The translations under genes were made by a program, and so were the position numbers. Below are positions 1 to 64,000 of a DNA stretch of 64,000 nt, piece by piece. The first letter of the stretch is position 1, and each line of letters starts with the position of its first letter. The stretch spans positions 62,001 to 126,000 of the forward strand of contig JAEUSB010000059.1 of assembly GCA_016788865.1 (NCBI GenBank), given 5' to 3'. Source of the DNA: Leptospirales bacterium (GTDB lineage Bacteria; Spirochaetota; Leptospiria; Leptospirales; Leptonemataceae). The notes under the pieces are model-generated. The model searched no databases, was not told where the DNA came from, and saw only the letters and a list, made by a program, of their open reading frames with translations.

Positions 1-572
1 GCGCCACCCAGGGCTCCACCTGAAATCTGCAGTACACTTTCCAGTGAAGGAATGGCCATAAGGATCAGGATGATAAGAATCATCCACCGAACCTTCATAG
101 GAATCATGAAGAAGAACAATCCCCGGCGCTCTGGCCAGAGAACAGTATATGTCAAAAGGACGGCCGCCAGGCCCGGGGTGGCTCCGGCAATGGAAATGCC
201 AGGCATCAGCGTAAGTCCAGCTGCGGCTGATGTGACGATGGCGCCTAAAATTCCCGCAAGGAACAGCTTCAGGAAATGATACGGGCCCCAGAGGCGCTCA
301 ATTTCACCCCCAAATGCCCAGAGCATCAACCCCTGGAAGAAAAGGCTAAGAATGCCCCCTAAAGTCGGGCCGCCGTTCAAAAAAATATGTGTGAGAATCT
401 GCGTTGGATTAAATTCTGGTCCAAAACTAAGGGCAAGTCCGGACAAAGGGCGATGAAAGCCAAGAATGGCGATCGCCTCGATCACGAAGGCCAGAAAAAA
501 AAGAACAAGGAGCCGGAGAATACCCTCAGTTAGAGGTGGAGCCTGTGGCTCCTCGGTGACCCATCGCTGCAT
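1..572 (-). CDS. Rhomboid-fold membrane protein, probably catalytically inactive (3' end cut by window edge)
   Basis: Reading down from an ATG at 570-572 gives 190 codons that leave the window, so the C-terminus is missing. Several hydrophobic segments alternate with short loops. The motif order is that of the rhomboid intramembrane protease fold: the loop WGPYHFLKLFLAG, then GATPG, then LLTYTVLWPERR followed by FFFMIPMKVRW. In active rhomboids the GATPG position is GxSG with the nucleophilic serine, and a histidine precedes the GGxL motif of helix six. Here Thr-Pro stands where Ser-Gly is expected, and Ile-Ser precedes GGAL. Both catalytic residues therefore appear absent, and a binding or chaperone role in the membrane is more likely than proteolysis. 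It is divergent from the penicillin-binding protein gene, with about 50 bp between them. No clear Shine-Dalgarno is seen. Confidence 0.72.
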   Translation of the reverse strand, partial: MQRWVTEEPQAPPLTEGILRLLVLFFLAFVIEAIAILGFHRPLSGLALSFGPEFNPTQILTHIFLNGGPTLGGILSLFFQGLMLWAFGGEIERLWGPYHFLKLFLAGILGAIVTSAAAGLTLMPGISIAGATPGLAAVLLTYTVLWPERRGLFFFMIPMKVRWMILIILILMAIPSLESVLQISGGALGG

Positions 573-622
573 ACTATGGATAAAACAGACGGTCGCTTAA
601 TTCCGGCAAGCCAATCCCAATT

Positions 623-3079
623 ATGACTTCAAATCTTACAGAAAAACAAACCAAAATCCTGGGCTGGGTTGAAAAGACTCTCTTCATAGGATTATTCGCC
701 GGCTCCGTCGTGGGCGGATTGCTATTCGGCTTAGCAGTTCGGGAGGTTGCGGCTGGAAAAGATCTCATTCTGGTTTCAGCTTATCGCCCTTCTACGCCAA
801 CTCGCCTGTACGATAAGAACGGCCGCGTATTTGCAGAACTTTTTCGTCAACGCCAAGAACTCGTCCAGTTGCAGGACATTCCACCGCACGTAGTCCAGGC
901 CTTTCTTTCGGTAGAAGATGACAATTATTTCAATCACATTGGTCTTGATATTGCCGGTATCCTGCGCGCCGCCGTAAAGAACCTGATATCTGGCAAGATT
1001 CGTCAGGGTGGATCGACTCTGACACAGCAGGTTGCAAAACAGATTTATCTGAACCACGAAGGAAAACGGAACAGGACCGTTCGCCAGAAAATCCGTGAAA
1101 CTCTTCTTGCATTTGAAATTGAAGAAGCATACACAAAGCACGAGATTCTTGAAGTTTTCTTCAACGTTATCTACCTGGGTCACGGATGCAAGGGAATTGC
1201 CTGCGCGTCTCGCCTCTACTTCAACAAGAAGGTTCAGGATCTGTCCGTGGCAGAAGCAGCGCTGCTTGCGCGCCTTCCAAAATCTCCCGTAGAGTATTCG
1301 CCGTTCAAGAACCCAGGTGAAGCAATGCGCCAGCACAAGCTCGTCTTGAAGCTGATGTCGCAAAACGACTACGTGCCCGCAGCGGACGCCGATAAGATTC
1401 ACGACAAATTCTGGGCGGACTACTGGCCCAGGGTCGTAGTACAGGCACCCTCGCAAAACATCTGGGCAGACAGGCTTGATAAGGCGCCGTTCTTTACCGA
1501 TTACGTCAGACAAATCCTTGAGGCATCGGAAGAGGTTGGGCCAGAAATCTTGTACACCGGTGGCCTAAAAATTTACACCACCCTGGATCTTGATCATCAA
1601 CGCATTGCAGAAGAGGAATTACTCAAGCAGGTCGCTGAAGTAAATAAAACCGCTCGCGCAAATGCAAAGGCAGGAGGTAAGGGCGGTGTGGACATGGGGC
1701 TCTTTGGCATCTTTAGCCAGCTTGCACTTCTCTTCCCTGTTGGATCTGTAACGTCACAGGGTCTCGATCTGCGGGGTCAATTTAGAAAAGCGTTCGAAGA
1801 AGACATGATCGAACCCACGCAACTTCTGGGCTATACTACGCCTGCGTACAATGAGACGGCAGCATTTGACGAATTCCGCAAAGCAACTATCAGTTACACA
1901 ACAAACCTTCAGGTTCAGGGAGCTTTCATATCAATTGAACCCGGCTCCGGAATGATTACAAGTATGGTTGGTGGAACTGAATTCACACCACAAAATCAAT
2001 TTAACCGTGCGCTCCAGGCAAGACGACAACCGGGTTCTGCCTTCAAGATCTTTATCTATGGAGCGGCACTAGAACAACGTGCAATCAGTACTCAGTCCGC
2101 TCTGAATGACGCTCCATTCTTCAGCATTGATGCCGCGGGTAACAACTGGTCACCGGGAAATTATGATGAAGGCTTTCATGGACTGATGCCCGCAATCACA
2201 GCGTTCGCGCTCTCAATCAACACCTGCGCAATTCAGGTGTACTATAAGCTCGGTGCTGATCCAATCATCGATTTTGCCCAGCGCTTAATGAAGATCACAA
2301 ACAGGGAACGTTTTCATCCAGATCCATCGCTTGCACTTGGCTCAAGCGAAGTGACGCCATTTGAAATTGCGAAGGCTGTTGCGGTAATTGGAAACGATGG
2401 AAAAGACGTTATTCCTTTTGCAGTACGCTACGTAACCGATCAAAGCGGAAATGTTCTCTACAACCAGGAAGAAAACATCCGCCAGATCTTGAAAAAGAAG
2501 ACAGACGACAACACTATCCAGGTAATCGATCCCGCGCTCGCGTATTTGCTTCGCAAGATGATGGAAGCAGTTGCAGATCATGGGACGGCAACTCAGGGCG
2601 TCCGCTCTAAAGCTGGTTTCACCGGTAGCCTTGCAGCCAAGACCGGAACAACATCGAGCTGGTCGGATGCATGGATCGTTGGGTTTAATCCAGACGTGGC
2701 TGCGGCCATATGGTTCGGATTTGATAAGTCCAGCGTAACGCTGGGATCCGGCCAGGCAGGCGGCTACATTGCTTCACCTACAATGGGTCATTTCTATAGA
2801 AGAATTTATGCGGAGACGAAACGGGTTCCACCAATGTTCAAAGACAGACCGGACAAGGACGCAGAACCACCAGGAATCGTAATTGCCGGTTGCGGCGGTA
2901 AGGCGCTGGCCCCTGCGCAAGTCGGCACCAAGACCCTCCAGGTTCCAGGAGACGTGGCATGCGCAGGTGAAGAAACCCGGATTTACGATCAGCGCGAACT
3001 TCTCATGAAGGAAATGGGAATCAAGCCAGAAGACATTGGTGGTTCAGGCAATATTCGATTCAAGAACGAGAAACAGTAA
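623..3079 (+). CDS. Class A penicillin-binding protein (PBP1A-type, transglycosylase/transpeptidase)
   Basis: This is a bifunctional peptidoglycan synthase that polymerises lipid II and cross-links stem peptides at the outer face of the inner membrane. A single N-terminal anchor lies at about residues 19-40. The GT51 glycosyltransferase domain follows, with the catalytic Glu98 in SVEDDNYFNHIGLD and the signature RQGGSTLTQQVAKQ at 128-140. The transpeptidase domain has the SxxK motif PGSAFK (Ser472, Lys475), SIN at 531-533 and KTGT at 673-676, so all active-site motifs are intact. At 818 residues the length is normal for the family. A Gly/Lys-rich stretch with a hydrophobic run (about 345-375) interrupts the linker between the two domains. 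The S1-domain gene begins 28 bp downstream in the same direction and is probably co-transcribed. Confidence 0.95.
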   Translation: MTSNLTEKQTKILGWVEKTLFIGLFAGSVVGGLLFGLAVREVAAGKDLILVSAYRPSTPTRLYDKNGRVFAELFRQRQELVQLQDIPPHVVQAFLSVEDDNYFNHIGLDIAGILRAAVKNLISGKIRQGGSTLTQQVAKQIYLNHEGKRNRTVRQKIRETLLAFEIEEAYTKHEILEVFFNVIYLGHGCKGIACASRLYFNKKVQDLSVAEAALLARLPKSPVEYSPFKNPGEAMRQHKLVLKLMSQNDYVPAADADKIHDKFWADYWPRVVVQAPSQNIWADRLDKAPFFTDYVRQILEASEEVGPEILYTGGLKIYTTLDLDHQRIAEEELLKQVAEVNKTARANAKAGGKGGVDMGLFGIFSQLALLFPVGSVTSQGLDLRGQFRKAFEEDMIEPTQLLGYTTPAYNETAAFDEFRKATISYTTNLQVQGAFISIEPGSGMITSMVGGTEFTPQNQFNRALQARRQPGSAFKIFIYGAALEQRAISTQSALNDAPFFSIDAAGNNWSPGNYDEGFHGLMPAITAFALSINTCAIQVYYKLGADPIIDFAQRLMKITNRERFHPDPSLALGSSEVTPFEIAKAVAVIGNDGKDVIPFAVRYVTDQSGNVLYNQEENIRQILKKKTDDNTIQVIDPALAYLLRKMMEAVADHGTATQGVRSKAGFTGSLAAKTGTTSSWSDAWIVGFNPDVAAAIWFGFDKSSVTLGSGQAGGYIASPTMGHFYRRIYAETKRVPPMFKDRPDKDAEPPGIVIAGCGGKALAPAQVGTKTLQVPGDVACAGEETRIYDQRELLMKEMGIKPEDIGGSGNIRFKNEKQ

Positions 3080-3107
3080 GTAATACGTAGGGCATCAGGA
3101 GAGAATT

Positions 3108-4268
3108 ATGAAAAGCACACACATTGGACGCGACAGACAACAGAAGAACCCATTCTCACAGATGCTCGAAGAGAGCCTCAAGAACCAAACCAAGATCCAG
3201 CCGGGAACCTATGAAGTTGTGACCGTCAACGATCAAACCAACAAAGACTTTGTTTTTGTAACGACCTCACGTGGTCCGGCCTTGATCCCACGTGAAGAGC
3301 TTGTGGATGGCGAAGGCAAAGTCCGCGTAAACCGCGGCGAGAAAATTCCGGCATTCTTTTCTTCTACGGAAAACGGAGAGATGTTGTACACAACTGTTCC
3401 TGGTGGACGTGCACGCGCGGAAATTCTGCGCGCAGCTGTTGAGAATATGATACCGCTCCGCGGCCGCATTACCAGGAAAATCAAGGGCGGTTACGAAGTT
3501 CAAATTGGCGAAGTTCTGGCGTTCTGCCCGGCTTCACACATGGAAGGGAACCCGGATCTCAAAACCGAACTTTCATTCATTATTACGGAAGCACGCGGCG
3601 AACGAGTCATTGCTTCGCACCGCACGTTCCGTGACGCAGAGAAGAAAATTCAGAAAGAAATTCTAATGAAGTCCATTCAACCCGGCGACGTTGTCACAGG
3701 AACTGTTGCCAACATCGTGGATTTTGGCGCGTTCGTCGACATCGGTGGCCTTGAAGGACTTGTTCCGCTTTCCGAGATTGCTTACCAGCGTCCCGCCCAT
3801 GCGGGTCAGGTTCTGAAAACAGGTCAACAGGTGCGCGTTAAGATCCTTCAAATCGATTGGAAAGAAGACAAGCTCACGCTTTCCATTCGCGCGCTCCTCG
3901 ACAATCCGTGGCAGGGCAGCCTGCCCTTCAAAGAAGGGGATATCCTCGAAGGGAAAGTCGAAAGCGTCAAAACTTTCGGTATTTTTGTAAAACTTCCTGA
4001 AAACTTCACGGGGCTAATTCCAGCAGGTGAATCGGGAATTCCGCGCGGCCAGGCATTTGAGAAACACTTCAATCGCGGCCAGGTACTGCGTGTGATGGTA
4101 CACAACATTGATCGCGATCGCGAAAAGATTTCGCTTTCCCTCAAAGACGTGGCAGCTCACGATCAGGCGGAAGAATTCAGTGCCTACATGAAAACGCAAG
4201 AGCCCGCGCGCGAAGAAATGTCCAGCTTTGGGAAGCTGCTCATGGATTCCCTGAACAAGAAGAAGTAG
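3108..4268 (+). CDS. S1-domain RNA-binding protein
   Basis: A 386-residue protein with at least two clear S1 (OB-fold) RNA-binding domains. One is at about 188-262, starting IQPGDVVTGTVANIVDFGAF and ending DKLTLSIRAL. The other is at about 270-345, starting FKEGDILEGKVESVKTFGIF and ending REKISLSLKD. The N-terminal half has two weaker beta-rich segments that resemble degenerate S1 repeats. The start at 3108 is supported by an AGGAGAG Shine-Dalgarno a few bases upstream. Proteins of this size and layout act like short ribosomal protein S1 homologues, in translation or RNA turnover. Whether this is the genome's main S1 cannot be told here. It ends three bases short of the convergent polA stop, with no terminator hairpin between them. 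Confidence 0.85.
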   Translation: MKSTHIGRDRQQKNPFSQMLEESLKNQTKIQPGTYEVVTVNDQTNKDFVFVTTSRGPALIPREELVDGEGKVRVNRGEKIPAFFSSTENGEMLYTTVPGGRARAEILRAAVENMIPLRGRITRKIKGGYEVQIGEVLAFCPASHMEGNPDLKTELSFIITEARGERVIASHRTFRDAEKKIQKEILMKSIQPGDVVTGTVANIVDFGAFVDIGGLEGLVPLSEIAYQRPAHAGQVLKTGQQVRVKILQIDWKEDKLTLSIRALLDNPWQGSLPFKEGDILEGKVESVKTFGIFVKLPENFTGLIPAGESGIPRGQAFEKHFNRGQVLRVMVHNIDRDREKISLSLKDVAAHDQAEEFSAYMKTQEPAREEMSSFGKLLMDSLNKKK

Positions 4269-4271
4269 TCG

Positions 4272-7271
4272 CTATCCTTTAGTTTCGTCCCAGTTCTTAC
4301 CAAACCCTGCGTCAACACGCAGGGGAACGCGAAGATTCGCATCTTCCATATGCTTCTTTGCAATAGCAAGGACTGCGTCTTTTTCCGTGGGCACAACATC
4401 AAACAAAAGCTCATCGTGCACCTGTAGAATCATGTCCGATTGCATTCGCTTCCCTTTCATCTCGGCGTGAATATCAATCATGGCCCGCTTGATTAAATCG
4501 GCACTTGTTCCTTGAATAGGAGTGTTAATAGCGGTGCGCTCTGCTCCTTCACGCCTAAAACGATTGGGGGACCGAATGTCTGCAATCTGACGCCTGCGAC
4601 CAAACAAGGTCTCCACGTACCCATTCTTGCCTGCAAACTCAATTGTATCATCCATGTAGCGTTTTACGCCGGGATACTTTTCAAAGAATTTTTCAATGTA
4701 GGTTTTGGCTTCTGCCCGCGGTATCTGTAGACTCTGACCCAGACCAAAATCCGTTACACCGTAGATAATGGAGAAATTCACAACCTTCGCTTTTGACCGC
4801 ATGTCAGAAGTCACAGCGCTCTCCTCGACCCCAAAGATCGATGAGGCCGTGCGCGAGTGTATATCAACATCGCTTCGTGTGAACGCCTCCATTAGCGAAG
4901 GATCCTTTGAATAATGGGCCATGATCCGCAGCTCTACCTGCGAATAGTCGAGCGAGAGAAGCTCTCTGTCCTTTGAAGCAATAAATCCGCGTCGAATAGC
5001 CCGCCCCTGCTCTTCGCGAACCGGAATATTCTGCAGATTTGGATCCATAGAAGACAAACGCCCCGTTGCGGCCACAGCCTGATGCATTGTGGTGTGTATT
5101 TTTCCAGTCTCGGGATGAACAATGAGCGGCAGCGAATCCACGTACGTTGAGAGGAGCTTGGTATACTTCCTGTACTCAAGGAGGTGATCGATCATGGGAT
5201 GGAGCCCTCTCATGCGTTCGAGCTCACGCTGGTCGGTTGAGAACCCTGTTTTGATCTTCTTACCCATTGGAAGTCGCAGCTTCTCAAGAAGGATGAACTG
5301 CAATTCCTTGGTTGAGTTTAGATTGAAGACCTGCCCTACCTCATCATAGACCTGCTTCTCAAGTGTGGCAATCCGCTTCTTATAGTCGCGTGAAAGTTCT
5401 GCAAAGTAGTCAAGGTCAATGGAAACACCAGCATATTCCATATCCGCAAGGGCCGGGATAAGTGGAATATCCAGCTCATGAGCAATCTTATAGAGATTTA
5501 CTTCTTTTAACTTTGCCTGCAGTGCAGCACTCAACTGAAGCGTAATATCAGCATCTTCACAAGCATAGTCGCGGATCTTATCCGGAGGCAGCTGGTCCAT
5601 AGTGGTGCGCTTTCTACCGGTACCGACGACATCATCATAGTGAATGGTTGAATAGTCCAGATAGTCAAGCGCCAGGTCATCGAGATTATGCCGTCTAACG
5701 TTTGGATTGAGCAAATAGCCACCGAGCATTGTATCAAATCCTATGTTGCGGATCAGCATACCATGGCGGCGCAATACGGTGAAATCGTATTTGATGTTCT
5801 GACCCACAAACGACACATTCTTAAGCTGAAAGAACTCGGATAGAATGGGGGTAACTTCTTCGATTGTAAGTCCGGCTCCAAAATGCGGCGAATCGACCGG
5901 AGGTATTGGAATGTATTGAGCTACTTTTGCCTCCGATGAAAGGGAAATCCCAACAAGCCTTGCAAGCATTGGATCTGAAGCGTCCGTTTCCGTATCCACG
6001 CAAACGATGGACCGCTTGCTGTGTTCTGCAATGGCCGCTTTTAAAACTGACAGATCCTTGATGATTGTATAATTGACTTTCTTTGGATCAAAGAAGTCTT
6101 TACCGGAGCGCAGCTCGACTTCCGGTTCTGTCTCTTCCACGTCCACTTCGTCAAAGAGATCCGACTCTTCGTCTTGCTTGCCCCTGGATTTCTTGGCGGG
6201 AGTCTTCGATTTTGCGCCAGAGGTTGAACCTGCCCCTTTGCCGGTTGCGGTTGTAGACTCAGCAACCCTGGAATTCCCGGGCCGCGCGAAATCTGACTTT
6301 GTCTGGGGCGAGTCACCCTCACTGGGCCTCGACTCGTCGTCCGTTTGCGGTCTGTTGATCGGAATTCCTTTCTTCTTTGCGCGCCTGTCAGCTGCTCGAC
6401 GCAGTTCGTCTGAAATTGCGCGATATCCTTCTGTCCTGAAAAACTGAATTACATTTTCCGCAAGAAAGTCCGGCGTCTTCATCTTATCTTCTGGAAGTTC
6501 GAGTACTTCCGGCACGTCGGTGCGGATGGTCGCGAGATCTTTGGAAAGATAAACAAGCTTTTCAGCTTCCTGGAGCTTGAGGCGCGTACCTTCGCGCGCG
6601 ATCTTTCCGATGTTCTTGTAGAGTTTTTCTATACTTTTGTTTTCGCGAATGAGTTCTGACGCAGTCTTTGGTCCTATTCCTTTAGCTCCCGGAATATTGT
6701 CGCTTGAATCGCCAACTAACGCCATATAATCCGGAATCTGCGACGGCAGTACACCAATCTCTTTTTCAACCCATTCTTCATCCACCATGGTAAATTCTGT
6801 TACACCTTTTGCACCTTTAAGCATGCGGACGTTCTTGTTGATTAGCTGAAAGCAATCTTTGTCCGATGTAAGCAAATACACCTGGTGCTTCTTCCCAAAA
6901 CGGGCCGCCATAGTACCCATTACATCGTCTGCTTCAAAGCCCGGAACCTCAGAGGTGGCAAAGCCCATATTGCGCACTATCTCTTTGATCTCGACGATCT
7001 GGGATCTGAGATCGTCTGGCATGGGATTCCGTGTTGCCTTGTAGTCCTTGTATATCTTATCCCGAAACCCCTTGCCCGGCGGGTCCCAGGCCACCAGGGT
7101 TTCCTCCGGCTCAAAATCCGTCAGAATCTTGAAGAACATGCGAAAGAAGCCAAAAATAGCCCCTGTGCTCTGGCCAGAGGCATTCGTCAGATTCTGCCGT
7201 TCCAGGGCAAAATGCCCTCTATAGGCCATTGCATGGGCGTCGATTACGAGTATCTTCTTGCTTTTTTCCAT
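4272..7271 (-). CDS. polA: DNA polymerase I
   Basis: About 999 residues with three enzymatic parts in the usual order. The N-terminal 5'-3' flap nuclease starts ILVIDAHAMAYRGHFAL and carries EADDVMGT and VGDSSDNIPGAKGIGPKTA. The 3'-5' proofreading domain keeps its acidic residues: DTETDA, NIKYDF and YACEDADITLQL. The polymerase domain has motif A LLSLDYSQVELRI, motif B RSKAKVVNFSIIYG and motif C QVHDELLFDV, so replication repair and proofreading should both be active. Between nuclease and exonuclease lies an unusually long charged, Ser/Pro/Lys-rich linker of roughly 100 residues (about 6080-6400). The ATG at 7271 is chosen over a start 66 bases upstream because the conserved nuclease begins right after it. 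The gene converges on the S1-domain gene and is divergent from the STAS gene. Confidence 0.96.
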   Translation of the reverse strand: MEKSKKILVIDAHAMAYRGHFALERQNLTNASGQSTGAIFGFFRMFFKILTDFEPEETLVAWDPPGKGFRDKIYKDYKATRNPMPDDLRSQIVEIKEIVRNMGFATSEVPGFEADDVMGTMAARFGKKHQVYLLTSDKDCFQLINKNVRMLKGAKGVTEFTMVDEEWVEKEIGVLPSQIPDYMALVGDSSDNIPGAKGIGPKTASELIRENKSIEKLYKNIGKIAREGTRLKLQEAEKLVYLSKDLATIRTDVPEVLELPEDKMKTPDFLAENVIQFFRTEGYRAISDELRRAADRRAKKKGIPINRPQTDDESRPSEGDSPQTKSDFARPGNSRVAESTTATGKGAGSTSGAKSKTPAKKSRGKQDEESDLFDEVDVEETEPEVELRSGKDFFDPKKVNYTIIKDLSVLKAAIAEHSKRSIVCVDTETDASDPMLARLVGISLSSEAKVAQYIPIPPVDSPHFGAGLTIEEVTPILSEFFQLKNVSFVGQNIKYDFTVLRRHGMLIRNIGFDTMLGGYLLNPNVRRHNLDDLALDYLDYSTIHYDDVVGTGRKRTTMDQLPPDKIRDYACEDADITLQLSAALQAKLKEVNLYKIAHELDIPLIPALADMEYAGVSIDLDYFAELSRDYKKRIATLEKQVYDEVGQVFNLNSTKELQFILLEKLRLPMGKKIKTGFSTDQRELERMRGLHPMIDHLLEYRKYTKLLSTYVDSLPLIVHPETGKIHTTMHQAVAATGRLSSMDPNLQNIPVREEQGRAIRRGFIASKDRELLSLDYSQVELRIMAHYSKDPSLMEAFTRSDVDIHSRTASSIFGVEESAVTSDMRSKAKVVNFSIIYGVTDFGLGQSLQIPRAEAKTYIEKFFEKYPGVKRYMDDTIEFAGKNGYVETLFGRRRQIADIRSPNRFRREGAERTAINTPIQGTSADLIKRAMIDIHAEMKGKRMQSDMILQVHDELLFDVVPTEKDAVLAIAKKHMEDANLRVPLRVDAGFGKNWDETKG

Positions 7272-7354
7272 ATACGCGAATGGGGTGCTCCGCTTGACAG
7301 CGCAATCTGCCCGGGCAGTCTTGCCCCCCGAGTCCACTATAGAGGAGCGCCCGG

Positions 7355-7681
7355 ATGCTCAATACAAAAAAAGTCGGAGATAAGTTAGTCGTCTATCTAG
7401 AAGGACGATTAGATGTTTCCGTCGCAAATGATGTTGAAGAAGAATTGAATCGCATCATTGAAACTGAAAACCAGAAACACCTGGTTCTCAATATGGAAAA
7501 AGTCGAGTACATGAGTTCCTCAGGGTTTCGCGCGTGCATTTCAACGCTGCGCAAGCTCAACGCTAAAGAAGGGACTTTGAAACTCTGCTCCATTCGCCCT
7601 TCAGTTAAACGGATCTTTGACGTAATCGAACTGACCTCACTCTTTGATATCTTTGAGACAGAGGCAGAAGCGCTGAAATAA
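7355..7681 (+). CDS. STAS-domain anti-sigma factor antagonist (SpoIIAA/RsbV type)
   Basis: A 108-residue single-domain STAS protein. It has the beta strand KLVVYLEGRLDV, a DVEEELNRII helix, the core strand HLVLNMEKVEYM, then SSSGFRACISTLRK with the serine normally phosphorylated by a partner anti-sigma kinase, and a second helix near VKRIFDVIELT. Proteins of this type bind a switch kinase when dephosphorylated and so free a sigma factor or another effector. No kinase or phosphatase partner gene lies next to it, so its target is unknown. A GAGGAG Shine-Dalgarno sits seven bases before the ATG. It heads a tight run with trpC, which starts one base after its stop. Confidence 0.9.
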   Translation: MLNTKKVGDKLVVYLEGRLDVSVANDVEEELNRIIETENQKHLVLNMEKVEYMSSSGFRACISTLRKLNAKEGTLKLCSIRPSVKRIFDVIELTSLFDIFETEAEALK

Positions 7682-7682
7682 A

Positions 7683-8447
7683 GTGTCTGACGCAGGCCTG
7701 CTCGATCGCATTGTTTCAGTAAAGAAAGAAGAGATTCGCGCGCTAAAAACAGGTTCGGCTCCTATTGTTGAGAGCCGATTCCTGGAAGCGATCCGCCGCC
7801 CCCCTGGAAAACAAATTCGCATCATAGCTGAGTGCAAACGTACAAGCCCTTCGTCCGGAAGGATGCGCGAAGTATACGATCCTGAATCCATTGCGCAAAC
7901 GTATGCGGAGCTCGGTGCGGCTGCTCTATCCGTTCTAACGGATAAAGAGTTTTTCGAAGGCAAGCCAGAAGATCTGGTGCAGGCAAAGCGCAGTGGCCTC
8001 CCGGCCCTGAGAAAGGATTTTGTGATTCATGAAAAACAGATCGCTGATGCAGCGCGGCTTGGAGCGGACGCAGTACTTTTAATCGTCCGGATACTGGACA
8101 TTTCGCAGCTCGCTGAGTACATTGAATTTGCCAGGTCGCTGGGTCTTCCGGCGCTCGTGGAAACTCATAACGAAAGGGAAATTGAAACGGCCTTACGCGT
8201 AAAATCGGAAATCATTGGGATCAATCATCGCGATCTGGACACGCTTAAGATGGATCTGTCACTCACGCCCAGACTGGCGCCACAGATTCGAAAAGAGAAT
8301 CCAAACATCGTTCTGGTTGCTGAATCCGGCGTTGAAAATGCGGCTGGAATTGCAACCGTCGATGCGTTTGCGGATGCAGCTTTGATTGGAACCGCGTTCA
8401 TGAAATCCCGCGACCTTGCAGCCACCTGGAAATCGATTCTGGGTTAG
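7683..8447 (+). CDS. trpC: Indole-3-glycerol phosphate synthase
   Basis: Catalyses ring closure of CdRP to indole-3-glycerol phosphate in tryptophan biosynthesis. The 254-residue TIM barrel has every hallmark: IIAECKRTSPSSG (catalytic Glu and Lys plus the phosphate-binding serine), LRKDFVI (second Lys), ALVETHNERE, IGINHRDLDT and LVAESGV. It is a stand-alone trpC, not fused to trpF, and no other trp gene is in the window. The start is a GTG at 7683, one base after the STAS stop. No strong ribosome site is visible, so translation is probably coupled. The pairing of a STAS regulator with trpC looks like positional linkage, not function. Confidence 0.96.
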   Translation: MSDAGLLDRIVSVKKEEIRALKTGSAPIVESRFLEAIRRPPGKQIRIIAECKRTSPSSGRMREVYDPESIAQTYAELGAAALSVLTDKEFFEGKPEDLVQAKRSGLPALRKDFVIHEKQIADAARLGADAVLLIVRILDISQLAEYIEFARSLGLPALVETHNEREIETALRVKSEIIGINHRDLDTLKMDLSLTPRLAPQIRKENPNIVLVAESGVENAAGIATVDAFADAALIGTAFMKSRDLAATWKSILG

Positions 8448-8493
8448 CAAATCTCTCGCGCAACACGTACCTCCGTTCAAAACGAGGATCATT

Positions 8494-9687
8494 TTGAAAA
8501 GTTCTAAATTCTTGATTGTACTGCTTGGCGCATTGGTGGCGGTGGGGCCTTTTTCAATTGACATGTATTTGCCTGGACTCCCGTCCATTGCGAAGGATTT
8601 TGCAGCCCCGATTTCCAGCGTTCAACTGACGCTCACCAGTTTCTTTTTTGGAATAGGATTTGGACAGTTGCTCTATGGTCCAATCATCGATCGCTTTGGT
8701 CGTAAGACACCTCTGATTGTTGGACTCACCATTTACATCCTGAGCACAATTGGCTGCGCGCTCAGTTACTCCGTTGGAGCCCTTGTAGTATTTCGCCTGC
8801 TACAATCACTCGGCGCATGCGCAGGCATGGTAATCTCCAGAGCCATTGTCCGCGATGTATTCAGCCCGCACGAAGCAGCAAAGGTATTCTCGCAAATCAT
8901 GCTGGTAATGGGCATTGCTCCCATTGTGGCCCCAACTGTCGGGGGCTTCCTGCTCACCTTCACGCACTGGAGAGTCATCTTTGTCGTGCTTGGCTTGATT
9001 GCAGTGGCTACCCTGGCCGCCGCCTGGTTCTTCCTCGAGGAAACAAGGGCCCCGGACCCTGGGATATCTCTCCGCCTCAAACCAGTAATGGAAGAGTACC
9101 TGGAGGTTTTGAGGACTCCGCGATTCTACATTTATACACTGACCGCCGGGTTTGCGGCGGCTGTGATGTTTTCTTACATTGCGGGTTCGCCTTTTGTCTT
9201 TATGGAAATCTATGGATTTAGCAAAGCACAATACGGGGTCTTGTTTGGTTTCAACGCCGCGGGACTTATTCTTGCAAGCCAGGTAAACAATTTGCTCTTG
9301 AATCGATTCGAATCCGTCGCGATCACGAAGTTCGTTGCATTTCTCTATTTACCGTTTGGCCTCTTACTGCTTGCTGCAATTGAGCTAGATCTTGGACCTT
9401 ATCCAGTAATGTTTCTTTTGTTTTTACTCGTTGGTGGATTTGGATTCATCATTCCAAATTCCTCAGCGTTGTCGATGGCGCCATTCAAGCAAAACGCTGG
9501 TTCCGCTTCCGCGCTTATGGGCGCTCTGCAAATGGGATTCGGTGGAGTTGCTTCAGCAATCGTAAGTCTATTGCACGACGGCACTGCAATGCCAATGGGA
9601 ATCGTAATGGCAGTCTGCGGATTTATGGCATTTGTTGTGCCGGTGTTTTTCAGGAAGCACGAGCACGCGGCTGCAACGACCACATAA
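8494..9687 (+). CDS. Bcr/CflA-type MFS multidrug exporter
   Basis: About 397 residues with twelve predicted membrane segments. It shows the family pattern near the N-terminus: FSIDMYLPGLPSIAKDF, then QLTLTSFFFGIGFGQLLYGP and the MFS loop DRFGRK. A long ALVVFRLLQSLGACAGMV segment carries the RxxQ-type motif of drug:proton antiporters. The family exports bicyclomycin, sulfonamides or chloramphenicol in other bacteria; the substrate here is unknown. The frame is open further upstream, overlapping trpC. A TTG at 8494 preceded by GAGG six bases away gives the expected short N-terminus (LKSSKFLIVLLGAL) and is taken as the start. The stop lies six bases from the convergent GMC oxidoreductase stop. 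Confidence 0.88.
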   Translation: MKSSKFLIVLLGALVAVGPFSIDMYLPGLPSIAKDFAAPISSVQLTLTSFFFGIGFGQLLYGPIIDRFGRKTPLIVGLTIYILSTIGCALSYSVGALVVFRLLQSLGACAGMVISRAIVRDVFSPHEAAKVFSQIMLVMGIAPIVAPTVGGFLLTFTHWRVIFVVLGLIAVATLAAAWFFLEETRAPDPGISLRLKPVMEEYLEVLRTPRFYIYTLTAGFAAAVMFSYIAGSPFVFMEIYGFSKAQYGVLFGFNAAGLILASQVNNLLLNRFESVAITKFVAFLYLPFGLLLLAAIELDLGPYPVMFLLFLLVGGFGFIIPNSSALSMAPFKQNAGSASALMGALQMGFGGVASAIVSLLHDGTAMPMGIVMAVCGFMAFVVPVFFRKHEHAAATTT

Positions 9688-9693
9688 CCGCGG

Positions 9694-11286
9694 CTAGGTG
9701 CTAACTCTGCTGGACTTTTGTCCGGCAAGCTTTCGCGCGGCGCGCAGACTGGAACTCATGGTCGTAATCTGCGGATTTACCGAAAGCCCTGTAGGAATCC
9801 AGCAGGCGTCCATAACAAAGATATTCTTATGACCGTACAATTCAAAGTCCGGGTTGATAGCTCCAGTCTTTGGATCGGACGATGCTTGAATCGATCCATG
9901 AGGATGCGCAGAACCGACACTCAGTCTACCAGCCTCAAAGGTCTTTTGCAAGACCCAATCAAAGTTGGCGCCGGGACCAGTTTTGAATTCTTCCTGCATA
10001 TCACCAAATGGAAAGATCAACTCGGTTGCACCGGCGGCGGTTTGAACCTCCGCCAGCATTTTTAGCCCGAGGAGCATATTCTTCCCATCTGTTGGAGTCA
10101 TCTCATAGTGAACCTTGCGCTTACCCCAACTCCATTCGACCTTACCTGCCGTTTGACCGTCCGCTCCATCACGCACCAGGACAATCCCCGCACTCAGCTT
10201 CTTGTAGTCCTTGATATGCTTGAATTGTCTTGAGCCGTAGAATGGCATGATAGCCGACGTCAGCGTAGGTCGAAACGGTGCGACCTCGAGCCAGAATCCG
10301 TACCCGGTGTTTCTCTGGTTATGCCCATCCTTGATCACGACTGATTGTGGCGGTCCATGCCACATATCGATATCTGTTTTGAATTTTGCAAAAATGGTCG
10401 AGGTTGGATGAAGCTTTAAGTTCTTACCGACCATATCGTTGCCAAGACCAGATCTCTGCAGCAACGCCGGCCCTTCGAGAGCTCCAGCGCTCAAAATCAC
10501 GACTGGTGCTTCAATTTCCATTTCTTCAATTACGATGCCTGGCGCAGCCTCGTACGGATCCGGCGTGAACTCCGCGAATACTTTCTTGACCTTTCCATCA
10601 GAGATCTTTGTTGCTCGCATGTTTGTTACGACAATTGCCCCCGCGGCGATTGCATCGGGAATGTAAGTTAGAAACATCGATTGCTTTGCATTGATCGGGC
10701 ATCCAAGGCCGCAACGACCGAGGCCCTGACAGCCCTTGCTGTTGTTCTTTAAAACCTCGGGATGGAGTCCAATTGCCTTGCCCCCCCGCATCAGCACTTC
10801 GTTGTTGTGATTGATCAAGCGCGGCGGAACTTCGTGCACTCCCACGCGCGCATGTACCTCTTCGATGAACGCCGCCATCTCTTCACTGCGACCATAGCCC
10901 GGCAGTCCAAAACGATCGCGCCATTCGTTTGTCACATAGTCCGGTGGATAGAGCGACGTTTGCCAGTTAATCGTTGTTGAACCGCCTAACGTTCTTCCCT
11001 GGACAATGCTGGCTGTTTGATTTTCTGTGAGAACATATCCGGCATCCCGATAAAGACGAGCCTGCGAAATAAACTCATCGTTTGAGAAATTGCCGGGATT
11101 AAAATAACCGCCCTCTTCTATCAGGACTACTTTCCAGCCGCTCTTTGAAAGTTCCGCAGCGGCAACAGCCCCGCCGGCACCCGAACCAATGACAACAGCG
11201 TCCGCCTTGAGCTTCCAGGTGCTCACAAGATCGAACTCTTTGATGATTTGTTTATGCTCAGCAGGTGTAATTACTTCTTTTTTCAT
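9694..11286 (-). CDS. GMC-family FAD oxidoreductase
   Basis: A 530-residue glucose-methanol-choline oxidoreductase. The FAD-binding Rossmann motif is VVIGSGAGGAVAAAELSKSG near residue 30. The GMC signature region is GRTLGGSTTINWQTSLYPP. A Cys-rich stretch GCQGLGRCGLGCPINA at about 185-200 resembles that of the cholesterol oxidase-like and long-chain alcohol oxidase branch. The C-terminus carries SAHPHGS, with the catalytic-site histidine, and NIFVMDACWIPTGLSVNPQ. The substrate is probably an alcohol or sugar-type hydroxyl group. The small gene ten bases upstream on the same strand (11297-11824) is probably its partner subunit. No signal peptide is seen on this protein. The ATG at 11286 has a GCGGAA-type ribosome site. 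Confidence 0.9.
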   Translation of the reverse strand: MKKEVITPAEHKQIIKEFDLVSTWKLKADAVVIGSGAGGAVAAAELSKSGWKVVLIEEGGYFNPGNFSNDEFISQARLYRDAGYVLTENQTASIVQGRTLGGSTTINWQTSLYPPDYVTNEWRDRFGLPGYGRSEEMAAFIEEVHARVGVHEVPPRLINHNNEVLMRGGKAIGLHPEVLKNNSKGCQGLGRCGLGCPINAKQSMFLTYIPDAIAAGAIVVTNMRATKISDGKVKKVFAEFTPDPYEAAPGIVIEEMEIEAPVVILSAGALEGPALLQRSGLGNDMVGKNLKLHPTSTIFAKFKTDIDMWHGPPQSVVIKDGHNQRNTGYGFWLEVAPFRPTLTSAIMPFYGSRQFKHIKDYKKLSAGIVLVRDGADGQTAGKVEWSWGKRKVHYEMTPTDGKNMLLGLKMLAEVQTAAGATELIFPFGDMQEEFKTGPGANFDWVLQKTFEAGRLSVGSAHPHGSIQASSDPKTGAINPDFELYGHKNIFVMDACWIPTGLSVNPQITTMSSSLRAARKLAGQKSSRVST

Positions 11287-11296
11287 TCTATTCCGC

Positions 11297-11824
11297 CTAT
11301 CCCGCGTAGGGAGTGATTTGTGGAGACGTGGAGTAGCCGGCGTAGGCCTGCAGTGCCGGACTGGACGAGAGTAAGAAGAAGCAAGTCTGTCTCAAGATAT
11401 TGTACAAACCGCGTTTCATCACGTTATCTGAATTCTTCCAACCAAGCATGCGCTGTTCTCGCTGCTCCCTGGGTAGCTGCACAAGGGTCTTGAATGATCC
11501 GTCCAAAACAAGGCTTGCAAGATAGGAAGACGGTGCCCCGGCGAGCTCACGCACGATGTCTTTTGTATCCAATGGCGATGGATGACCAAATACGTAGTCA
11601 TCCAATGCTCGCCCCAGATCAAAATCAGGAAAGGGAGTATCTGCCAGGAACACCTCACCGACTGCGTTCATGTTCCGATATTCCTGGTCGCTAATGCCTT
11701 TCAAGGGTGCTCCAACGACGGAAGTTCCGCAGTCAATGCCCGAAAATGTCAACGATGTCAGCGCAAATACCTTTATGGATCCGCGCAGGAAAGAAGCTCG
11801 ACTGATCTGAGTTTCAGGATGCAT
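11297..11824 (-). CDS. Small subunit-like protein of a GMC dehydrogenase (gluconate 2-dehydrogenase subunit 3-like)
   Basis: About 175 residues. The N-terminus SRASFLRGSIKVFALTSL followed by GIDC looks like an export signal. It resembles a twin-arginine or lipoprotein signal but has neither a true RR pair nor a good lipobox. The body has the pattern of the small subunits that accompany membrane-bound GMC dehydrogenases: an early LKGISDQEYRNMNAVGEVFL segment, then DLGRALDDYVFG and a helical C-terminus. The family normally escorts the flavoprotein to the periplasm. The start is placed at the ATG at 11824; the longer open frame upstream (to 12013) overlaps the divergent activator gene and is low in sense. 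The assignment rests on gene pairing and overall pattern, so it is moderate. Confidence 0.6.
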   Translation of the reverse strand: MHPETQISRASFLRGSIKVFALTSLTFSGIDCGTSVVGAPLKGISDQEYRNMNAVGEVFLADTPFPDFDLGRALDDYVFGHPSPLDTKDIVRELAGAPSSYLASLVLDGSFKTLVQLPREQREQRMLGWKNSDNVMKRGLYNILRQTCFFLLSSSPALQAYAGYSTSPQITPYAG

Positions 11825-11941
11825 GGGGGCTTGGGTAAAACGACCCTTTAATAAGTCAAATGCGAAGAAAAAATTTCCGAGCTCCCCGTCTGCCCCACAG
11901 TCTTTTTCGAGCGAGGGCCAACTGTCAAACAGGGGCTTTTT

Positions 11942-14461
11942 ATGTTTGCGACCTCCGTCGTGGCTACCCCGATGGTGACGATGCCCTGGATTGCAAAGGT
12001 CCTCATCTCGCATACTCTGACCGCCACCTTCACGGGCGTGCTACTCGTAAGTGTTCTGCGCCAGAGGCAATCACCCGCTGCCCGGGCTCTCGCCGGCTTG
12101 CTCGGGGGCAGCCTGCTCTGGATTCTGGTAAATGCTCTCTCTGAGGTGCTGACGGTCCAGGGAAGGCCCTCAGATTTTGCAGGCGCGTTTGCTGGAGTCG
12201 CTCTGCAGGTGATGGTAATATCTGCTTACTGTCTTTCGGAGATGCTCGGAGCAAAGGAACTTTCGAAAGCCGCTCGCATCCGGATCGTCTGCGTGACCCT
12301 TGGTTCAACGGTAACCGCTGCACTCTCCTTCACATCCGACTACATCACAGCGCGCACCGTTCTTCCGGACGGTTCTACAACCGCCGACTACAGGCTATGG
12401 TTCAGGGCTGCAGGCGCTTGGTCAACTCTGGTGACGTTAACCGGCCTTCTGGTGCTCTACGGCCGCTTCTCGCGCGAAAAAGAAGCACGTATCCGGATGC
12501 AAATGCGACTCTATATGACGGGAATTCTGTTCAGTCTCGGGATGACGGTGCTCCTCGCCTATTTACTTCCTCTTTTTGCAGGCCGCAGTGATCTGTTCTT
12601 TGCTGGCGTCGATTCAAGCATCATTTTTGCCGCGCTGATGAGCTATGCCATACTGTTTCATGGGATGTTCGATCTGCGTACAGCATTCCTGCGACTGCTC
12701 CTGCGGGTTTTCCTTTCTGTCGTACTTGCAGCCGGGATTTACTTCCTGTTCTTAAACTTTCTGCTCGACAGAGAGCAGAGATTTTCGATTGAACTTCTGG
12801 CGGGACTTTCTGTTTTCTTCGCGGCTATTTTTGTGCTCGCGCAATGGCTTTTGCCTGTCATTGACCGGTTGCTAATAAGTCAGACGCCTCCTCTTGAAAA
12901 ACTGCTACGCCCCCTGTTTGCACTTTCTGCCGATCCGCTCATTGAGGATGATGCAGGCCGTGTTTTCAGATTGCTCGCGGCGGCACCGCACTTCAGCAAA
13001 GGCTGGCTCCTGGTTCCGCGAGCGGGCGGTACCAGGCTGCACAGAAACGGTCTCGATACCTCCCTGCCTCGCACGCACAGAATCTTCCTCCAGAGACTTC
13101 TTCTGGTCCGCAAGCTACCGACTGCATTCTTGGAAAAACTGGACCGCGTGTTCCTGCTCGATCGTGAAGTCGGAGGCTTGCCTGGCGGGGGAGCGGGAAA
13201 ACGATTCCACAAAGCTTTGGTAGCGCTTGGAGAAAATGGAACAAAAGCGTTCCTCCCCCTTACCACGGCTGAGCGCCTGACGGGATGGCTGGCACTGGGA
13301 GAGCGCCCGGACGATTTGCCTTTCTACACGCGCGACCTGACCTTTCTCGAATCCGTTCGTACGGCGCTTGGGGTCTTCTTCGACTACCGCCGTTACCTGC
13401 TCGAACATCAAGAGAAAGCGAGCGCGATCGAACAAGATCTTACCCGATTGACTGAAGCTTTGAGTGCCCGCACACTCGAGAGCAAGCGAACCGAACTCAC
13501 GGATCGCTCCCTTGTCTATCGCAGCCCGAAAATGCAGGAAACGGTGGAGCATGCTTTGAAGCTGGCAGGTTCTGAACGCCCGGTGCTCATCACGGGGGAA
13601 ACCGGAACGGGTAAAGAAGTGTTCGCGCGTCTTCTTCACGAACGCTCCACCCGGGCGGCCGGGCCCTTTGTCGCAGTGAATTGTGCTGCCGTCGCCGAAA
13701 ATCTCTGGGAAGATGAACTCTTTGGCCATGTGCGGGGCGCCTTTACAGACGCACGCTCCGAGCGAACCGGTAGGATCCGCGAGGCCGGAAACGGAATCCT
13801 GTTTCTGGATGAAATCGGTGAAATGCCATTGCTCGTCCAGGCACGCCTGCTCCGCCTACTGCAGGAAGGGACATTCTCTCCGGTAGGATCGGACGGGAGC
13901 CTTGAAGCGAAATGTCGATTTGTTTTTGCGACCAATCGCAGTCTAACGGATATGATTAAGCGCGGCGCGTTCCGTGAAGATCTATACTATAGAATTAACG
14001 TCCTGACTCTGGAACTTCCGCCTCTTCGTGAGCGCCGTCAGGACATTCCAGTTCTCGCTGAATACTGGGTAAGCGAACTCGGCAAGCGCGGCGGCACCCT
14101 GCAGCAAATCGACGATAGGGCAATGCGCGCGATGCAAAATGCGACCTGGCCCGGCAACATCCGCGAGCTAGAGAATTTCATTGTGCGAATGAGTCTGCTT
14201 TCCGGGAGCGCGGTGTTGACTCTTGAAGACCTGCCGCGGGAAATGCGACGCACCCCACCCCCAGGGCAGCTGCTTACCACGGATCAGAAAGATTCTATTG
14301 AAATCGACGCAACCTTGAAAGAGATGATCGATGATTACACGCGTCGTGTCCTCCGGGCTGCACTCAAGCAGACGGGTGGCAATCGCACGCAAGCAGCAGC
14401 GCTGCTTGGGATGAAACGAGGATCCCTCCTCTACAGAATGAAGGAACTGAATATCGAATAG
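11942..14461 (+). CDS. Membrane-anchored sigma54-dependent transcriptional activator
   Basis: A fusion of 839 residues. Residues 1 to about 320 hold roughly eight hydrophobic segments, resembling the multi-helix sensor halves of histidine kinases. About 330-480 is a GAF-like region. A short helical linker leads to the AAA+ domain from about 525 to 755: Walker A GETGTGKE near 552, ELFGHVRGAFTDA with the sigma54-contacting loop near 598 (GAFTDA, not the usual GAFTGA), Walker B GILFLDEIGEM, and FREDLYYRINVLTLELPPLR. The last 45 residues are a Fis-type helix-turn-helix (TGGNRTQAAALLGMKRGSLL). It should bind an upstream site and drive RNA polymerase-sigma54 by ATP hydrolysis, with a signal read at the membrane. 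AGGGG lies six bases before the ATG. The downstream gene has a matching promoter and binding sites. Confidence 0.92.
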   Translation: MFATSVVATPMVTMPWIAKVLISHTLTATFTGVLLVSVLRQRQSPAARALAGLLGGSLLWILVNALSEVLTVQGRPSDFAGAFAGVALQVMVISAYCLSEMLGAKELSKAARIRIVCVTLGSTVTAALSFTSDYITARTVLPDGSTTADYRLWFRAAGAWSTLVTLTGLLVLYGRFSREKEARIRMQMRLYMTGILFSLGMTVLLAYLLPLFAGRSDLFFAGVDSSIIFAALMSYAILFHGMFDLRTAFLRLLLRVFLSVVLAAGIYFLFLNFLLDREQRFSIELLAGLSVFFAAIFVLAQWLLPVIDRLLISQTPPLEKLLRPLFALSADPLIEDDAGRVFRLLAAAPHFSKGWLLVPRAGGTRLHRNGLDTSLPRTHRIFLQRLLLVRKLPTAFLEKLDRVFLLDREVGGLPGGGAGKRFHKALVALGENGTKAFLPLTTAERLTGWLALGERPDDLPFYTRDLTFLESVRTALGVFFDYRRYLLEHQEKASAIEQDLTRLTEALSARTLESKRTELTDRSLVYRSPKMQETVEHALKLAGSERPVLITGETGTGKEVFARLLHERSTRAAGPFVAVNCAAVAENLWEDELFGHVRGAFTDARSERTGRIREAGNGILFLDEIGEMPLLVQARLLRLLQEGTFSPVGSDGSLEAKCRFVFATNRSLTDMIKRGAFREDLYYRINVLTLELPPLRERRQDIPVLAEYWVSELGKRGGTLQQIDDRAMRAMQNATWPGNIRELENFIVRMSLLSGSAVLTLEDLPREMRRTPPPGQLLTTDQKDSIEIDATLKEMIDDYTRRVLRAALKQTGGNRTQAAALLGMKRGSLLYRMKELNIE

Positions 14462-14462
14462 C

Positions 14463-14479
14463 TGTCAAAGAATTTGACG
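14463..14479. promoter_or_regulatory. Inverted-repeat enhancer site 1 (putative activator binding site)
   Basis: TGTCAAAGAATTTGACG: half-sites GTCAAA and TTTGAC separated by three bases. It begins immediately after the activator stop codon and lies about 150 bp upstream of the expected transcription start of the exported-protein gene, within the usual range of sigma54 enhancer sites. Binding by the adjacent activator is inferred. Confidence 0.7.
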
Positions 14480-14491
14480 ATGTCCTGGCAC

Positions 14492-14508
14492 TGTCAAATT
14501 CCTTGACA
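14492..14508. promoter_or_regulatory. Inverted-repeat enhancer site 2 (putative activator binding site)
   Basis: TGTCAAATTCCTTGACA: a perfect TGTCAA/TTGACA dyad with a five-base centre and the same geometry as the site at 14463. The two centres are 29 bp apart, close to three helical turns, so two activator dimers could sit on roughly the same DNA face. Confidence 0.72.
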
Positions 14509-14605
14509 CCCCTGACGGGTCCGCCTGGGCCTCAGAGCCATCTCAAAACACAATTCTTCCATACAAGGCAGCGCATGGCACCTGTGTCGCGGGAGCTCGG
14601 AGACC

Positions 14606-14621
14606 TGGCATGCTTCTGGCA
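14606..14621 (+). promoter_or_regulatory. Sigma54 (-24/-12) promoter
   Basis: TGGCATGCTTCTGGCA matches the sigma54 consensus TGGCAYR-N4-TTGCW at every defined position except one (G for T in the -12 box). The invariant GG (14607-14608) and GC (14619-14620) are separated by exactly ten bases. Transcription should start near 14632, just ahead of the GGAGGA ribosome site at 14634-14639. It lies about 100 bp downstream of the two dyads and right after the gene for a sigma54 activator. Confidence 0.85.
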
Positions 14622-14643
14622 ATAGGGGAGCATGGAGGAAACC

Positions 14644-15429
14644 ATGAAAAAAATACTCACCGCTGCGATCTTCGCAGCGCTCTTAACAGGCACAACAGCA
14701 TATGCGGAGGACACCGCGGACTCCAAATCCGGGCTCATTACAGCCGGTCGCGGGTTCGTGTATCTCGTACTCTCACCGGTACAGATTACTACTGGATTGC
14801 TTGAGGGTGTTGCGGCGCTGCCCTATTATGCAGCTACAGGGTTGCATGCGCTCAACGAAAGACTGAACGAGGCCTCCGCGGAAGTGACCCTGGCCGACAC
14901 GTACAACTCTGCGTACGGGAAAGACATTCGAAACGTGCGTGATGATGGGGAGACGGGTCAGGTTTTCCGCCGGATGCGTGATGCGACAATCATGTTTCAG
15001 AAAATTCTGAAACAGTACGGCGTCAAAGACTCGCAAAACTACGTCCTCACCAGCGTTGATACAGCAAAGGGTGACGGATTGGTTTTGTTCGCCGTGGTTT
15101 ACCGTCAGGCGACATCTATTACCGTAAAGGATGCGGAAGGCCAGGTTCGATCATTTAACGTAGAGGATCGATTGTTCTACGAACCATATCGCTTCGATTC
15201 AAATGGTACGGCCCTGGACCGTGTCATTGACTTCGGAGGCGTACCTCTAGAACACGCACGAACCCAGAAGATGCAGGCAATGCTCTTGACGCTTGCAGCG
15301 AATGCGGTAGTGCGCGGGGATTCTAAGCCTGACTACTGGGATACTGAGCGCCGATGGATCAAAGGAGAGCACCGGGTCATCCTTCAGTCGCGCCAGAACG
15401 ATCTGAATCACAAGCTCGGAATCCGCTGA
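14644..15429 (+). CDS. Exported protein of unknown function, predicted sigma54-controlled
   Basis: A 261-residue protein with a clear Sec signal peptide: MKKILTAAIFAALLTGTTAYA, cleaved after AYA. I do not recognise a family. After the signal comes a hydrophobic, Gly-rich stretch (LSPVQITTGLLEGVAALPYY) that may be a membrane-contacting helix. A charged helical region with DDGETGQVFRRMRDATIMFQ follows, then beta-rich sequence to the end. There is one obvious ribosome site, GGAGGA at 14634, which points to the ATG at 14644. An in-frame ATG at 14632 is too close to the expected transcript start. The gene is transcribed from the -24/-12 promoter, so it is the likely sole target nearby of the activator encoded upstream. 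A terminator follows directly, making it monocistronic. Confidence 0.8.
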   Translation: MKKILTAAIFAALLTGTTAYAEDTADSKSGLITAGRGFVYLVLSPVQITTGLLEGVAALPYYAATGLHALNERLNEASAEVTLADTYNSAYGKDIRNVRDDGETGQVFRRMRDATIMFQKILKQYGVKDSQNYVLTSVDTAKGDGLVLFAVVYRQATSITVKDAEGQVRSFNVEDRLFYEPYRFDSNGTALDRVIDFGGVPLEHARTQKMQAMLLTLAANAVVRGDSKPDYWDTERRWIKGEHRVILQSRQNDLNHKLGIR

Positions 15430-15437
15430 TTCAAACT

Positions 15438-15480
15438 TGCCGCCGCGTTCGCAGAACCTGCGTGCCGGCGGCATTCCTTT
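15438..15480 (+). terminator. Intrinsic terminator of the sigma54-controlled gene
   Basis: TGCCGCCG (15438-15445) pairs with CGGCGGCA (15466-15473), with an inner GCAG/CTGC helix, followed by TTCCTTTT. It begins nine bases after the stop codon. Confidence 0.75.
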
Positions 15481-15726
15481 TGGCATACCGCACTTTCCTG
15501 GTGCGCCCTCAGCACTTAACTTCGCAGAAGATTCGCAAGGAGTTCTTACTGATGGTAATTGTTTCTCGTCGAAATTGGGAAGTAATACTTCTGGACGTAT
15601 GATAGTCCTGACGCAAGCATGCTTGGCAAATTCAAAGCGAAGAATGATCGATCACAATGCCATTCAATACAAACAAAACACTGGTTTTTCGCGTTTTTTT
15701 CACAACTAAGACCGGTGTAAGAACGC
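15481..15726 (+). other. Intergenic region upstream of the MpaB-type gene
   Basis: No gene is supported here. The only structure noticed is a 13-bp dyad, GAAGTAATACTTC, at 15579-15591, which could be an operator for the gene at 15727. The 3' half is AT-rich with an oligo-T run near 15695. No confident promoter is called. Confidence 0.4.
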
Positions 15727-16917
15727 ATGCCTGATAGCGCGTTTCGTGACACAGCCGAGTGGCATTCCGCACGGGCAGTCGGTAAACGCTTGGCTCTGCA
15801 CCTGCAGCAAACCGATGAACTGGCGGACGCGGTGGTTCACGATTTCACCAGTATGCGGCCCGGAGCAGGGATGATTTTGTTAAGCCGTATTTTGGCTCAA
15901 GGTAGGGATGCAGTCCCGGATGCTCCGCAATCTTTAGTCGACCTGCTGGCAAGCATGGAAACAGAACCTCTCTGGCTGGACTGGGATGAGATTGATTTGG
16001 GTGCGTCTGCATTCATGCGCGCCGGTGCCTTCGGAGCTGCGGCTCTGTTGTGCCATTCACTGCCCATCGGTTATCTTGATCCACTTTCGAGCAAGCCGCT
16101 GATTTTTTCCGGACGACTTGTGGAGCGCGCCCCGCGACGACTAATGGAAACCGCTCGCTTCGTCTACGAATGCTGTCAGCCAGGAGGGATGCGCCGCAGT
16201 GGCCGTGGTTTTCACATTTGCGTCCGCGTCCGTTTAATGCATGCGCAGGTGCGTCGTCTACTCTTGAAGTCCGGCCGCTGGAACGCCGGGCTATGGGGAC
16301 AGCCAATCAGCGAGTTTCATTTACTGGGAACAAACGTCTTCTTTTCACTCGCAGTGGTAGATGCACTGCGAAGATGGGGAATCTACATCAGCAGTCGTGA
16401 GGAACAGGCGATTTTTAGCCTGTGGCGTTATAACGGATTCTTGATGGGAATTTCCAGTGAAGTTTTACCCGCGAATTTGAGCGAAGCGCGCCGCATCTTG
16501 AACAGCCTCGAACTGAGCCGCGAGCGCGCCAATGAAAAATCAGTCGAACTAATGCAGGCCCTGCTAGACGCGGGAGCAGAGTTGTCGGAGAAAATCCTTC
16601 ACGTAAATATTCAGAATCTGGTGCGAGCTGCTCTTGGCGGGCTCGTTCGCAATTTGCTTGGGGAAACGCGTGCAGACGAACTCGGACTGCCCAGAAACAT
16701 TTTTCGATTTCTGCCCTTGCTCTGGTGGCCAGTTTTACGAAGCATCGAGTTCTTGCGACTTTGTATTCCAGGCAGTCGACGGTTGGCAGTCTACATAGGA
16801 ACATATTTGTGGCAGTGGTCAGTAAATGCAGGCCTACAGGGACGTGACGCCAGCTTCGCCATTCCTCAGAGAATGCACGGGGAACGTTTACCGGGAGGAA
16901 ACAGCAATGCCAGATAA
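15727..16917 (+). CDS. MpaB-type (DUF2236) oxygenase-like protein
   Basis: A 396-residue soluble, helix-rich protein with the pattern of the MpaB/latex-clearing protein family (DUF2236). It has GAGMILLSRIL and FMRAGAFGAAALLCHSLP near the N-terminus, and RRLMETARFVYECCQPGGM. The RVRLMHAQVRRLLL segment has the histidine and arginines expected to hold heme b, and the C-terminal half has WRYNGFLMGISSEVLPANL. Characterised relatives are heme oxygenases acting on polyisoprenoids or other hydrophobic substrates; the substrate here is unknown. Its 3' end overlaps the start of the methyltransferase-fusion gene by 11 bases, so the two are translationally coupled and probably act in one process. No strong ribosome site precedes the ATG. 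Confidence 0.75.
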   Translation: MPDSAFRDTAEWHSARAVGKRLALHLQQTDELADAVVHDFTSMRPGAGMILLSRILAQGRDAVPDAPQSLVDLLASMETEPLWLDWDEIDLGASAFMRAGAFGAAALLCHSLPIGYLDPLSSKPLIFSGRLVERAPRRLMETARFVYECCQPGGMRRSGRGFHICVRVRLMHAQVRRLLLKSGRWNAGLWGQPISEFHLLGTNVFFSLAVVDALRRWGIYISSREEQAIFSLWRYNGFLMGISSEVLPANLSEARRILNSLELSRERANEKSVELMQALLDAGAELSEKILHVNIQNLVRAALGGLVRNLLGETRADELGLPRNIFRFLPLLWWPVLRSIEFLRLCIPGSRRLAVYIGTYLWQWSVNAGLQGRDASFAIPQRMHGERLPGGNSNAR

Positions 16918-18394
16918 ACCATATTCACTTCTCACGCCGACGGACTGGGACAAGCTACTCGCAGATTCTGAAGAGAAGCCATTCAACCGCAATGACATGA
17001 TTGTGCAAGAGGGATCCAAACAACAGTTCGTCTATCGGATTCAAGAGGGATACGTGCGGATCGCGCGCAATCAAAATGGCCAGGACATTGTATTTAGCCG
17101 ACTGGGGCCGGAGGATCTGTTCGGTGAGATGAGCTTTCTTGAGGACGGAATTGCCAGCGCGTCGGTCTTTGCTGATAGCGATGTGCGTGTGCGCGCAATA
17201 CAAACTCGGAGACTGGAGTCTTTAATTGCATCTGATTCAAGCTTCGCGACCAGATTATTCTACTCCCTCTCCAATTCTTTGTCCGGACGCTTGCGCGAAT
17301 TGACAACTTCCATGCAGACGTTGAACGTAAATGACATTGTCCAGGTCAATCGCTTTCATTCTACGCGCCTGGGCAACATTACGCTGCGCCAGATTCCAGA
17401 AGCATTGATAGATTCACTTCAATACTTTGATTCGGGTATGCGCGAATTGATGAAGCGTTCGCGCAAAGCGGAGAGCACGCCGGATCTGAATCAGCAGGTC
17501 AGCGCGCTGTGCGCTGGAATAGTCCAGAATCTGCGACGTTACACGGATGAAGACGCGCTTGTCGAGATTGGCTTTGATGACATAACGGCCAATCGAGATC
17601 CGGAGCAATTGCAGACAGGGATAGGGGCCTTTGTTTTTCGGGAGACCTTTCGCTGGTTCATGCTGAGCGAAACGATTGCTCATTGTTACATGAAGCCTCG
17701 CGGCTTCTCTGATGATCATGCCACAAATCGGATGATCCAGGCTAACCGTCCGCACGGTGATATGGATCTGGGCGAAGCCATTGACACCTGGTTTTTGAAT
17801 ACGCCCTTTGCCCGCAGCAGACGTGCGGGTCGTGCGCTGCTATCGCAAATCTTGTTGAACAAATTGCAGCAACAAACAGAGCCCAGAATTCTTTGTCTGG
17901 CTTCCGGGGCTGCACCCGAAGCATTTGACTATTTGCAATCGGCGGTCACCAGGCCTGAGCTTACGCTGGTGGATATTGACCAGGAAGCTCTTGCCGCAGC
18001 CGCACGACTGAGTAAGAAGCTACAAACTTCTCACAGTGTAAGCCTGGTGAATCAGAACGCCATGACCATGATGGTCAATCGGGGTCGATACAGTTTGGAG
18101 CCGCTGAACATAATTTATTCTGCTGGCTTACTCGATTATCTAGAGGATGACGAGGTGACGACAATGCTGAATTGGATGCACACGCGATTGAGCGGTGGTG
18201 GCATCGGAATTGTTTCCATTACCAACCCCGACCACTACGATCGACCATTTTTGAAGCACATTCTCGAATGGTCCATGCACTGCCGGAGTCGAGACCAGCT
18301 GGCGTTGCTAGTGGAGCGAAGTCCCTTTCAGAACAGAGTGGAATGGCAAGCGGATCCCGACGGGGTTGTGGAGTATGCCATCCTCGCGAGATAA
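16907..18394 (+). CDS. Cyclic nucleotide-binding-fold/SAM methyltransferase fusion protein
   Basis: About 495 residues in two parts. Residues 10-130 form a CRP-type cyclic-nucleotide-binding fold (FNRNDMIVQEGSKQQFVYRI, GYVRIARNQNG, DLFGEMSFLEDG). The phosphate-binding cassette keeps FGE but lacks the Arg normally found about eight residues later (IASA in place of PRxA), so cyclic nucleotide may not bind in the standard way. The C-terminal 200 residues are a class I methyltransferase: ILCLASGAAPEAFDYL as motif I, then LTLVDIDQEAL, INPLAR-like later strands and YSAGLLDYLEDDEV. The layout resembles proteins of the fatty-acid methyl ester signal (PhcB-like) group, but that is only a suggestion. 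The start at 16907 follows GGGAGG and overlaps the preceding oxygenase gene. Confidence 0.72.
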   Translation: MPDKPYSLLTPTDWDKLLADSEEKPFNRNDMIVQEGSKQQFVYRIQEGYVRIARNQNGQDIVFSRLGPEDLFGEMSFLEDGIASASVFADSDVRVRAIQTRRLESLIASDSSFATRLFYSLSNSLSGRLRELTTSMQTLNVNDIVQVNRFHSTRLGNITLRQIPEALIDSLQYFDSGMRELMKRSRKAESTPDLNQQVSALCAGIVQNLRRYTDEDALVEIGFDDITANRDPEQLQTGIGAFVFRETFRWFMLSETIAHCYMKPRGFSDDHATNRMIQANRPHGDMDLGEAIDTWFLNTPFARSRRAGRALLSQILLNKLQQQTEPRILCLASGAAPEAFDYLQSAVTRPELTLVDIDQEALAAAARLSKKLQTSHSVSLVNQNAMTMMVNRGRYSLEPLNIIYSAGLLDYLEDDEVTTMLNWMHTRLSGGGIGIVSITNPDHYDRPFLKHILEWSMHCRSRDQLALLVERSPFQNRVEWQADPDGVVEYAILAR

Positions 18395-18427
18395 CTCGCT
18401 ATCGATCGGCACGTTGAACTCTCGCGC

Positions 18428-19936
18428 TCAATGCGCGTGAGCTTTCTTTGCTTTCTTCTTCTTACCGGCAAATCCGGCTCCGCCGGCTCGATGTCCGCCG
18501 CCGGCTGCGCGAGGAGCGTAGCCACCATGGCGAGATCCGCCACCACCTGAGCCACGTGGACCGCCTCGACCAAACTTCTTCTTCCCTTTGAAGTCGTCGC
18601 GACCGAGTTCGTGAACGTCTGCCATTGCTTTGCCGATTTTATCCGGGCCTTCCACTTCAGACTTTGCCTGCATCATTGTCAGAAGGCGCAGCGCAACTTC
18701 TCGCAGATCCAGAGTTTCCGTCAATTTCTCAAGGATACGTCCGTTAGCCGCATCGGCTATGGAATCGTTGACTTTCTGAATCAGTTCATTGCGACGCATA
18801 CTCTTCACATCAGAAGAGGTTGGAATTTGGGACAATTCACACTTCCCGCCGTTTTCGCGGATCATGCGACGCCACGCGCGCATCTCATTTGGAGCAACAA
18901 GCGTTGATGCTACGCCCTCGCTTCCGGCGCGACCTGTGCGCCCAATACGATGCACATAGCTTTCTGCATCGAACGGGATATGGTAGTTGAATACATGGCT
19001 CACGCCCTGGATATCGAGTCCCCTTGCTGCAACGTCCGTTGCAACAAGCACGCGAGTTGTTCCGGCACGAAATGCACGCATGACCTGTTCACGCTTGCTC
19101 TGCTCGAGATCACCGTGAATCGCACGGGACATAGAACCACGTGCAGAAAGTCGGCCTGCGAGCTCATCTGCTTCGCGCTTGGTTTTGCAGAATACAATGG
19201 CACGATCAGGTGGATCAGACTCAATCAAACGAATCAGTGCGGCTTCGCGCTCATGATCAGATACTACGTAATACTTTTCTTTGATGCGCGCAGCCGTTTG
19301 AGCGCTCTGCGTGCGAACCTTAGCAGGATTCTTTAGGATACTCTGCGCAAGCTTTTGAATGCGGTCTGGCAATGTCGCGGAAAATAGAAGCGTCTGACGT
19401 TCGGCCGGAAGCATCTTAAAAATCAGCTCAATGTCTTCGAGGAATCCCATATCGAGCATGCGATCTGCCTCATCGAGCACAACAGCACCCGGAGCGATCT
19501 TCATGCGTTTGGAGGACATGAGATCCAGCAGGCGCCCTGGCGTTCCGGAGACAATGTTGGCCCCGTTTTTGAGGCTCTGGATTTGATCCCGGGCGGACGC
19601 TCCACCGTAAACGGACGCTACTTTGGCCCCCGCATGCTTTCCAAGCGTGCGGAGTTCCTGGCTAACCTGCAGGGCTAGCTCGCGGGTGGGTGTAATCACA
19701 AGGATCTGGGTGTTTTCAGATGGCAAGAGGCGGCTCATCAAGGGCAGACCAAAGGCCGCAGTCTTACCCGTTCCGGTCTGGGCCTGTGCAATGACGTCGC
19801 GGCCGGCTAGAATTAAGGGAATTGTTTCTGATTGAATGGGACTTGGCGTTGTGAAGCCAGCATCCGTGATGCCTTTCTGGATTTCCGCTGATAGGCCAAA
19901 GTGCGAAAAGCCAGCAACGTCGTTATTTTTGTTCAA
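18428..19936 (-). CDS. DEAD-box ATP-dependent RNA helicase (RhlE/DeaD type)
   Basis: A 502-residue DEAD-box helicase that unwinds RNA in ribosome assembly, mRNA decay or cold adaptation. Motifs in order: FSHFGL and the Q motif PSPIQSETIPLILAG, Walker A AQTGTGKT, PTRELA, GTPGRLLD, DEAD in VVLDEADRMLDMG, SAT, VFCKTKREAD, ATDVAARGLDI and HRIGRTGRAG. The C-terminus is a Gly/Arg-rich then Lys/His-rich basic tail (RGGPRGSGGGGSRHGG, KKKKAKKAHAH), typical for extra RNA contacts. The start is a TTG at 19936: no in-frame ATG occurs before the conserved core, and no good ribosome site is seen, so the start is uncertain by a few codons. It is divergent from rplU. Confidence 0.93.
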   Translation of the reverse strand: MNKNNDVAGFSHFGLSAEIQKGITDAGFTTPSPIQSETIPLILAGRDVIAQAQTGTGKTAAFGLPLMSRLLPSENTQILVITPTRELALQVSQELRTLGKHAGAKVASVYGGASARDQIQSLKNGANIVSGTPGRLLDLMSSKRMKIAPGAVVLDEADRMLDMGFLEDIELIFKMLPAERQTLLFSATLPDRIQKLAQSILKNPAKVRTQSAQTAARIKEKYYVVSDHEREAALIRLIESDPPDRAIVFCKTKREADELAGRLSARGSMSRAIHGDLEQSKREQVMRAFRAGTTRVLVATDVAARGLDIQGVSHVFNYHIPFDAESYVHRIGRTGRAGSEGVASTLVAPNEMRAWRRMIRENGGKCELSQIPTSSDVKSMRRNELIQKVNDSIADAANGRILEKLTETLDLREVALRLLTMMQAKSEVEGPDKIGKAMADVHELGRDDFKGKKKFGRGGPRGSGGGGSRHGGYAPRAAGGGHRAGGAGFAGKKKKAKKAHAH

Positions 19937-20036
19937 GTGGTCATTTTTTTTGAAGAGGCCACGGTGGATACAAGAAAGCGTACGCGCTTGACCGTCGAAG
20001 GGGCCCCGAAATCCTTGTCTCTCTCAGGAAAAACCC

Positions 20037-20348
20037 ATGTACGCAATCATTGAAATCGCCGGTCACCAACACAAAGTTAAGGAAAACGATCTAATCGTAA
20101 CGGATCTTACCGGCCACGAAGCCAGCAAGCAATTCAAATGTGAAAACGTAATTGCAGTTGGTGAAGGGGAAAGCATGAAGTTTGGCGCTCCTTTCGTGAA
20201 GGGCGCAACCGTGCAGCTTGAAGTGGTATCAGACCTCCGCTCACCAAAGATCAACGCCATCAAATACAAGAAACGCAAGGGCTACCGCCGCGCCTGGGGA
20301 CATCGCCAGAATCTGCAAAAGCTCAAGGTTCTCAAAATCCAGGCTTGA
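20037..20348 (+). CDS. rplU: Ribosomal protein L21
   Basis: A 103-residue large-subunit protein that binds 23S rRNA. MYAIIEIAGHQHKVKENDLI at the N-terminus and the basic C-terminal signature KKRKGYRRAWGHRQ are diagnostic. AGGAAA lies just before the ATG. It is first in the rplU-prp-rpmA-obgE-proB run. The 100-bp leader contains an AAGCG/CGCTT dyad at 19976-19989 that could be part of its expression signal. Confidence 0.97.
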   Translation: MYAIIEIAGHQHKVKENDLIVTDLTGHEASKQFKCENVIAVGEGESMKFGAPFVKGATVQLEVVSDLRSPKINAIKYKKRKGYRRAWGHRQNLQKLKVLKIQA

Positions 20349-20638
20349 CCCGCGTCTTGTTCCGCCAGACCGGCGGAACCCTCTTTCTCAAAGTTGAAGG
20401 CCATAGCATCAAGACCACAGCAGTGGATCTGTGCTCGGCCATTTCTATTCTGACGGAGAATCTCGAGGCCAGCCTGACCCTGCTGCTCCGGAAAACCCCC
20501 AGAGTCATTAAATCAGACGGCTACTTCGAAATCGACACAGAAGACGATTCCGGATCCAATCTGCTGTTTGCTTCTGCCCTGCTGGGCCTCAGAACCCTGG
20601 CAAAGCAATACCCCTCGGGATTGCACGTGGAAACCTAA
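20345..20638 (+). CDS. prp: Ribosomal-processing cysteine protease Prp family protein
   Basis: A 97-residue protein between L21 and L27, the classic position of Prp (YsxB). The catalytic pair is visible as GHS (His near residue 22) and DLCSAISIL (Cys near residue 32). In Firmicutes this protease removes an N-terminal extension from L27 ending in a Phe-Phe-Ala-like site. Here the L27 encoded next has no such extension, so the substrate is unclear. The start is a TTG overlapping the rplU stop (TTGA at 20345-20348), giving tight translational coupling. Confidence 0.88.
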
Positions 20639-20708
20639 TTTCTGGCTGACAATAGGCTGGTTTTCAGGATTTTGACTGTACCGGGAAAACCGGGTTCGGG
20701 TAACAACA

Positions 20709-20987
20709 ATGGCACACAAAAAAGGCGGCGGCTCAACCAGAAACGGACGCGATTCCAACTCCCAGCGACTGGGCGTTAAGAGATTCGGCGGAGAACTCGT
20801 AAAGGCCGGCAATATCCTGGTTCGTCAGAAAGGAACAGATTTCCATCCTGGCAAAAACGTTGGTATCGGACGTGATCACACTCTGTTTGCACTGGAAACT
20901 GGAATCGTAAAGTTTCACTACCAGAAGAAAGACAGACAGCTGATCTCGATTATCCCAAAAGAAATTCCAGCAACTCCAACGCGCTAA
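20709..20987 (+). CDS. rpmA: Ribosomal protein L27
   Basis: A 92-residue L27 that reaches into the peptidyl-transferase centre. The N-terminus [20 protein letters not shown] and the [18 protein letters not shown] core are diagnostic. The protein begins directly with the mature form. The codons upstream of the ATG (back to a TGA at 20673) do not encode a cleavable Phe-Phe-Ala extension, although a Prp-type protease gene precedes it. About 70 bp separate it from prp. The next gene is about 300 bp downstream. Confidence 0.97.
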
Positions 20988-21085
20988 GCGCACTCACATG
21001 AACACATACAATCAATGGAGGGAAACGACAGGTCGTTTCTCTTCCATTTTCACCCGGGCATCTGAGATCGAGACGCCCGGCTATG

Positions 21086-21206
21086 TTCGCGGCACGCACA
21101 TCCGATTGCGGAGCCACGATGGCGGAGCTCTCGGTTGGACGCAATTGTTCCTGGACGCCTTTCGCGCACGCGCATACCCGATTGCGCAGCCAGGACGGCG
21201 GAGCCC
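21086..21206. repeat. Imperfect direct repeat in the rpmA-obgE intergenic region
   Basis: Two copies of about 45 bp at 21086-21130 and 21161-21206 (period about 75 bp) differ by about five substitutions and a few small indels. Each contains CGATTGCG followed by a GCC-N5-GGC dyad core (GCCACGATGGC and GCCAGGACGGC) and GGAGC. GGACG also recurs at about 21137, 21153, 21193 and 21222. The 300 bp between rpmA and obgE is otherwise GC-rich and holds no gene that I can support. It may be a member of a dispersed repeat family; that cannot be judged from one locus. Confidence 0.6.
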
Positions 21207-21286
21207 CGCGAAGTCGGGCATGGACGACCGGTTCGCGGGTCGGGTCGCGCGTCGCGAAATGCAGTTACAGGGAAAACAAGGCCAAC

Positions 21287-22456
21287 ATGTCTTTCGTAGA
21301 TGAAATCGAAGTCGCGGTCCGTGGAGGCCATGGCGGTCCCGGATCGGCACATTTCCGCAGGGAAAAATACCGCCCCAAAGCCGGCGTAGACGGCGGCGAT
21401 GGCGGTCGCGGCGGCGATGTAATCATCGAGGCAAAGACAGCCCTGCAAAGCCTTGGTCACTTCAAGAACAAGAGCGTGTTCGCAGCCCAGGATGGTGAGC
21501 CAGGCGATGCAAACAACTGCAGCGGGGCCGCAGGCAATCATCTTACGATCTATGTCCCTCCCGGAACTGAAATAATCGACGCCGATACGGACGAGGTGCT
21601 GAGCGATTTGTTGACAGTTGATGCTCGCCTGACGGTGGCACGCGGTGGAAAGGGTGGCCTTGGCAATACGCACTTTGTAAATTCCGTAAACCAGGCCCCC
21701 ACATATGCGCAACCAGGTCTACCCGGAGATGAACGCCGTATAACGTTACGACTCAAACTCATGGCAGACGCAGGACTTGTGGGCCTGCCCAATGCGGGGA
21801 AGTCGACGCTGATTGCCGCCGTATCTGACAGCAAGTCGCGAATCGCCGATTATCCGTTCACCACTCTGGTCCCGCATCTGGGTGTTGTTGAGAACACAGA
21901 TTTTCGCAGGCTCTTGATTGCTGATATTCCGGGAATCATTGAAGGAGCTCATAAGGGCGCGGGGCTCGGACTTTCATTCTTACGCCATATTGAACGCGTT
22001 CGCGCAATCGTATACGTGCTTGATATTCAGTCGATGGATCCGGTTGAAGATCTGAGACTCTTGCAAAGCGAACTGGCCAGCTATTCTGCAGAGCTTTTGA
22101 ATCGTCCCTACATAGTTCTCCTGAACAAAATGGATACGATTGGCTACGATGAGACCTTTGCTCAGGCGACTGCCACAGAAATTATTCAACGACTGAAGAG
22201 TAACAAGCCTGACGCAGCGCACATTCTGGCCGTATCAGCGCGCGAAAATCGCAACCTGGATCAGCTGATCAGCATCCTGTTCCAATATTTTCCAGGCCCA
22301 ACTTTCGCAGAAAGTCTGCTACTGAAAGGGAAAGAAGCTGCGACTGCAACGGAAGAAATCAGCACGCACACTCTCGGGTCTTCCCCGCAGGAGGAAGCAG
22401 AAGGAGCGTTTATAAACGCACAAAACCCAGAATCCCCGCAAACGGATCGCCCATGA
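21287..22456 (+). CDS. obgE: Obg family GTPase ObgE/CgtA
   Basis: About 389 residues: a ribosome-associated GTPase in 50S assembly and stress signalling. The Gly-rich Obg fold comes first (FVDEIEVAVRGGHGGPGSAH, DGGDGGRGGDVII), then the G domain with G1 GLPNAGKSTLI, G2 near YPFTTLVPHLG, G3 DIPGIIEGAHKGAGLG, G4 LNKMD and G5 VSAREN. The C-terminal tail is acidic. An open frame extends 204 bases further upstream through the repeat region, but the ATG at 21287, preceded by AAGG, matches the conserved N-terminus. It overlaps proB by four bases (ATGA). Confidence 0.96.
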   Translation: MSFVDEIEVAVRGGHGGPGSAHFRREKYRPKAGVDGGDGGRGGDVIIEAKTALQSLGHFKNKSVFAAQDGEPGDANNCSGAAGNHLTIYVPPGTEIIDADTDEVLSDLLTVDARLTVARGGKGGLGNTHFVNSVNQAPTYAQPGLPGDERRITLRLKLMADAGLVGLPNAGKSTLIAAVSDSKSRIADYPFTTLVPHLGVVENTDFRRLLIADIPGIIEGAHKGAGLGLSFLRHIERVRAIVYVLDIQSMDPVEDLRLLQSELASYSAELLNRPYIVLLNKMDTIGYDETFAQATATEIIQRLKSNKPDAAHILAVSARENRNLDQLISILFQYFPGPTFAESLLLKGKEAATATEEISTHTLGSSPQEEAEGAFINAQNPESPQTDRP

Positions 22457-23553
22457 GCCGCACAGAGTACCTTAAGGCCATCCACAATGCGCGCAGAGTT
22501 GTAATCAAAGTGGGCACAAGCCTTCTCACCGACTCAACAGGCATGCGCGAAACCATGCTTAAAACGCTTGTTTCCGAAATCGATTTTCTCAGAAGACAAA
22601 AGAAGCAGGTAATGCTCGTAACGAGCGGAGCCGTGGGGATGGCGCGCAGTGTGCTTCGCGAACGCGCATTGACCACGGATCTACCACGCAAGCAAGCCCT
22701 CGCCGCAATTGGCCAGGGAAGACTCATTGCTCAATATGAAAAAGCATTTGGAAATGTCGGGCTTCTAACAGCTCAATTGCTCATCACTGCCAGGGATCTA
22801 CGCGACCGTCGCGCATACCTGAACATTGGGAATACTATGGAAGAACTCATAGGTATGGACGTCCTTCCGATTATCAATGAAAACGATACGGTCTCCACGG
22901 ATGAATTGAAATTCGGCGACAATGATCTATTGAGCGCTGCATGTAGCTCGCTATTTGGTGCGGAGCTGCTCATAATTCTCACAAGTGCACCTGGTTTCCT
23001 GAAAAACGGAGAACGCGTTAGCCACTTGAGCAACATTACCCCGGACGATATGCAACATGCGCATGGGCCAGCTGGCCCGGGCAGTGGGGGCATGCGGACC
23101 AAGCTTCGTGCAGGCCAGCTCTGTCTGATTTCCGGGCAGATGCTTGCAATTCTTCCTGGAGATGAACCGAATCCGGTCCAGGCGCTCTTTGAAGGCAAGG
23201 ACATCGGGACTTTGATCGCCGGGCAGAGCAAGCGGCGAATCAGTGCGCGGAAGAAGTGGTTACTCTATGCAAGGCCAGAAGGGGAACTCAGAATCGACTC
23301 CGGAGCGAGTACCGCTCTGATAGCCAGGGGCTCGTCTTTGCTTGCGGCTGGAATTCGCGAAATTCGTGGAACATTCCTGGCCGGGGATCCAGTCGAAGTC
23401 CTAACGTTAGACGGTATCACTCTTGGCCGTGGGATTGTAAGCTACAGCGAAAGAGACTTATCGCATTATCTGGCAAATCCGGATGCTGAGAAGAAGCAAC
23501 TACATGGGCCCGGTGCGGTAATTCACCGCGACAACCTGATTCTAGAAGACTGA
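22453..23553 (+). CDS. proB: Glutamate 5-kinase
   Basis: First step of proline biosynthesis, phosphorylating glutamate on the gamma-carboxyl. The 366-residue length includes the amino-acid kinase domain (VVIKVGTSLLT, VTSGAVGMAR, INENDTVSTDELKFGDND, GSGGMRTKL) and a C-terminal PUA domain from about 275 (ARKKWLLYARPEGEL to VSYSERDL). The four-base overlap with obgE implies translational coupling. The usual partner proA is not downstream: the next gene is a convergent adenylate cyclase, so proA must lie elsewhere. Confidence 0.96.
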   Translation: MSRTEYLKAIHNARRVVIKVGTSLLTDSTGMRETMLKTLVSEIDFLRRQKKQVMLVTSGAVGMARSVLRERALTTDLPRKQALAAIGQGRLIAQYEKAFGNVGLLTAQLLITARDLRDRRAYLNIGNTMEELIGMDVLPIINENDTVSTDELKFGDNDLLSAACSSLFGAELLIILTSAPGFLKNGERVSHLSNITPDDMQHAHGPAGPGSGGMRTKLRAGQLCLISGQMLAILPGDEPNPVQALFEGKDIGTLIAGQSKRRISARKKWLLYARPEGELRIDSGASTALIARGSSLLAAGIREIRGTFLAGDPVEVLTLDGITLGRGIVSYSERDLSHYLANPDAEKKQLHGPGAVIHRDNLILED

Positions 23554-23566
23554 TCCAGAATATCTG

Positions 23567-24901
23567 TCAGACCACCTGCAAGGCCGCGTAGCGCTTTTCA
23601 AATTCACTGTTTGGAGCACCAGGATGACCCGGACGCTGCAACTCTGGCAGGAGCCCATTCACAAAATACATTTCGATAGTGCCCTTGTGCTTTGCTGGTA
23701 CTGCTCCGCGATACTCACAGTCAAAGAAATCCCGGACAAGCGCGTAGGTGGCGGCGGAAATATTGATCTTACCCGTGACGCCTGACGATTCGCATCTGCT
23801 TGCAATGTTTACAGTATCGCTCCAGACGTCATACGCAAACTTCTTCTCACCAATCACTCCGGCAATTAAGTCGCCCGAATGAATACCGAGTCTGAGCTGC
23901 CAGTACGGTAGCCCCTGACTGGCCTTGATTTCTTTCATTTGATTCATGAAGGCTTGAATCTCAAGCGCTGCCATCACGCAATCGACTGCATGGGTTGCGT
24001 TGGCTTTGGGAAGCCCGCCGGCAAACATGTAACTGTCCCCAATGGTCTTTAGCTTCTCCAGGTTGTATCGATCCATGAGGCTGTCGAAATATGAAAAGCA
24101 TCGATCCAGTTCTGTGACCAGTTCAGCCGGACCCAACGATTCAGCGATGCTCGTAAAGCCTTCAAAGTCTGTGAAGCAGACGGTCGCAGCAGCATAGTGG
24201 CGTGGCTTACTCGCGCCCTCTTTCTTCAACTCGTCGGCCACTTCCCTGGGTAAGATGTTCAAAAGCAATTTCTCTGATTGTGCATGTTCGGCCGCGAGCT
24301 TGTCTTCTGCACTATTGACGGCCTTTACGAATTGGTGTGTGATGAGTACGAGAAAGCCAAGCACAAGAACCAGGGGTGGCATCAGATAATCAGCCGGAAC
24401 AATCCAGCGCGGAGGACCAAAGATGGCCGATCCCCCGTGCACACGATAGTAGTACTGAAAAAAGAGAAACAAGCACATGGGAACCAGGACGAAGAACCAC
24501 CGCGTCTTCGTGTACTGGCGTGGGATCATCACGAATGGCAGGATTGTCAGTATCAGAAAACCAAGCGGTGCAGGATCATCTGCCTGCGCAAGTGACAGAG
24601 CCCCCAGGTGATAGTCAACTGCCGCAAGTGTCATGGCGGCGCCCACTACCACGTTGCGCTTAAGAAGCAGGTAACGCGCAAAGCCGAGCGGGATAACAAG
24701 CGCAAAATAGTGCACAAAAGAGAAGAAATGCGTTTCCGGTGGTTCCGTAAAACGAATCACCACAGCCAAAACCGATGGCAGGCCGAACATGATCACCTGG
24801 ACCCAGGCGGTACTCCGAAGGGCTCGCGCATCCCGTTCGCTGAGACCGTCTGTAGACCCGGTCAGCTTGATCCAGCTTGCGACGTTACGAAAAAAGCTCA
24901 T
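23567..24901 (-). CDS. Membrane-bound class III adenylate cyclase
   Basis: About 444 residues. The N-terminal half has six or so hydrophobic segments (for example VQVIMFGLPSVLAVVIRF and LVLVLGFLVLITHQF), followed by a short coiled segment AEHAQSEKLLLNILPREVADELK and the catalytic domain. Both metal aspartates are present (CFTDFEGFT and KTIGDSYMFAGG). The adenine-selecting Lys (EKLKTIG) and Asp (VWSDTVN) and the transition-state Asn/Arg (VNIASR) are also present, so it should make cAMP from ATP. The ATG at 24901 is preferred over a TTG at 24916; neither has a good ribosome site. It is convergent with proB, with 13 bp between the stops. The signal it senses is unknown. Confidence 0.92.
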   Translation of the reverse strand: MSFFRNVASWIKLTGSTDGLSERDARALRSTAWVQVIMFGLPSVLAVVIRFTEPPETHFFSFVHYFALVIPLGFARYLLLKRNVVVGAAMTLAAVDYHLGALSLAQADDPAPLGFLILTILPFVMIPRQYTKTRWFFVLVPMCLFLFFQYYYRVHGGSAIFGPPRWIVPADYLMPPLVLVLGFLVLITHQFVKAVNSAEDKLAAEHAQSEKLLLNILPREVADELKKEGASKPRHYAAATVCFTDFEGFTSIAESLGPAELVTELDRCFSYFDSLMDRYNLEKLKTIGDSYMFAGGLPKANATHAVDCVMAALEIQAFMNQMKEIKASQGLPYWQLRLGIHSGDLIAGVIGEKKFAYDVWSDTVNIASRCESSGVTGKINISAATYALVRDFFDCEYRGAVPAKHKGTIEMYFVNGLLPELQRPGHPGAPNSEFEKRYAALQVV

Positions 24902-25009
24902 ACGGGATTGGATCAATTCAATTCGTATGACGCAACCCTTTGTTTTTGCTCAGTATTGCAATTCGGAGCGGCTTGACCCCGGGCACGATTGCCTTTTGAC
25001 AGGACAAGG

Positions 25010-25031
25010 GGCGCACCCATCCGGGTGCGCC
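25010..25031 (-). terminator. Perfect hairpin after the terC-family gene
   Basis: GGCGCACCC (25010-25018) pairs perfectly with GGGTGCGCC (25023-25031) around a four-base loop, nine bases past the terC-family stop. A run of T is weak on the minus strand (CCTTGTCCTGT), so it could be an inefficient terminator or an mRNA-stabilising hairpin. Confidence 0.55.
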
Positions 25032-25039
25032 TGAAGAGG

Positions 25040-25786
25040 TTAGGACTGATCCAATTCTTTGCGCAATTGAACGGGTTTTGATTTCTTCCGCAGGCGGATA
25101 TTGATCATCTCCACCACAATTGAGAATGCCATTGCAAAATACACGTATCCCTTTGGTATGTGCAGATCAAATCCTTCGCCGACTAACGTCATTCCAACAA
25201 GGATTAGAAATGAAAGCGCCAGCATCTTCACGGTCGGATGCGCGTCCACGAAGTCTCCAATGGATTTTGCTGCAAGCATCATCACGCAAACAGAAAGCAT
25301 GATTGCGATGATCATGACGGGAACATGGTCAGCAAGACCCACAGCCGTAATTACAGAATCGAGCGAGAAGACGATATCTATGACAGCGATCTGAATTAAG
25401 ACAGAAAAGAAACTTGATGCTTTGTGACCTTCACCTTCCAGCTCTCCCCCGCCCTCAAGAGAGTTATGCACTTCCATCACCGATTTGGCGATCAGGAAAA
25501 GTCCGCCTCCGATCAAGATTATATCCCGTCCTGAAATCTCATTGGCCAGAACGGTGAAAATTGGCGCCGTCAAGCGCATCAACCAGGACAATGAAAGGAG
25601 CAACAGGATCCGCGATACCATTGCAAGTCCCAGACCCAGGAATCGCGCCCTGGCTCGTTGCTCAGCCGGTAGTCGACCCACCAGTATTGAAATGAAAATA
25701 ATGTTATCAATCCCCAGTACGATTTCCAGGGCTGTCAGGGTGGCCAGAGACACCCAGGCTTCCGGTGAACTTATCCAATCAAACAT
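25040..25786 (-). CDS. TerC-family integral membrane protein
   Basis: About 248 residues with seven or so membrane segments and the family signatures LEIVLGIDNIIFISILVGRL and VIDIVFSLDSVITAVGL. In these, aspartates within the membrane are thought to bind metal ions. The family is linked to tellurite resistance, and some members export manganese. This one also carries EGEGHKASSF in the central loop, as in the YjbE/YkoY-like branch. The ATG at 25786 follows GAGGAAAAC, a good ribosome site; an upstream ATG at 25825 is less likely. It is a single gene with a hairpin after it and is not part of a ter operon. Confidence 0.9.
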   Translation of the reverse strand: MFDWISSPEAWVSLATLTALEIVLGIDNIIFISILVGRLPAEQRARARFLGLGLAMVSRILLLLSLSWLMRLTAPIFTVLANEISGRDIILIGGGLFLIAKSVMEVHNSLEGGGELEGEGHKASSFFSVLIQIAVIDIVFSLDSVITAVGLADHVPVMIIAIMLSVCVMMLAAKSIGDFVDAHPTVKMLALSFLILVGMTLVGEGFDLHIPKGYVYFAMAFSIVVEMINIRLRKKSKPVQLRKELDQS

Positions 25787-25894
25787 GTTTTCCTCGCAGG
25801 CCTGGTGATCTATGAGGGCGGCCATACGTCAAGGCAGAAAACCGCGGTAGCACCTGAAATAAAATGCACCTTACATTGAGAAGCCGGCGCTCGA

Positions 25895-26815
25895 TCAAGC
25901 CAGCCAGTCGTTCCGCATTTTAGAGCGTTGTTCCCTGTTTGGAACTATACCGCTGCCACCACGAAGATTGTCTGCAAGGTGTTCCAGCTTTGAAGTGGCG
26001 GGAATTACGAATTGAATTTGGTCGCTCGCAAGGATGAATTTCAAAAAGTATTCAGCCCAGGATGTTATACCAATTTCTTGAGCCCAGGTAGGAATTGCCT
26101 TCCCCCGCACTCGACCAAACAGTCTGCCCTTATCAAAAGGTTCGTTTGCAACTACTGCAACACCAAGGTCGAATGCCAACGGAATCAGGCGTCTTTCTGC
26201 TTCAGTCTCCGCAATTGAGTAGGGAATCTGCAAGAAATCAAATTTGTGGGCTTTTAGAACCTGTTCAAGCTCAGCAAAGGCACCGACCGAATAATGCGTG
26301 ATACCTACGTATTTGAAAATCCCTTCCGCTTTCCATTTTGCAATCGTGCGCAAATGGGATTTCCAATCCACAAGATTGTGAATCTGCATAAGTTCCAGCT
26401 TCTTTCGATTCAACTTCCGCATGGAATCACGCATTTGTCGCTCGCCTTCCTGCTGCCCCTGCGTCCACACCTTGGTCGCGACAAAGAGCCGCTCTACTAG
26501 ATCCGCAGTCGATGCTGCTGCGCCCAATACGCTTTCAGAACTTCCATACATTGGTGAAGAATCTACAAGTGTCCCACCAGCGTTTGCAAATGCGTTTAAG
26601 ATCCTGACCAAATTCTGGCGCTTTCCCTCGTCATTTCCCACATCAAAGTTTTTGTAGGTGCCAAGCCCCACCCTGCCGAGCAGCTCGCCGCTCGATGGTA
26701 TTTTCGCTTTCCACATGGCTTTGCGCTCGGACACGGCAGGGACTCCTGGAAGGGCCTCGAGCCGTGGTACTAACGGCAACAACAGTGACCCTAGAATAAA
26801 TTCTTTTCGATTCAT
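25895..26815 (-). CDS. Exported aldo/keto reductase
   Basis: A 306-residue AKR TIM-barrel protein. The catalytic tetrad is visible: Asp and Tyr in TLVDSSPMYGSSE, Lys in FVATKVWT and His in LMQIHNL. KYVGITHYS and FLQIPYSI follow as in the family. The first 25 residues (MNRKEFILGSLLLPLVPRLEA) look like an export signal of the RKEF-FL kind seen on periplasmic AKRs, though without a full twin-arginine pair. It is therefore probably periplasmic, which is unusual for an NAD(P)H enzyme; several Tat-exported AKRs are known. The substrate is unknown. It is divergent from the transporter at 26911. Confidence 0.82.
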   Translation of the reverse strand: MNRKEFILGSLLLPLVPRLEALPGVPAVSERKAMWKAKIPSSGELLGRVGLGTYKNFDVGNDEGKRQNLVRILNAFANAGGTLVDSSPMYGSSESVLGAAASTADLVERLFVATKVWTQGQQEGERQMRDSMRKLNRKKLELMQIHNLVDWKSHLRTIAKWKAEGIFKYVGITHYSVGAFAELEQVLKAHKFDFLQIPYSIAETEAERRLIPLAFDLGVAVVANEPFDKGRLFGRVRGKAIPTWAQEIGITSWAEYFLKFILASDQIQFVIPATSKLEHLADNLRGGSGIVPNREQRSKMRNDWLA

Positions 26816-26910
26816 GCCTGGTCGGAAAACTTCCGTCTTCCCGGATCAATTAGTCATTCAAAAAAAGGAAATCCAGCACAAAACACAGCGTCAACATCGC
26901 CCCCGATACC

Positions 26911-28128
26911 ATGCAGAATCGATCACATGCAGCTCGGGCCGGTTTGATATTCTTCCTATTGCTTTGCAGTTACTATATTCTGAGGCCCGTGCGCGACGAG
27001 ATGGGGATTCAAACGGGCAATGCAAAACTACCATGGTTGTTTACAACAACGTTTATTGCGACCCTGATCCTCGTTCCTGTAACCGGATGGGCAGCGCGCA
27101 GCATCGCTCGCCGCATACTCGTCCCAGGCGCCTTCGCTTTCTTTGTGCTGAACGTCCTGGGTTTCTATTTGAGCTTCCTGCAAGGCGTCTCGTCGCTCTC
27201 GGCCGGGATCTTCTTTGTCTGGCTGAGTATATTTAACCTGCTTGCAGTTTCCTTGTTCTGGAGTCGTATGGGTGACCTGTTCTCCCCCGACGAAGCAAAG
27301 CTGTTCTATGGATACGTGTCGGCTGGGGGGACGATAGGCGCTCTTGTTGGCCCACTCCTCACGGGATTCCTGGTCCAAACAATTGGAATCGGAAACTTGT
27401 TGCTAATTTCGGCGGCAATGCTGACCACAGCAGGGGCACTCCTCGTAGGCATGAAATCGGCCGTTTCTGATCCCGCAGCAGGAATCGGTGGGGAAATCCT
27501 CTCTGGTGTGAAGCTGACTCTCGAACTGCCGCTGAGACGGCTGGCAATTCTTGTGATTTGTTACTCAACAACATCAACGCTGGTGTACCTGGCTCTGCTG
27601 GAGGAGGTGGGCAAGACATCTGATGGGGCGGCCAGGACTTCCTATTTCGCCTATCTGGATCTGGTCACAAACATCGTGACATTGATCATTCAGACTTTCG
27701 TCACGGCGCGCCTCACCAGGGCGGCCGGGTTTCGGACAATCCTTACGGCTGTCCCTGGTCTGGTTGCTTTGAGCCTGATTGTCCTCATCCTTGCCTCAAA
27801 CCTGCCAGGTTTGGGCGGACTGGTTTCATTAATGACGTTACTTGCTATTGCACAGACGCTGAATCGCGCGGGAGACTACGCTCTGATGAAACCCGCAAGA
27901 GAAATGATCTACGCAACTGTGGACGCGGAGCGACGCTACAAAGCGAAGAGTTTTATAGACACGGCGGTGTATCGCGCCTGCGATGCTGCTGGTTCCTGGT
28001 TGATTTCCGCCGTCAAAGCAGTCGGTGCGAGTCCTCTGATTTACGTGGGCCTGCCAATTGCACTCCTCTGGATTCTTACGGGCTTTCGGGCCGGCAAAGC
28101 ACAGGACGCTGTGCAAAACAATCCCTAG
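26911..28128 (+). CDS. NTP/NDP exchange transporter-like MFS protein
   Basis: A 405-residue protein with about eleven or twelve membrane segments. The tail segment ALMKPAREMIYATVDAERRY followed by KAKSFIDTAVYRACDAAGSW is the most conserved signature of the ATP/ADP translocase-like (Npt/Tlc) group. The start SYYILRPVRDEMGIQTG also matches that group. True energy parasites use such carriers to take up host nucleotides. In free-living bacteria, members of this branch are of unknown substrate and are shorter (about 400 residues), as here. A nucleotide-exchange role should therefore not be assumed. The stop overlaps the convergent SGNH hydrolase stop by four bases. Confidence 0.78.
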   Translation: MQNRSHAARAGLIFFLLLCSYYILRPVRDEMGIQTGNAKLPWLFTTTFIATLILVPVTGWAARSIARRILVPGAFAFFVLNVLGFYLSFLQGVSSLSAGIFFVWLSIFNLLAVSLFWSRMGDLFSPDEAKLFYGYVSAGGTIGALVGPLLTGFLVQTIGIGNLLLISAAMLTTAGALLVGMKSAVSDPAAGIGGEILSGVKLTLELPLRRLAILVICYSTTSTLVYLALLEEVGKTSDGAARTSYFAYLDLVTNIVTLIIQTFVTARLTRAAGFRTILTAVPGLVALSLIVLILASNLPGLGGLVSLMTLLAIAQTLNRAGDYALMKPAREMIYATVDAERRYKAKSFIDTAVYRACDAAGSWLISAVKAVGASPLIYVGLPIALLWILTGFRAGKAQDAVQNNP

Positions 28129-28859
28129 TCTTTGCAGGCACGGGCCGCAGCCATCTGTGCATTTGCTTCCAAAGCAATCGTCTCATGACCGAGTGCTGTG
28201 TAGTGAAGCTGGTCCCAGGTAAATTCAGCCTTCAAGAAGCCGGGCTTCTTCTTGTCTTCGAGGATATCGTAGACATCGATAACTACGAAGCCGCGCGCTT
28301 TCGATTGCCGGATCCAATCGTTAATCTTTTCTGTGCCGTTCTGATAAGGCACAGTCCACGTCGCATAGCCTCTCCACGGGCCCAGCGTTGTCAGTATCAC
28401 TGTCAGCCCCTGCTTTGCAGCACTCTTAGTCATACGATCGATAGCCGCAATCGATCCTTCGGGGTCGCCGCTTGAATTCACGCCAAGGCTGATGATAACG
28501 GTGTCATGCCCGTTCGCCATGACCTTTCCAAAATTCCGTTCCGCATAAAACGCATTGTTTCCCACGCTTGAATAAGCGTCAGAACCCGGGATATTCTTGC
28601 TTGTTCTGGGATCATTGTCCTCGGAGACAAAGGTGGCACCGGCAAACGCATTCTTTTCTGGGATCTGATTTAAGTAGTTGGTGAATCCGCCAAAGTTCTT
28701 GAGCCCCGGGTCAAATATTCGCGAATCGCCAATGATTCCAACCGACCTGGGTGCCGGAATACCGGGATGATGGCACTCGCGGGTTGTCTGGCAGTTAATC
28801 TGGAGCGGAATAGCCAGGAGTGATAGAAACGCGCCCGACCAAATGGTTCCGAGGCGCAT
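28125..28859 (-). CDS. Exported SGNH/GDSL hydrolase
   Basis: A 244-residue protein with a hydrophobic signal ending LAIPLQINC, a possible lipoprotein cleavage site. SGNH blocks are present: block I GIIGDSRIF with the nucleophilic Ser, block III SLGVNSSGD with the oxyanion Asn, and block V DQLHYTALGH with the catalytic Asp and His. It is probably a lipid, acyl or acetyl ester hydrolase anchored outside the cytoplasm. It lies directly downstream of korB's stop in opposite order (9 bp between korB stop and this start) and may be read through from korAB. Functional linkage to korAB is not evident. Confidence 0.82.
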   Translation of the reverse strand: MRLGTIWSGAFLSLLAIPLQINCQTTRECHHPGIPAPRSVGIIGDSRIFDPGLKNFGGFTNYLNQIPEKNAFAGATFVSEDNDPRTSKNIPGSDAYSSVGNNAFYAERNFGKVMANGHDTVIISLGVNSSGDPEGSIAAIDRMTKSAAKQGLTVILTTLGPWRGYATWTVPYQNGTEKINDWIRQSKARGFVVIDVYDILEDKKKPGFLKAEFTWDQLHYTALGHETIALEANAQMAAARACKD

Positions 28860-28867
28860 CCGGTTTC

Positions 28868-29899
28868 TTAAAGAATTTCCCAGGTTTTATCACCTGAGAG
28901 AATTTTGTTCAGAGGAAGTTTGCCTTTCTTCTCTTGAGCCTGGGCTAATTGACGTGTCATTTCTTCTTCATAGATTGGACGGTCTTCTACAAACAGAACA
29001 CCGAACGGCCGTGGCAAACCATGCGACGCTGGCGCGTCAAAGAAACGAGCCAGAATATTTGCCTTTGTCTTGTCGCGTTCGTCGTGGACCCAGAGATCTT
29101 CATGGCTGCGTCCATTTGCGCCAATTTCGATCACTACTGGCTTTTCACCATCGAGCATGATGCCCTTTGTGTCATTCTCACCAAAGATCAATGGCTTGCC
29201 ATGCTCAACCATCAGCGCCTCTTCTTTTTTTGTCTCACGATCCGTGTAGGCGAAGAATGCTGCATCATTGAAGACCGGGCAGTTTTGATAGATTTCAAGC
29301 ATTACAGTTCCGCGATGCTCGTTTGCACGCTTGATCATGGCCTGCATGTGCTTGGGATCGCGATCCAGAGTGCGAGCAACCATGGATGCACGTGCACCCA
29401 GAGCCAGCTCAGCCGGGTTGAAAGGATCTTCCAGCGAACCAAACGGAGTACTTTTGGTTACCTTACCCTTCTCGGATGTTGGTGAATACTGGCCTTTGGT
29501 CAGACCGTAAATCTGATTGTTGAACAACATCACTTTGATATCGAAGTTTCTTCGCATCAGGTGAATGAAATGATTTCCACCAATGGAAAGCGCATCGCCG
29601 TCGCCGGTAACTACCCAGACATGCAGATCGGGCTGAACAGCCTTGAGGCCAGACGCGATTGCAAAAGCGCGCCCGTGGATGCTGTGCATTCCATAGGTTT
29701 CCATGTAATACGGAAAGCGCGAAGAGCAACCAATGCCTGAAACAAATGCGAACTTCTCGCGCGGGTATCCAAACTCAGGCAGAATTGTCTGAACCTGTTT
29801 CAGAATGGAGTAGTCTCCGCAACCCGGACACCACTTCACTTCCTGATTGGACGTAAAGTCCTTGGCCGTAAGTTTTGCTGTGGTGATTGGTGCCGACAC
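28868..29899 (-). CDS. korB: 2-oxoacid:ferredoxin oxidoreductase, beta subunit
   Basis: A 343-residue TPP-binding subunit that decarboxylates 2-oxoglutarate (or a related 2-oxoacid) to acyl-CoA with ferredoxin as electron acceptor. It shows KWCPGCGDYSIL, IGCSSRFPYY and NCPVFND, whose cysteines hold the [4Fe-4S] cluster, and VVTGDGDALSIGGNHFIH for TPP-magnesium. The start is a GTG that overlaps the korA stop by one base (TAGTG at 29897-29901), with GAGGAG eight bases upstream, so translation is coupled to korA. No ferredoxin-like delta subunit gene is adjacent. This fits the two-subunit aerobic Kor enzymes that replace 2-oxoglutarate dehydrogenase. Confidence 0.94.
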   Translation of the reverse strand: MSAPITTAKLTAKDFTSNQEVKWCPGCGDYSILKQVQTILPEFGYPREKFAFVSGIGCSSRFPYYMETYGMHSIHGRAFAIASGLKAVQPDLHVWVVTGDGDALSIGGNHFIHLMRRNFDIKVMLFNNQIYGLTKGQYSPTSEKGKVTKSTPFGSLEDPFNPAELALGARASMVARTLDRDPKHMQAMIKRANEHRGTVMLEIYQNCPVFNDAAFFAYTDRETKKEEALMVEHGKPLIFGENDTKGIMLDGEKPVVIEIGANGRSHEDLWVHDERDKTKANILARFFDAPASHGLPRPFGVLFVEDRPIYEEEMTRQLAQAQEKKGKLPLNKILSGDKTWEIL

Positions 29900-31761
29900 T
29901 AGAGTAACTCCTCGATCTTAGCTTTGATCTCAGTTGTTGCAAAAGGGAGGCCCTGCACCTTATTGAGACCAATAGCCGGAATCAGATATTTCGCGCGAAT
30001 CAACTGAATCAATTGACCGCAGTTGATTTCAGGAATAAGAACTTTCTCAAACCCTTTCAGCAGTTGCTCCAGGTTCTTTGGAAATGGATTCAGATGACGA
30101 AGATGCAGCTGTGCTACGTCTTTTCCTTCTTTCTGCAATTCTTGCACGGCGGCTTTGATTGCGCCAAAGGTTGAACCCCAGCCCAGGACCAGGACCTTTG
30201 CATTTTCGCGACCGCTATCAAGCTTAGCGAGCGGGATGCTGTCGGCGATCTTTGCAACCTTCTCTGCACGCAGACGAACCATCAGCTCATGATTCTTTGG
30301 ATCATACGAGACGTTGCCTGTTTCATTCTGTTTTTCCAGACCACCAATTCGGTGTTCCATGCCTGGCGTTCCGGGCTTCACCCATGGACGCACAAGCTTA
30401 TCATTTCTCTTATAAGGCAGATAGACGCCATTGTCGCCGTTGGGAACTTCAAGGAAGCGGACGTCGATTGCAGGAATCTGATCTTCAGTTGGAAACTTCC
30501 AGGGCTCGGAGCCGTTTGCAATGTATCCATCGCTCAGCACGATTACCGGAGTCATATGTTCTAACGTTATGCGGCAAGCCTCATACATTGCTTCAAACGC
30601 GTCTGCCGGAGTCGCAAGAGCCACGATTGGAAGAGGCGCTTCTCCATGGCGGCCATACATTGCCATCAAGAGGTCAGCCTGCTCTGTTCGCGTAGGAAGT
30701 CCGGTGGATGGACCACCGCGCTGGATATCAATGATAACCAGCGGGATCTCAAGCATGGTTGCAAGGCCCATTGCCTCTGCCTTCAGGGACATCCCTGGCC
30801 CTGAAGTTGTGGTTACACCAATGGCACCGGCATACGATGCACCAATTGCAGAAGTGATAGCTGCGATTTCATCTTCCGCCTGGAAGGTGCGCACGCCGTT
30901 TGCTTTGTATTTGGAAAGTTCGTGTAAGATATCAGAGGCAGGCGTAATTGGATACGATCCAAGAAAAAGAGGAAGACCCGTCTTCTCCATGGCCGTGATC
31001 AATGCAACGGCAACGGCCTGGTTCCCGGTAATGTTTCTGTAGACGCCCGGTGGCAGCTTCGCGGGTGCAACCTTGTAACGAGTGGTGAAGATTTCTGCGG
31101 TTTCGCCGTAGTTCCAGCCAGCCTTGAGTGCTTTGATGTTTGCTTCTGCAATGATTGGTTTCTTTGTGAATTTTTCCGTGATGAACTTCAGCGTGTAGTC
31201 CATGGATCGATCAAACATCCAGAACAAAACACCAAGCACGAACATGTTCTTGGACCGATCGATATCCTTGGCGCCAATTTCAAGCTCTGCCAGGCTGTCT
31301 TTGGTCAGACGCGAAACGTCGATCTTATATACTACGTAATCATCAAGCGTGCTGTCTTCCAGCGGCTGCGCGCCAGCCGGGTATTGCGCAAGCTTCAGGT
31401 TTCTTTCGTCGAAACCGGCAGTGTTCAACACTACGATCCCGCCGCGTTTGAGGTTTTTCAGATCTGCTTTGAGCGCTGCCGCATTCATGGCAACGAGCAC
31501 GTCGTAACGGTCGCCAGGAGTGAAAATTTCTTTGCTGCCGAAGTGAACCTGGAAGCCGGAAACGCCAGCCAGTGTTCCAGCCGGGGCACGAATCTCTGCC
31601 GGGAATTCCGGGAATGTGCTGAGGTCGCTTCCAAGGACGGCCGTCGTGTCCGTAAACTGCATCCCGGTTAGCTGCATCCCATCGCCGGAGTCACCGGAGA
31701 ATCGTATTACGATACTTTCGGCCTCCCTGACATCAAGGTGCTTGGTTGCAGTTGTTTCCAT
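29899..31761 (-). CDS. korA: 2-oxoacid:ferredoxin oxidoreductase, fused gamma-alpha subunit
   Basis: 620 residues. The N-terminal third is the gamma domain (IVIRFSGDSGDGMQLTGMQF, FPEFPAEIRAPAGTLAGVSG). The rest is the alpha (pyrimidine-binding) domain with GSYPITPASDILHELS, TTSGPGMSLKAEAMGLA, IDIQRGGPSTGLPT and SDGYIANGSEPW. The fused layout is that of two-subunit 2-oxoglutarate:ferredoxin oxidoreductases. It works with korB directly downstream and links the TCA cycle to ferredoxin reduction. The ATG at 31761 has no strong ribosome site. The 136 bp upstream lies between it and a divergent hypothetical gene and presumably holds both promoters. Confidence 0.95.
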   Translation of the reverse strand: METTATKHLDVREAESIVIRFSGDSGDGMQLTGMQFTDTTAVLGSDLSTFPEFPAEIRAPAGTLAGVSGFQVHFGSKEIFTPGDRYDVLVAMNAAALKADLKNLKRGGIVVLNTAGFDERNLKLAQYPAGAQPLEDSTLDDYVVYKIDVSRLTKDSLAELEIGAKDIDRSKNMFVLGVLFWMFDRSMDYTLKFITEKFTKKPIIAEANIKALKAGWNYGETAEIFTTRYKVAPAKLPPGVYRNITGNQAVAVALITAMEKTGLPLFLGSYPITPASDILHELSKYKANGVRTFQAEDEIAAITSAIGASYAGAIGVTTTSGPGMSLKAEAMGLATMLEIPLVIIDIQRGGPSTGLPTRTEQADLLMAMYGRHGEAPLPIVALATPADAFEAMYEACRITLEHMTPVIVLSDGYIANGSEPWKFPTEDQIPAIDVRFLEVPNGDNGVYLPYKRNDKLVRPWVKPGTPGMEHRIGGLEKQNETGNVSYDPKNHELMVRLRAEKVAKIADSIPLAKLDSGRENAKVLVLGWGSTFGAIKAAVQELQKEGKDVAQLHLRHLNPFPKNLEQLLKGFEKVLIPEINCGQLIQLIRAKYLIPAIGLNKVQGLPFATTEIKAKIEELL

Positions 31762-31897
31762 GGGTTATCGGGAGGTAAGTCCCCTAAATACAAGTCCAGA
31801 ATTCGAGACCATAGAGTCGACTATATTTTACGGGCAATTTGGCCCGAAAAGGCTGGCTTCCCCGCCCCATGGGTCAAAGTAGGAGCAGGGAAACACC

Positions 31898-32539
31898 GTG
31901 AAACTAGAAAGATATATTGTAGTAAAAGATAACTCCGGCAGCCACAACGCAGTCGCGTATTGTGACGTGGATTCATACGTTTATATGGGCACCAGCCCCG
32001 GCTGCAGCGTGGATGACCTGGTGGGTGAACTGGCCCGCGAAGAGTCAGACCAGCCAGCCAATGTGAAAAGCCGGATTCTGGGATGCAACCCGGGACTGCC
32101 GCAATCCCTGAGCTCCGGAAGCCTTGTTCGCGTTAAGACGGAAAAGGCACCCAGCCAGGATAGTGTGTTAGAAGAATTGCCCCTGGCAGGTGGCCCCTAC
32201 CTGAAGTTCTTGAAATTGGCCATCCAGGGCGCAAAGTGGGTGGCCTCCCAGGCCCAGCCCCATGCTTCGGCTGAAGACAAGCGCAGATGGGAAGGTATCC
32301 TTTCGCAGAACAGGTCAAAGGTGATCGCCGACCATGCTGGAATCCTGAAAGCATTGAATATTCCGCTGGGAGAAAACTCGTTTGAGAAGTTTTTCAACAA
32401 AGTCATCCCGGACTTTCTAAAGAAGAAAGGCGTAAATACGAATCTGCTACAACTGCTGGCTTCGCCCGACGGGCTTGTAGTTTTCAGATTTGAGCACATG
32501 CGAATTCTAACCTGCAAAGGCGTGGAAACGTACGCGTAG
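31898..32539 (+). CDS. Hypothetical soluble protein
   Basis: 213 residues; I recognise no family. The N-terminal 80 residues are beta-rich (KLERYIVVKDNSG, VAYCDVDSYVYMG), and the middle and C-terminus are helical and mildly basic, with LKKKGVNTNLLQLLASPDGLVVFRFEHMRI near the end. There is no signal peptide or membrane segment. The GTG start at 31898 is preceded by AGGAG and GCAGGG, and composition and codon use match the neighbours, so the frame is probably real. It is divergent from korA and is followed 121 bp later by the exported WD40 gene. Confidence 0.65.
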   Translation: MKLERYIVVKDNSGSHNAVAYCDVDSYVYMGTSPGCSVDDLVGELAREESDQPANVKSRILGCNPGLPQSLSSGSLVRVKTEKAPSQDSVLEELPLAGGPYLKFLKLAIQGAKWVASQAQPHASAEDKRRWEGILSQNRSKVIADHAGILKALNIPLGENSFEKFFNKVIPDFLKKKGVNTNLLQLLASPDGLVVFRFEHMRILTCKGVETYA

Positions 32540-32660
32540 ACTCGGCTCAAACCGGGAGGTGACTTTCGGTGAAGCTTGCGCAGCTAACGTCACACTTGGA
32601 CGGTTCGGAATGCGCGACTATTGTGTTGCGGTTCGATAACCCGCGCGAGGAGTATAGGCC

Positions 32661-34598
32661 ATGAAACCGAAGAATCTGCTCAGCGTTATTCCCTGGGTTA
32701 TTGGCTGGGTCCTGGTCGTCAGCCAGGTCAATCCAAATCCAAAACAATCCGCTAAACCCTTGGGCATAGAATGGGAATTCCGCAGCAAATCTTCCAGCAA
32801 AAGCGCCGTCGATCTAAGCCCTGATGGGGCCTTACTTGCATCTGGAGGATTCTCGAACATCGAGATACACAATCCGGATTCGGGTGCCCTCGTTCAATCG
32901 CTCCTTTCCCATCGAACGCATGCCCTTAGATTTCGAAAGGATAAGACCCTTGTGGCATTCACATCCCAACGATCACCAGAGAAGTTCCTGATAAACACAG
33001 GGAAGATCGGATTCTATGATCCAAAAAAATCGGAAGCCCTTAAGGAAATCGACATTGCAATCCCGGGCCATCCGCACATACCACCGGCCGCATTTGATGA
33101 AGCAGGTGCAATTCTCGCGGTCGGAGGCTATATGGGTGATCTGGCTGTGGTGGATACGGAATCCGGCCGAACTATTTGGACCAGAAACCAGGCGCACGAT
33201 GAACAAATTCGGTGCGTCGCTGTTACCGCTGATGGTCGCTTCGTGGCAACCGCAGGCAACGATCGCTTGATACACATGTGGCGGACAAGAACGGGTGAAC
33301 TCGTGTCTACCGTTCGAGCACACCAAACTTACATTGTTAAGGTCGCATTTTCCCCGGACGGTCAGTTCCTGGCATCGGGAGATGCACAAGGAGCAGTGCG
33401 GATCTGGGAAACGGCATCTGGCAAAATGGTCCGAAACTTTGCAGGCCATCGGACCGCTATTACGGCGATGAGCTTTAATTCCAATGGCTTAATACTTGCA
33501 ACTGGAGCGGAAGACCTGGGAATGAAACTCTGGGATACGAACTCAGGAACCTTGTTGCTAGAACAACCTGCCATCAAGTCCGAGTACCTCCGTTTTTCAA
33601 ATGAGAACAAACGACTTTTTGTGGTCAGCTATTGGGACGCGACGGTAAGCTCGCGGCTAATTCCGGGTCATCTCCAGCGCCATCCTGGACTCTTTCGAAC
33701 TCCACCGGATCCAGACCTTAGCTGGTCTCCCGCGGAAATTCAACCTGTTTGGAAACGCGTCCAGGAGGATCCTGTACTCGATTTGGCCGTGAGCCCTGAT
33801 GGTACCAAAATCGCTATATTAGAACTTGGTTCCGGTAACCTGTCCTTGCGAGGGGCGAATGATGGCATGGAAATTTGGAAAACCAGAATCCGCTCCAGCA
33901 CCAACAGTACGATCAAGTTTTACGAGGGCAGCAAGATACTTGGGACGTCCAGGTCGTATGACAAGGGTCCGGAATTCGTAGAGGCAGCCTCTGGAAAACT
34001 CCTCCAATTCGCGGACTTGCAGGACCACCATTTCACCATGATGCACATTCAGGAGGGCAGACTGATTAAGCGGTATGATTTCCCGACAATAAATTCCGGG
34101 GAACTCTACACATTCCAACGGTCAGGGGCGATATCGTGGGCCGTTAGCCCCGATCAGCAATGGTTTGCAATCTCGGACGAGGATGGTATCCATATAAAGC
34201 AGCCATCTGGAGAAGCATTGAAAACTATCGCCGCGTCGGCCTCGCAATTGAAATTTTCAAATGACAGTGTTCATTTGAGCTGGTTCCGGGACGATCGAAT
34301 TGAAGTGTATAGCATCCCTCTAGCGAAAGTTGTAAATTCAATTCCAGTCCCCGATAAGAGGATTAATTTCGAACTTTCTCCAAATTCTCAATTGATTGCA
34401 ATTGGCCCGTTCCCCAGTGGATCTGACTTTCCCATTCGACTGATCGATGCCAGGACAGGCAAAGAACTCGCTGCGCTCAAGGGGCATACCAATTGGGCCA
34501 CTCCATTGTTCACACCAGATGGCCAATTCCTCATAACAGCTGCACATCGAGAACTCTGGTTCTGGGATATCCGTGAGTTCTATCCAAAAAGTAAATAG
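32661..34598 (+). CDS. Exported WD40-repeat beta-propeller protein
   Basis: 645 residues. A short hydrophobic N-terminal segment (LLSVIPWVIGWVLVVSQV) acts as a signal or anchor, followed by WD40-type blades. The clearest are AVDLSPDGALLASGG, CVAVTADGRFVATAGNDRLI then MWRTRTGEL, VAFSPDGQFLASGDAQGA then RIWETASGK, and AMSFNSNGLILATGAED then KLWDTNSG. Later blades are degenerate (LAVSPDGTKIAI, AVSPDQQWFAI). Two seven-blade propellers would fit the length. It is probably a periplasmic or surface scaffold; its partner is unknown. GAGGAG lies nine bases before the ATG. Confidence 0.85.
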   Translation: MKPKNLLSVIPWVIGWVLVVSQVNPNPKQSAKPLGIEWEFRSKSSSKSAVDLSPDGALLASGGFSNIEIHNPDSGALVQSLLSHRTHALRFRKDKTLVAFTSQRSPEKFLINTGKIGFYDPKKSEALKEIDIAIPGHPHIPPAAFDEAGAILAVGGYMGDLAVVDTESGRTIWTRNQAHDEQIRCVAVTADGRFVATAGNDRLIHMWRTRTGELVSTVRAHQTYIVKVAFSPDGQFLASGDAQGAVRIWETASGKMVRNFAGHRTAITAMSFNSNGLILATGAEDLGMKLWDTNSGTLLLEQPAIKSEYLRFSNENKRLFVVSYWDATVSSRLIPGHLQRHPGLFRTPPDPDLSWSPAEIQPVWKRVQEDPVLDLAVSPDGTKIAILELGSGNLSLRGANDGMEIWKTRIRSSTNSTIKFYEGSKILGTSRSYDKGPEFVEAASGKLLQFADLQDHHFTMMHIQEGRLIKRYDFPTINSGELYTFQRSGAISWAVSPDQQWFAISDEDGIHIKQPSGEALKTIAASASQLKFSNDSVHLSWFRDDRIEVYSIPLAKVVNSIPVPDKRINFELSPNSQLIAIGPFPSGSDFPIRLIDARTGKELAALKGHTNWATPLFTPDGQFLITAAHRELWFWDIREFYPKSK

Positions 34599-34655
34599 GT
34601 TTCCCTGCTAAAGAATCGTCGTTTGCACTTACCTGCCAGCAGAAATCCCCGGCCA

Positions 34656-35963
34656 TTATGGTTTCGATCTAAGAAACACAGCCTGCTCCAGGTGCGGCGT
34701 CTGTGGATAGCAGTCAACGATGCAGGCACCGGCAATCTCATAGGATACTTTGAGTTCGTTTAAATCGCGGATCTGCGATTCCGGATTACAGGAGATATAA
34801 AGAAAATTCTTCGCGGGGTTTGCCAGGAGCGATTTGCGAACGCCCGGTGAAAGCCCGGCGCGCGGTGGGTCAGCTATCACAAAGTCATTGGGCTTAAGAT
34901 CGATTTCAACTCGCGTTAGGTCAACTGCCTCAAATGTAGCCGATCCCTGAAATCCTTCAAAATTCTTGCGAGCGCTGACGACAGCCGACTCCGTGAATTC
35001 GAAACCGCGGACATGCTTGAATTGGCCTGAAAACCAGGACGTCCAGATAGAAGAAAGAACACCCGTGCCACAATAGAGATCAACAAGCGAATCCCCTCCG
35101 CCGGCACCAAACTTCTTGCACCAGGCAAGCAGACGATCGAATGCCTCTGGATACGGTTGGAAGAATGCATCATACGCAACATCAAAATCAATTCCGCCAA
35201 GCCTGGATTTGAGCCCCGCCTGTCCGCGAATCGCGCGGCCACCCGGAGGGCAGGAAACATCAGAAGGAAATTTTGTAGTCGTTTCAACAAGGGAACAATC
35301 AGCCGGCAGTTTTCCTTCCAACAGTCTGACAAATGCCAGATAACGTTCGTCTGAAGTCTTTCCCTCGTCTACAGTAAGAACAAGGCAGTTGGTAAGCCCG
35401 GTGCGAATCGTGGCGTACTTTAGAATTCCTGAACCAGTCGTGCGTTCAAATCCCAGCCCAGGAAATTCAGCAAGTACAGACCGAACAATCCGCAAGATCG
35501 CATTGGCAGGCTCCTGTTGGATGGCGCAGGTATCAATGTCTACAAACCGTCCAAACTCGCGCGCACCCCGAAGTCCCAGGATTCCGCCTTCGACTGAAAA
35601 ATCCATTCTGTCGCGGTAGCCCTGGAAAGAGGGAGGCTCCACAATCTCGGGCACGGTCCCGAGTTCTTGCATTCCGGCCAGGACTGGCTCTGTCTTGAGC
35701 TCCATCTGCCTGGCATAGGGCAGATGCTGGCCGCGACAGCCTCCGCAGTCCCCAAATGACGGGCAAAAGGGAGTGACCAGCGATTCGCCGGGCGGATCCG
35801 CCCTCTCTATATGGAGAACTTCCATATTCAAACGGCCTCCGCGCCTACCCAGCTTGAACTGGACGAGGTCCCCGGGGGTCGTAAACGGGACGGAGTAAGT
35901 GCGGCCATGGAACTTAAATTCGCCCTCCATTCGGGCGTTGATTTTGTGGATGGGAAGGGCCAT
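34656..35963 (-). CDS. 23S rRNA uracil-C5 methyltransferase-like protein (RlmD/TrmA family)
   Basis: About 435 residues, SAM-dependent uracil-5 methylation of RNA. The Fe-S cluster signature is FCPSFGDCGGCRGQHL. The methyltransferase core has LVDLYCGTGVLSS (SAM site), FVIADPPRAGLSPG, YISCNPESQIRDL with the catalytic cysteine, and PHLEQAVFL with the general-base Glu. An N-terminal TRAM-like segment is present but short. The target could be 23S U1939, U747 or tRNA U54, and the sequence alone does not decide. The start is uncertain: the frame is open to a TTG at 36017, abutting the divergent gene, and ATGs at 35963 and 35930 are alternatives, none with a good ribosome site. Confidence 0.88.
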   Translation of the reverse strand: MALPIHKINARMEGEFKFHGRTYSVPFTTPGDLVQFKLGRRGGRLNMEVLHIERADPPGESLVTPFCPSFGDCGGCRGQHLPYARQMELKTEPVLAGMQELGTVPEIVEPPSFQGYRDRMDFSVEGGILGLRGAREFGRFVDIDTCAIQQEPANAILRIVRSVLAEFPGLGFERTTGSGILKYATIRTGLTNCLVLTVDEGKTSDERYLAFVRLLEGKLPADCSLVETTTKFPSDVSCPPGGRAIRGQAGLKSRLGGIDFDVAYDAFFQPYPEAFDRLLAWCKKFGAGGGDSLVDLYCGTGVLSSIWTSWFSGQFKHVRGFEFTESAVVSARKNFEGFQGSATFEAVDLTRVEIDLKPNDFVIADPPRAGLSPGVRKSLLANPAKNFLYISCNPESQIRDLNELKVSYEIAGACIVDCYPQTPHLEQAVFLRSKP

Positions 35964-36017
35964 TGGCTGTTTACTGAGCGTGCTGGAGTCGATATTTAGG
36001 ACAAGGCCCTTTTTCAA

Positions 36018-38183
36018 ATGGAGTGGTTATTATTACTTTTAGTAGGCGGTTTGGCCGCTGGCGTGGGGATGTGGGCTGCTCGCTCGGATTCCGAGGGCCG
36101 CGATACGCGAACCGGCACGGGCCCAACGTCCAGTCCCGGATTGCCACAGGGCGGCGGGGACCGCGGTCGCGCCGTTCAGCTTGGACCAGAAGAACTCAAG
36201 CAGGACATCAAGCAGTTCCTGGATCAGGCTCCTCCAAAAATCCAGGCGCGCAGCCCCTCGCAAAAAGCCGATCCCAGTCGGCGAAGCAAGGTTCCCCTTC
36301 GCGTAACGCACAATACAGATCAGCTTGTTGCCAGGTCGTCAAAGTTTGCGCACCATCGACGAGCATTGCAGAATGCGGAACTGCTCGTTCAAAAACAAAA
36401 GGGCGAAGAGGCACTGGAACTATTCGATCGCGTTGCAAATCGAATTCCGGATCCTGAAATCCAGGCGCGAATTCAAACCAACATCGATGATATCAAACGC
36501 TGGCAGGCAGGTTTTGATACGGAAGAAGAGAAATTCAACTTCCCTGAAATCGTAGTCCCGCTAACTTTACAAACCCTTGCCCTGGACAATCTCACCGAGG
36601 GTATCAGGCAGCTTTCCAATTCCGTTGTTCAACAGCTCGCTGCCGGTGGGGCCGCTCAGATGTCAGCGCCTCAAATGTTGCAACAATTGCAGGGCGGCGC
36701 TCTTCCCGGTCCAATGGGGCAGATCCAGGCAGGCGGCCCAACGGCATTCGGCGGCCAGGCCGGGGGGCCCGGCGGCGCAGCTGCGCCAACGATTGTTCAA
36801 CAAATCATTCAGCCAGTGGCAGTTCCTTCCGGACCGATTGCACCGTCAGGCGGCATTGCTCCCACAACCTCCGCGACTACTCAGGGAATCGCGGTGGCTG
36901 TCCCTGGAACGGGTGCTGCTGGAACTGCCGGGGCAGCAGGAGCCGGGGCACCGGGGACTGCCGTTGCATTTGCCGGTGGACCCGCAGGTCAATTAGCCCC
37001 AGGAACTGGAGGACCGGCAGGAGCCATACTACCTGTTATCCCGCAATTCTATCCTCCGGATGGTGAATGGACAGGCGAAGGAACAACGGCACCTGCAGAT
37101 CTCACGCGCGACATTGCACCTCCCACAGTAACTGAAACGGGAGAAATTAAGACCGATGGCTGGACCGATGCAGACTTTGATCGTGAGTGGGAGAAGTACA
37201 AAAACCTTCCCGCATTTGATCGTCGAAGCGGCATTGAGCGAAGAAAGAGCGGCGATCGACGCGGGATGCTCGATCCCAAACGCAAAGATAGACGGTCCGG
37301 CCAGGACAGACGCAAGAAAGATCTTTTCAAAGAACGCGAAGAGTTCTTAAAGAAACTTGAAGAGCACAAAAAGAAAAAGAAGGATCTTCAGAAACTTCCG
37401 CCGGTAAAGGCTCCAATCAAAACCGAAAAGGCTCCGGTTGCTGGAAAGGATCCGAAAGCCACAATTGAAATTGAAAATGCAACCGTGCACATTGGCGACT
37501 ATCCACCTGGTGGAAAGCCTGAAGCACCTGACGACGGAAAGAAGCTGCTTTTTGAACAGGCTCCGCTTGATCTTCCAGAAGTTGGGATGCCTGCCGTCAA
37601 AGAATTCTACCAGGGTAGTTCTGCCGCAGGTGTGAGTGAAGCAGCTCGCGATCTTTCCGCACAGCCACTTTTGAACGTGGGACTCCCGGAGGGCGAAGCC
37701 TTCAAGAACGAAGCTTTACCTGCACCGGAAGCGCCCGAACCGATCGCAGAACCGGACGGTGGTGCGCCGCCTGCAACAGCAACCGCCGGCATGGGCGAAG
37801 ACATGCCAGAGATCCCTAGTCTCGATGAAGAACCCAAAGAAGAAAAACCTCAGATCCAGGAAATCCGCGGTGTCCTTGAGCTAAAGCCGCCGGATGAAGA
37901 CGATGCACCTTTCCTGACGCTTACATACGATTTCACAAAGATTCCAGATTCGTTTAAGCTGAGTCGCGATTACCACACAATGGAGTACGCGTACTACAAA
38001 TACAAGCCAATGCTCGTCAAGGCGCAGGAGTTTACGCGCCGGAAAATGTTGAAGAATGCCTTGAACTATTATCGGGTAATTAAATCACAGAATATTCCTC
38101 CTGAATTCAAGCGAATGATCAATCGCAACATTCAGGATATTACGGAATACCTGGAGAAATTCCTGATGAGCAGAACTGGATGA
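36018..38183 (+). CDS. Membrane-anchored low-complexity protein with TPR-like ends
   Basis: 721 residues, no family recognised. An N-terminal anchor (MEWLLLLLVGGLAAGVGMWA) is followed by a charged linker. A TPR-like helical pair at about 110-160 comprises AELLVQKQKGEEALELFDRV, then PEIQARIQTNIDDIKRW. Next is a long Gly/Ala/Pro-rich region to about 370, then a strongly basic stretch with repeated RRSG and DRR units (about 395-440). A Pro/Glu-rich segment follows. The C-terminus has a second TPR-like pair, MLKNALNYYRVI then PPEFKRMINRNIQDITEYL. The two helical ends resemble each other. It is probably a spacer-type protein reaching through the periplasm or a cytoplasmic scaffold. It overlaps the GltS-like gene by four bases. 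Confidence 0.75.
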   Translation: MEWLLLLLVGGLAAGVGMWAARSDSEGRDTRTGTGPTSSPGLPQGGGDRGRAVQLGPEELKQDIKQFLDQAPPKIQARSPSQKADPSRRSKVPLRVTHNTDQLVARSSKFAHHRRALQNAELLVQKQKGEEALELFDRVANRIPDPEIQARIQTNIDDIKRWQAGFDTEEEKFNFPEIVVPLTLQTLALDNLTEGIRQLSNSVVQQLAAGGAAQMSAPQMLQQLQGGALPGPMGQIQAGGPTAFGGQAGGPGGAAAPTIVQQIIQPVAVPSGPIAPSGGIAPTTSATTQGIAVAVPGTGAAGTAGAAGAGAPGTAVAFAGGPAGQLAPGTGGPAGAILPVIPQFYPPDGEWTGEGTTAPADLTRDIAPPTVTETGEIKTDGWTDADFDREWEKYKNLPAFDRRSGIERRKSGDRRGMLDPKRKDRRSGQDRRKKDLFKEREEFLKKLEEHKKKKKDLQKLPPVKAPIKTEKAPVAGKDPKATIEIENATVHIGDYPPGGKPEAPDDGKKLLFEQAPLDLPEVGMPAVKEFYQGSSAAGVSEAARDLSAQPLLNVGLPEGEAFKNEALPAPEAPEPIAEPDGGAPPATATAGMGEDMPEIPSLDEEPKEEKPQIQEIRGVLELKPPDEDDAPFLTLTYDFTKIPDSFKLSRDYHTMEYAYYKYKPMLVKAQEFTRRKMLKNALNYYRVIKSQNIPPEFKRMINRNIQDITEYLEKFLMSRTG

Positions 38184-39544
38184 CCTATTTTGTCGCTTTT
38201 GCGATCGCCGCAGCAGCCCTTGCCGTTGCCTGGCTGATCTATTCCAGAATTCATTTTCTGCGTCGTTGGTTCATTCCGCCTGCGTTGATAGCCGGGGTAC
38301 TCCTTTTTATCACAGGTCCAGAGGTCTTGAATTTGTGGAACGATGAAGTGCGAACGTTCATTCGTGCCTGGCCGCCAATCCTTCTTGGCTATCTTTTCGC
38401 TGCTATCGTGCTTGGATTTGAATCTGCGCCAAAGGGTTCTACTCTTATGGGAGCTGTGGTTCAGCAAAACCTGTTTGTCTGGTTTGTTTCGTTTGGTCAG
38501 TTGATTGGCGCGTACGTTATTTACTTACTCTTCTTTCAGGGCTGGGTTTCCCCACTGATTACGCATGTAATTGAAATCGGTTGGGCGGGTGGACCGGGAT
38601 CTGCCGCTGCAATGTCAGCCGTTATGCGGCGTCTCGGTGAGCCTGCAATCGGAGACCTGGGACTCTTTTCTGCCACTCTTGGGCAAGTCTGGGGCGCTTT
38701 CAGCGGAATCTGGATTGTAAACCGCTTGAACGGGAGAATTGACAGAGGCATTGACGCAAAATCAGTTTCGCGCGGCCACATGGCGCGTCCCGAAAATCTG
38801 GTGAGGACAGAGGGTCTTGCAGATGGATCGCACAAGAGACCGCAGTTTGAAATGAGCTCCATTCCCAGGATTTTGCTCCTGGGCTGTGTTCCTCTTCTGG
38901 CGGTGCTCCTCGGATACCTGGCGCAGTTGGGTTTGAAGGCCGTGGCCAGTTCCACGCCGCGCATACTTTTTCTGGGTGACATTCCGCTCTTCTCGCTTTC
39001 GCTTATCTGTGCCTTTCCAGTTCGGTGGTTGCTGAATGCGTTAAACGTTCTGTCCCGGGAGAACTGCGAAACCATACAGACTGTCAATGGACAGGTCCTG
39101 GATTTCATCATCATCGCGGCAATGGCGGTGCTTATTCCCTCTGCTTTTCTGGGACTACTTGTTCCGTTCAGCATCCTTGTCGCCTGGGGCATTGTGTTCT
39201 GCTTTGTTGCATTCTTTTTCTTTGGGCCCAGAATGCTCCCGCCGCATCTCTGGCGTGAGCTGGGGCTAATCAATTATGGATTTGCAACGGGGACAACGGC
39301 ATTGGGACTTATGCTGCTGGGATTGCTAAAATCCAATACGCGCGAAGAATCACGGATTGTGTATGGAATGGCCGTACCTTTCAACGCACCATTTGTTGGC
39401 GGCGGGATCATTTCGCTAACTCTCCCCGAATGGACAGCGCGGGGCGGACCAACCGTCATACCAATTCTGCTCGCCGCTTGCATGATTGCCTTCTTCTTTA
39501 TCTGCATGCGAATCAATCGCTCCGCAGAGAAAGCAAATGTCTAG
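38180..39544 (+). CDS. GltS-like sodium/carboxylate symporter family protein
   Basis: 454 residues with about eleven membrane segments. Features shared with the glutamate:sodium symporter fold are the early RRWFIPPALIAGVLLF, the first re-entrant Gly-rich loop WAGGPGSAAAMSAVMRRLG, and its repeat in the second half, INYGFATGTTALGLMLLGLL. The overall similarity is distant, so the substrate (glutamate or another anion) is uncertain. It overlaps the upstream low-complexity gene by ATGA and the downstream dioxygenase gene by eight bases, so the three form one operon. That close coupling suggests that the scaffold-like upstream protein or the dioxygenase has a link to the transport substrate. Confidence 0.75.
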   Translation: MTYFVAFAIAAAALAVAWLIYSRIHFLRRWFIPPALIAGVLLFITGPEVLNLWNDEVRTFIRAWPPILLGYLFAAIVLGFESAPKGSTLMGAVVQQNLFVWFVSFGQLIGAYVIYLLFFQGWVSPLITHVIEIGWAGGPGSAAAMSAVMRRLGEPAIGDLGLFSATLGQVWGAFSGIWIVNRLNGRIDRGIDAKSVSRGHMARPENLVRTEGLADGSHKRPQFEMSSIPRILLLGCVPLLAVLLGYLAQLGLKAVASSTPRILFLGDIPLFSLSLICAFPVRWLLNALNVLSRENCETIQTVNGQVLDFIIIAAMAVLIPSAFLGLLVPFSILVAWGIVFCFVAFFFFGPRMLPPHLWRELGLINYGFATGTTALGLMLLGLLKSNTREESRIVYGMAVPFNAPFVGGGIISLTLPEWTARGGPTVIPILLAACMIAFFFICMRINRSAEKANV

Positions 39545-40301
39545 AACTCCGGCGCTATTCATTGCCCATGGAAATCCAATGTTCGCAATCGTGGACAGCG
39601 AATACACGCGAGCCTGGCGGGAAGTCGGCAAGTCGCTTAGCCCCACCGCAATCGTTTGCATTTCCGCGCATTGGTTAACACGCGGCGTGCGCATCATGGC
39701 CAATGAAGTCCCCAGAATCATCTACGATTTTGGCGGATTTCCAGATGAACTTTATCAAGTGCAGTATCCGGCCAAAGGCAGCCCTGCGTTGGCCCGGAAA
39801 CTCAATGCCCTCCTCCCCGGATCAACGCTTGATGAAAGCTGGGGGCTGGACCATGGGTCGTGGGCAGTATTGAAGCGAATGTTTCCCGACGCCGACGTAC
39901 CTGTAATTCAGCTGAGCCTTGACGTAAACTTGAATGCAAAAGCGCACTATGAACTTGCGAAAGCGCTCAAGCCCCTTCGAGACGAAGGAGTTTTGATCCT
40001 TGGAAGCGGAAACATAGTGCATAATCTCCGCATGGCAGATTTTACCAATCGCACGCCAGTTTACAACTGGGCCAATGAATTTGATTCAGTTGCAAAGGAT
40101 GCAATCTTGCAGCATGACCACGAAAAATTGATCTCTTACGAACTCCTGGGTCAGGCTGCACATCTGTCCGTCCCCACCCCGGATCACTACTGGCCACTGC
40201 TCTACACGCTCGCAGTTCAGGATTCGGAAGACGCGGTTACATTTCCAACAGAAGGAATGGATTTGAGCTCGATTTCAATGCGCAGCGTGCGTCTCGGCTA
40301 G
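39537..40301 (+). CDS. DODA-type extradiol dioxygenase family protein
   Basis: 254 residues of the class III extradiol/4,5-DOPA dioxygenase (YgiD) fold. Likely metal ligands are the histidines in FIAHGNP, SAHWLTRG and GSGNIVHNL, with a further active-site His in WGLDHGSWAVL. PDHYWPLLYTL near the end is a family signature. Such enzymes cleave catechol-type rings, but many family members have no known substrate. The ATG at 39537 overlaps the transporter stop (ATGTCTAG), making it the third gene of the operon starting at 36018. Confidence 0.87.
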   Translation: MSRTPALFIAHGNPMFAIVDSEYTRAWREVGKSLSPTAIVCISAHWLTRGVRIMANEVPRIIYDFGGFPDELYQVQYPAKGSPALARKLNALLPGSTLDESWGLDHGSWAVLKRMFPDADVPVIQLSLDVNLNAKAHYELAKALKPLRDEGVLILGSGNIVHNLRMADFTNRTPVYNWANEFDSVAKDAILQHDHEKLISYELLGQAAHLSVPTPDHYWPLLYTLAVQDSEDAVTFPTEGMDLSSISMRSVRLG

Positions 40302-40348
40302 ATTCGCAGCTTCTCTGAACCGGGTAGCAAACGCAACCTGTGAGGATC

Positions 40349-42049
40349 TTATTTTCTGGTTTTTGATTTCTTTGGGCCGATCAGTTCCAGTGGAAAAGCT
40401 GCCTTGAATCGTTTGATCTCATCCGCTTTCTTGAGTGGATTCCATTTCAACAGCCTGGCACACACGTCCGCAACCTTCTTTGTTACAGCATCACCCGGAT
40501 AGCCAGCAGATCCAATCGCCAGTCTTCGATTGAGAACATCGCCTAACGTTTTTGCGGATTCATTTTGAATCGCGAAAACTACCTGTGCCATGATATCAAA
40601 CTGACCCGGTTCATCCGAGAGGCGCTTTAGAAGCGATGCATCCTTCTTTGCCAGCTCCAGGACATCCGTGTACTCAGTCCCGTACAGCGTGAACAGATGA
40701 TTTAGAACATTATCCGGAACCCGATGGTTCATTAAAGCAATCTGTTCCCAGAGTTCTGTGGCAGAAGCACCGAATGCTGGAAAACCTGCAAGCGGATGCT
40801 CATCTGTGCGCACATCCTTGATGCGCGAAGCGGCTGAAGGATCCAGTTTGTGAAGTGCAGGCAGAACATGATGGATTACATCTTCTCCAAGCTTGCGCGA
40901 GGTTGTCCACTTGCCACCGACCACTGAAATAAGACCTTCCAATCCGGACTCGGCGCCGTGATCATAGATTTCGTATTTGCGCGACGCACGGTACGTACTC
41001 TTGCCGGAAAAGACAAGGGGACGGATTCCAATTGGGACATGCTTTATCTTGTCGTGCGTCAAAGGATTTCCAGGAAGAAACTGATTCACAAGGTCAATTA
41101 GCCCCTGAACGTCATCTTCGGTTGGACGCAAGTCGTCCGGATGCCCCTCGTAAGGCGTATCCGTCGGACCAATCAGGGTCATTCCCTGCCATGGAATCAT
41201 GAGGCAATGATGTCCTTCCTTATTGCGCACAAACAACGTGCTATCGCCTATCAATCGTTCTGTGATCAAATGGATTCCCTTTGACCGCTGAACCTTGTGC
41301 GATGATTCCTTTTCAACAAGACCAAGTACCAGATCCATCCATGGACCCGATGCATTCACTATAACGGTGCCTTTTGCGCTATGTTTCTTGCCTGTGACTG
41401 AATCTGTGAAATGAACGGTCTCCAGCTGGCGAGTTCCGTTCTTGAAACCAAAGCCAGTTACCTGGCAATGATTGAGCATGGTTGCTCCGGCCGCCTCGGC
41501 TGTTTTTACAAATGCAAACGCCAGGCGCTCAGGGTAAAGACTCTGGTAATCATAATAGATAAACCCACCTTTCAATTGATTCGCATCAATGCGTGGCTCG
41601 CGTTTCAAGAATTCTTCGCGCGAAAGCCACTTTGATCCTGGTGCAACCTTGTCTTCAGGTGCACCCAGGTTTCTATCATACGCAAGCAAATCATACGTTG
41701 TTAGGCCCGCCTGAAGCATGAGCCGACCCGGGTTGCTCCATTCATAGATTGGAACCAGAAAGGCCATTGGCCGGCTGAGATGACCGGCCGCGAGTCCCAG
41801 AATTCGACGCTCAGCCAGCGATTCACGAACCAGAGAAAATTCAAAATTCTCCAGATAGCGAAGGCCACCGTGCAAAAGTTTGGAGGTTGCAGCTGACGTA
41901 GCGCATGCGAAATCATCTTTCTCGACGCAAAGTGTACGGATGCCACGAACCGCAGCTTCGCGAGCCACAGAGACTCCGGTGATCCCACCGCCAACGATGA
42001 TGAGATCAAACGGCTGCGAGAGGTTCGACAGATTGCGTTCGATTTTCAA
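40349..42049 (-). CDS. glpD: FAD-dependent glycerol-3-phosphate dehydrogenase
   Basis: A 566-residue membrane-associated flavoenzyme oxidising sn-glycerol-3-phosphate to DHAP with electrons to quinone. The FAD motif is LIIVGGGITGVSVAREAAVRG. It is followed by TSAATSKLLHGGLRYLENFE, and later GPWMDLVLG, RSKGIHLIT and LISVVGGKWTTSRKLGED, all typical of GlpD. The start is a TTG at 42049 with GGAG seven bases upstream. It lies one base after the stop of the double-hotdog gene, so the two are translationally coupled. No glpK or glpF is nearby. Confidence 0.94.
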   Translation of the reverse strand: MKIERNLSNLSQPFDLIIVGGGITGVSVAREAAVRGIRTLCVEKDDFACATSAATSKLLHGGLRYLENFEFSLVRESLAERRILGLAAGHLSRPMAFLVPIYEWSNPGRLMLQAGLTTYDLLAYDRNLGAPEDKVAPGSKWLSREEFLKREPRIDANQLKGGFIYYDYQSLYPERLAFAFVKTAEAAGATMLNHCQVTGFGFKNGTRQLETVHFTDSVTGKKHSAKGTVIVNASGPWMDLVLGLVEKESSHKVQRSKGIHLITERLIGDSTLFVRNKEGHHCLMIPWQGMTLIGPTDTPYEGHPDDLRPTEDDVQGLIDLVNQFLPGNPLTHDKIKHVPIGIRPLVFSGKSTYRASRKYEIYDHGAESGLEGLISVVGGKWTTSRKLGEDVIHHVLPALHKLDPSAASRIKDVRTDEHPLAGFPAFGASATELWEQIALMNHRVPDNVLNHLFTLYGTEYTDVLELAKKDASLLKRLSDEPGQFDIMAQVVFAIQNESAKTLGDVLNRRLAIGSAGYPGDAVTKKVADVCARLLKWNPLKKADEIKRFKAAFPLELIGPKKSKTRK

Positions 42050-42050
42050 A

Positions 42051-43226
42051 TTAAGCTCCGAAACTCTTTTTCTTTATCAAGATTCGGCGTTCGATTTCAA
42101 AAATCTTCTCGGCAATCTTCTCTTTGCCCATGTCCTTCTTGTCGTTTTCCTTGATGAAGAGATCCGCACCATACTTATCAAACGCTTCTTTGGTTTTGAT
42201 ATTCTTAACGCCAATGAGTTGGACGTGAAGGATTCCTGTTCCTGACATGGGCCCTTCTTCTTTTGCAAGGATTCGCGAAATCGAACCAACCGTGTCTCCC
42301 GAAATGGCCGGAGCCGTGTGATAGCCTTCCGTGTACCCAAGGTCCCAGAGCATATTCTCTGTCAGGTCACGACTGGCAAGGCCGCATAACCAACCAAATA
42401 CAAGGCCACCGTACACAATCGGTTCGCCACTCATGGGACCGGACAGTCCTGCAGAGTAAAGACGATCGTAGTGTAGCGGATGGGTGTTGCCCATACGATA
42501 CGTCCATGGAACATGTTCGTCGGTAATAGTGCGCATATTCTTATGGACCAGGATCTGTCCGGCTTCGAAATCTTCGAAGTAGGTGTTACCAAGAGTGTGC
42601 ATGCGCATATCAGCGTTAAGCGACTTTGCATCTGGCAACTCCAGCGAAGGGCTGGCCACGACTGGAAACGGTGCACTTGCATCACCGCGCTTTGGCGCAG
42701 ATTTTCCGTCACCGGCCGGGATCATGATCTTTCTTTCATACTGAATGACAACTTCTCCGCGCTGGTTAATGCCAAGGGTGTTTACGTGAACGATTCCTGG
42801 TTTGCCCTCACCGCGCGCTTTTTTGGAAAGAACTTTTGTGCGTCCGGTAAGCGTATCACCCGGGTAAACAGGTTTAAGAAATTGAACATTGTAGTAGCCC
42901 AGGTTAGCAATGGCCTTCTCAGAGTTATTCTGAACACCGAGTGAAAGAATCACATTGAATACTTGTAGCGGATGGACTAGCATATCTGCGAATCCGTGCG
43001 CCTGCGCGTAAGGTGCAGACAGAAACAGCGGGCAGGATTCATGGAAGGCTGTTGCAAACTCCTGTGCAAAAGCTGGGTAGATTGTGAAAGCACGAGGATG
43101 GAGGAAGATGTCACCGTCGACAAAATCGTCGAGCGTGCGGCCATAGTCTTTTTGAAGAAACTTTGAGATATCTGCAGGGGTTGAAGGTGCTTTTTCAGCG
43201 ACCGTTGGAAGGGGAAACTTTGCCAT
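42051..43226 (-). CDS. Double-hotdog MaoC-family enoyl-CoA hydratase-like protein
   Basis: About 391 residues with two MaoC (hotdog) domains. The first covers about 30-190 and contains [29 protein letters not shown] and [15 protein letters not shown]. The second begins near [13 protein letters not shown], with [20 protein letters not shown] holding the hydratase Asp/His-type signature, and [11 protein letters not shown]. This layout is found in mesaconyl-CoA hydratases and related CoA dehydratases; the exact substrate is not determined. The ATG at 43226 gives MAKFPLP; a start 33 bases upstream is possible. It is translationally coupled to glpD, suggesting expression with lipid or glycerol use. 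Confidence 0.8.
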
Positions 43227-43301
43227 AACCAGGTTTTGTAAACCAGGTGGTCCGATCAAGTGAAACAGGGACCTGATTTATCAAAAGCCAGGACCGGGGC
43301 C

Positions 43302-45008
43302 TTATGCCTCGCCAGGCAAACGATAAACGGATGCTGCCGCGCGCAAACCGGTAGCGGAGGCCTTCATACCGCTGGCCACCTGAACAACTTCGTCAACGCC
43401 GGCTGTAAGCGAGCTGGCATCCCTCACAATACCGGCAATCGCAGTTGATATCTCTGACAGGGCACTCTTTTGTTCCGATGCACTTGACCGGATCAATTGG
43501 GCCGCATCATGAATTCCGGACACGGTCCCGGCGATCTTTGATGCTTCTTGCCTTCTGCTGTCCATATCGGTTTGGACCTGTGTTATCTCCCCTTCGAGCC
43601 TGTGGACGCCCGTCATCAGGCCGTCGAGCAGACTCACAACCCGGTCGGTGGCTGCCGCTCCGCTGTCGATTGTCCCTGCAACTGACTCAATCAGGTTCTC
43701 GATTTCTTTCACGCTGGCCGCCGTACGATCTGCGAGCTTTGAAACCTCTTCTGCCACAATGGCAAAGCCACGCCCATGCTCACCCGCTCGAGCAGCTTCG
43801 ATGGAGGCGTTGAGCGATAAGAGGCTCACGCGATCCGCAATCTCTCGAATTACTGCAATGACCTGACGAATCTTCCCCGCGCTTTCCTTGCTGCGCTCAA
43901 TTGCTGCGGAGGCATTCCTGAGTTCTGTTCTTCCTTCTTGTTGCGCCCTCGACGTTTCGACCGCTACGGCCCGGGCATCTTCGATTCTTCTTGCGCTTTG
44001 TCCAACATGGTCAGCAAGCCGTCTGACGTTCTGAGCAATCCCGCCAACAATCGATGTTTGCTCGGTTACAGTTTCCGTTATGCGTTCAACAGCAGCTGAC
44101 AGCTCCTCAACTGTGGCCGATGCCTCTTCGACTACGGCAGCCTGACTGGTTGCTACGCGCGCGAAATCCTGCGCGCTACTGTTCAGCCTCTCTGACCTGC
44201 CTTCCAATTCGATTGCGGCCGATTGAATGTCTGTAAATGTACCGCACAATTGTTCCAGGAGGCTATCACTGGCTTGCATTACGAGACCGATTTCATCGCG
44301 ACCGTTGGTGGCGAATCGCACAGACAGATCGTTTTGCCTACGAATCTGCGAAAATTCTCCAACGATTCTCTGCATTGGTTTAGAAATACTCCGGTAAAGT
44401 ATCGTGCCTCCGACGAGGTACAGAAGTGAACTTATAGCGGTCAGCAAGGGCATCAGCCATTGCATGCTTTGAACGAATCGCTGCTCCCCGGCGACAAGAG
44501 CTTCTGTCTCTGATTCAAGTTGGTGCGAAAGCGACATTATCGCGCGATATTGATCGTCAAAAGCTTGATCGGCATCTGAGCCGACGTTGCCTTTTCCTGC
44601 GATTCTCTCCCTGCCAAGCGCTTCGAGACGGACGATAGCCTCCCTGATTTTCTTGGCCTGCATTCGATGTTGGGAGGAACGGGGTTTGACGTAGCTGATC
44701 TGGTCTACAGTTCCTCCGTTCTCAATGGCCTCGGCATGTCTGGCAGCGTTCAGCCACAATTTCTGGATTGTTTCATATTTGTTGGATTCGTCCCCACTGA
44801 TCATTTCCTCAAACCAGAGGTGCCCCTCTGTGCTCGAAATCATGATGCTCTGCAAACCCTGCAATACTGGATTGTATTCTGAAAGCCCGTCATTGGCCTT
44901 CCGGGCTGCAATGAGCGCGATCATCGCCGTTGTGAGATTGAGCAAGAGACCCAGCAAGAGAATGCTTATGATTCGTCCGCGAACCGAAAACAAAATACGC
45001 ACGCCCAA
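43302..45008 (-). CDS. Methyl-accepting chemotaxis protein
   Basis: A 568-residue transmembrane chemoreceptor. TM1 is at about 8-33 (GRIISILLLGLLLNLTTAMI). A helical periplasmic sensor domain of about 155 residues follows, then TM2 near 190-210 (LMPLLTAISSLLYLVGGTIL), a HAMP-like segment, and the cytoplasmic coiled-coil signalling domain. Its hairpin tip is IADRVSLLSLNASIEAARAG followed by EHGRGFAIVAEEVSKLADRT, so coupling to CheA/CheW is expected. There is no C-terminal CheR-docking pentapeptide. The start is taken as a TTG at 45008, with GTG at 45002 as an alternative; neither has a strong ribosome site. The ligand is unknown. Confidence 0.93.
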   Translation of the reverse strand: MGVRILFSVRGRIISILLLGLLLNLTTAMIALIAARKANDGLSEYNPVLQGLQSIMISSTEGHLWFEEMISGDESNKYETIQKLWLNAARHAEAIENGGTVDQISYVKPRSSQHRMQAKKIREAIVRLEALGRERIAGKGNVGSDADQAFDDQYRAIMSLSHQLESETEALVAGEQRFVQSMQWLMPLLTAISSLLYLVGGTILYRSISKPMQRIVGEFSQIRRQNDLSVRFATNGRDEIGLVMQASDSLLEQLCGTFTDIQSAAIELEGRSERLNSSAQDFARVATSQAAVVEEASATVEELSAAVERITETVTEQTSIVGGIAQNVRRLADHVGQSARRIEDARAVAVETSRAQQEGRTELRNASAAIERSKESAGKIRQVIAVIREIADRVSLLSLNASIEAARAGEHGRGFAIVAEEVSKLADRTAASVKEIENLIESVAGTIDSGAAATDRVVSLLDGLMTGVHRLEGEITQVQTDMDSRRQEASKIAGTVSGIHDAAQLIRSSASEQKSALSEISTAIAGIVRDASSLTAGVDEVVQVASGMKASATGLRAAASVYRLPGEA

Positions 45009-45296
45009 ACTATCGGCAAGGTGCTTCCTGATAGATCAACCGGAAAACCAAAAAAATAACCGAATCCGGGTATTTTACGCCATTCGTGGAGCTAACAAAT
45101 ACTATAGAAAGCAACCCCCCCGCGAAACATTGGATAGGCGTTTCATTTACGAAAATCGCCCCTGCGAATCCCTGGGTGCGTCTCGTACCTGATATTACGT
45201 AAGGCGTAGCGTTCACTCCTGACTGATTTTTTCATTGCCCATACGTGTTTTTGCATACTAGACTTGACCCATACCCCAACAAAGCTATGCAGGGCT
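45009..45296. other. Intergenic region between two divergent genes
   Basis: No supported gene. It contains a short tandem GCTATGCA duplication (about 45283-45300) just at the start of the next gene and a few AT-rich -10-like tracts. Nothing else is recognisable. Confidence 0.4.
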
Positions 45297-45695
45297 ATGC
45301 AAACTCAGAGCCGCCGCCGTGCTGTTGATTCTTCCGCCGCCCTACAGCTTCAGGGAAATACGCGAGATGATTGGAGCAAGATTGTCCGGCTCTACGGGGT
45401 TCAATTCATTATTCGGATTCACCTTCGCAAGTGCGAGTTCAGACAGGTTCGACTGATGCTACAAGAAAAGCGAGTTGTGGCAGAGGCAGATCTCCTCTTC
45501 CTTGCCAGCGCGCTTCAGCGAATGGAAGAACAATCGCTCGTAGAAGAAGAGTTGAAGATGCACGTGGACTCAATCCAGGAGCTACGTCGATTAGTCGATG
45601 TCCGCCTACAGGTCCGATCACAACAGGCTGAGCAGCCACGCCCAATGGCCGAGCCTGCCAACAAACCGCACGAAGATCCCTACGCTGGCTTCTAG
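45297..45695 (+). CDS. Small hypothetical protein
   Basis: About 132 residues, not recognised. The middle is helical and charged: IHLRKCEFRQVRLMLQEKR, LLFLASALQRMEEQSLVEEE and IQELRRLVDVRLQVR, possibly a coiled coil. The tail is Pro/Glu-rich and probably disordered. There is no signal peptide. The start is taken as the ATG at 45297; a TTG at 45264 is in frame. Its stop overlaps the stop of the convergent gene: TAG is read on both strands within CTAG at 45692-45695. Confidence 0.55.
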   Translation: MQTQSRRRAVDSSAALQLQGNTRDDWSKIVRLYGVQFIIRIHLRKCEFRQVRLMLQEKRVVAEADLLFLASALQRMEEQSLVEEELKMHVDSIQELRRLVDVRLQVRSQQAEQPRPMAEPANKPHEDPYAGF

Positions 45696-46435
45696 CCCTT
45701 CCCTTTACTTTTCGCTACGTGAGCTTCCAGCTCCTCGGAAGTAAAGAACACCTTGTTTTTGGTGCCCAGCTCAGTCTGGGCCACAATCATCCCAAGATGT
45801 TTTCCGGCTAATACAAGTACCGCAGGTCCGCCGAGCACGGTGACAAATTGCTCCACCATTCGAAGTTCCGCATCGCTGAGCCCTGGAACCTGTCTGATAT
45901 CCAGTACCACCAGGTCATGCTTGATTAGCTTCAGAAAGAAGGGATTGAGAACTACGCGCGCTTCCGGCAATGCATACTCTTTGATTCCAGAAAGCACCGC
46001 GAGATCAACGCGTCCAGGCTTGCGAGTAACCTGAATATGATTCGTTCGCTTCAGGGCATGCTCCAGCTTTGTCTTCTCAACGATGCTCAGCGCAGAGACG
46101 ATCTTCTTGGCGAGATTGCCCGGATCGAGATCCGGAGAAATGACTCCGAGTACCCCCAGTTGTTTCAATCGCGGCACCAGTGCCGGTGTCATAGTGTCAA
46201 TCAGGACGATCCCCGTATCTTTCGCCGCAGGATCTTTCCTCAGGCCTGAGATCAGTTTGATTGCTTCATCACCTGAGCTGGCGATGAGAATCAAATCCGG
46301 ATTTCCACTGCGCACCAATTCCAGCCCGCGCGCCGGCGATTCTGCCGTCAGCAAACGATGCGCCGAAGCCTTCAAAGACTGCTCAACTCTTGCGATATGC
46401 GAGGCATCAGAATCAATTATCAAGATGAGCGACAT
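45692..46435 (-). CDS. Degenerate receiver domain fused to a STAS-like domain
   Basis: 247 residues. The first 120 look like a CheY-type receiver: LILIIDSDASHIARVEQSLK, then NPDLILIASSGDEAIKLI and IVLIDTMTPALVPRLKQLGV. The phosphoacceptor Asp expected after PDLILI is Ala, and the conserved Lys near ISPDLDPGNL is missing, so it should not be phosphorylated in the normal way. The C-terminal 110 residues (ARVVLNPFFLKLIKHDLVVLDI, LRMVEQFVTVLGGPAVLVLAG, and a final helix with EELEAHV) resemble a STAS fold. A regulatory protein working by partner binding is likely. The function is otherwise unknown. Confidence 0.65.
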   Translation of the reverse strand: MSLILIIDSDASHIARVEQSLKASAHRLLTAESPARGLELVRSGNPDLILIASSGDEAIKLISGLRKDPAAKDTGIVLIDTMTPALVPRLKQLGVLGVISPDLDPGNLAKKIVSALSIVEKTKLEHALKRTNHIQVTRKPGRVDLAVLSGIKEYALPEARVVLNPFFLKLIKHDLVVLDIRQVPGLSDAELRMVEQFVTVLGGPAVLVLAGKHLGMIVAQTELGTKNKVFFTSEELEAHVAKSKGKG

Positions 46436-46562
46436 GATCTACGGACCGTGCAGCCGCTGTCGCTTGATGGGGCTCAGGCGCAAATCTTTTTGTGAATGCT
46501 GCCGTTGTTGGAGCAACATTCACTCAAAAATGACGCATCGGGAAGACGTGCCAGGAAGCTAT

Positions 46563-47042
46563 TTAGTAACTAAGGCCTACTTTCTTGAAGAGCTTGCCCA
46601 TGAGCCAGAACGGTCCTACCAGCAAGAATTGAATGTCCTTGAAGAAAGAGGGCTTCTTGCCTTCGATCTTGTGGCCAATGAATTGCGCAATCCACGCCCC
46701 GATCCAGATGGCAGCGCAAATGGCCCAGAGAGGAGCAACGTTTGAACTGCGAATTGCCCAGAGCCCATAAATCATCAGTACCACAACAGGCACCATCGCC
46801 ACAAATAGTCGCACGGACATAACAAGATACCAGATCATCCCCACGATCAGTAGCAATGTTGCGAGGTTTATATATTCGGGCAAAGTTAGGCCCAGTGCCG
46901 ACCGAAGGCCGTCTGATGCAGCCCAGAAGAGTCCTAGCGTGCTGAACATGATCAGCGGTATTGCGATCCAGTGAATCGTGCGGTTGGTTGAATTTTGATG
47001 GCTTTCTGCATACTCATCGAACCATTGATGAACGTTCTTCAT
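46563..47042 (-). CDS. Mpo1/DUF962 family membrane protein
   Basis: 159 residues with four predicted membrane segments. The family histidines are present: WFDEYAESHQNSTNRTIHWI at the N-terminus (two His) and IAQFIGHKIEGKKPSFF near the C-terminus. The yeast relative Mpo1 is an Fe(II) dioxygenase in alpha-oxidation of 2-hydroxy fatty acids; bacterial members are mostly uncharacterised. A GGGGG tract is the only ribosome-site-like sequence before the ATG at 47042. A single gene. Confidence 0.85.
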   Translation of the reverse strand: MKNVHQWFDEYAESHQNSTNRTIHWIAIPLIMFSTLGLFWAASDGLRSALGLTLPEYINLATLLLIVGMIWYLVMSVRLFVAMVPVVVLMIYGLWAIRSSNVAPLWAICAAIWIGAWIAQFIGHKIEGKKPSFFKDIQFLLVGPFWLMGKLFKKVGLSY

Positions 47043-47096
47043 TTTATTACCCCCAATGTTTTCTTACATTGTCCGCCATGCTGGCGTTAGCCGATT

Positions 47097-47885
47097 CTAC
47101 CAGACTTCGCACTGATGCACTTGAATGAATCTGTCATCGCTGAAAAAAAACGACGGCTTGATTCCAAACATTTCCTTGAATGTTCGACTCAGGTGGGCTG
47201 AATCGGCAAATCCAGCTGCATGAGCCGCCTCGGTCAGGGACATGCCGTCTTTTTGCAATAGTACGACCGCACGCGAAAGCCTCAACCAGAGCAAATAACG
47301 GCGAATCGGCAACCCCATCTCTTCCTTAAACAGATGCATCAATCGATCCGGAGAGAGATTTACCTGGGGAGCCAATGACAATACGGAAACTTGTTCGGAG
47401 GTTCTGTCGCTTATCCTCTCTTTCAAGAGCGCAACCAGTCGCTGGATCCTGGGATCCACCGTACGCGTGGAGCGATAGTCGGCCAGATCAGAAAGGAGCG
47501 ATTTTACAAAACCGGCCGCTTTGTCGCAGGACGGTTCGTCGCGCAAAACTCCCAGAGCCCGTGCAAAACCTGGCCCGGGATCATCCACGACGATTATTGG
47601 CTCAGGGCCCAGGGCAGTGGCCAGAGCCAGATACTCCGCGCTGAGCGGATCCAGCTGCAAGACAATCATCTGGCTCTTCTCCGCAAGGAGCTCATGGTAA
47701 ACGTTAGGCGCAATAAGGACGCACCTTAGACCTTTTAGGCGGCCGTTTTCCGTTTCAATTTCAAATGGTTCCCCGGTAGAAACAAGAAAGGAAGCATTGT
47801 AGTGCGAGTGCGACTCCGCTTTCAATCCTGCACCGAGAAACAGAATCCTGCTTTCCCAGATGAAGAGAAAGTTCGCCGCACGCAC
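47097..47885 (-). CDS. AraC-family transcriptional regulator
   Basis: 262 residues. The N-terminal 140 form a cupin-like sensing domain (SHSHYNASFLVSTGEPFEIE, LIAPNVYHELLAE). The last 100 hold two helix-turn-helix motifs: LAPQVNLSPDRLMHLFKEEM, then MSLTEAAHAAGFADSAHLSR and FKEMFGIKPS. It binds DNA as an activator or repressor; the ligand and targets are unknown. The GTG start at 47885 is seven bases after the stop of the BrkB-propeller gene, so it is the last of a three-gene operon with 47893-49800 and 49797-50501 and may respond to, or regulate, those proteins. Confidence 0.88.
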   Translation of the reverse strand: MRAANFLFIWESRILFLGAGLKAESHSHYNASFLVSTGEPFEIETENGRLKGLRCVLIAPNVYHELLAEKSQMIVLQLDPLSAEYLALATALGPEPIIVVDDPGPGFARALGVLRDEPSCDKAAGFVKSLLSDLADYRSTRTVDPRIQRLVALLKERISDRTSEQVSVLSLAPQVNLSPDRLMHLFKEEMGLPIRRYLLWLRLSRAVVLLQKDGMSLTEAAHAAGFADSAHLSRTFKEMFGIKPSFFFSDDRFIQVHQCEVW

Positions 47886-47892
47886 AGGCGCC

Positions 47893-49800
47893 CTACTTCT
47901 TGTGTCTCTTTTTGGAAACCGGAACCAGTGGCGTATGAACCTTCAGCTTTTGCGCCAGGCGTACGGGCGCATCCTCCACAGAGCGAACTTCCGTCCTGTT
48001 CTCATCAATCACGCAGGCCAACTCAAGCCCAAAGAATAGAATCTGCGTACACACAAGAAGTAGAATCATCCCTACAGGAACTACAGCCCAGACTCCGTAA
48101 ACTTGCCCGGTGTTCGAAAATCCGGTAATCCAGACTTGAAATCCAATTACGAAAGCAAGCAATCCAGTTGATGTAAACCATCCACCTATAATGGCAGAGC
48201 GCGTTGAGATTGGATGAGTGGGTATATAACGGTACGCGAGAGTAATGACTGCAGAAAGTAGTCCGTAGAACAATATCCAGAGCATAGCTCGCGAAAGAAA
48301 TGTGAGAACCTCAGACGAGTGATCCTCTTCCAGAATTGAAAATTCAACCAGAGTGTGTCCTTTATCGTCAGTCATGGATGTCATTTTTGGTGGTCCAAGG
48401 ATCACGTACGTAGCGTTTTCACCGACGAGGACTGTGCGGTCATCAGAAAGAACTTTGTGCGCATAGAAGGTGGTATTTCTCAAGATGGAATTGGTCACAC
48501 CGTGCCAGATCCGCCCACCATCTGAAGTATATCGAATGAGACCGCCGTCACCGTAGAGGAAACCCGTGCCATTGCCAGTCAGGCGGACGCCATGCACCTG
48601 TTCAGGTGAACGCAGAGTTGGGTATTCAGTTGCTCGCGCGTCTTTAATCCAGATTGCGCCGCCCGCAATATACAGGCGCCCTTTCTCGTCGCGCTCCATC
48701 GCTTCGATTCGCACTGAACGTGCACCAAACTTCTCTTCAAAAGGCCCAAGCCACGTAGATCCGTCATCTTCGCTTCGGAGTACCCGCCCTGTTCCAGCAA
48801 TGAATATCTCTTTCTTGGTTCCGTTCTTTACAGTTAGCACGCGATTGTAGACGCTGTTGAAACACTGCATGCCGTAGCCCGTTTGTTTAACCTCAAGCAA
48901 GCAGCTTTTTGAATCAACGGTGGCGAGAATCAAGGCTCGCCCGTCTGGAAGCGCGAGCATATCCTCAAAGATTGGATTGCGTTGTCCCGACGGAACAATG
49001 AACTCAAATATTCTGAAATCGAAAGTGCGGCCATTGTCCCGAGAAAAAAACAAAGTCCCCGTTTCACCAAGAACATAGAGCACACCATCTGCCGCATCCA
49101 TTCTGTTCAGTGAGCGGAGATCCCTGCCTTCAATCGAACGAGGCTGCCTCACTCCTACTTCCCAGGATTTTCCAATCTTACCGGTTGTTAGATCGAAATA
49201 GATGTCCTTATAAGGAGCACGCATATCAATCTTGGATCGCAGCGAGAACTTCCCGTCTTTATTCTTTTCGCGCCAGGTCAAAGTCTTTCCCAGCATCCAG
49301 AGCGTTTCGCCGTTTAACGTTACCGATTTGTATTCGGGTGGCTTAAGTTGCAATAGTCCAAACTGCAGAGTCCCCGCCGAAAGCGTAAGGAATGCAGGCA
49401 CGATTATGATGCCGGAGATGTATAACGCAAAACGATAGTGAATGGGCCGTTCATGCAGTGCCCGGGCAATGTGATTGAAAGAGTCTTCAATATGACGGAG
49501 CACGCTTGCCGCTGAGAGAATCATGATTACAATGCCGACAAATGCAATCGTATCCGTCCGATCCAGGATCTCATCGAGCACGCGGAGAAATACCGCTGCA
49601 TCCTGAATGCCGTAAGCTCCCATAAAGCGGGAAATGTAGGCACGAATGGTCTCCTTATCGACAAACCTGACCAGCACAGTTAAGAGCGGAACTGCAGACA
49701 AAACCATTGCATACGCAATCGCGCTGGCTCGATAAAAGCAGCCGTCTTCATTGAAACGAGTCCAGGCTCGACTGAATGTGCGAATTACCGGCAGGTTCAT
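47893..49800 (-). CDS. YihY/BrkB-family membrane protein with an inserted beta-propeller
   Basis: 635 residues, about twice the usual 280-320 for this family. The N-terminal part has the BrkB pattern (CFYRASAIAYAMVLSAVPLL, IVIMILSAASVLRHIEDSFN, and a third membrane segment ending near residue 170). The C-terminal part resumes with LWILFYGLLSAVITLAYRYI and PISTRSAIIGGWFTSTGLLA plus two more helices. Between them lie about 330 soluble residues with three Asp-box motifs, SRDNGRTF (near 250), SEDDGSTW (near 343) and TSDGGRIW (near 423), spaced like blades of a BNR/Ycf48-like propeller. The insertion falls in an extracytoplasmic loop. Its start overlaps the upstream gene by ATGA. Confidence 0.85.
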   Translation of the reverse strand: MNLPVIRTFSRAWTRFNEDGCFYRASAIAYAMVLSAVPLLTVLVRFVDKETIRAYISRFMGAYGIQDAAVFLRVLDEILDRTDTIAFVGIVIMILSAASVLRHIEDSFNHIARALHERPIHYRFALYISGIIIVPAFLTLSAGTLQFGLLQLKPPEYKSVTLNGETLWMLGKTLTWREKNKDGKFSLRSKIDMRAPYKDIYFDLTTGKIGKSWEVGVRQPRSIEGRDLRSLNRMDAADGVLYVLGETGTLFFSRDNGRTFDFRIFEFIVPSGQRNPIFEDMLALPDGRALILATVDSKSCLLEVKQTGYGMQCFNSVYNRVLTVKNGTKKEIFIAGTGRVLRSEDDGSTWLGPFEEKFGARSVRIEAMERDEKGRLYIAGGAIWIKDARATEYPTLRSPEQVHGVRLTGNGTGFLYGDGGLIRYTSDGGRIWHGVTNSILRNTTFYAHKVLSDDRTVLVGENATYVILGPPKMTSMTDDKGHTLVEFSILEEDHSSEVLTFLSRAMLWILFYGLLSAVITLAYRYIPTHPISTRSAIIGGWFTSTGLLAFVIGFQVWITGFSNTGQVYGVWAVVPVGMILLLVCTQILFFGLELACVIDENRTEVRSVEDAPVRLAQKLKVHTPLVPVSKKRHKK

Positions 49801-50501
49801 GGGACCACTCCATCATGGTTTTTGTACGATATTTCAGAAATGCCAACGTTGCCTGATTTTCCTGGATAGGCAGATAGAACTTCCAGTCTCAACCAGATTC
49901 GTTTTACTTTGCCAGGGTACCTGGGCGAATCTTCCGGGGGCGGAAGAAAATCGAGACCGATTGTGTTTTCTATTCCGTCCGCCAGGACAACTTCACGCGT
50001 GATCCAGTGTTCCGGGAGGGTCGGCAATCTGAACTCACGATCAATATCCACGACTTCCTGTTTGAAAAAGACCAACCGGACTCGCTGCGGACGAGCCTGA
50101 TCCATTGCGTTAATGATCTTAAGTGAAGCCAGAGGATTCTTCTCAGGACCATTCCCGCCGGGCCGATGCGAGAATCCCAGATCGATTTGAACAAAAAGAC
50201 ATTCAGGTCTCTCATCGGGAGCAGGCGCTGCATTTTGTTGTCCGGGCGCGCCAACTCCGCGGGGGCCCGAGCCCATACAGGTACCGCCACCAGGCATACC
50301 TTCAATCCAGGCAGTGTTTACATCCCCATCCAGAACAAGGCCAGGTTGCAAACGCGAATCAAAAAAGGAATTGGTACTGAAGGCACTCCTGCCTTTGAAT
50401 GTAAGAATTCCTTTTTCTTCACCGGAGACCTTCTTGAACAGAAAGAACGCCATGAAAGCAAACACAGAGAATGCGATGCCGGTAATCAGGTTTCGCTCCA
50501 T
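49797..50501 (-). CDS. Membrane-anchored discoidin-like (NADase-type glycan-binding) protein
   Basis: 234 residues. An N-terminal anchor or signal (LITGIAFSVFAFMAFFLFKK) is followed by STNSFFDSRLQPGLVLDGDVNTAWIEG, split by a Gly/Pro-rich loop. The sequence then has CLFVQIDLG, RPQRVRLVFFK and a terminal beta sandwich ending IWLRLEVLSAYPG and VGISEISYKN. The pattern is that of galactose/discoidin-like domains of the NADase-type glycan-binding group, so it may bind sugars outside the cytoplasm. The stop overlaps the start of the BrkB-propeller gene by four bases. Joint action of a carbohydrate-binding domain and a propeller-bearing membrane protein is plausible but unproven. Confidence 0.65.
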   Translation of the reverse strand: MERNLITGIAFSVFAFMAFFLFKKVSGEEKGILTFKGRSAFSTNSFFDSRLQPGLVLDGDVNTAWIEGMPGGGTCMGSGPRGVGAPGQQNAAPAPDERPECLFVQIDLGFSHRPGGNGPEKNPLASLKIINAMDQARPQRVRLVFFKQEVVDIDREFRLPTLPEHWITREVVLADGIENTIGLDFLPPPEDSPRYPGKVKRIWLRLEVLSAYPGKSGNVGISEISYKNHDGVVP

Positions 50502-50546
50502 AGATCCTGCTGACAGTCATGCGGTTTGTTCCAGAGGCAAACAATA

Positions 50547-51926
50547 TTGAATCGCTCGGTTATTTTTTCCCGAATCTCCTGGTACGCCGGATGCACGGCC
50601 GTGGTCAGTTTCCCGTTTTCCATAAGCCTTTCGCAGATGGGCCTTGCATTCGCCATTTTGTTCTGGATCGTAGACCGGTATACTGCCAGGCAACTGCCCG
50701 GGCCAACTTTCAACGCGGTGCTGCTTGCCGCATGCGGAATCTTTGGATTTCAGATTCTTTCCCTGGTGATCCATGCAATTCAAAGTACCTCCCCGTGGAC
50801 CTTCATCCGTATGGGGTTCGAAAAAGAAACCAAGGATGTGATGCTACTCGGGATGGCGTTCTGGGTCTTTGCGGTCACCGAGGCAACGGAGCGCCGCGAT
50901 AGAATCTTCTATCTATTGCGAATCGCTACCATCATCCTGATTGTTTCCGGCCTGCTCGCGCTGCTTTCCAAATGGCGACTCAACAACATTCCATGGCACA
51001 TGATTCACGGCTGGGAAGGGACAGCGGCAAACCGGTATCAGCATCATGCCGGTACATTCTTTGCCGGAACTCCCCTGATGTTCCATATCTATATTCCCGT
51101 GGGCTTTCTGCATTCACATCTGGCATTCGGGGCACTGCTCATGTTTGTGCTTCCGGTGTTCATGTTTCGCGTCCTGGATCCGATTGTGGAAACCCCGCGA
51201 GATTTGTGGAAAACCCGAACCGTCGTGGCGGGCGTTGCGCTGCTGCTTGCATCGATCGTATTTCTGATAAACAATGCACGCTCCGCGATGATTGGCACAA
51301 TGTTTGCGTTGGGTCTGGGCCTTTACGTTTTTGCACGGCATTACTGGAAAGGAAAAAGCGTCCGCGTTGCAGTCCCAATCGCGATTGGATTGATTGCATT
51401 CTTAACGTTAATCGCCTTTGCGGAACATCTGCATGAGCGTCTGTATTCGCTTGTCATTTCGCTCACTGGCCAGGAAAAACATACAGACTACCAACGCGTA
51501 CTGCTGTGGAATGCTACCTTTGGCTTGATTCGAGACAACTGGCTATTGGGTGTTGGACCTGGCCATTTTCAATCTTCCGTTGAAACCATCTTGCTAAAGG
51601 TTAGCCAGAGTAATTCCGCACTCTGGTATGCAAATGAGACGCTACAGCGCGGACACGCGCACAGCGATGTTTTGCATTTCATGGCAATTTCCGGGATCCC
51701 CTGTTTGTTTTCCTATCTGATATTCTTCATATTGTTGATTCGTCGCGTTGTTGAAAAATCTGAGCGGCAATTCGAGGCCTGGAAGTTTGGCGCGGCTGGC
51801 TTACTGGTTGCGGGTTTATACCAATGCTACTTTCAAGACGACGCTGTCATGCTGCCGTTCTGGATCCTGGTTGGGCTCATACTGCGCCTAACGGAGCCAA
51901 AATCCGTCAATGCTAAAGCAACCTAG
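50547..51926 (+). CDS. O-antigen ligase/polymerase (WzyC-like) membrane protein
   Basis: About 459 residues with eleven or so membrane segments. Family features are INNARSAMIGTMFALGLGLY in the centre, a large extracytoplasmic loop with the conserved LLWNATFGLIRDNWLLGVGP and RGHAHSDVLHFMAISGIPCL (the Wzy_C pattern with the His in the active loop), and a C-terminal helix pair. It probably transfers or polymerises polysaccharide (O-antigen or similar) at the periplasmic face. The start is uncertain: TTG at 50526 and TTG at 50547 are in frame, the latter with AGAGG nine bases upstream. Divergent from the discoidin-like gene. No other glycosylation genes are adjacent. Confidence 0.83.
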   Translation: MNRSVIFSRISWYAGCTAVVSFPFSISLSQMGLAFAILFWIVDRYTARQLPGPTFNAVLLAACGIFGFQILSLVIHAIQSTSPWTFIRMGFEKETKDVMLLGMAFWVFAVTEATERRDRIFYLLRIATIILIVSGLLALLSKWRLNNIPWHMIHGWEGTAANRYQHHAGTFFAGTPLMFHIYIPVGFLHSHLAFGALLMFVLPVFMFRVLDPIVETPRDLWKTRTVVAGVALLLASIVFLINNARSAMIGTMFALGLGLYVFARHYWKGKSVRVAVPIAIGLIAFLTLIAFAEHLHERLYSLVISLTGQEKHTDYQRVLLWNATFGLIRDNWLLGVGPGHFQSSVETILLKVSQSNSALWYANETLQRGHAHSDVLHFMAISGIPCLFSYLIFFILLIRRVVEKSERQFEAWKFGAAGLLVAGLYQCYFQDDAVMLPFWILVGLILRLTEPKSVNAKAT

Positions 51927-52453
51927 ATTTGAACGTCGCTGCGCAGCATACTGTATAGATGCTCGTCCAGCGTAAGCCCATTCTTGAATATCGCCTGACG
52001 TCGAATTCCGTCCAGTCTAAACCCAGATTTTTCGAGAACCTTTGCCGAAGCGGGGTTTGTTGCAAAAACTCCGGCTTCAATCCGAATGAGGTCGAACCGT
52101 TTGAAACATTCCCGAACAAAGACCGGCACAACGCCAGACATAATACCCTTACCCCAATAGGACTTTCCCAGCCAGTATCCCAGTTCCGCTCCGCGCCGAT
52201 GAATGTCAGAATAGAAATCGATTCCAATCCCACCAACCGCCCGATCGTCGATTGTAATCGCGCATTGCGAAACTGGCGCGGTGTTCGCAACAACCACCCA
52301 GGATTCTGCGTCAGCTAAAGTATACGGCGACGGAAACCGATCGCGCAAATTGGCCGCGACATCCCCATCATTTGCATGCGTGATCAGAGATTGAACGTCG
52401 TCTGCAACCCACGGACGAAGCACGAAACCGGATCCGGTGAGAAAGATTCCCAT
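51923..52453 (-). CDS. GNAT N-acetyltransferase (RimJ/RimL-like)
   Basis: About 176 residues. The acetyl-CoA fold is clear: FVLRPWVADDVQSLITHAND at the start, AVGGIGIDFYSDIHRRGAEL, LGYWLGKSYWGKGIMSGVVP as motif A (with the G-K-G-I pyrophosphate loop), and FATNPASAKVLEKSGFRLDG as motif B. The target amine is unknown. It may acetylate ribosomal protein N-termini or small molecules. The ATG at 52453 gives MGIFLTG; a TTG at 52465 is in frame. The stop overlaps the stop of the ligase gene by four bases. Confidence 0.88.
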   Translation of the reverse strand: MGIFLTGSGFVLRPWVADDVQSLITHANDGDVAANLRDRFPSPYTLADAESWVVVANTAPVSQCAITIDDRAVGGIGIDFYSDIHRRGAELGYWLGKSYWGKGIMSGVVPVFVRECFKRFDLIRIEAGVFATNPASAKVLEKSGFRLDGIRRQAIFKNGLTLDEHLYSMLRSDVQI

Positions 52454-52465
52454 ATGCCAACCCAA

Positions 52466-52776
52466 CCCTGACGCTTACTGCAGTCTCTCATAACATGCAA
52501 TTGAGCTTCACAGGCGTCTCCCGTCGTGTACTACTTTCTCTGAATATTGCCATTCAAAAAAAACCGAGGATCCTGATTGAGCCGCACCACATAGGAACGT
52601 TTGGATTTGATCGGTACTTTGTAGCGGAATCAATCGCCTGGCGCCTATGGACAAACAAAGTGCCATTGCCCCGGCGCCGGCCCTGAGCCCAGCCAAAAAA
52701 ATGCCGAAATTGCGTGACAACGGGACTCCTTATGACCTGATCTGAGATCAGAATTACATGAAACGCAAGGATCTAC
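52466..52776. other. Intergenic region before the SUKH-WD40 gene
   Basis: About 310 bp with no convincing gene: short frames on both strands lack codon-use and ribosome-site support. The one strong feature is the 15-bp palindrome listed at 52737. Confidence 0.5.
52737..52751. promoter_or_regulatory. Perfect 15-bp palindrome upstream of the SUKH-WD40 gene
   Basis: CTGATCTGAGATCAG is a perfect dyad (seven-base arms around a central G) 25 bp before the ATG of the downstream gene. It lacks a T-run, so it is more likely an operator in the promoter or 5' leader than a terminator. The regulator is unknown. Confidence 0.45.
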
Positions 52777-55233
52777 ATGGCTGAGTTCGAGGCTCTTGTC
52801 GAAATCCTCAAACGCTTCCCGGAGGCCGTTGATGAAGGCCTGCTGGCTCCGGCTCTGACAGAGGAAGAAGTGCAGTCTTTTGAAAGTCGCGGATGGCGGC
52901 TGCCGCATGTTCTGCGGGCATTTTATCTAATGCATAACGGTATGGGCAGTGAAGCTTTGCGCGGCTCGCCTCACAATGAAATCACCCCGATCCAGTCTCT
53001 GGGTGAAGTTTCCGGGGCACTCTGGAATACGTTGCATAATCACGCAGAGGAAATCAAGGACGAGAGGAAACTGAAAAAGAGCGAGCTGGCTCTGAGCGAA
53101 CCGGAACCGGAGAATTCTCTTTTTGCAATTGGCATGGATGCATCGGGGGATGTATACTTTCTGGATCTGAGAAAACGAAGCGCGCAGGGGCTGCCTGTAT
53201 TTCGGCTGCATCACGACGCGGCCTTTGAGGTAGACGATGTTGCTGATTCTATAGAAGAATTCATTTTCGAATTCCTCTCGCGAGAACTGGGATCGCCCGC
53301 AGAGCGCCCCAGGATGCCGCATCTAAAGCGCTCTCCAAAGACGCCAGCGGAACTCGTTGAAGAAGCCCTCGCCCCTGCAAGAGAAGCAAAGGCATCTTCT
53401 ACTGAATCATATCCGCAATTTCCCATTCTCTCGGAAATCGGCAGCACAGCCTGGATCAGTGGCGGTTATGCTGAGGGCGAGGGCGCAGGAGTGCACTCCG
53501 GCTTTTTCACACCGCAAGGTGACATCGTTACTCTTGGAAGGGACGGGCGAGTTTTCGAGTGGAATATGGAAGACGGGAGCGTGACGAGATTTCTGGAAAA
53601 TCCAGAAACCGAACCGACCGTCATCCTGCTTTCTCCCAATGGCAAGACCATGGCCCTCTACGGGACTCATAGTTATGACAGTGACGAGGGATTCATCGCG
53701 CTGTTTGATTTTGCGGAGTTCAAGGAGATCTGCAGATTCGAGGTGGAAGCAGCGGCGGAGATTCAATTTACGCCCGATAGCCTTGAAATCGCGATCCTCA
53801 CGCAGAAGGCCGTGGTCATCTTCGAATGCAAGAACGGAAATCAGACGACGCAGATTTCACTGAAGAAAGAGGCGCCTAAACATTTTGCTATCTCCGCCGA
53901 TGGCCTGATCGCCACGCATGTCGATGAGTTCTTCCCTGTGATCATCAGGGACCGTTCGGGAAAGAAGATTCACGAGATTGCTGCGCCGGAAGAAGGCGCG
54001 CAAGTACAAAGGCTTATATTCCGGCGCGACGGGAGACTCTGTATCGCTTCAACCAAACTCCACTCTTTCAATCCCGTAAACAAAGAACTTTCCTCTCATC
54101 CTCTGCCTTTTGAAAAATACGAAACAACCTGGAGCGACGGGGAAGTAATGTCTCTTGTTGAATTCCGGTATGAGAAATACTCCTGTACGGGATACAACGC
54201 AGCAATTGTTGACCTGACGTCCGGACAAATCCTTGGTTCTTTCACCTCAGATTACAGTTGGCGCGATGCAATCGTGCATGTATCGCCTGCGCGCAATCAG
54301 GCAGCCGTAATTACGTTGCGAAATCCGCACGTCGAACTTCGCAGCCTCCCGGACGGAAACATTACAAATCCATACAATGGGATTATTTCCGACGCGAATC
54401 TCGGCGCCGTCACATCCCAGGGATATTTAATGCTTTCCGGGCTTACGATTTCTTTCCTGAGTCAAACAGGCAGCGTCATCTCTACGTTGAAAGATGAAAA
54501 GCATAAGTTCGAACTCGCGGCAGTTAGTCCCGACGGCGCAATTGCAATGGTCACGTGCGAAAACAAAGCCGGGCGTGTTGTATCCCTTCCTGATCTTAAA
54601 GTTTTACAAGAATTCAAGCTACCGTCCAATGCAAAGGTTCTTCAATTCGGCAGATCCGGCACTATTGTTCTATTCGGCTGCGACAATGCAGAACTCCTAT
54701 TATACAATCTGGAAAAGAAAAAATCCACGCGGATGCCGGAAATGCTGTCGGCGTACATGTCCGGAGTCGCTCTATCTCCGGATGAAAAACTCGGACTTGC
54801 GGCTGATGGCATGGGAGCGGTTCTCTTTGACGTCGAGAAAAGATCAATGATCACGAAGAAGATTTCTCAGGGAGAGTTCACGTGGGTGGTCGATTTCTCA
54901 CCCGATGGGAGCCGGTTCCTTGTCGCCGGGCGGGATGTATCTCTTCGAGTCTTTTCCATCGACGGCAAAGAGATGTTGCGTATTGCGGAAGTGGATACTG
55001 ACAGAGCCTGGATTCTTCCGGATAACCGGTTTCTAATTTATCAAATGAACGGAGAACTCCATCTTCGCGATCAAAAGGGAACAATTGTCGCGGGCTTCAA
55101 TCTAGAGGGCAGTCAGGACACAATCCTGGGCACGGCGCTAAATGCTGAGAGGACCGAAATTTGTGTAAAGTCCATCCGCGGAAAACTGTTTCGATGCTCG
55201 ATCCCTCCGGCCTCCTCAATGCAGCAAATCTGA
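52777..55233 (+). CDS. SUKH (SMI1/KNR4)-domain protein fused to WD40-like propellers
   Basis: 818 residues, apparently cytoplasmic (no signal). The first 170 residues have the SUKH pattern: ALTEEEVQSFESRGWRLPHV, LRAFYLMHNGMGS, FAIGMDASGDVYFLDLRKRS and a final acidic helix DDVADSIEEFIFEFLSRELG. After a short linker come about 600 residues of WD40-like blades: EGAGVHSGFFTPQGDIVTLG then RDGRVFEWNMEDGSV, LLSPNGKTMALYG, AISADGLIATH, AVSPDGAIAMVTC, ALSPDEKLGLAADG and DFSPDGSRFLVAGRD then SLRVFSIDG. Many SUKH proteins are immunity proteins against polymorphic toxins, but others are housekeeping scaffolds; no toxin gene is adjacent. AAGGA lies five bases before the ATG. Confidence 0.82.
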   Translation: MAEFEALVEILKRFPEAVDEGLLAPALTEEEVQSFESRGWRLPHVLRAFYLMHNGMGSEALRGSPHNEITPIQSLGEVSGALWNTLHNHAEEIKDERKLKKSELALSEPEPENSLFAIGMDASGDVYFLDLRKRSAQGLPVFRLHHDAAFEVDDVADSIEEFIFEFLSRELGSPAERPRMPHLKRSPKTPAELVEEALAPAREAKASSTESYPQFPILSEIGSTAWISGGYAEGEGAGVHSGFFTPQGDIVTLGRDGRVFEWNMEDGSVTRFLENPETEPTVILLSPNGKTMALYGTHSYDSDEGFIALFDFAEFKEICRFEVEAAAEIQFTPDSLEIAILTQKAVVIFECKNGNQTTQISLKKEAPKHFAISADGLIATHVDEFFPVIIRDRSGKKIHEIAAPEEGAQVQRLIFRRDGRLCIASTKLHSFNPVNKELSSHPLPFEKYETTWSDGEVMSLVEFRYEKYSCTGYNAAIVDLTSGQILGSFTSDYSWRDAIVHVSPARNQAAVITLRNPHVELRSLPDGNITNPYNGIISDANLGAVTSQGYLMLSGLTISFLSQTGSVISTLKDEKHKFELAAVSPDGAIAMVTCENKAGRVVSLPDLKVLQEFKLPSNAKVLQFGRSGTIVLFGCDNAELLLYNLEKKKSTRMPEMLSAYMSGVALSPDEKLGLAADGMGAVLFDVEKRSMITKKISQGEFTWVVDFSPDGSRFLVAGRDVSLRVFSIDGKEMLRIAEVDTDRAWILPDNRFLIYQMNGELHLRDQKGTIVAGFNLEGSQDTILGTALNAERTEICVKSIRGKLFRCSIPPASSMQQI

Positions 55234-55284
55234 ATCCCGGAATCTGAAATTGATGCGTCTATGAAACTGATGGCTAAAATGCGA

Positions 55285-56877
55285 TCAAGGGCGATATTTG
55301 GATGGAGCCACCCCGCGTAGTTTCTTGAAGCCAACGTTGAATGCAGTCTTTGAATTAAAGCCGGATTCAAAGGCTATTTCAATCAGAGTCTTATCAGGAT
55401 GGGCCTTCATCAGTCGCTCTGCCTCGCCCACTCGATAGTGCAAAAGCAACTGCGGAAAACTGAGCCCCAGGCGCGAGTTCAGCAATTCCGAGAATTCGTG
55501 CGTGGATATTCCGAGTCGCCCGGCTAGAGCGGCTAACGTCAATCCTTCTTCACTAAAGATCTTCTCTTCCTCCATGATCTGGTTCAAGCGGAGCAAAATC
55601 GCATCCACATCAATTCCGGAGAGTCGGCTGCGCGCATAACGGGTTCCCGCATGCCGGAAAGACTCCATGCGAGCAAGGATTTCTGCGTTTTGTCGGGTCA
55701 GCGATTCTTTCTCAAGAAGAATTGTCCGATAGCGTTGAAACAAACCGCCGGCGAACAGCATGGCTTCAAGCGGTAATATCAATGCGGGGCCAAAGGCAGT
55801 CAGTACGCCGTACGGGAGAAACCCCAGCAGATAGAGAATGTGAGGCACCGCAGCCAGATAGAAAATAGTCCATCCGGCAGCAAAGAGCCACAGAGACTTC
55901 TGACCGTGACGAAATACCAGGACGAAAATCACAAACAGGAAAGCCAGAATAGAAACAACATAGAGGAAGATGTACGTTCGCGCGAGCAGGTAGCGCGGTG
56001 CGGAGGTCAGTGCAAGGGGAATCAGTATCAATGCCAGGTACTGCAGGCCGACGGCTATTCGGTCAGCCTGCGGCATGAATTCTCGAAGCCGAGTGAACTT
56101 CCGAAAAAAAAGCAGGGAGCAAAGATACGTGCAGCCCAATGTAAACAGAACAATGTGCTCTGCAACCCAGGGCCAGTCCGGATACAGTAGCCGAAAGGCG
56201 TTGCCGTAGTTAGCGTTGCGATTCAGCCAGAGAAAGAATAAATACAATCCATAGTATGCGTAAACGCGTTCGCGCAAGCCAAGCGCAAACAGGAATGATA
56301 GCGCAACAATCGGCAACAGTATTCCCGCGTAGGCGAATTCAAACGCAGATTCAAGCTCGACGCGGCGCTCAAATTCTTCTCTGGTTAAGACTGAAATGGG
56401 AAAGCCGAGTCGAACTCCCCCTGAATACAAACGCAAATACCAGGTACCACCCTGCCCGGTCTCAATTGGAAAGGCCGGATAGTCACCTATTTGCACGGGC
56501 CAGGTCGAACGAACGCGTCGAATTCCCGTTTGCATGCGCCGCGTTTCACCGCCGGTAGGAACCGAGAACATATCCACTTCCCAGAGCACTTTCCATTCGA
56601 GTACAACCAGGAAGGGTCGGATTCCAATTGGATCCCGCAGGCGAAACCAGTAAGTCTTACCCGAAAAACTGCGATCCATGCCCCGGGGAGCACAGGGCTT
56701 CCAATCGGTTGCAGCCTGCACTTCTGCCAGTTCGTCGGCTGCCCCCGGGTCATCGCGCACAAGGCAATCTACTCGTTTGAAACCCTCGGCGAGGCTACGG
56801 GATTCCTGACAGGACACAAAGATTACAAGGAACAGGATGGGCAGAAAAACACGGACGTTAGGCGAGCCCGGATGCAT
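55285..56877 (-). CDS. 7TMR-DISM membrane receptor fused to an AraC-type DNA-binding domain
   Basis: About 530 residues. A signal-like N-terminus (VFLPILFLVIFVSC) is followed by an extracytoplasmic 7TMR-DISMED2-like jelly-roll domain (TYWFRLRDPIGIRPFLVVLE, PAFPIETGQGGTWYLRLYSG). Seven membrane helices follow at about 195-395 (FAYAGILLPIVALSFLFALG through LLPLEAMLFAGG), then a short coiled segment. The C-terminus is an AraC/XylS-type domain: LTLAALAGRLGISTHEFSEL, FPQLLLHYRVGEAERLMKAH and LIEIAFESGFNSKTAFNVGF. It should be a one-component receptor that binds DNA from the membrane. The ATG at 56877 is chosen; a TTG at 56919 is in frame. Divergent from the repeat lipoprotein at 56987. Confidence 0.85.
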   Translation of the reverse strand: MHPGSPNVRVFLPILFLVIFVSCQESRSLAEGFKRVDCLVRDDPGAADELAEVQAATDWKPCAPRGMDRSFSGKTYWFRLRDPIGIRPFLVVLEWKVLWEVDMFSVPTGGETRRMQTGIRRVRSTWPVQIGDYPAFPIETGQGGTWYLRLYSGGVRLGFPISVLTREEFERRVELESAFEFAYAGILLPIVALSFLFALGLRERVYAYYGLYLFFLWLNRNANYGNAFRLLYPDWPWVAEHIVLFTLGCTYLCSLLFFRKFTRLREFMPQADRIAVGLQYLALILIPLALTSAPRYLLARTYIFLYVVSILAFLFVIFVLVFRHGQKSLWLFAAGWTIFYLAAVPHILYLLGFLPYGVLTAFGPALILPLEAMLFAGGLFQRYRTILLEKESLTRQNAEILARMESFRHAGTRYARSRLSGIDVDAILLRLNQIMEEEKIFSEEGLTLAALAGRLGISTHEFSELLNSRLGLSFPQLLLHYRVGEAERLMKAHPDKTLIEIAFESGFNSKTAFNVGFKKLRGVAPSKYRP

Positions 56878-56930
56878 CCAGGCAATCGGCGCAGGGGTTG
56901 CACTTTTTTCAATCCACAACCGATTTTTTT

Positions 56931-56957
56931 TGTTCGCTGTTATAACCCGGTGCGACG
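56931..56957 (+). promoter_or_regulatory. 27-bp box upstream of repeat lipoprotein 1 (shared with 60954-60980)
   Basis: The box begins TGTTCGCTG, has TATAAC at 56941-56946 and ends GCGACG. It matches 26 of 27 bases with a box in the same orientation upstream of the second repeat lipoprotein; the sole difference is T/G at 56951. TATAAC may serve as a -10 element. The flanks are unrelated. Confidence 0.7.
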
Positions 56958-56986
56958 GCCCGATTCAGGTACGTTAGAATTCGTTT

Positions 56987-58633
56987 ATGCTTCCGAGGAC
57001 AAAGCCCGGGACCACCCGGAGTCGCGGGATCACAGGACGATTCAAGCTGGCCCTGTGTTGTTCCGTACTGCTGTTCTATCCCGCCTGCTCGCGAATCAAT
57101 GTCGATTGCGCTACCGGAGATCCCTCCTGTAGTCCCTTTGCATGGCTGCTAAGTTTATCCGGTCGTAATCTGAATCCGCGACCCTGTGCTGGAATTGGTC
57201 TTGATCTCGCGTCTTTTCATTCGTATGTTTCCAGCGGGCTCAACTTGCAGGGCGCGAATGTCTGTGCCCTGAAAGAGGGTGGCATGGTTGCACTTGGTAG
57301 GACTCCAACGGGCACAACGCTTCAGGGCAAGGCGCCACTCATCGCACACAGCGGCGCAACCAGCGACACGATGGTCGTGAAATGGGATTCCTCGGGTAAC
57401 CTCATCTGGTTCACCTACCTTGGAACCGGGGTTTCAGACCTGGAGTTCGAGAAGTTGGCAGAAACAAGCGACGGCGGCTTGGTCCTGCTCGGCGGTATGA
57501 GCGGTCCGGATAATTTTGTGATTGGTGGCGTCAGTCCCATTCTCCCGGCCACGTCAGGCGACGATTCGGACATATACCTCCTGCGGCTACGCGCCGATGG
57601 AAGCGTGGCCTGGCATACGGCGCTCAGTGGCTCAGGTTCCGGAGACGAATCTGACAATGGCGGGGTTGTTGTTGCAGATGACGGCACCATTTACATTTCA
57701 GGAACAGCGGGCCAAAATGCTCTAAACACGATTGGTGGCGTCACTGCGACCGTTCCGAATCCAGGGGACGGCAGCGATATCGTTTTTGCAAAGTTTTCTG
57801 ACGCAGGAACGCTGCTTTCTTTTCGCTATATAGGCGGAGGTGGATCGGGATTAATAAGTTATTACGGGCTGAGCCTGGTAAAAACAAGCGACGGTAACTT
57901 TGTCATTGGTGGCGATGCGTATGGTCCCCCCGCGAACACCATTGACGGCAAGACGGCCATCCTGCCTTACACCGCAGGAGATGATCGTGAGAACATGGCG
58001 GTTAAGGTCGATCCCAACGGAAATCTATTGTGGTTCACGTATCTGGGTGGCGGCGGGGCCTCAAATATCTACAATCACTCCGCCATTTCGAGCTTGAGCG
58101 ATGGATCCGTCGTTCTGGGCGCCTATACGTCGACAGGTGTAAACACAATCGGAGGGATTGGGGCGCTCCTCCCGCGCTCAAACAGCGATGCGCTTGTCTT
58201 CAAGCTGAGTCCCTCAGGACAGTTGCAGTGGTTTACGTACGTGGGCGGTCCAGGCTCATACTACAACCTGTATGACGTACGCGAGGCCGCGGATGGGGGC
58301 ATACTCTTCGGAGGCACAGCGCAAAACGGAGCGGCAACTATTGGTGGTGTAAATGAAAGAGCACCCTGCGGCGCTGTTGCCAATTGCGCATTCCTGGGCA
58401 GGCTGGGTACTTCTGGCGGCGTTGAGTGGTTCACGCATGCCGCAAGCGGCGGCGGCACTTCGTATTATTCGTTAAGTGCGATAAATGCAACAGCAGAAGG
58501 GGGAGTGATCGGAATCGGCTACGCGCAGGACGCCGGTGCAACCATACAAGGAAAGTCGCCGCTCAATCCATTCCAGGTAGGGGATTCATACGATCTGTTC
58601 TTAGTGAAGATTGATCCGCAGGGGAATCTGTGA
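56987..58633 (+). CDS. Repeat lipoprotein 1 (SBBP-like propeller)
   Basis: 548 residues. A long signal peptide ends in LLFYPAC, a lipobox-like site, followed by the Cys-containing start INVDCATGDPSCSPFAWLL. After that, blades of about 65 residues repeat with endings such as NLIWFTYLGTG, NLLWFTYLGGGG, QLQWFTYVGGPG and VEWFTHAASGGG, and with GGVSPILP-like turns. The pattern is that of the SBBP-like surface lipoproteins found in Leptospirales. The function is unknown. The start has no strong ribosome site. It shares its N-terminal motif, repeat type and a 27-bp upstream box with the lipoprotein at 59501-60940, though the blade sequences are diverged. Confidence 0.8.
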   Translation: MLPRTKPGTTRSRGITGRFKLALCCSVLLFYPACSRINVDCATGDPSCSPFAWLLSLSGRNLNPRPCAGIGLDLASFHSYVSSGLNLQGANVCALKEGGMVALGRTPTGTTLQGKAPLIAHSGATSDTMVVKWDSSGNLIWFTYLGTGVSDLEFEKLAETSDGGLVLLGGMSGPDNFVIGGVSPILPATSGDDSDIYLLRLRADGSVAWHTALSGSGSGDESDNGGVVVADDGTIYISGTAGQNALNTIGGVTATVPNPGDGSDIVFAKFSDAGTLLSFRYIGGGGSGLISYYGLSLVKTSDGNFVIGGDAYGPPANTIDGKTAILPYTAGDDRENMAVKVDPNGNLLWFTYLGGGGASNIYNHSAISSLSDGSVVLGAYTSTGVNTIGGIGALLPRSNSDALVFKLSPSGQLQWFTYVGGPGSYYNLYDVREAADGGILFGGTAQNGAATIGGVNERAPCGAVANCAFLGRLGTSGGVEWFTHAASGGGTSYYSLSAINATAEGGVIGIGYAQDAGATIQGKSPLNPFQVGDSYDLFLVKIDPQGNL

Positions 58634-58678
58634 TCTTCCGCCGAGGTGAGGACTTCGGTGTGTCTGCTGAGCACGAGG

Positions 58679-59323
58679 CTATTTTGCGCGATGACGAAAG
58701 AGTTGCGCCAGTGCAATAAAGCAAGCTGGCACGGTGACGGCCCAGGGTAACCCAAACATCAACACGCTGGGAGAAAATACGGGATAAAAGTACGCAACGG
58801 CAAACAGTGGAGTTATGCAACCGTTGAAAAGAAAGATACGGCGCACCCACTTTTCCACGCCGCTGCGTTCAAAGGCAAAGCTCGCAAAGATTGTTGCCAG
58901 GTTTAAGAAAATGTAACCCAATGCATCGACGTCCCAGAACAAAGAGTGAGGGGTTTGATTGAGCAAGCTCAACGGACCGCGCGTACCTTCCAGATTATCA
59001 AAAGTCCAGATGTAGCCTGCGGGCAGTACGGTGGCCATTTGCACTACGTAATTGAGCGCGCACAGAGTTACATAGATGATTGCAAGGGATACCGCAGCGT
59101 GAGTCCAGAATTGTTTTTCGACGGGTGTCGTGTGGTGGAGGGCCAACATGGAAATCAAAAACGGAACGGTTATGATCAAGGAAAACGCGTAAGCAATGTA
59201 AGCATTGCTGAGTGGAGTTACCCACTCGAGTATTTGCAGAGGCACCGTTGCAACATAGCCGACCGCCCCGACCAGTGCGATAACCGAAGCCCAGAATCCA
59301 ATTCTAGCAATAGATCGCTGCAC
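58679..59323 (-). CDS. Hypothetical multi-pass membrane protein
   Basis: 214 residues with six predicted membrane segments (FWASVIALVGAVGYVATVPL, AYAFSLIITVPFLISMLALH, and later LFWDVDALGYIFLNLATIFA and LMFGLPWAVTVPACFIALAQ). I recognise no characterised family; the DALGY and NLEG loop positions resemble DUF4386-type proteins only loosely. The GTG start at 59323 has GGGAG seven bases upstream, a good ribosome site. It lies between the two repeat lipoproteins and on the same strand as the second. There are about 177 bp upstream, so it probably has its own promoter. Confidence 0.65.
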   Translation of the reverse strand: MQRSIARIGFWASVIALVGAVGYVATVPLQILEWVTPLSNAYIAYAFSLIITVPFLISMLALHHTTPVEKQFWTHAAVSLAIIYVTLCALNYVVQMATVLPAGYIWTFDNLEGTRGPLSLLNQTPHSLFWDVDALGYIFLNLATIFASFAFERSGVEKWVRRIFLFNGCITPLFAVAYFYPVFSPSVLMFGLPWAVTVPACFIALAQLFRHRAK

Positions 59324-59500
59324 TTTACATCTCCCGGGTCATCGCGCTGGGAAGCAGAGCTAGACCAATGTGACAGGGACCTCCATTCCGTGGGTGTAAA
59401 CAAAATCCAGAAATTCGCGCCTATGACTTTAGTCTGGTTCGCGTTGGTTGATCCGCGTCGTTGCATTCCTCTTCGATCCGTGCCTTCAAAACAACGCAGC

Positions 59501-60940
59501 TCAGCGAAATTGATTCACGAATAGATCTTTGGTGCCTGTACGAATCTCCCCGCCCAGATCTCCCTCAGTGTAGCCCACGTTATACAATGTACCATCGGAC
59601 GTGATTTCCGTTCCAAAGCCCTCTGCTTTGACGGCGGGCGCTCCCAGGAGTCGAGTCCACTGACGAGTTCCATTTCCATTGTATTTGGTGACGTGCATGT
59701 CCCAGGTCCCGGTCTTTGTTTGCAGACCGAGGTTGCCGGCGGTTCCGCCGGTCACATATAGATTACCCAGAACATCGGCCGTAACTCCAAATCCCCAGCT
59801 GTCTACCGGGGCTGCGCCGAGTAACCGTGTCCAGACCCGGTTTCCGTTCGCGGTGTACCTGGTCAGAAAGACGTCTCGGATTCCAGTTAGAGCCTGACCG
59901 TCAAGACTCCCGTCGGTATAGCCAGTTACATAGACATTGCCTGCATCTGTTGTCACGGCACGTGCAACAGTCGGTACACCCGCTGCTCCCATCAGGCGCG
60001 TCCACATTCTTGAACCATTCAAATCATATCGAGCCAGGAACATATCCTGTGTGCCGGTAAGACTCTGACCGTCCAGAGCACCGGTCGTTTGACCGGCAAC
60101 GAACAGATTCCCCGTCGCATCGATAGCAATGGAATATGAAAACGTTTGTGCTGCAGCAACCCCCAGGAGGCGAGTCCACTGTCTGGTTCCATTGGTATCG
60201 TACTTTACGATATATTGATCTCTTGTGCCCGTGCGGACCTGGCCGTCCAGGTTGCCGTCTGTGTATCCGGTGATGTAGGCGTTGCCTGCCTGATCCAATG
60301 TGAGTCCAAACCCTTCTGTTGCGACAGCAGCAACTCCAAGCAAGCGCGTCCATTGTCGGTTGCCCCCTGGGTCATATTTGATCAGGTGCACGTCATACGG
60401 CGTTCCGGTTTTAACCTGGCCATCGAGATTACCTGAGGTCCCACCGGTCAGGAAAATGTTGCCGGAACCATCCACCCGGATCCCGAATCCCCAGCTATCA
60501 ACCGCGGCCACGCCCAGCAAGCGCGTCCAAATTAATCTGCCGCTGCGATCGTACTTTGTTAGAAAAAGATCCCGAATCCCGGTTAGAGTCTGACCAGCAA
60601 GATTCCCATCGGTAAAGCCAGTGACATAGACATTGCCTCCGCTGTCGGTTGTTACTGCGTGTGCCTCCGTTACTACACCCGCTACACCAAGCAAGCGGGT
60701 CCATTGTAGTTTTCCCGCGTTATCATGGGGAGAAAGAGAAGCGAATAGCACTGCAGAAGCTGCGGCATTGCACGATGGATCGACGCTGATACAATCGCTG
60801 TTGACTTTGCAATACACAAGACAGAGCGCGAGCATGCACAGGACCGTGCGCCTTCCCGGAACTGGACGGCATGTTTTGGCCCCTGAGGGATTCAGATTTG
60901 CTCCTCCAATTGCCGCCATAGCAATTTTGTATTTTACCAT
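59501..60940 (-). CDS. Repeat lipoprotein 2 (SBBP repeats)
   Basis: About 479 residues. The signal peptide ends LCMLALCLVYC (lipobox), then the motif VNSDCISVDPSCNAAASAVL as in repeat lipoprotein 1. Seven blades of about 57 residues follow, each with the SBBP pattern: QWTRLLGVA, then AVTTDSGGNVYVTGFTDGNL then DLFLTKYDRSG, and so on. The last blade is slightly degenerate (GTLYNVGYTEGD). It is probably surface-exposed or periplasmic and of unknown ligand. Starts at 60940 (ATG, MVKYKIA) or 60919 are possible; the open frame extends to 61003 through the promoter box, so the upstream start is rejected. Confidence 0.85.
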   Translation of the reverse strand: MVKYKIAMAAIGGANLNPSGAKTCRPVPGRRTVLCMLALCLVYCKVNSDCISVDPSCNAAASAVLFASLSPHDNAGKLQWTRLLGVAGVVTEAHAVTTDSGGNVYVTGFTDGNLAGQTLTGIRDLFLTKYDRSGRLIWTRLLGVAAVDSWGFGIRVDGSGNIFLTGGTSGNLDGQVKTGTPYDVHLIKYDPGGNRQWTRLLGVAAVATEGFGLTLDQAGNAYITGYTDGNLDGQVRTGTRDQYIVKYDTNGTRQWTRLLGVAAAQTFSYSIAIDATGNLFVAGQTTGALDGQSLTGTQDMFLARYDLNGSRMWTRLMGAAGVPTVARAVTTDAGNVYVTGYTDGSLDGQALTGIRDVFLTRYTANGNRVWTRLLGAAPVDSWGFGVTADVLGNLYVTGGTAGNLGLQTKTGTWDMHVTKYNGNGTRQWTRLLGAPAVKAEGFGTEITSDGTLYNVGYTEGDLGGEIRTGTKDLFVNQFR

Positions 60941-60953
60941 ATAAAGAACCAAT

Positions 60954-60980
60954 CGTCGCCCCGGGTTATAACAGCGAACA
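60954..60980 (-). promoter_or_regulatory. 27-bp box upstream of repeat lipoprotein 2 (shared with 56931-56957)
   Basis: Read on the minus strand it runs TGTTCGCTG...TATAAC...GCGACG, identical to the box at 56931 except for one base. It ends 13 bp before the start at 60940 (or 34 bp before 60919). It may be a core promoter plus a regulator site shared by the two lipoprotein genes. Confidence 0.7.
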
Positions 60981-61037
60981 TCAAAGAACGATATCGCAGC
61001 CAATCCATCTCCCGGTTGGTTATGACTGGCAGCGCAA

Positions 61038-61053
61038 CCCCCTGTTCAGGGGG
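61038..61053. promoter_or_regulatory. GC-rich palindrome between lipoprotein 2 and the adenylate cyclase
   Basis: CCCCCTGTTCAGGGGG: seven-base arms around TT. It lies between divergent genes, about 57 bp before the cyclase ATG. Possible operator for one or both genes; no T-run, so a terminator is unlikely. Confidence 0.4.
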
Positions 61054-61110
61054 GAAGCCTGGACATGACAGGCTTGACATGAGAGAACTCTCCAAGCGCT
61101 TGAAAAGCCT

Positions 61111-63153
61111 ATGACGCGCGTTGTTTTAGTTCTGTTTTGGATGGGAATCGTCTCAACTGGATCCCTCCGGGCAGAGACGCTGGTTTTGCGTCCACAGATT
61201 GCGATGCACGCGGTTTCCCCTTACATGAGCATTCTAGAAGATGCCGGGGATCGATTGGACTGGAACACGATTCGATTGAAAGAGATGGAAGCAGGATTCA
61301 GGCCCAGCCCTGGTCTCAACCCCAACCTTGGTCTCACACACAGCACATTCTGGCTTAAAGTTACAATTCGCAACGAAGATCCACAACGTTCCGACTACTT
61401 CCTTGTTCTGGACTATCCTCTCATGGATCATCTGGATATACAGGTTCCTGATGGAAAGAGCTTCCAGGTAATACAGGGAGGGGATCAGTTGCCACGCCTT
61501 CAGCGCGGAGATTGGCAGCGCACACCACGCTTTCCCCTGCGCATTCGGAATGGCGAGACAGTAACAATTTATATGCGCGCGAAGACGGAGGGAGCAGTTC
61601 AGCTGCCGCTGTTCATCCGAACTCCAGAGGCGCTGGCTCAATGGGAACAGTGGAACATTGTTTGGGGGGGAACCCTTTTGGGGATTACCGCCGTGATGGT
61701 TATCTATAGCCTGCTCTATGGAATTGCTCTAAGAAGTCTGACCCAGCTGAGCTACTCCCTTTTCTTGCTGGGGCTCGGCGCGTTCGTCTTAACCCAGGCC
61801 GGGATGGGACTCATCCTATTCTGGGGCCCAGGCAACGTACTTACGAATCCGTCGCTTGTACTCGCGGGGGGCATCGCCTTGCTGGGCGCTGGCATTTTCT
61901 TCCCCGCATTCCTCAATGCGGGGAAAATCATGCCGCGGTTGAGATACCTGGTTCATTTTTGCATTCCGCTCGGCATGCTTCTAGTGGCGGCGGCATTTCT
62001 GCTTCCGTATCGCGTAGGCGCAGCCTTGCTCATTGTTTCAGCCAGTTATTGCGCCGCCTCCACGGTGTTCAACAACGTGATCGGTGTGTTGCGCGGGTAT
62101 CGCCTTGCAAAGCTGTGTTTGGTAGCATGGACACCCGGCGCACTGGGATTTGGTGTAACGATAGCAAAGTTTTCGGGTGCAATACCGGCTAACTGGTTTA
62201 CTGAAAACGCTGGAACCATTGGAATCATGATGGGGATGGTGCTGCAAGCCCTGGCCAACGCCGATAGAGTCGTCTTCTTGCAGAGAGAGCAACTCCGCAT
62301 TGTACAGGAACATAAAGATCAATTGGAAGTCAAAGTAACGGAGCGGACGGAGCAGCTGGCGGAGACTACTGCAATTGCCCAGGCAGCGCGCAAAGAGTCA
62401 GATGATCTCCTTGCGAAGATCCTGCCAGGAGAGGTTGCAGAAGAATTAAAACGGGCAGGAGCCGTCGAGTCGCTCTTGCATGACGAAGTCTCCGTACTCT
62501 TTACAGACTTTCAGGGATTCACTGCCTCGTCTGAGAGCATGCTGCCCGAGGAGCTTGTTTCCCAATTGGATGGTTTCTTCTCGCAGTTTGACGAGATCTG
62601 TTTGCGCAACGGGATGGAGAAACTCAAAACCATAGGGGACGCGTATATGTGTGCCTCGGGTATCCCAAAGTTGAGCTCCAGCCACGCAGTCGACGCCTGT
62701 CTGACAGGGTTGCAGTTTCGGGAGTTCATGTTACGAACTGCTACACTACGTGCAGAGGCGGGACTCGAGACCTGGAGAATTCGGATTGGGATTCATTCCG
62801 GCCCAGTAATCTCAGGCGTGATTGGAAACTATAAGTTCGCCTATGATATCTGGGGAGATACGGTGAATACGGCCAGCCGGATGGAATCATTTGGCGCCGT
62901 TGATGAGGTGAATATTTCCGAAACAACCTTCGCCCTGGTAAAGGATTTCTTTGAGTGCGAACCGCGGGGAAGTATCGAAGTGAAAGGCAAAGGTATGCAG
63001 ACCATGTACTTTTTGCGCCGGATCAAACCAGAATTTTCCCGTGACGAATTGGGTCTGGTGCCCAATGACCATCTTGTCTTCAGCGCACAGAAGCTTGAGC
63101 GAGAAGATTCGCAGACCGAGCTCCGGGGTCAGTTGCAAACATCGCTCAATTGA
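61111..63153 (+). CDS. 7TMR-DISM adenylate cyclase
   Basis: 680 residues. A signal peptide (VVLVLFWMGIVSTGSLRAE) is followed by an extracytoplasmic 7TMR-DISMED2 domain (THSTFWLKVTIRNEDPQRSD, YPLMDHLDIQVPDG). Seven membrane helices lie at about 185-395, then a coiled coil (REQLRIVQEHKDQLEVKVTE). The class III catalytic domain has the metal Asp residues in LFTDFQGFTA and KTIGDAYMCASG, the adenine-selecting Lys (EKLKTIG) and Asp (IWGDTVN), and the Asn/Arg in VNTASRMES. It should make cAMP in response to an external ligand. It is the second adenylate cyclase in the window; the other, at 23567, has a different membrane half. The ribosome site is weak. Confidence 0.93.
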   Translation: MTRVVLVLFWMGIVSTGSLRAETLVLRPQIAMHAVSPYMSILEDAGDRLDWNTIRLKEMEAGFRPSPGLNPNLGLTHSTFWLKVTIRNEDPQRSDYFLVLDYPLMDHLDIQVPDGKSFQVIQGGDQLPRLQRGDWQRTPRFPLRIRNGETVTIYMRAKTEGAVQLPLFIRTPEALAQWEQWNIVWGGTLLGITAVMVIYSLLYGIALRSLTQLSYSLFLLGLGAFVLTQAGMGLILFWGPGNVLTNPSLVLAGGIALLGAGIFFPAFLNAGKIMPRLRYLVHFCIPLGMLLVAAAFLLPYRVGAALLIVSASYCAASTVFNNVIGVLRGYRLAKLCLVAWTPGALGFGVTIAKFSGAIPANWFTENAGTIGIMMGMVLQALANADRVVFLQREQLRIVQEHKDQLEVKVTERTEQLAETTAIAQAARKESDDLLAKILPGEVAEELKRAGAVESLLHDEVSVLFTDFQGFTASSESMLPEELVSQLDGFFSQFDEICLRNGMEKLKTIGDAYMCASGIPKLSSSHAVDACLTGLQFREFMLRTATLRAEAGLETWRIRIGIHSGPVISGVIGNYKFAYDIWGDTVNTASRMESFGAVDEVNISETTFALVKDFFECEPRGSIEVKGKGMQTMYFLRRIKPEFSRDELGLVPNDHLVFSAQKLEREDSQTELRGQLQTSLN

Positions 63154-63459
63154 CACCGTTCTTCTTTGATCGCTTTCCTGATTCTTGGGTGCACAGGAGC
63201 CAGAACCACCAAACTGGCTTCTACTAATATGACTGCGGGAAGCGGACAAGAATGGCGGACAAGAACGCATTGGCCAAACCAGGGACCCATTCCTGAGCAT
63301 CTTGACCAAAATACTATGAATTAATGCTCGCCGGGCCACTCCTTCCCTGGATTTATGGCTATTGTAGCAGGTGAGATGGCTGCCAGGACAAACAATTGCT
63401 AATTTTCCCGCCCTCGGGACAATCGCCTGTCATCCAAATTTTCGCCCGCTGGAGCAAGC
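63154..63459. other. Intergenic region before the rhodanese gene
   Basis: About 306 bp. Nothing recognisable: no gene, no clear terminator after the cyclase and no strong promoter motif. Short open frames on the minus strand overlap the cyclase gene and have no support. Confidence 0.4.
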
Positions 63460-63783
63460 ATGGCTGTTAAAGAAATTACACCCCTTGAAATGAAGGAATG
63501 GATAGATAGCGGAAAGCAATTCCAGCTAATCGACGTGCGCGAGCAGCACGAGTTTGACCACTGCAACATTAAGGGGGAACTGATTCCTCTTGGGACTGTA
63601 ATGGAAGCGCATGATAAGTTTCGACGCGACGTTCCTGTGATCGTCTACTGTCGCTCCGGCGCGAGAAGCGCGCGTGCCATTGAAGCATTGCAGGCGCAAT
63701 TTGGATTTGAGAACCTGATCAACCTAAAAGGCGGCATACTCCGCTACTCCGATGACGTTGACCCAAGTATCCCTAAGTATTGA
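63460..63783 (+). CDS. Single-domain rhodanese (sulfurtransferase)
   Basis: 107 residues, one rhodanese domain like GlpE/PspE. FQLIDVREQHEFDHCNIKGE is the substrate-side motif. The active loop VIVYCRSGARSARAI has the persulfide-forming cysteine, and NLKGGILRYSDDVDPSIPKY closes the domain. It moves sulfane sulfur to a thiol acceptor. GGAG lies before the ATG. It sits 61 bp before a nitrite/sulfite reductase gene in the same direction, which suggests a role in sulfur assimilation. Confidence 0.93.
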   Translation: MAVKEITPLEMKEWIDSGKQFQLIDVREQHEFDHCNIKGELIPLGTVMEAHDKFRRDVPVIVYCRSGARSARAIEALQAQFGFENLINLKGGILRYSDDVDPSIPKY

Positions 63784-63844
63784 ACTTTATTGACCGCATA
63801 ATGAAAAGCCGCGTCCTGGAAGGACCGGAAAACTGGAAGAAGAT

Positions 63845-64000
63845 ATGAAAGCTAGCAATCACCTCTGGAAAGACAAACTCATCTCGCGCATGCCGGATTG
63901 GCTCGCACGCGAAGTAGACATTTTTGAATCTGAAATCCAGCTCCGCAAGACGGGTAAAATAGACGAGAAAGTATTCGCAGAAACCAGGCTCCGGCGGGGC
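63845..64000 (+). CDS. Nitrite/sulfite reductase N-terminus (cut by window edge)
   Basis: Only the first 52 codons are in the window. The pattern PDWLAREVDIFESEIQLRKT then GKIDEKVFAETRLRRG matches the start of ferredoxin-type nitrite/sulfite reductases, where a helical segment leads into the conserved RLRRGxYGQR motif. The reaction would be six-electron reduction of sulfite (or nitrite) with siroheme and an Fe-S cluster. The ATG at 63845 is preceded by GGAAGAAG. The cofactor-binding motifs lie beyond the edge, so sulfite and nitrite cannot be distinguished; the rhodanese next door favours sulfite. Confidence 0.6.
   Translation, partial: MKASNHLWKDKLISRMPDWLAREVDIFESEIQLRKTGKIDEKVFAETRLRRG

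Follow-up and report, generated by a model that had tools for sequence, protein, structure and literature searches.

The window, the whole 64-kb stretch of DNA that we analysed, contains two lipoprotein genes, B and D, each preceded by a copy of a 27-nt box, and a regulator gene, A, which is divergent from gene B and has its start codon 54 bp from the box. A preliminary description of this DNA had overlooked the regulator gene (55285-56877). It had reported two same-orientation boxes, identical at 26 of 27 positions amid unrelated flanks, and we reproduced both the coordinates and the identity. The features are given below, where the window's genome is G000, and G001 and G002 are two genomes of the same genus that also carry the box.

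55285..56877, minus strand: gene A, membrane AraC-type regulator (Pfam 7TMR-DISMED2, 7TMR-DISM_7TM and HTH_18)
56931..56957, plus strand: box of gene B, putative operator, TGTTCGCTGTTATAACCCGGTGCGACG, 26/27 identical to the gene D box
56952..56957, plus strand: putative -35 of gene B, GCGACG (GCGACA in congener), 17 nt before the -10
56975..56980, plus strand: putative -10 of gene B, TAGAAT (6/6 in G001)
56987..58633, plus strand: gene B, 548-aa lipoprotein, predicted beta-propeller (open reading frame; lipobox Cys and C-x3-DPSC motif; structural model)
59501..60919, minus strand: gene D, SBBP beta-propeller lipoprotein (PF06739, E 5.8e-51; lipobox-like Cys)
60931..60936, minus strand: putative -10 of gene D, TAAAAT (6/6 in G001, 5/6 in G002)
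60954..60959, minus strand: putative -35 of gene D, GCGACG, 17 nt before the -10
60954..60980, minus strand: box of gene D, putative operator, TGTTCGCTGTTATAACCCGGGGCGACG

The gene B box has a GT near its 5′ end, GTTATAAC at its centre and CGACG at its 3′ end, and differs from the gene D box by a single base, at box position 21. Both boxes are oriented alike relative to their genes, the flanking DNA is unrelated, and only about 4e-5 pairs this similar are expected by chance in 64 kb. As the B and D proteins are remote paralogues (22% identity across 357 amino acids by BLAST), the identity of the boxes is not a leftover of gene duplication. Pattern searches, the source of all genome-wide statements about the box, revealed no third copy within the window at up to 9 mismatches. 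The genome-wide search proposed in the preliminary description, carried out over all 4.88 Mb (109 contigs) at up to 3 mismatches, returned these two copies and no other. As each lies at a gene start, a dispersed repeat was rejected, and the earlier idea that a shared regulatory site defines a small lipoprotein regulon, here of two genes, is well supported by the two genomic copies at gene starts and by their retention in congeners. A 3-mismatch match in another genome (G021 C16:56931) falls within the coding region of a LuxR-type regulator and was treated as chance. No Rfam structured RNA was matched within 55000-62000. A box-score scan of other SBBP/propeller lipoprotein genes in the family gave no strong match, indicating that lipoprotein genes do not carry the box in general.

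The gene D product matches PF06739 (SBBP) in six stretches and belongs to the SBBP lipoproteins. The gene B product matched no Pfam family, SBBP included; its AlphaFold model is all-beta, with CylK as the best PDB match (Foldseek, E 2e-19), and on the basis of this model, Foldseek and the remote BLAST match to D it models as a beta-propeller. The two products share the N-terminal motif Cys-x3-Asp-Pro-Ser-Cys (CATGDPSC and CISVDPSC), preceded by a predicted lipobox cysteine a few residues away; this corrects the Cys-x-Asp-Pro-Ser-Cys start given before. Divergent from gene D lies a gene (61111-63153, plus strand) for a 7TMR-DISM receptor fused to an adenylate/guanylate cyclase, for which no match was found near D in G001 or G002.

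Pfam searches of the gene A product identified PF07696 (E 1.6e-08), PF07695 (E 1e-24) and HTH_18 (PF12833; E 3.8e-17). Its AlphaFold model (mean pLDDT 82) consists of an N-terminal helix, a beta-sandwich, seven helices of transmembrane length, the last of which is long, and a multi-helix, AraC-type DNA-binding domain at the C terminus. Profile and fold searches against the PDB retrieved the periplasmic sensor domain of RetS as well as the DNA-binding domains of AraT, YesN and AraC, with TMt values of 0.75-0.81 for the structural match of the DNA-binding domain. The protein has the C-terminal double-HTH DNA-binding domain of the AraC/XylS family together with the extracellular domain and 7TM module of 7TMR-DISM receptors. 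Just beyond gene A, an open reading frame at 52777-55230 (plus strand) encodes a protein with a SUKH/SMI1-KNR4 domain at the N terminus and WD40-like repeats at the C terminus.

Gene A adjoins gene B and its box, and is divergent from B, in both G000 and G001 (GenBank JAIOPQ010000111.1, a lake metagenome-assembled Spirochaetia genome), with identities of 84-86% for gene A and 64-66% for gene B. The other G001 copy of the box precedes the D orthologue (74-75% identical), which is located on a separate contig among other neighbours, and G002 carries one copy, before the start of its D orthologue. For gene B, 25 of 27 box positions and all of TAGAAT are kept in G001, compared with 6 of 17 spacer positions; the DNA upstream of this box is conserved too, as expected beside gene A. 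The gene D box retains 24-25 of 27 positions in G001 and G002 and is followed by TAAAAT or TAAAAA, with 9-11 of 17 positions kept in the spacer and 23-30 of 100 in the 100 nt upstream. At the end of a G002 contig (G002:C77; L010:19618-20000), the C-terminal HTH of A comes immediately after the box and the N-terminal part of D, arranged as in the window (D, then A, minus strand). This points to either a deletion spanning D-C-B-A or a collapsed assembly at the end of the contig.

The spacing downstream of the boxes is uniform: exactly 17 nt separate the box-terminal GCGACG from TAGAAT in B and from TAAAAT in D. The most economical reading is that the box ends in a -35 element (GCGACR), followed by N17 and TA[GA]AAT as the -10, and both genes have the sigma70 class II layout of a ~17-nt spacer and a putative operator abutting the -35. 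Alternatively, CGACR may belong to the operator and not form a -35. The start codon follows the -10 after 6 nt in B (ATG) and 11 nt in D (probable ATG), and from these short distances both mRNAs are probably leaderless or nearly so. Such transcripts are common in L. interrogans (PMC5243855).

Relatives of gene A in other families of this class of spirochaetes, probably the Leptospira/Leptonema/Turneriella group judging from genome sizes and gene content, have nearby sites of like anatomy, which comprise 27 nt, start with NG (usually NGTC), end in CGACA/G and are followed by 17 nt and TAnnnT; in most, the start codon lies 55-61 nt from the box start. Sites in G003 and G017 lie further from their start codons, so that the predicted leaderlessness is not universal. 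Sites were scored as 22 nt plus CGAC[AG] with at least 6 of 10 dyad pairs, a spacer of 16-18 nt and TAnnn[TA]. Regulator loci (27 sequences, 483 kb) contained 19 such sites, 12 with an ORF start within 30 nt, compared with 4 and 1 in the reversed-sequence control and 4 and 0 in 20 randomly chosen stretches of class genomes totalling 380 kb. A site was found near 14 of 22 related regulators, within ~200 bp for ten and within 1.6 kb for the other four; the remaining 8 of 22 had none under these criteria. The B and D boxes themselves are weakly palindromic, with 5 of 10 dyad pairs, and we place them in the class by their length, ends, centre and spacing and by the adjacent regulator. In the set of 28 sites that we collected, G2 and CGAC23-26 never vary, in part by selection; T predominates at position 3, and the middle differs from site to site. 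Sister regulators have near-identical operators, and similarity of the variable part correlated with similarity of the regulator HTH (Mantel r = 0.66, 0 of 5000 shuffles), a value that is inflated by shared ancestry of the whole loci.

To extend the search to whole genomes, we scored matches to the pattern G-N20-CGACR-N17-TAnnnT for dyad symmetry. Among 143 matches in four genomes, 6 had at least 7 of 10 dyad pairs (0.5 expected), as did 2 of 78 in four further genomes. All eight strong-dyad sites are on contigs with an HTH_18 regulator, seven of them within ~2 kb. Five correspond to loci already examined and three are new, each beside an HTH_18 gene (G000:C7:11106, G045:C250:1868 and G032:C1:168462). 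Among the weaker dyads, at least one (G045:C176) is inside a coding sequence. The B and D boxes, at 5 of 10 pairs, would be missed by this dyad criterion. The eighth strong-dyad site, G000:C58:41291, is one of three on its contig, ~14 kb from a gene A paralogue, and this contig probably holds a second system of the kind in the window's genome, built around another core. The three related operators of this contig (L144:9291, 11138 and 11177), two of them divergent, have a GATTATAATC-like core and stand before genes for a lipoprotein-like product and for two short exported proteins related to each other; the gene A paralogue closest to them lies near the contig end. A further subclass of sites has the core CTTGCAAG (L142:8971, L140:5201, L117:1500 on the minus and L119:1500 on the plus strand). 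Some of these precede lipoproteins with a C-[ST]-SWGQFW N terminus, several have an HTH_18 gene nearby, and one immediately follows a LuxR-type response regulator.

The genes downstream of the sites encode SBBP, NHL and lactonase-type beta-propeller lipoproteins and other putative repeat lipoproteins. A minority encode AMP-binding acyl-CoA ligase-like proteins (twice), a PfpI-like protein and membrane proteins, names that come from reading the sequences rather than from a family search. Beta-propeller lipoproteins are thus frequent but not the sole targets of the site class. In some of the regulators with such sites, a different TM module replaces 7TMR-DISM, so that the site class belongs to membrane-anchored HTH_18 regulators. 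Two families of the class (L099:8914 and L216:6463) each have a gene for an AMP-binding acyl-CoA ligase-like protein directly 3′ of an HTH_18 regulator and an operator of this type.

The computed features, that is, the boxes and their rarity, conservation, promoter spacing, regulator adjacency, co-variation and class-wide recurrence, are best explained by a model in which the gene A product, a membrane-anchored AraC-type regulator, would use the box as its operator and activate the lipoprotein genes B and D; we put the probability of this reading at roughly 0.75. The further parts of the model, which concern direct binding, activation, dimerisation, the position of the transcript start and the signal, are inferred from sequence. 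The gene A protein would sense an envelope signal via its RetS-like extracellular domain and 7TM module, and its cytoplasmic HTH_18 domain would bind the box, probably as a dimer. As the box abuts a weak -35 (GCGACR), the bound regulator may touch RNA polymerase and switch on a promoter whose TA[GA]AAT -10 lies 17 nt from the -35, and from which transcription would start at the start codon or within a few bases of it. The predicted regulon would comprise the neighbouring gene B and gene D, which is 4 kb away here and at an unlinked locus in one congener.

Several other explanations were weighed against this model. The same cis-site might be bound by another factor, such as an alternative sigma factor or a different regulator, with the adjacency of gene A being coincidental. 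Although the CGACR-N17-TAnnnT frame common to all sites could reflect a single sigma factor, the variable part of the site tracks the identity of the neighbouring regulator and the sites found genome-wide lie beside HTH_18 genes; as for a regulator other than A, the cyclase gene at 61111-63153 lacks a counterpart near D in both congeners, and we consider this explanation unlikely. That gene A represses B and D through the same operator is an improbable variant of the main model: operators beside a -35 also serve repression, but here the -35 resembles TTGACA poorly and has the operator abutting its upstream side. An operator that abuts the -35 from upstream is the usual arrangement of AraC-type class II activators.

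The preliminary description had placed the promoter at TATAAC within the box, and a shared core promoter using this hexamer as its -10, with no dedicated regulator, would account for TGTTATAAC, which resembles an extended -10 and does not differ between the two boxes. A bare -10, however, leaves 27 conserved bases unexplained, and it is a second element, TA[GA]AAT, that is kept at a fixed 17 nt 3′ of the box while its surroundings change. In sister sites TATAAC is swapped for TGATCA, ATATAT or TTGCAA while CGACR-N17-TAnnnT stays. Based on this conservation footprint and the replacement in sister operators, TATAAC was rejected as the -10; it is probably the core of the putative operator, and we regard a regulator-free core promoter as quite improbable. 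The least credible alternative is that a promoter cassette moved recently between B and D, whether by transfer, as had also been considered before, or by gene conversion. The 26/27 identity amid otherwise unrelated upstream regions would fit such an event, but the exchanged block would need to be just 27 bp, and box position 21 is inherited gene by gene, being T in the B boxes of both species and G in the D boxes of all three, which indicates that the two boxes have been separate since before the species split.

Beyond this locus, we lean towards the view that the membrane HTH_18 regulators of the class share a modular promoter grammar, in which GT[C/T] and CGACR edges would enclose a regulator-specific, often palindromic core, usually followed after 17 nt by the -10 and directly thereafter by the start codon. 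If this is true, the regulon of each uncharacterised membrane regulator, including its lipoprotein targets, could be read from sequence alone. In Leptospira and its relatives both 7TMR-DISM receptors and surface lipoproteins form large families, but very few regulator binding sites have been mapped; a recognisable operator beside a membrane regulator would provide testable regulator-target pairs and a rule for finding others, and the pairing would connect envelope sensing with lipoprotein display. AraC-type regulators, 7TMR-DISM receptors, SBBP lipoproteins and leaderless mRNAs are each already known separately, and the literature that we searched contains no description of a dedicated operator for the membrane HTH_18 regulators of this class.

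Compared with AraC/XylS class II activators such as XylS, RhaS and MelR, gene A is alike in its AraC-type DNA-binding domain (PF12833), whose closest solved counterparts are those of AraT, YesN and AraC, and in a putative operator that abuts or overlaps the -35, but differs in being membrane-anchored by a 7TM receptor, and its targets are likely leaderless. It speaks against the model that members of the AraC family often recognise direct repeats and not dyads; the sites of class II activators are direct repeats, whereas those described here are 27-nt units with constant ends and an often palindromic centre. With the 7TMR-DISM receptors (RetS, LadS and the Leptospira expansion), gene A shares 7TMR-DISMED2 and 7TMR-DISM_7TM, but its output is a DNA-binding HTH_18 domain instead of a kinase or cyclase, making it sensor and transcription factor in one protein. 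In this direct tethering of a membrane sensor to a DNA-binding domain it resembles the one-component regulators ToxR and CadC, although gene A combines an AraC-type HTH with a polytopic 7TM module where these have a winged helix and a single TM segment, and we claim no sequence relation. The start codons of B and D, ~10 nt or less from the putative transcript start, are like those of leaderless L. interrogans promoters (PMC5243855). That TSS study calls promoter regions poorly characterised and reports no regulator-specific promoter motif except that of sigma-54 (PMC5243855); the operator-plus-promoter layout described here is absent from it.
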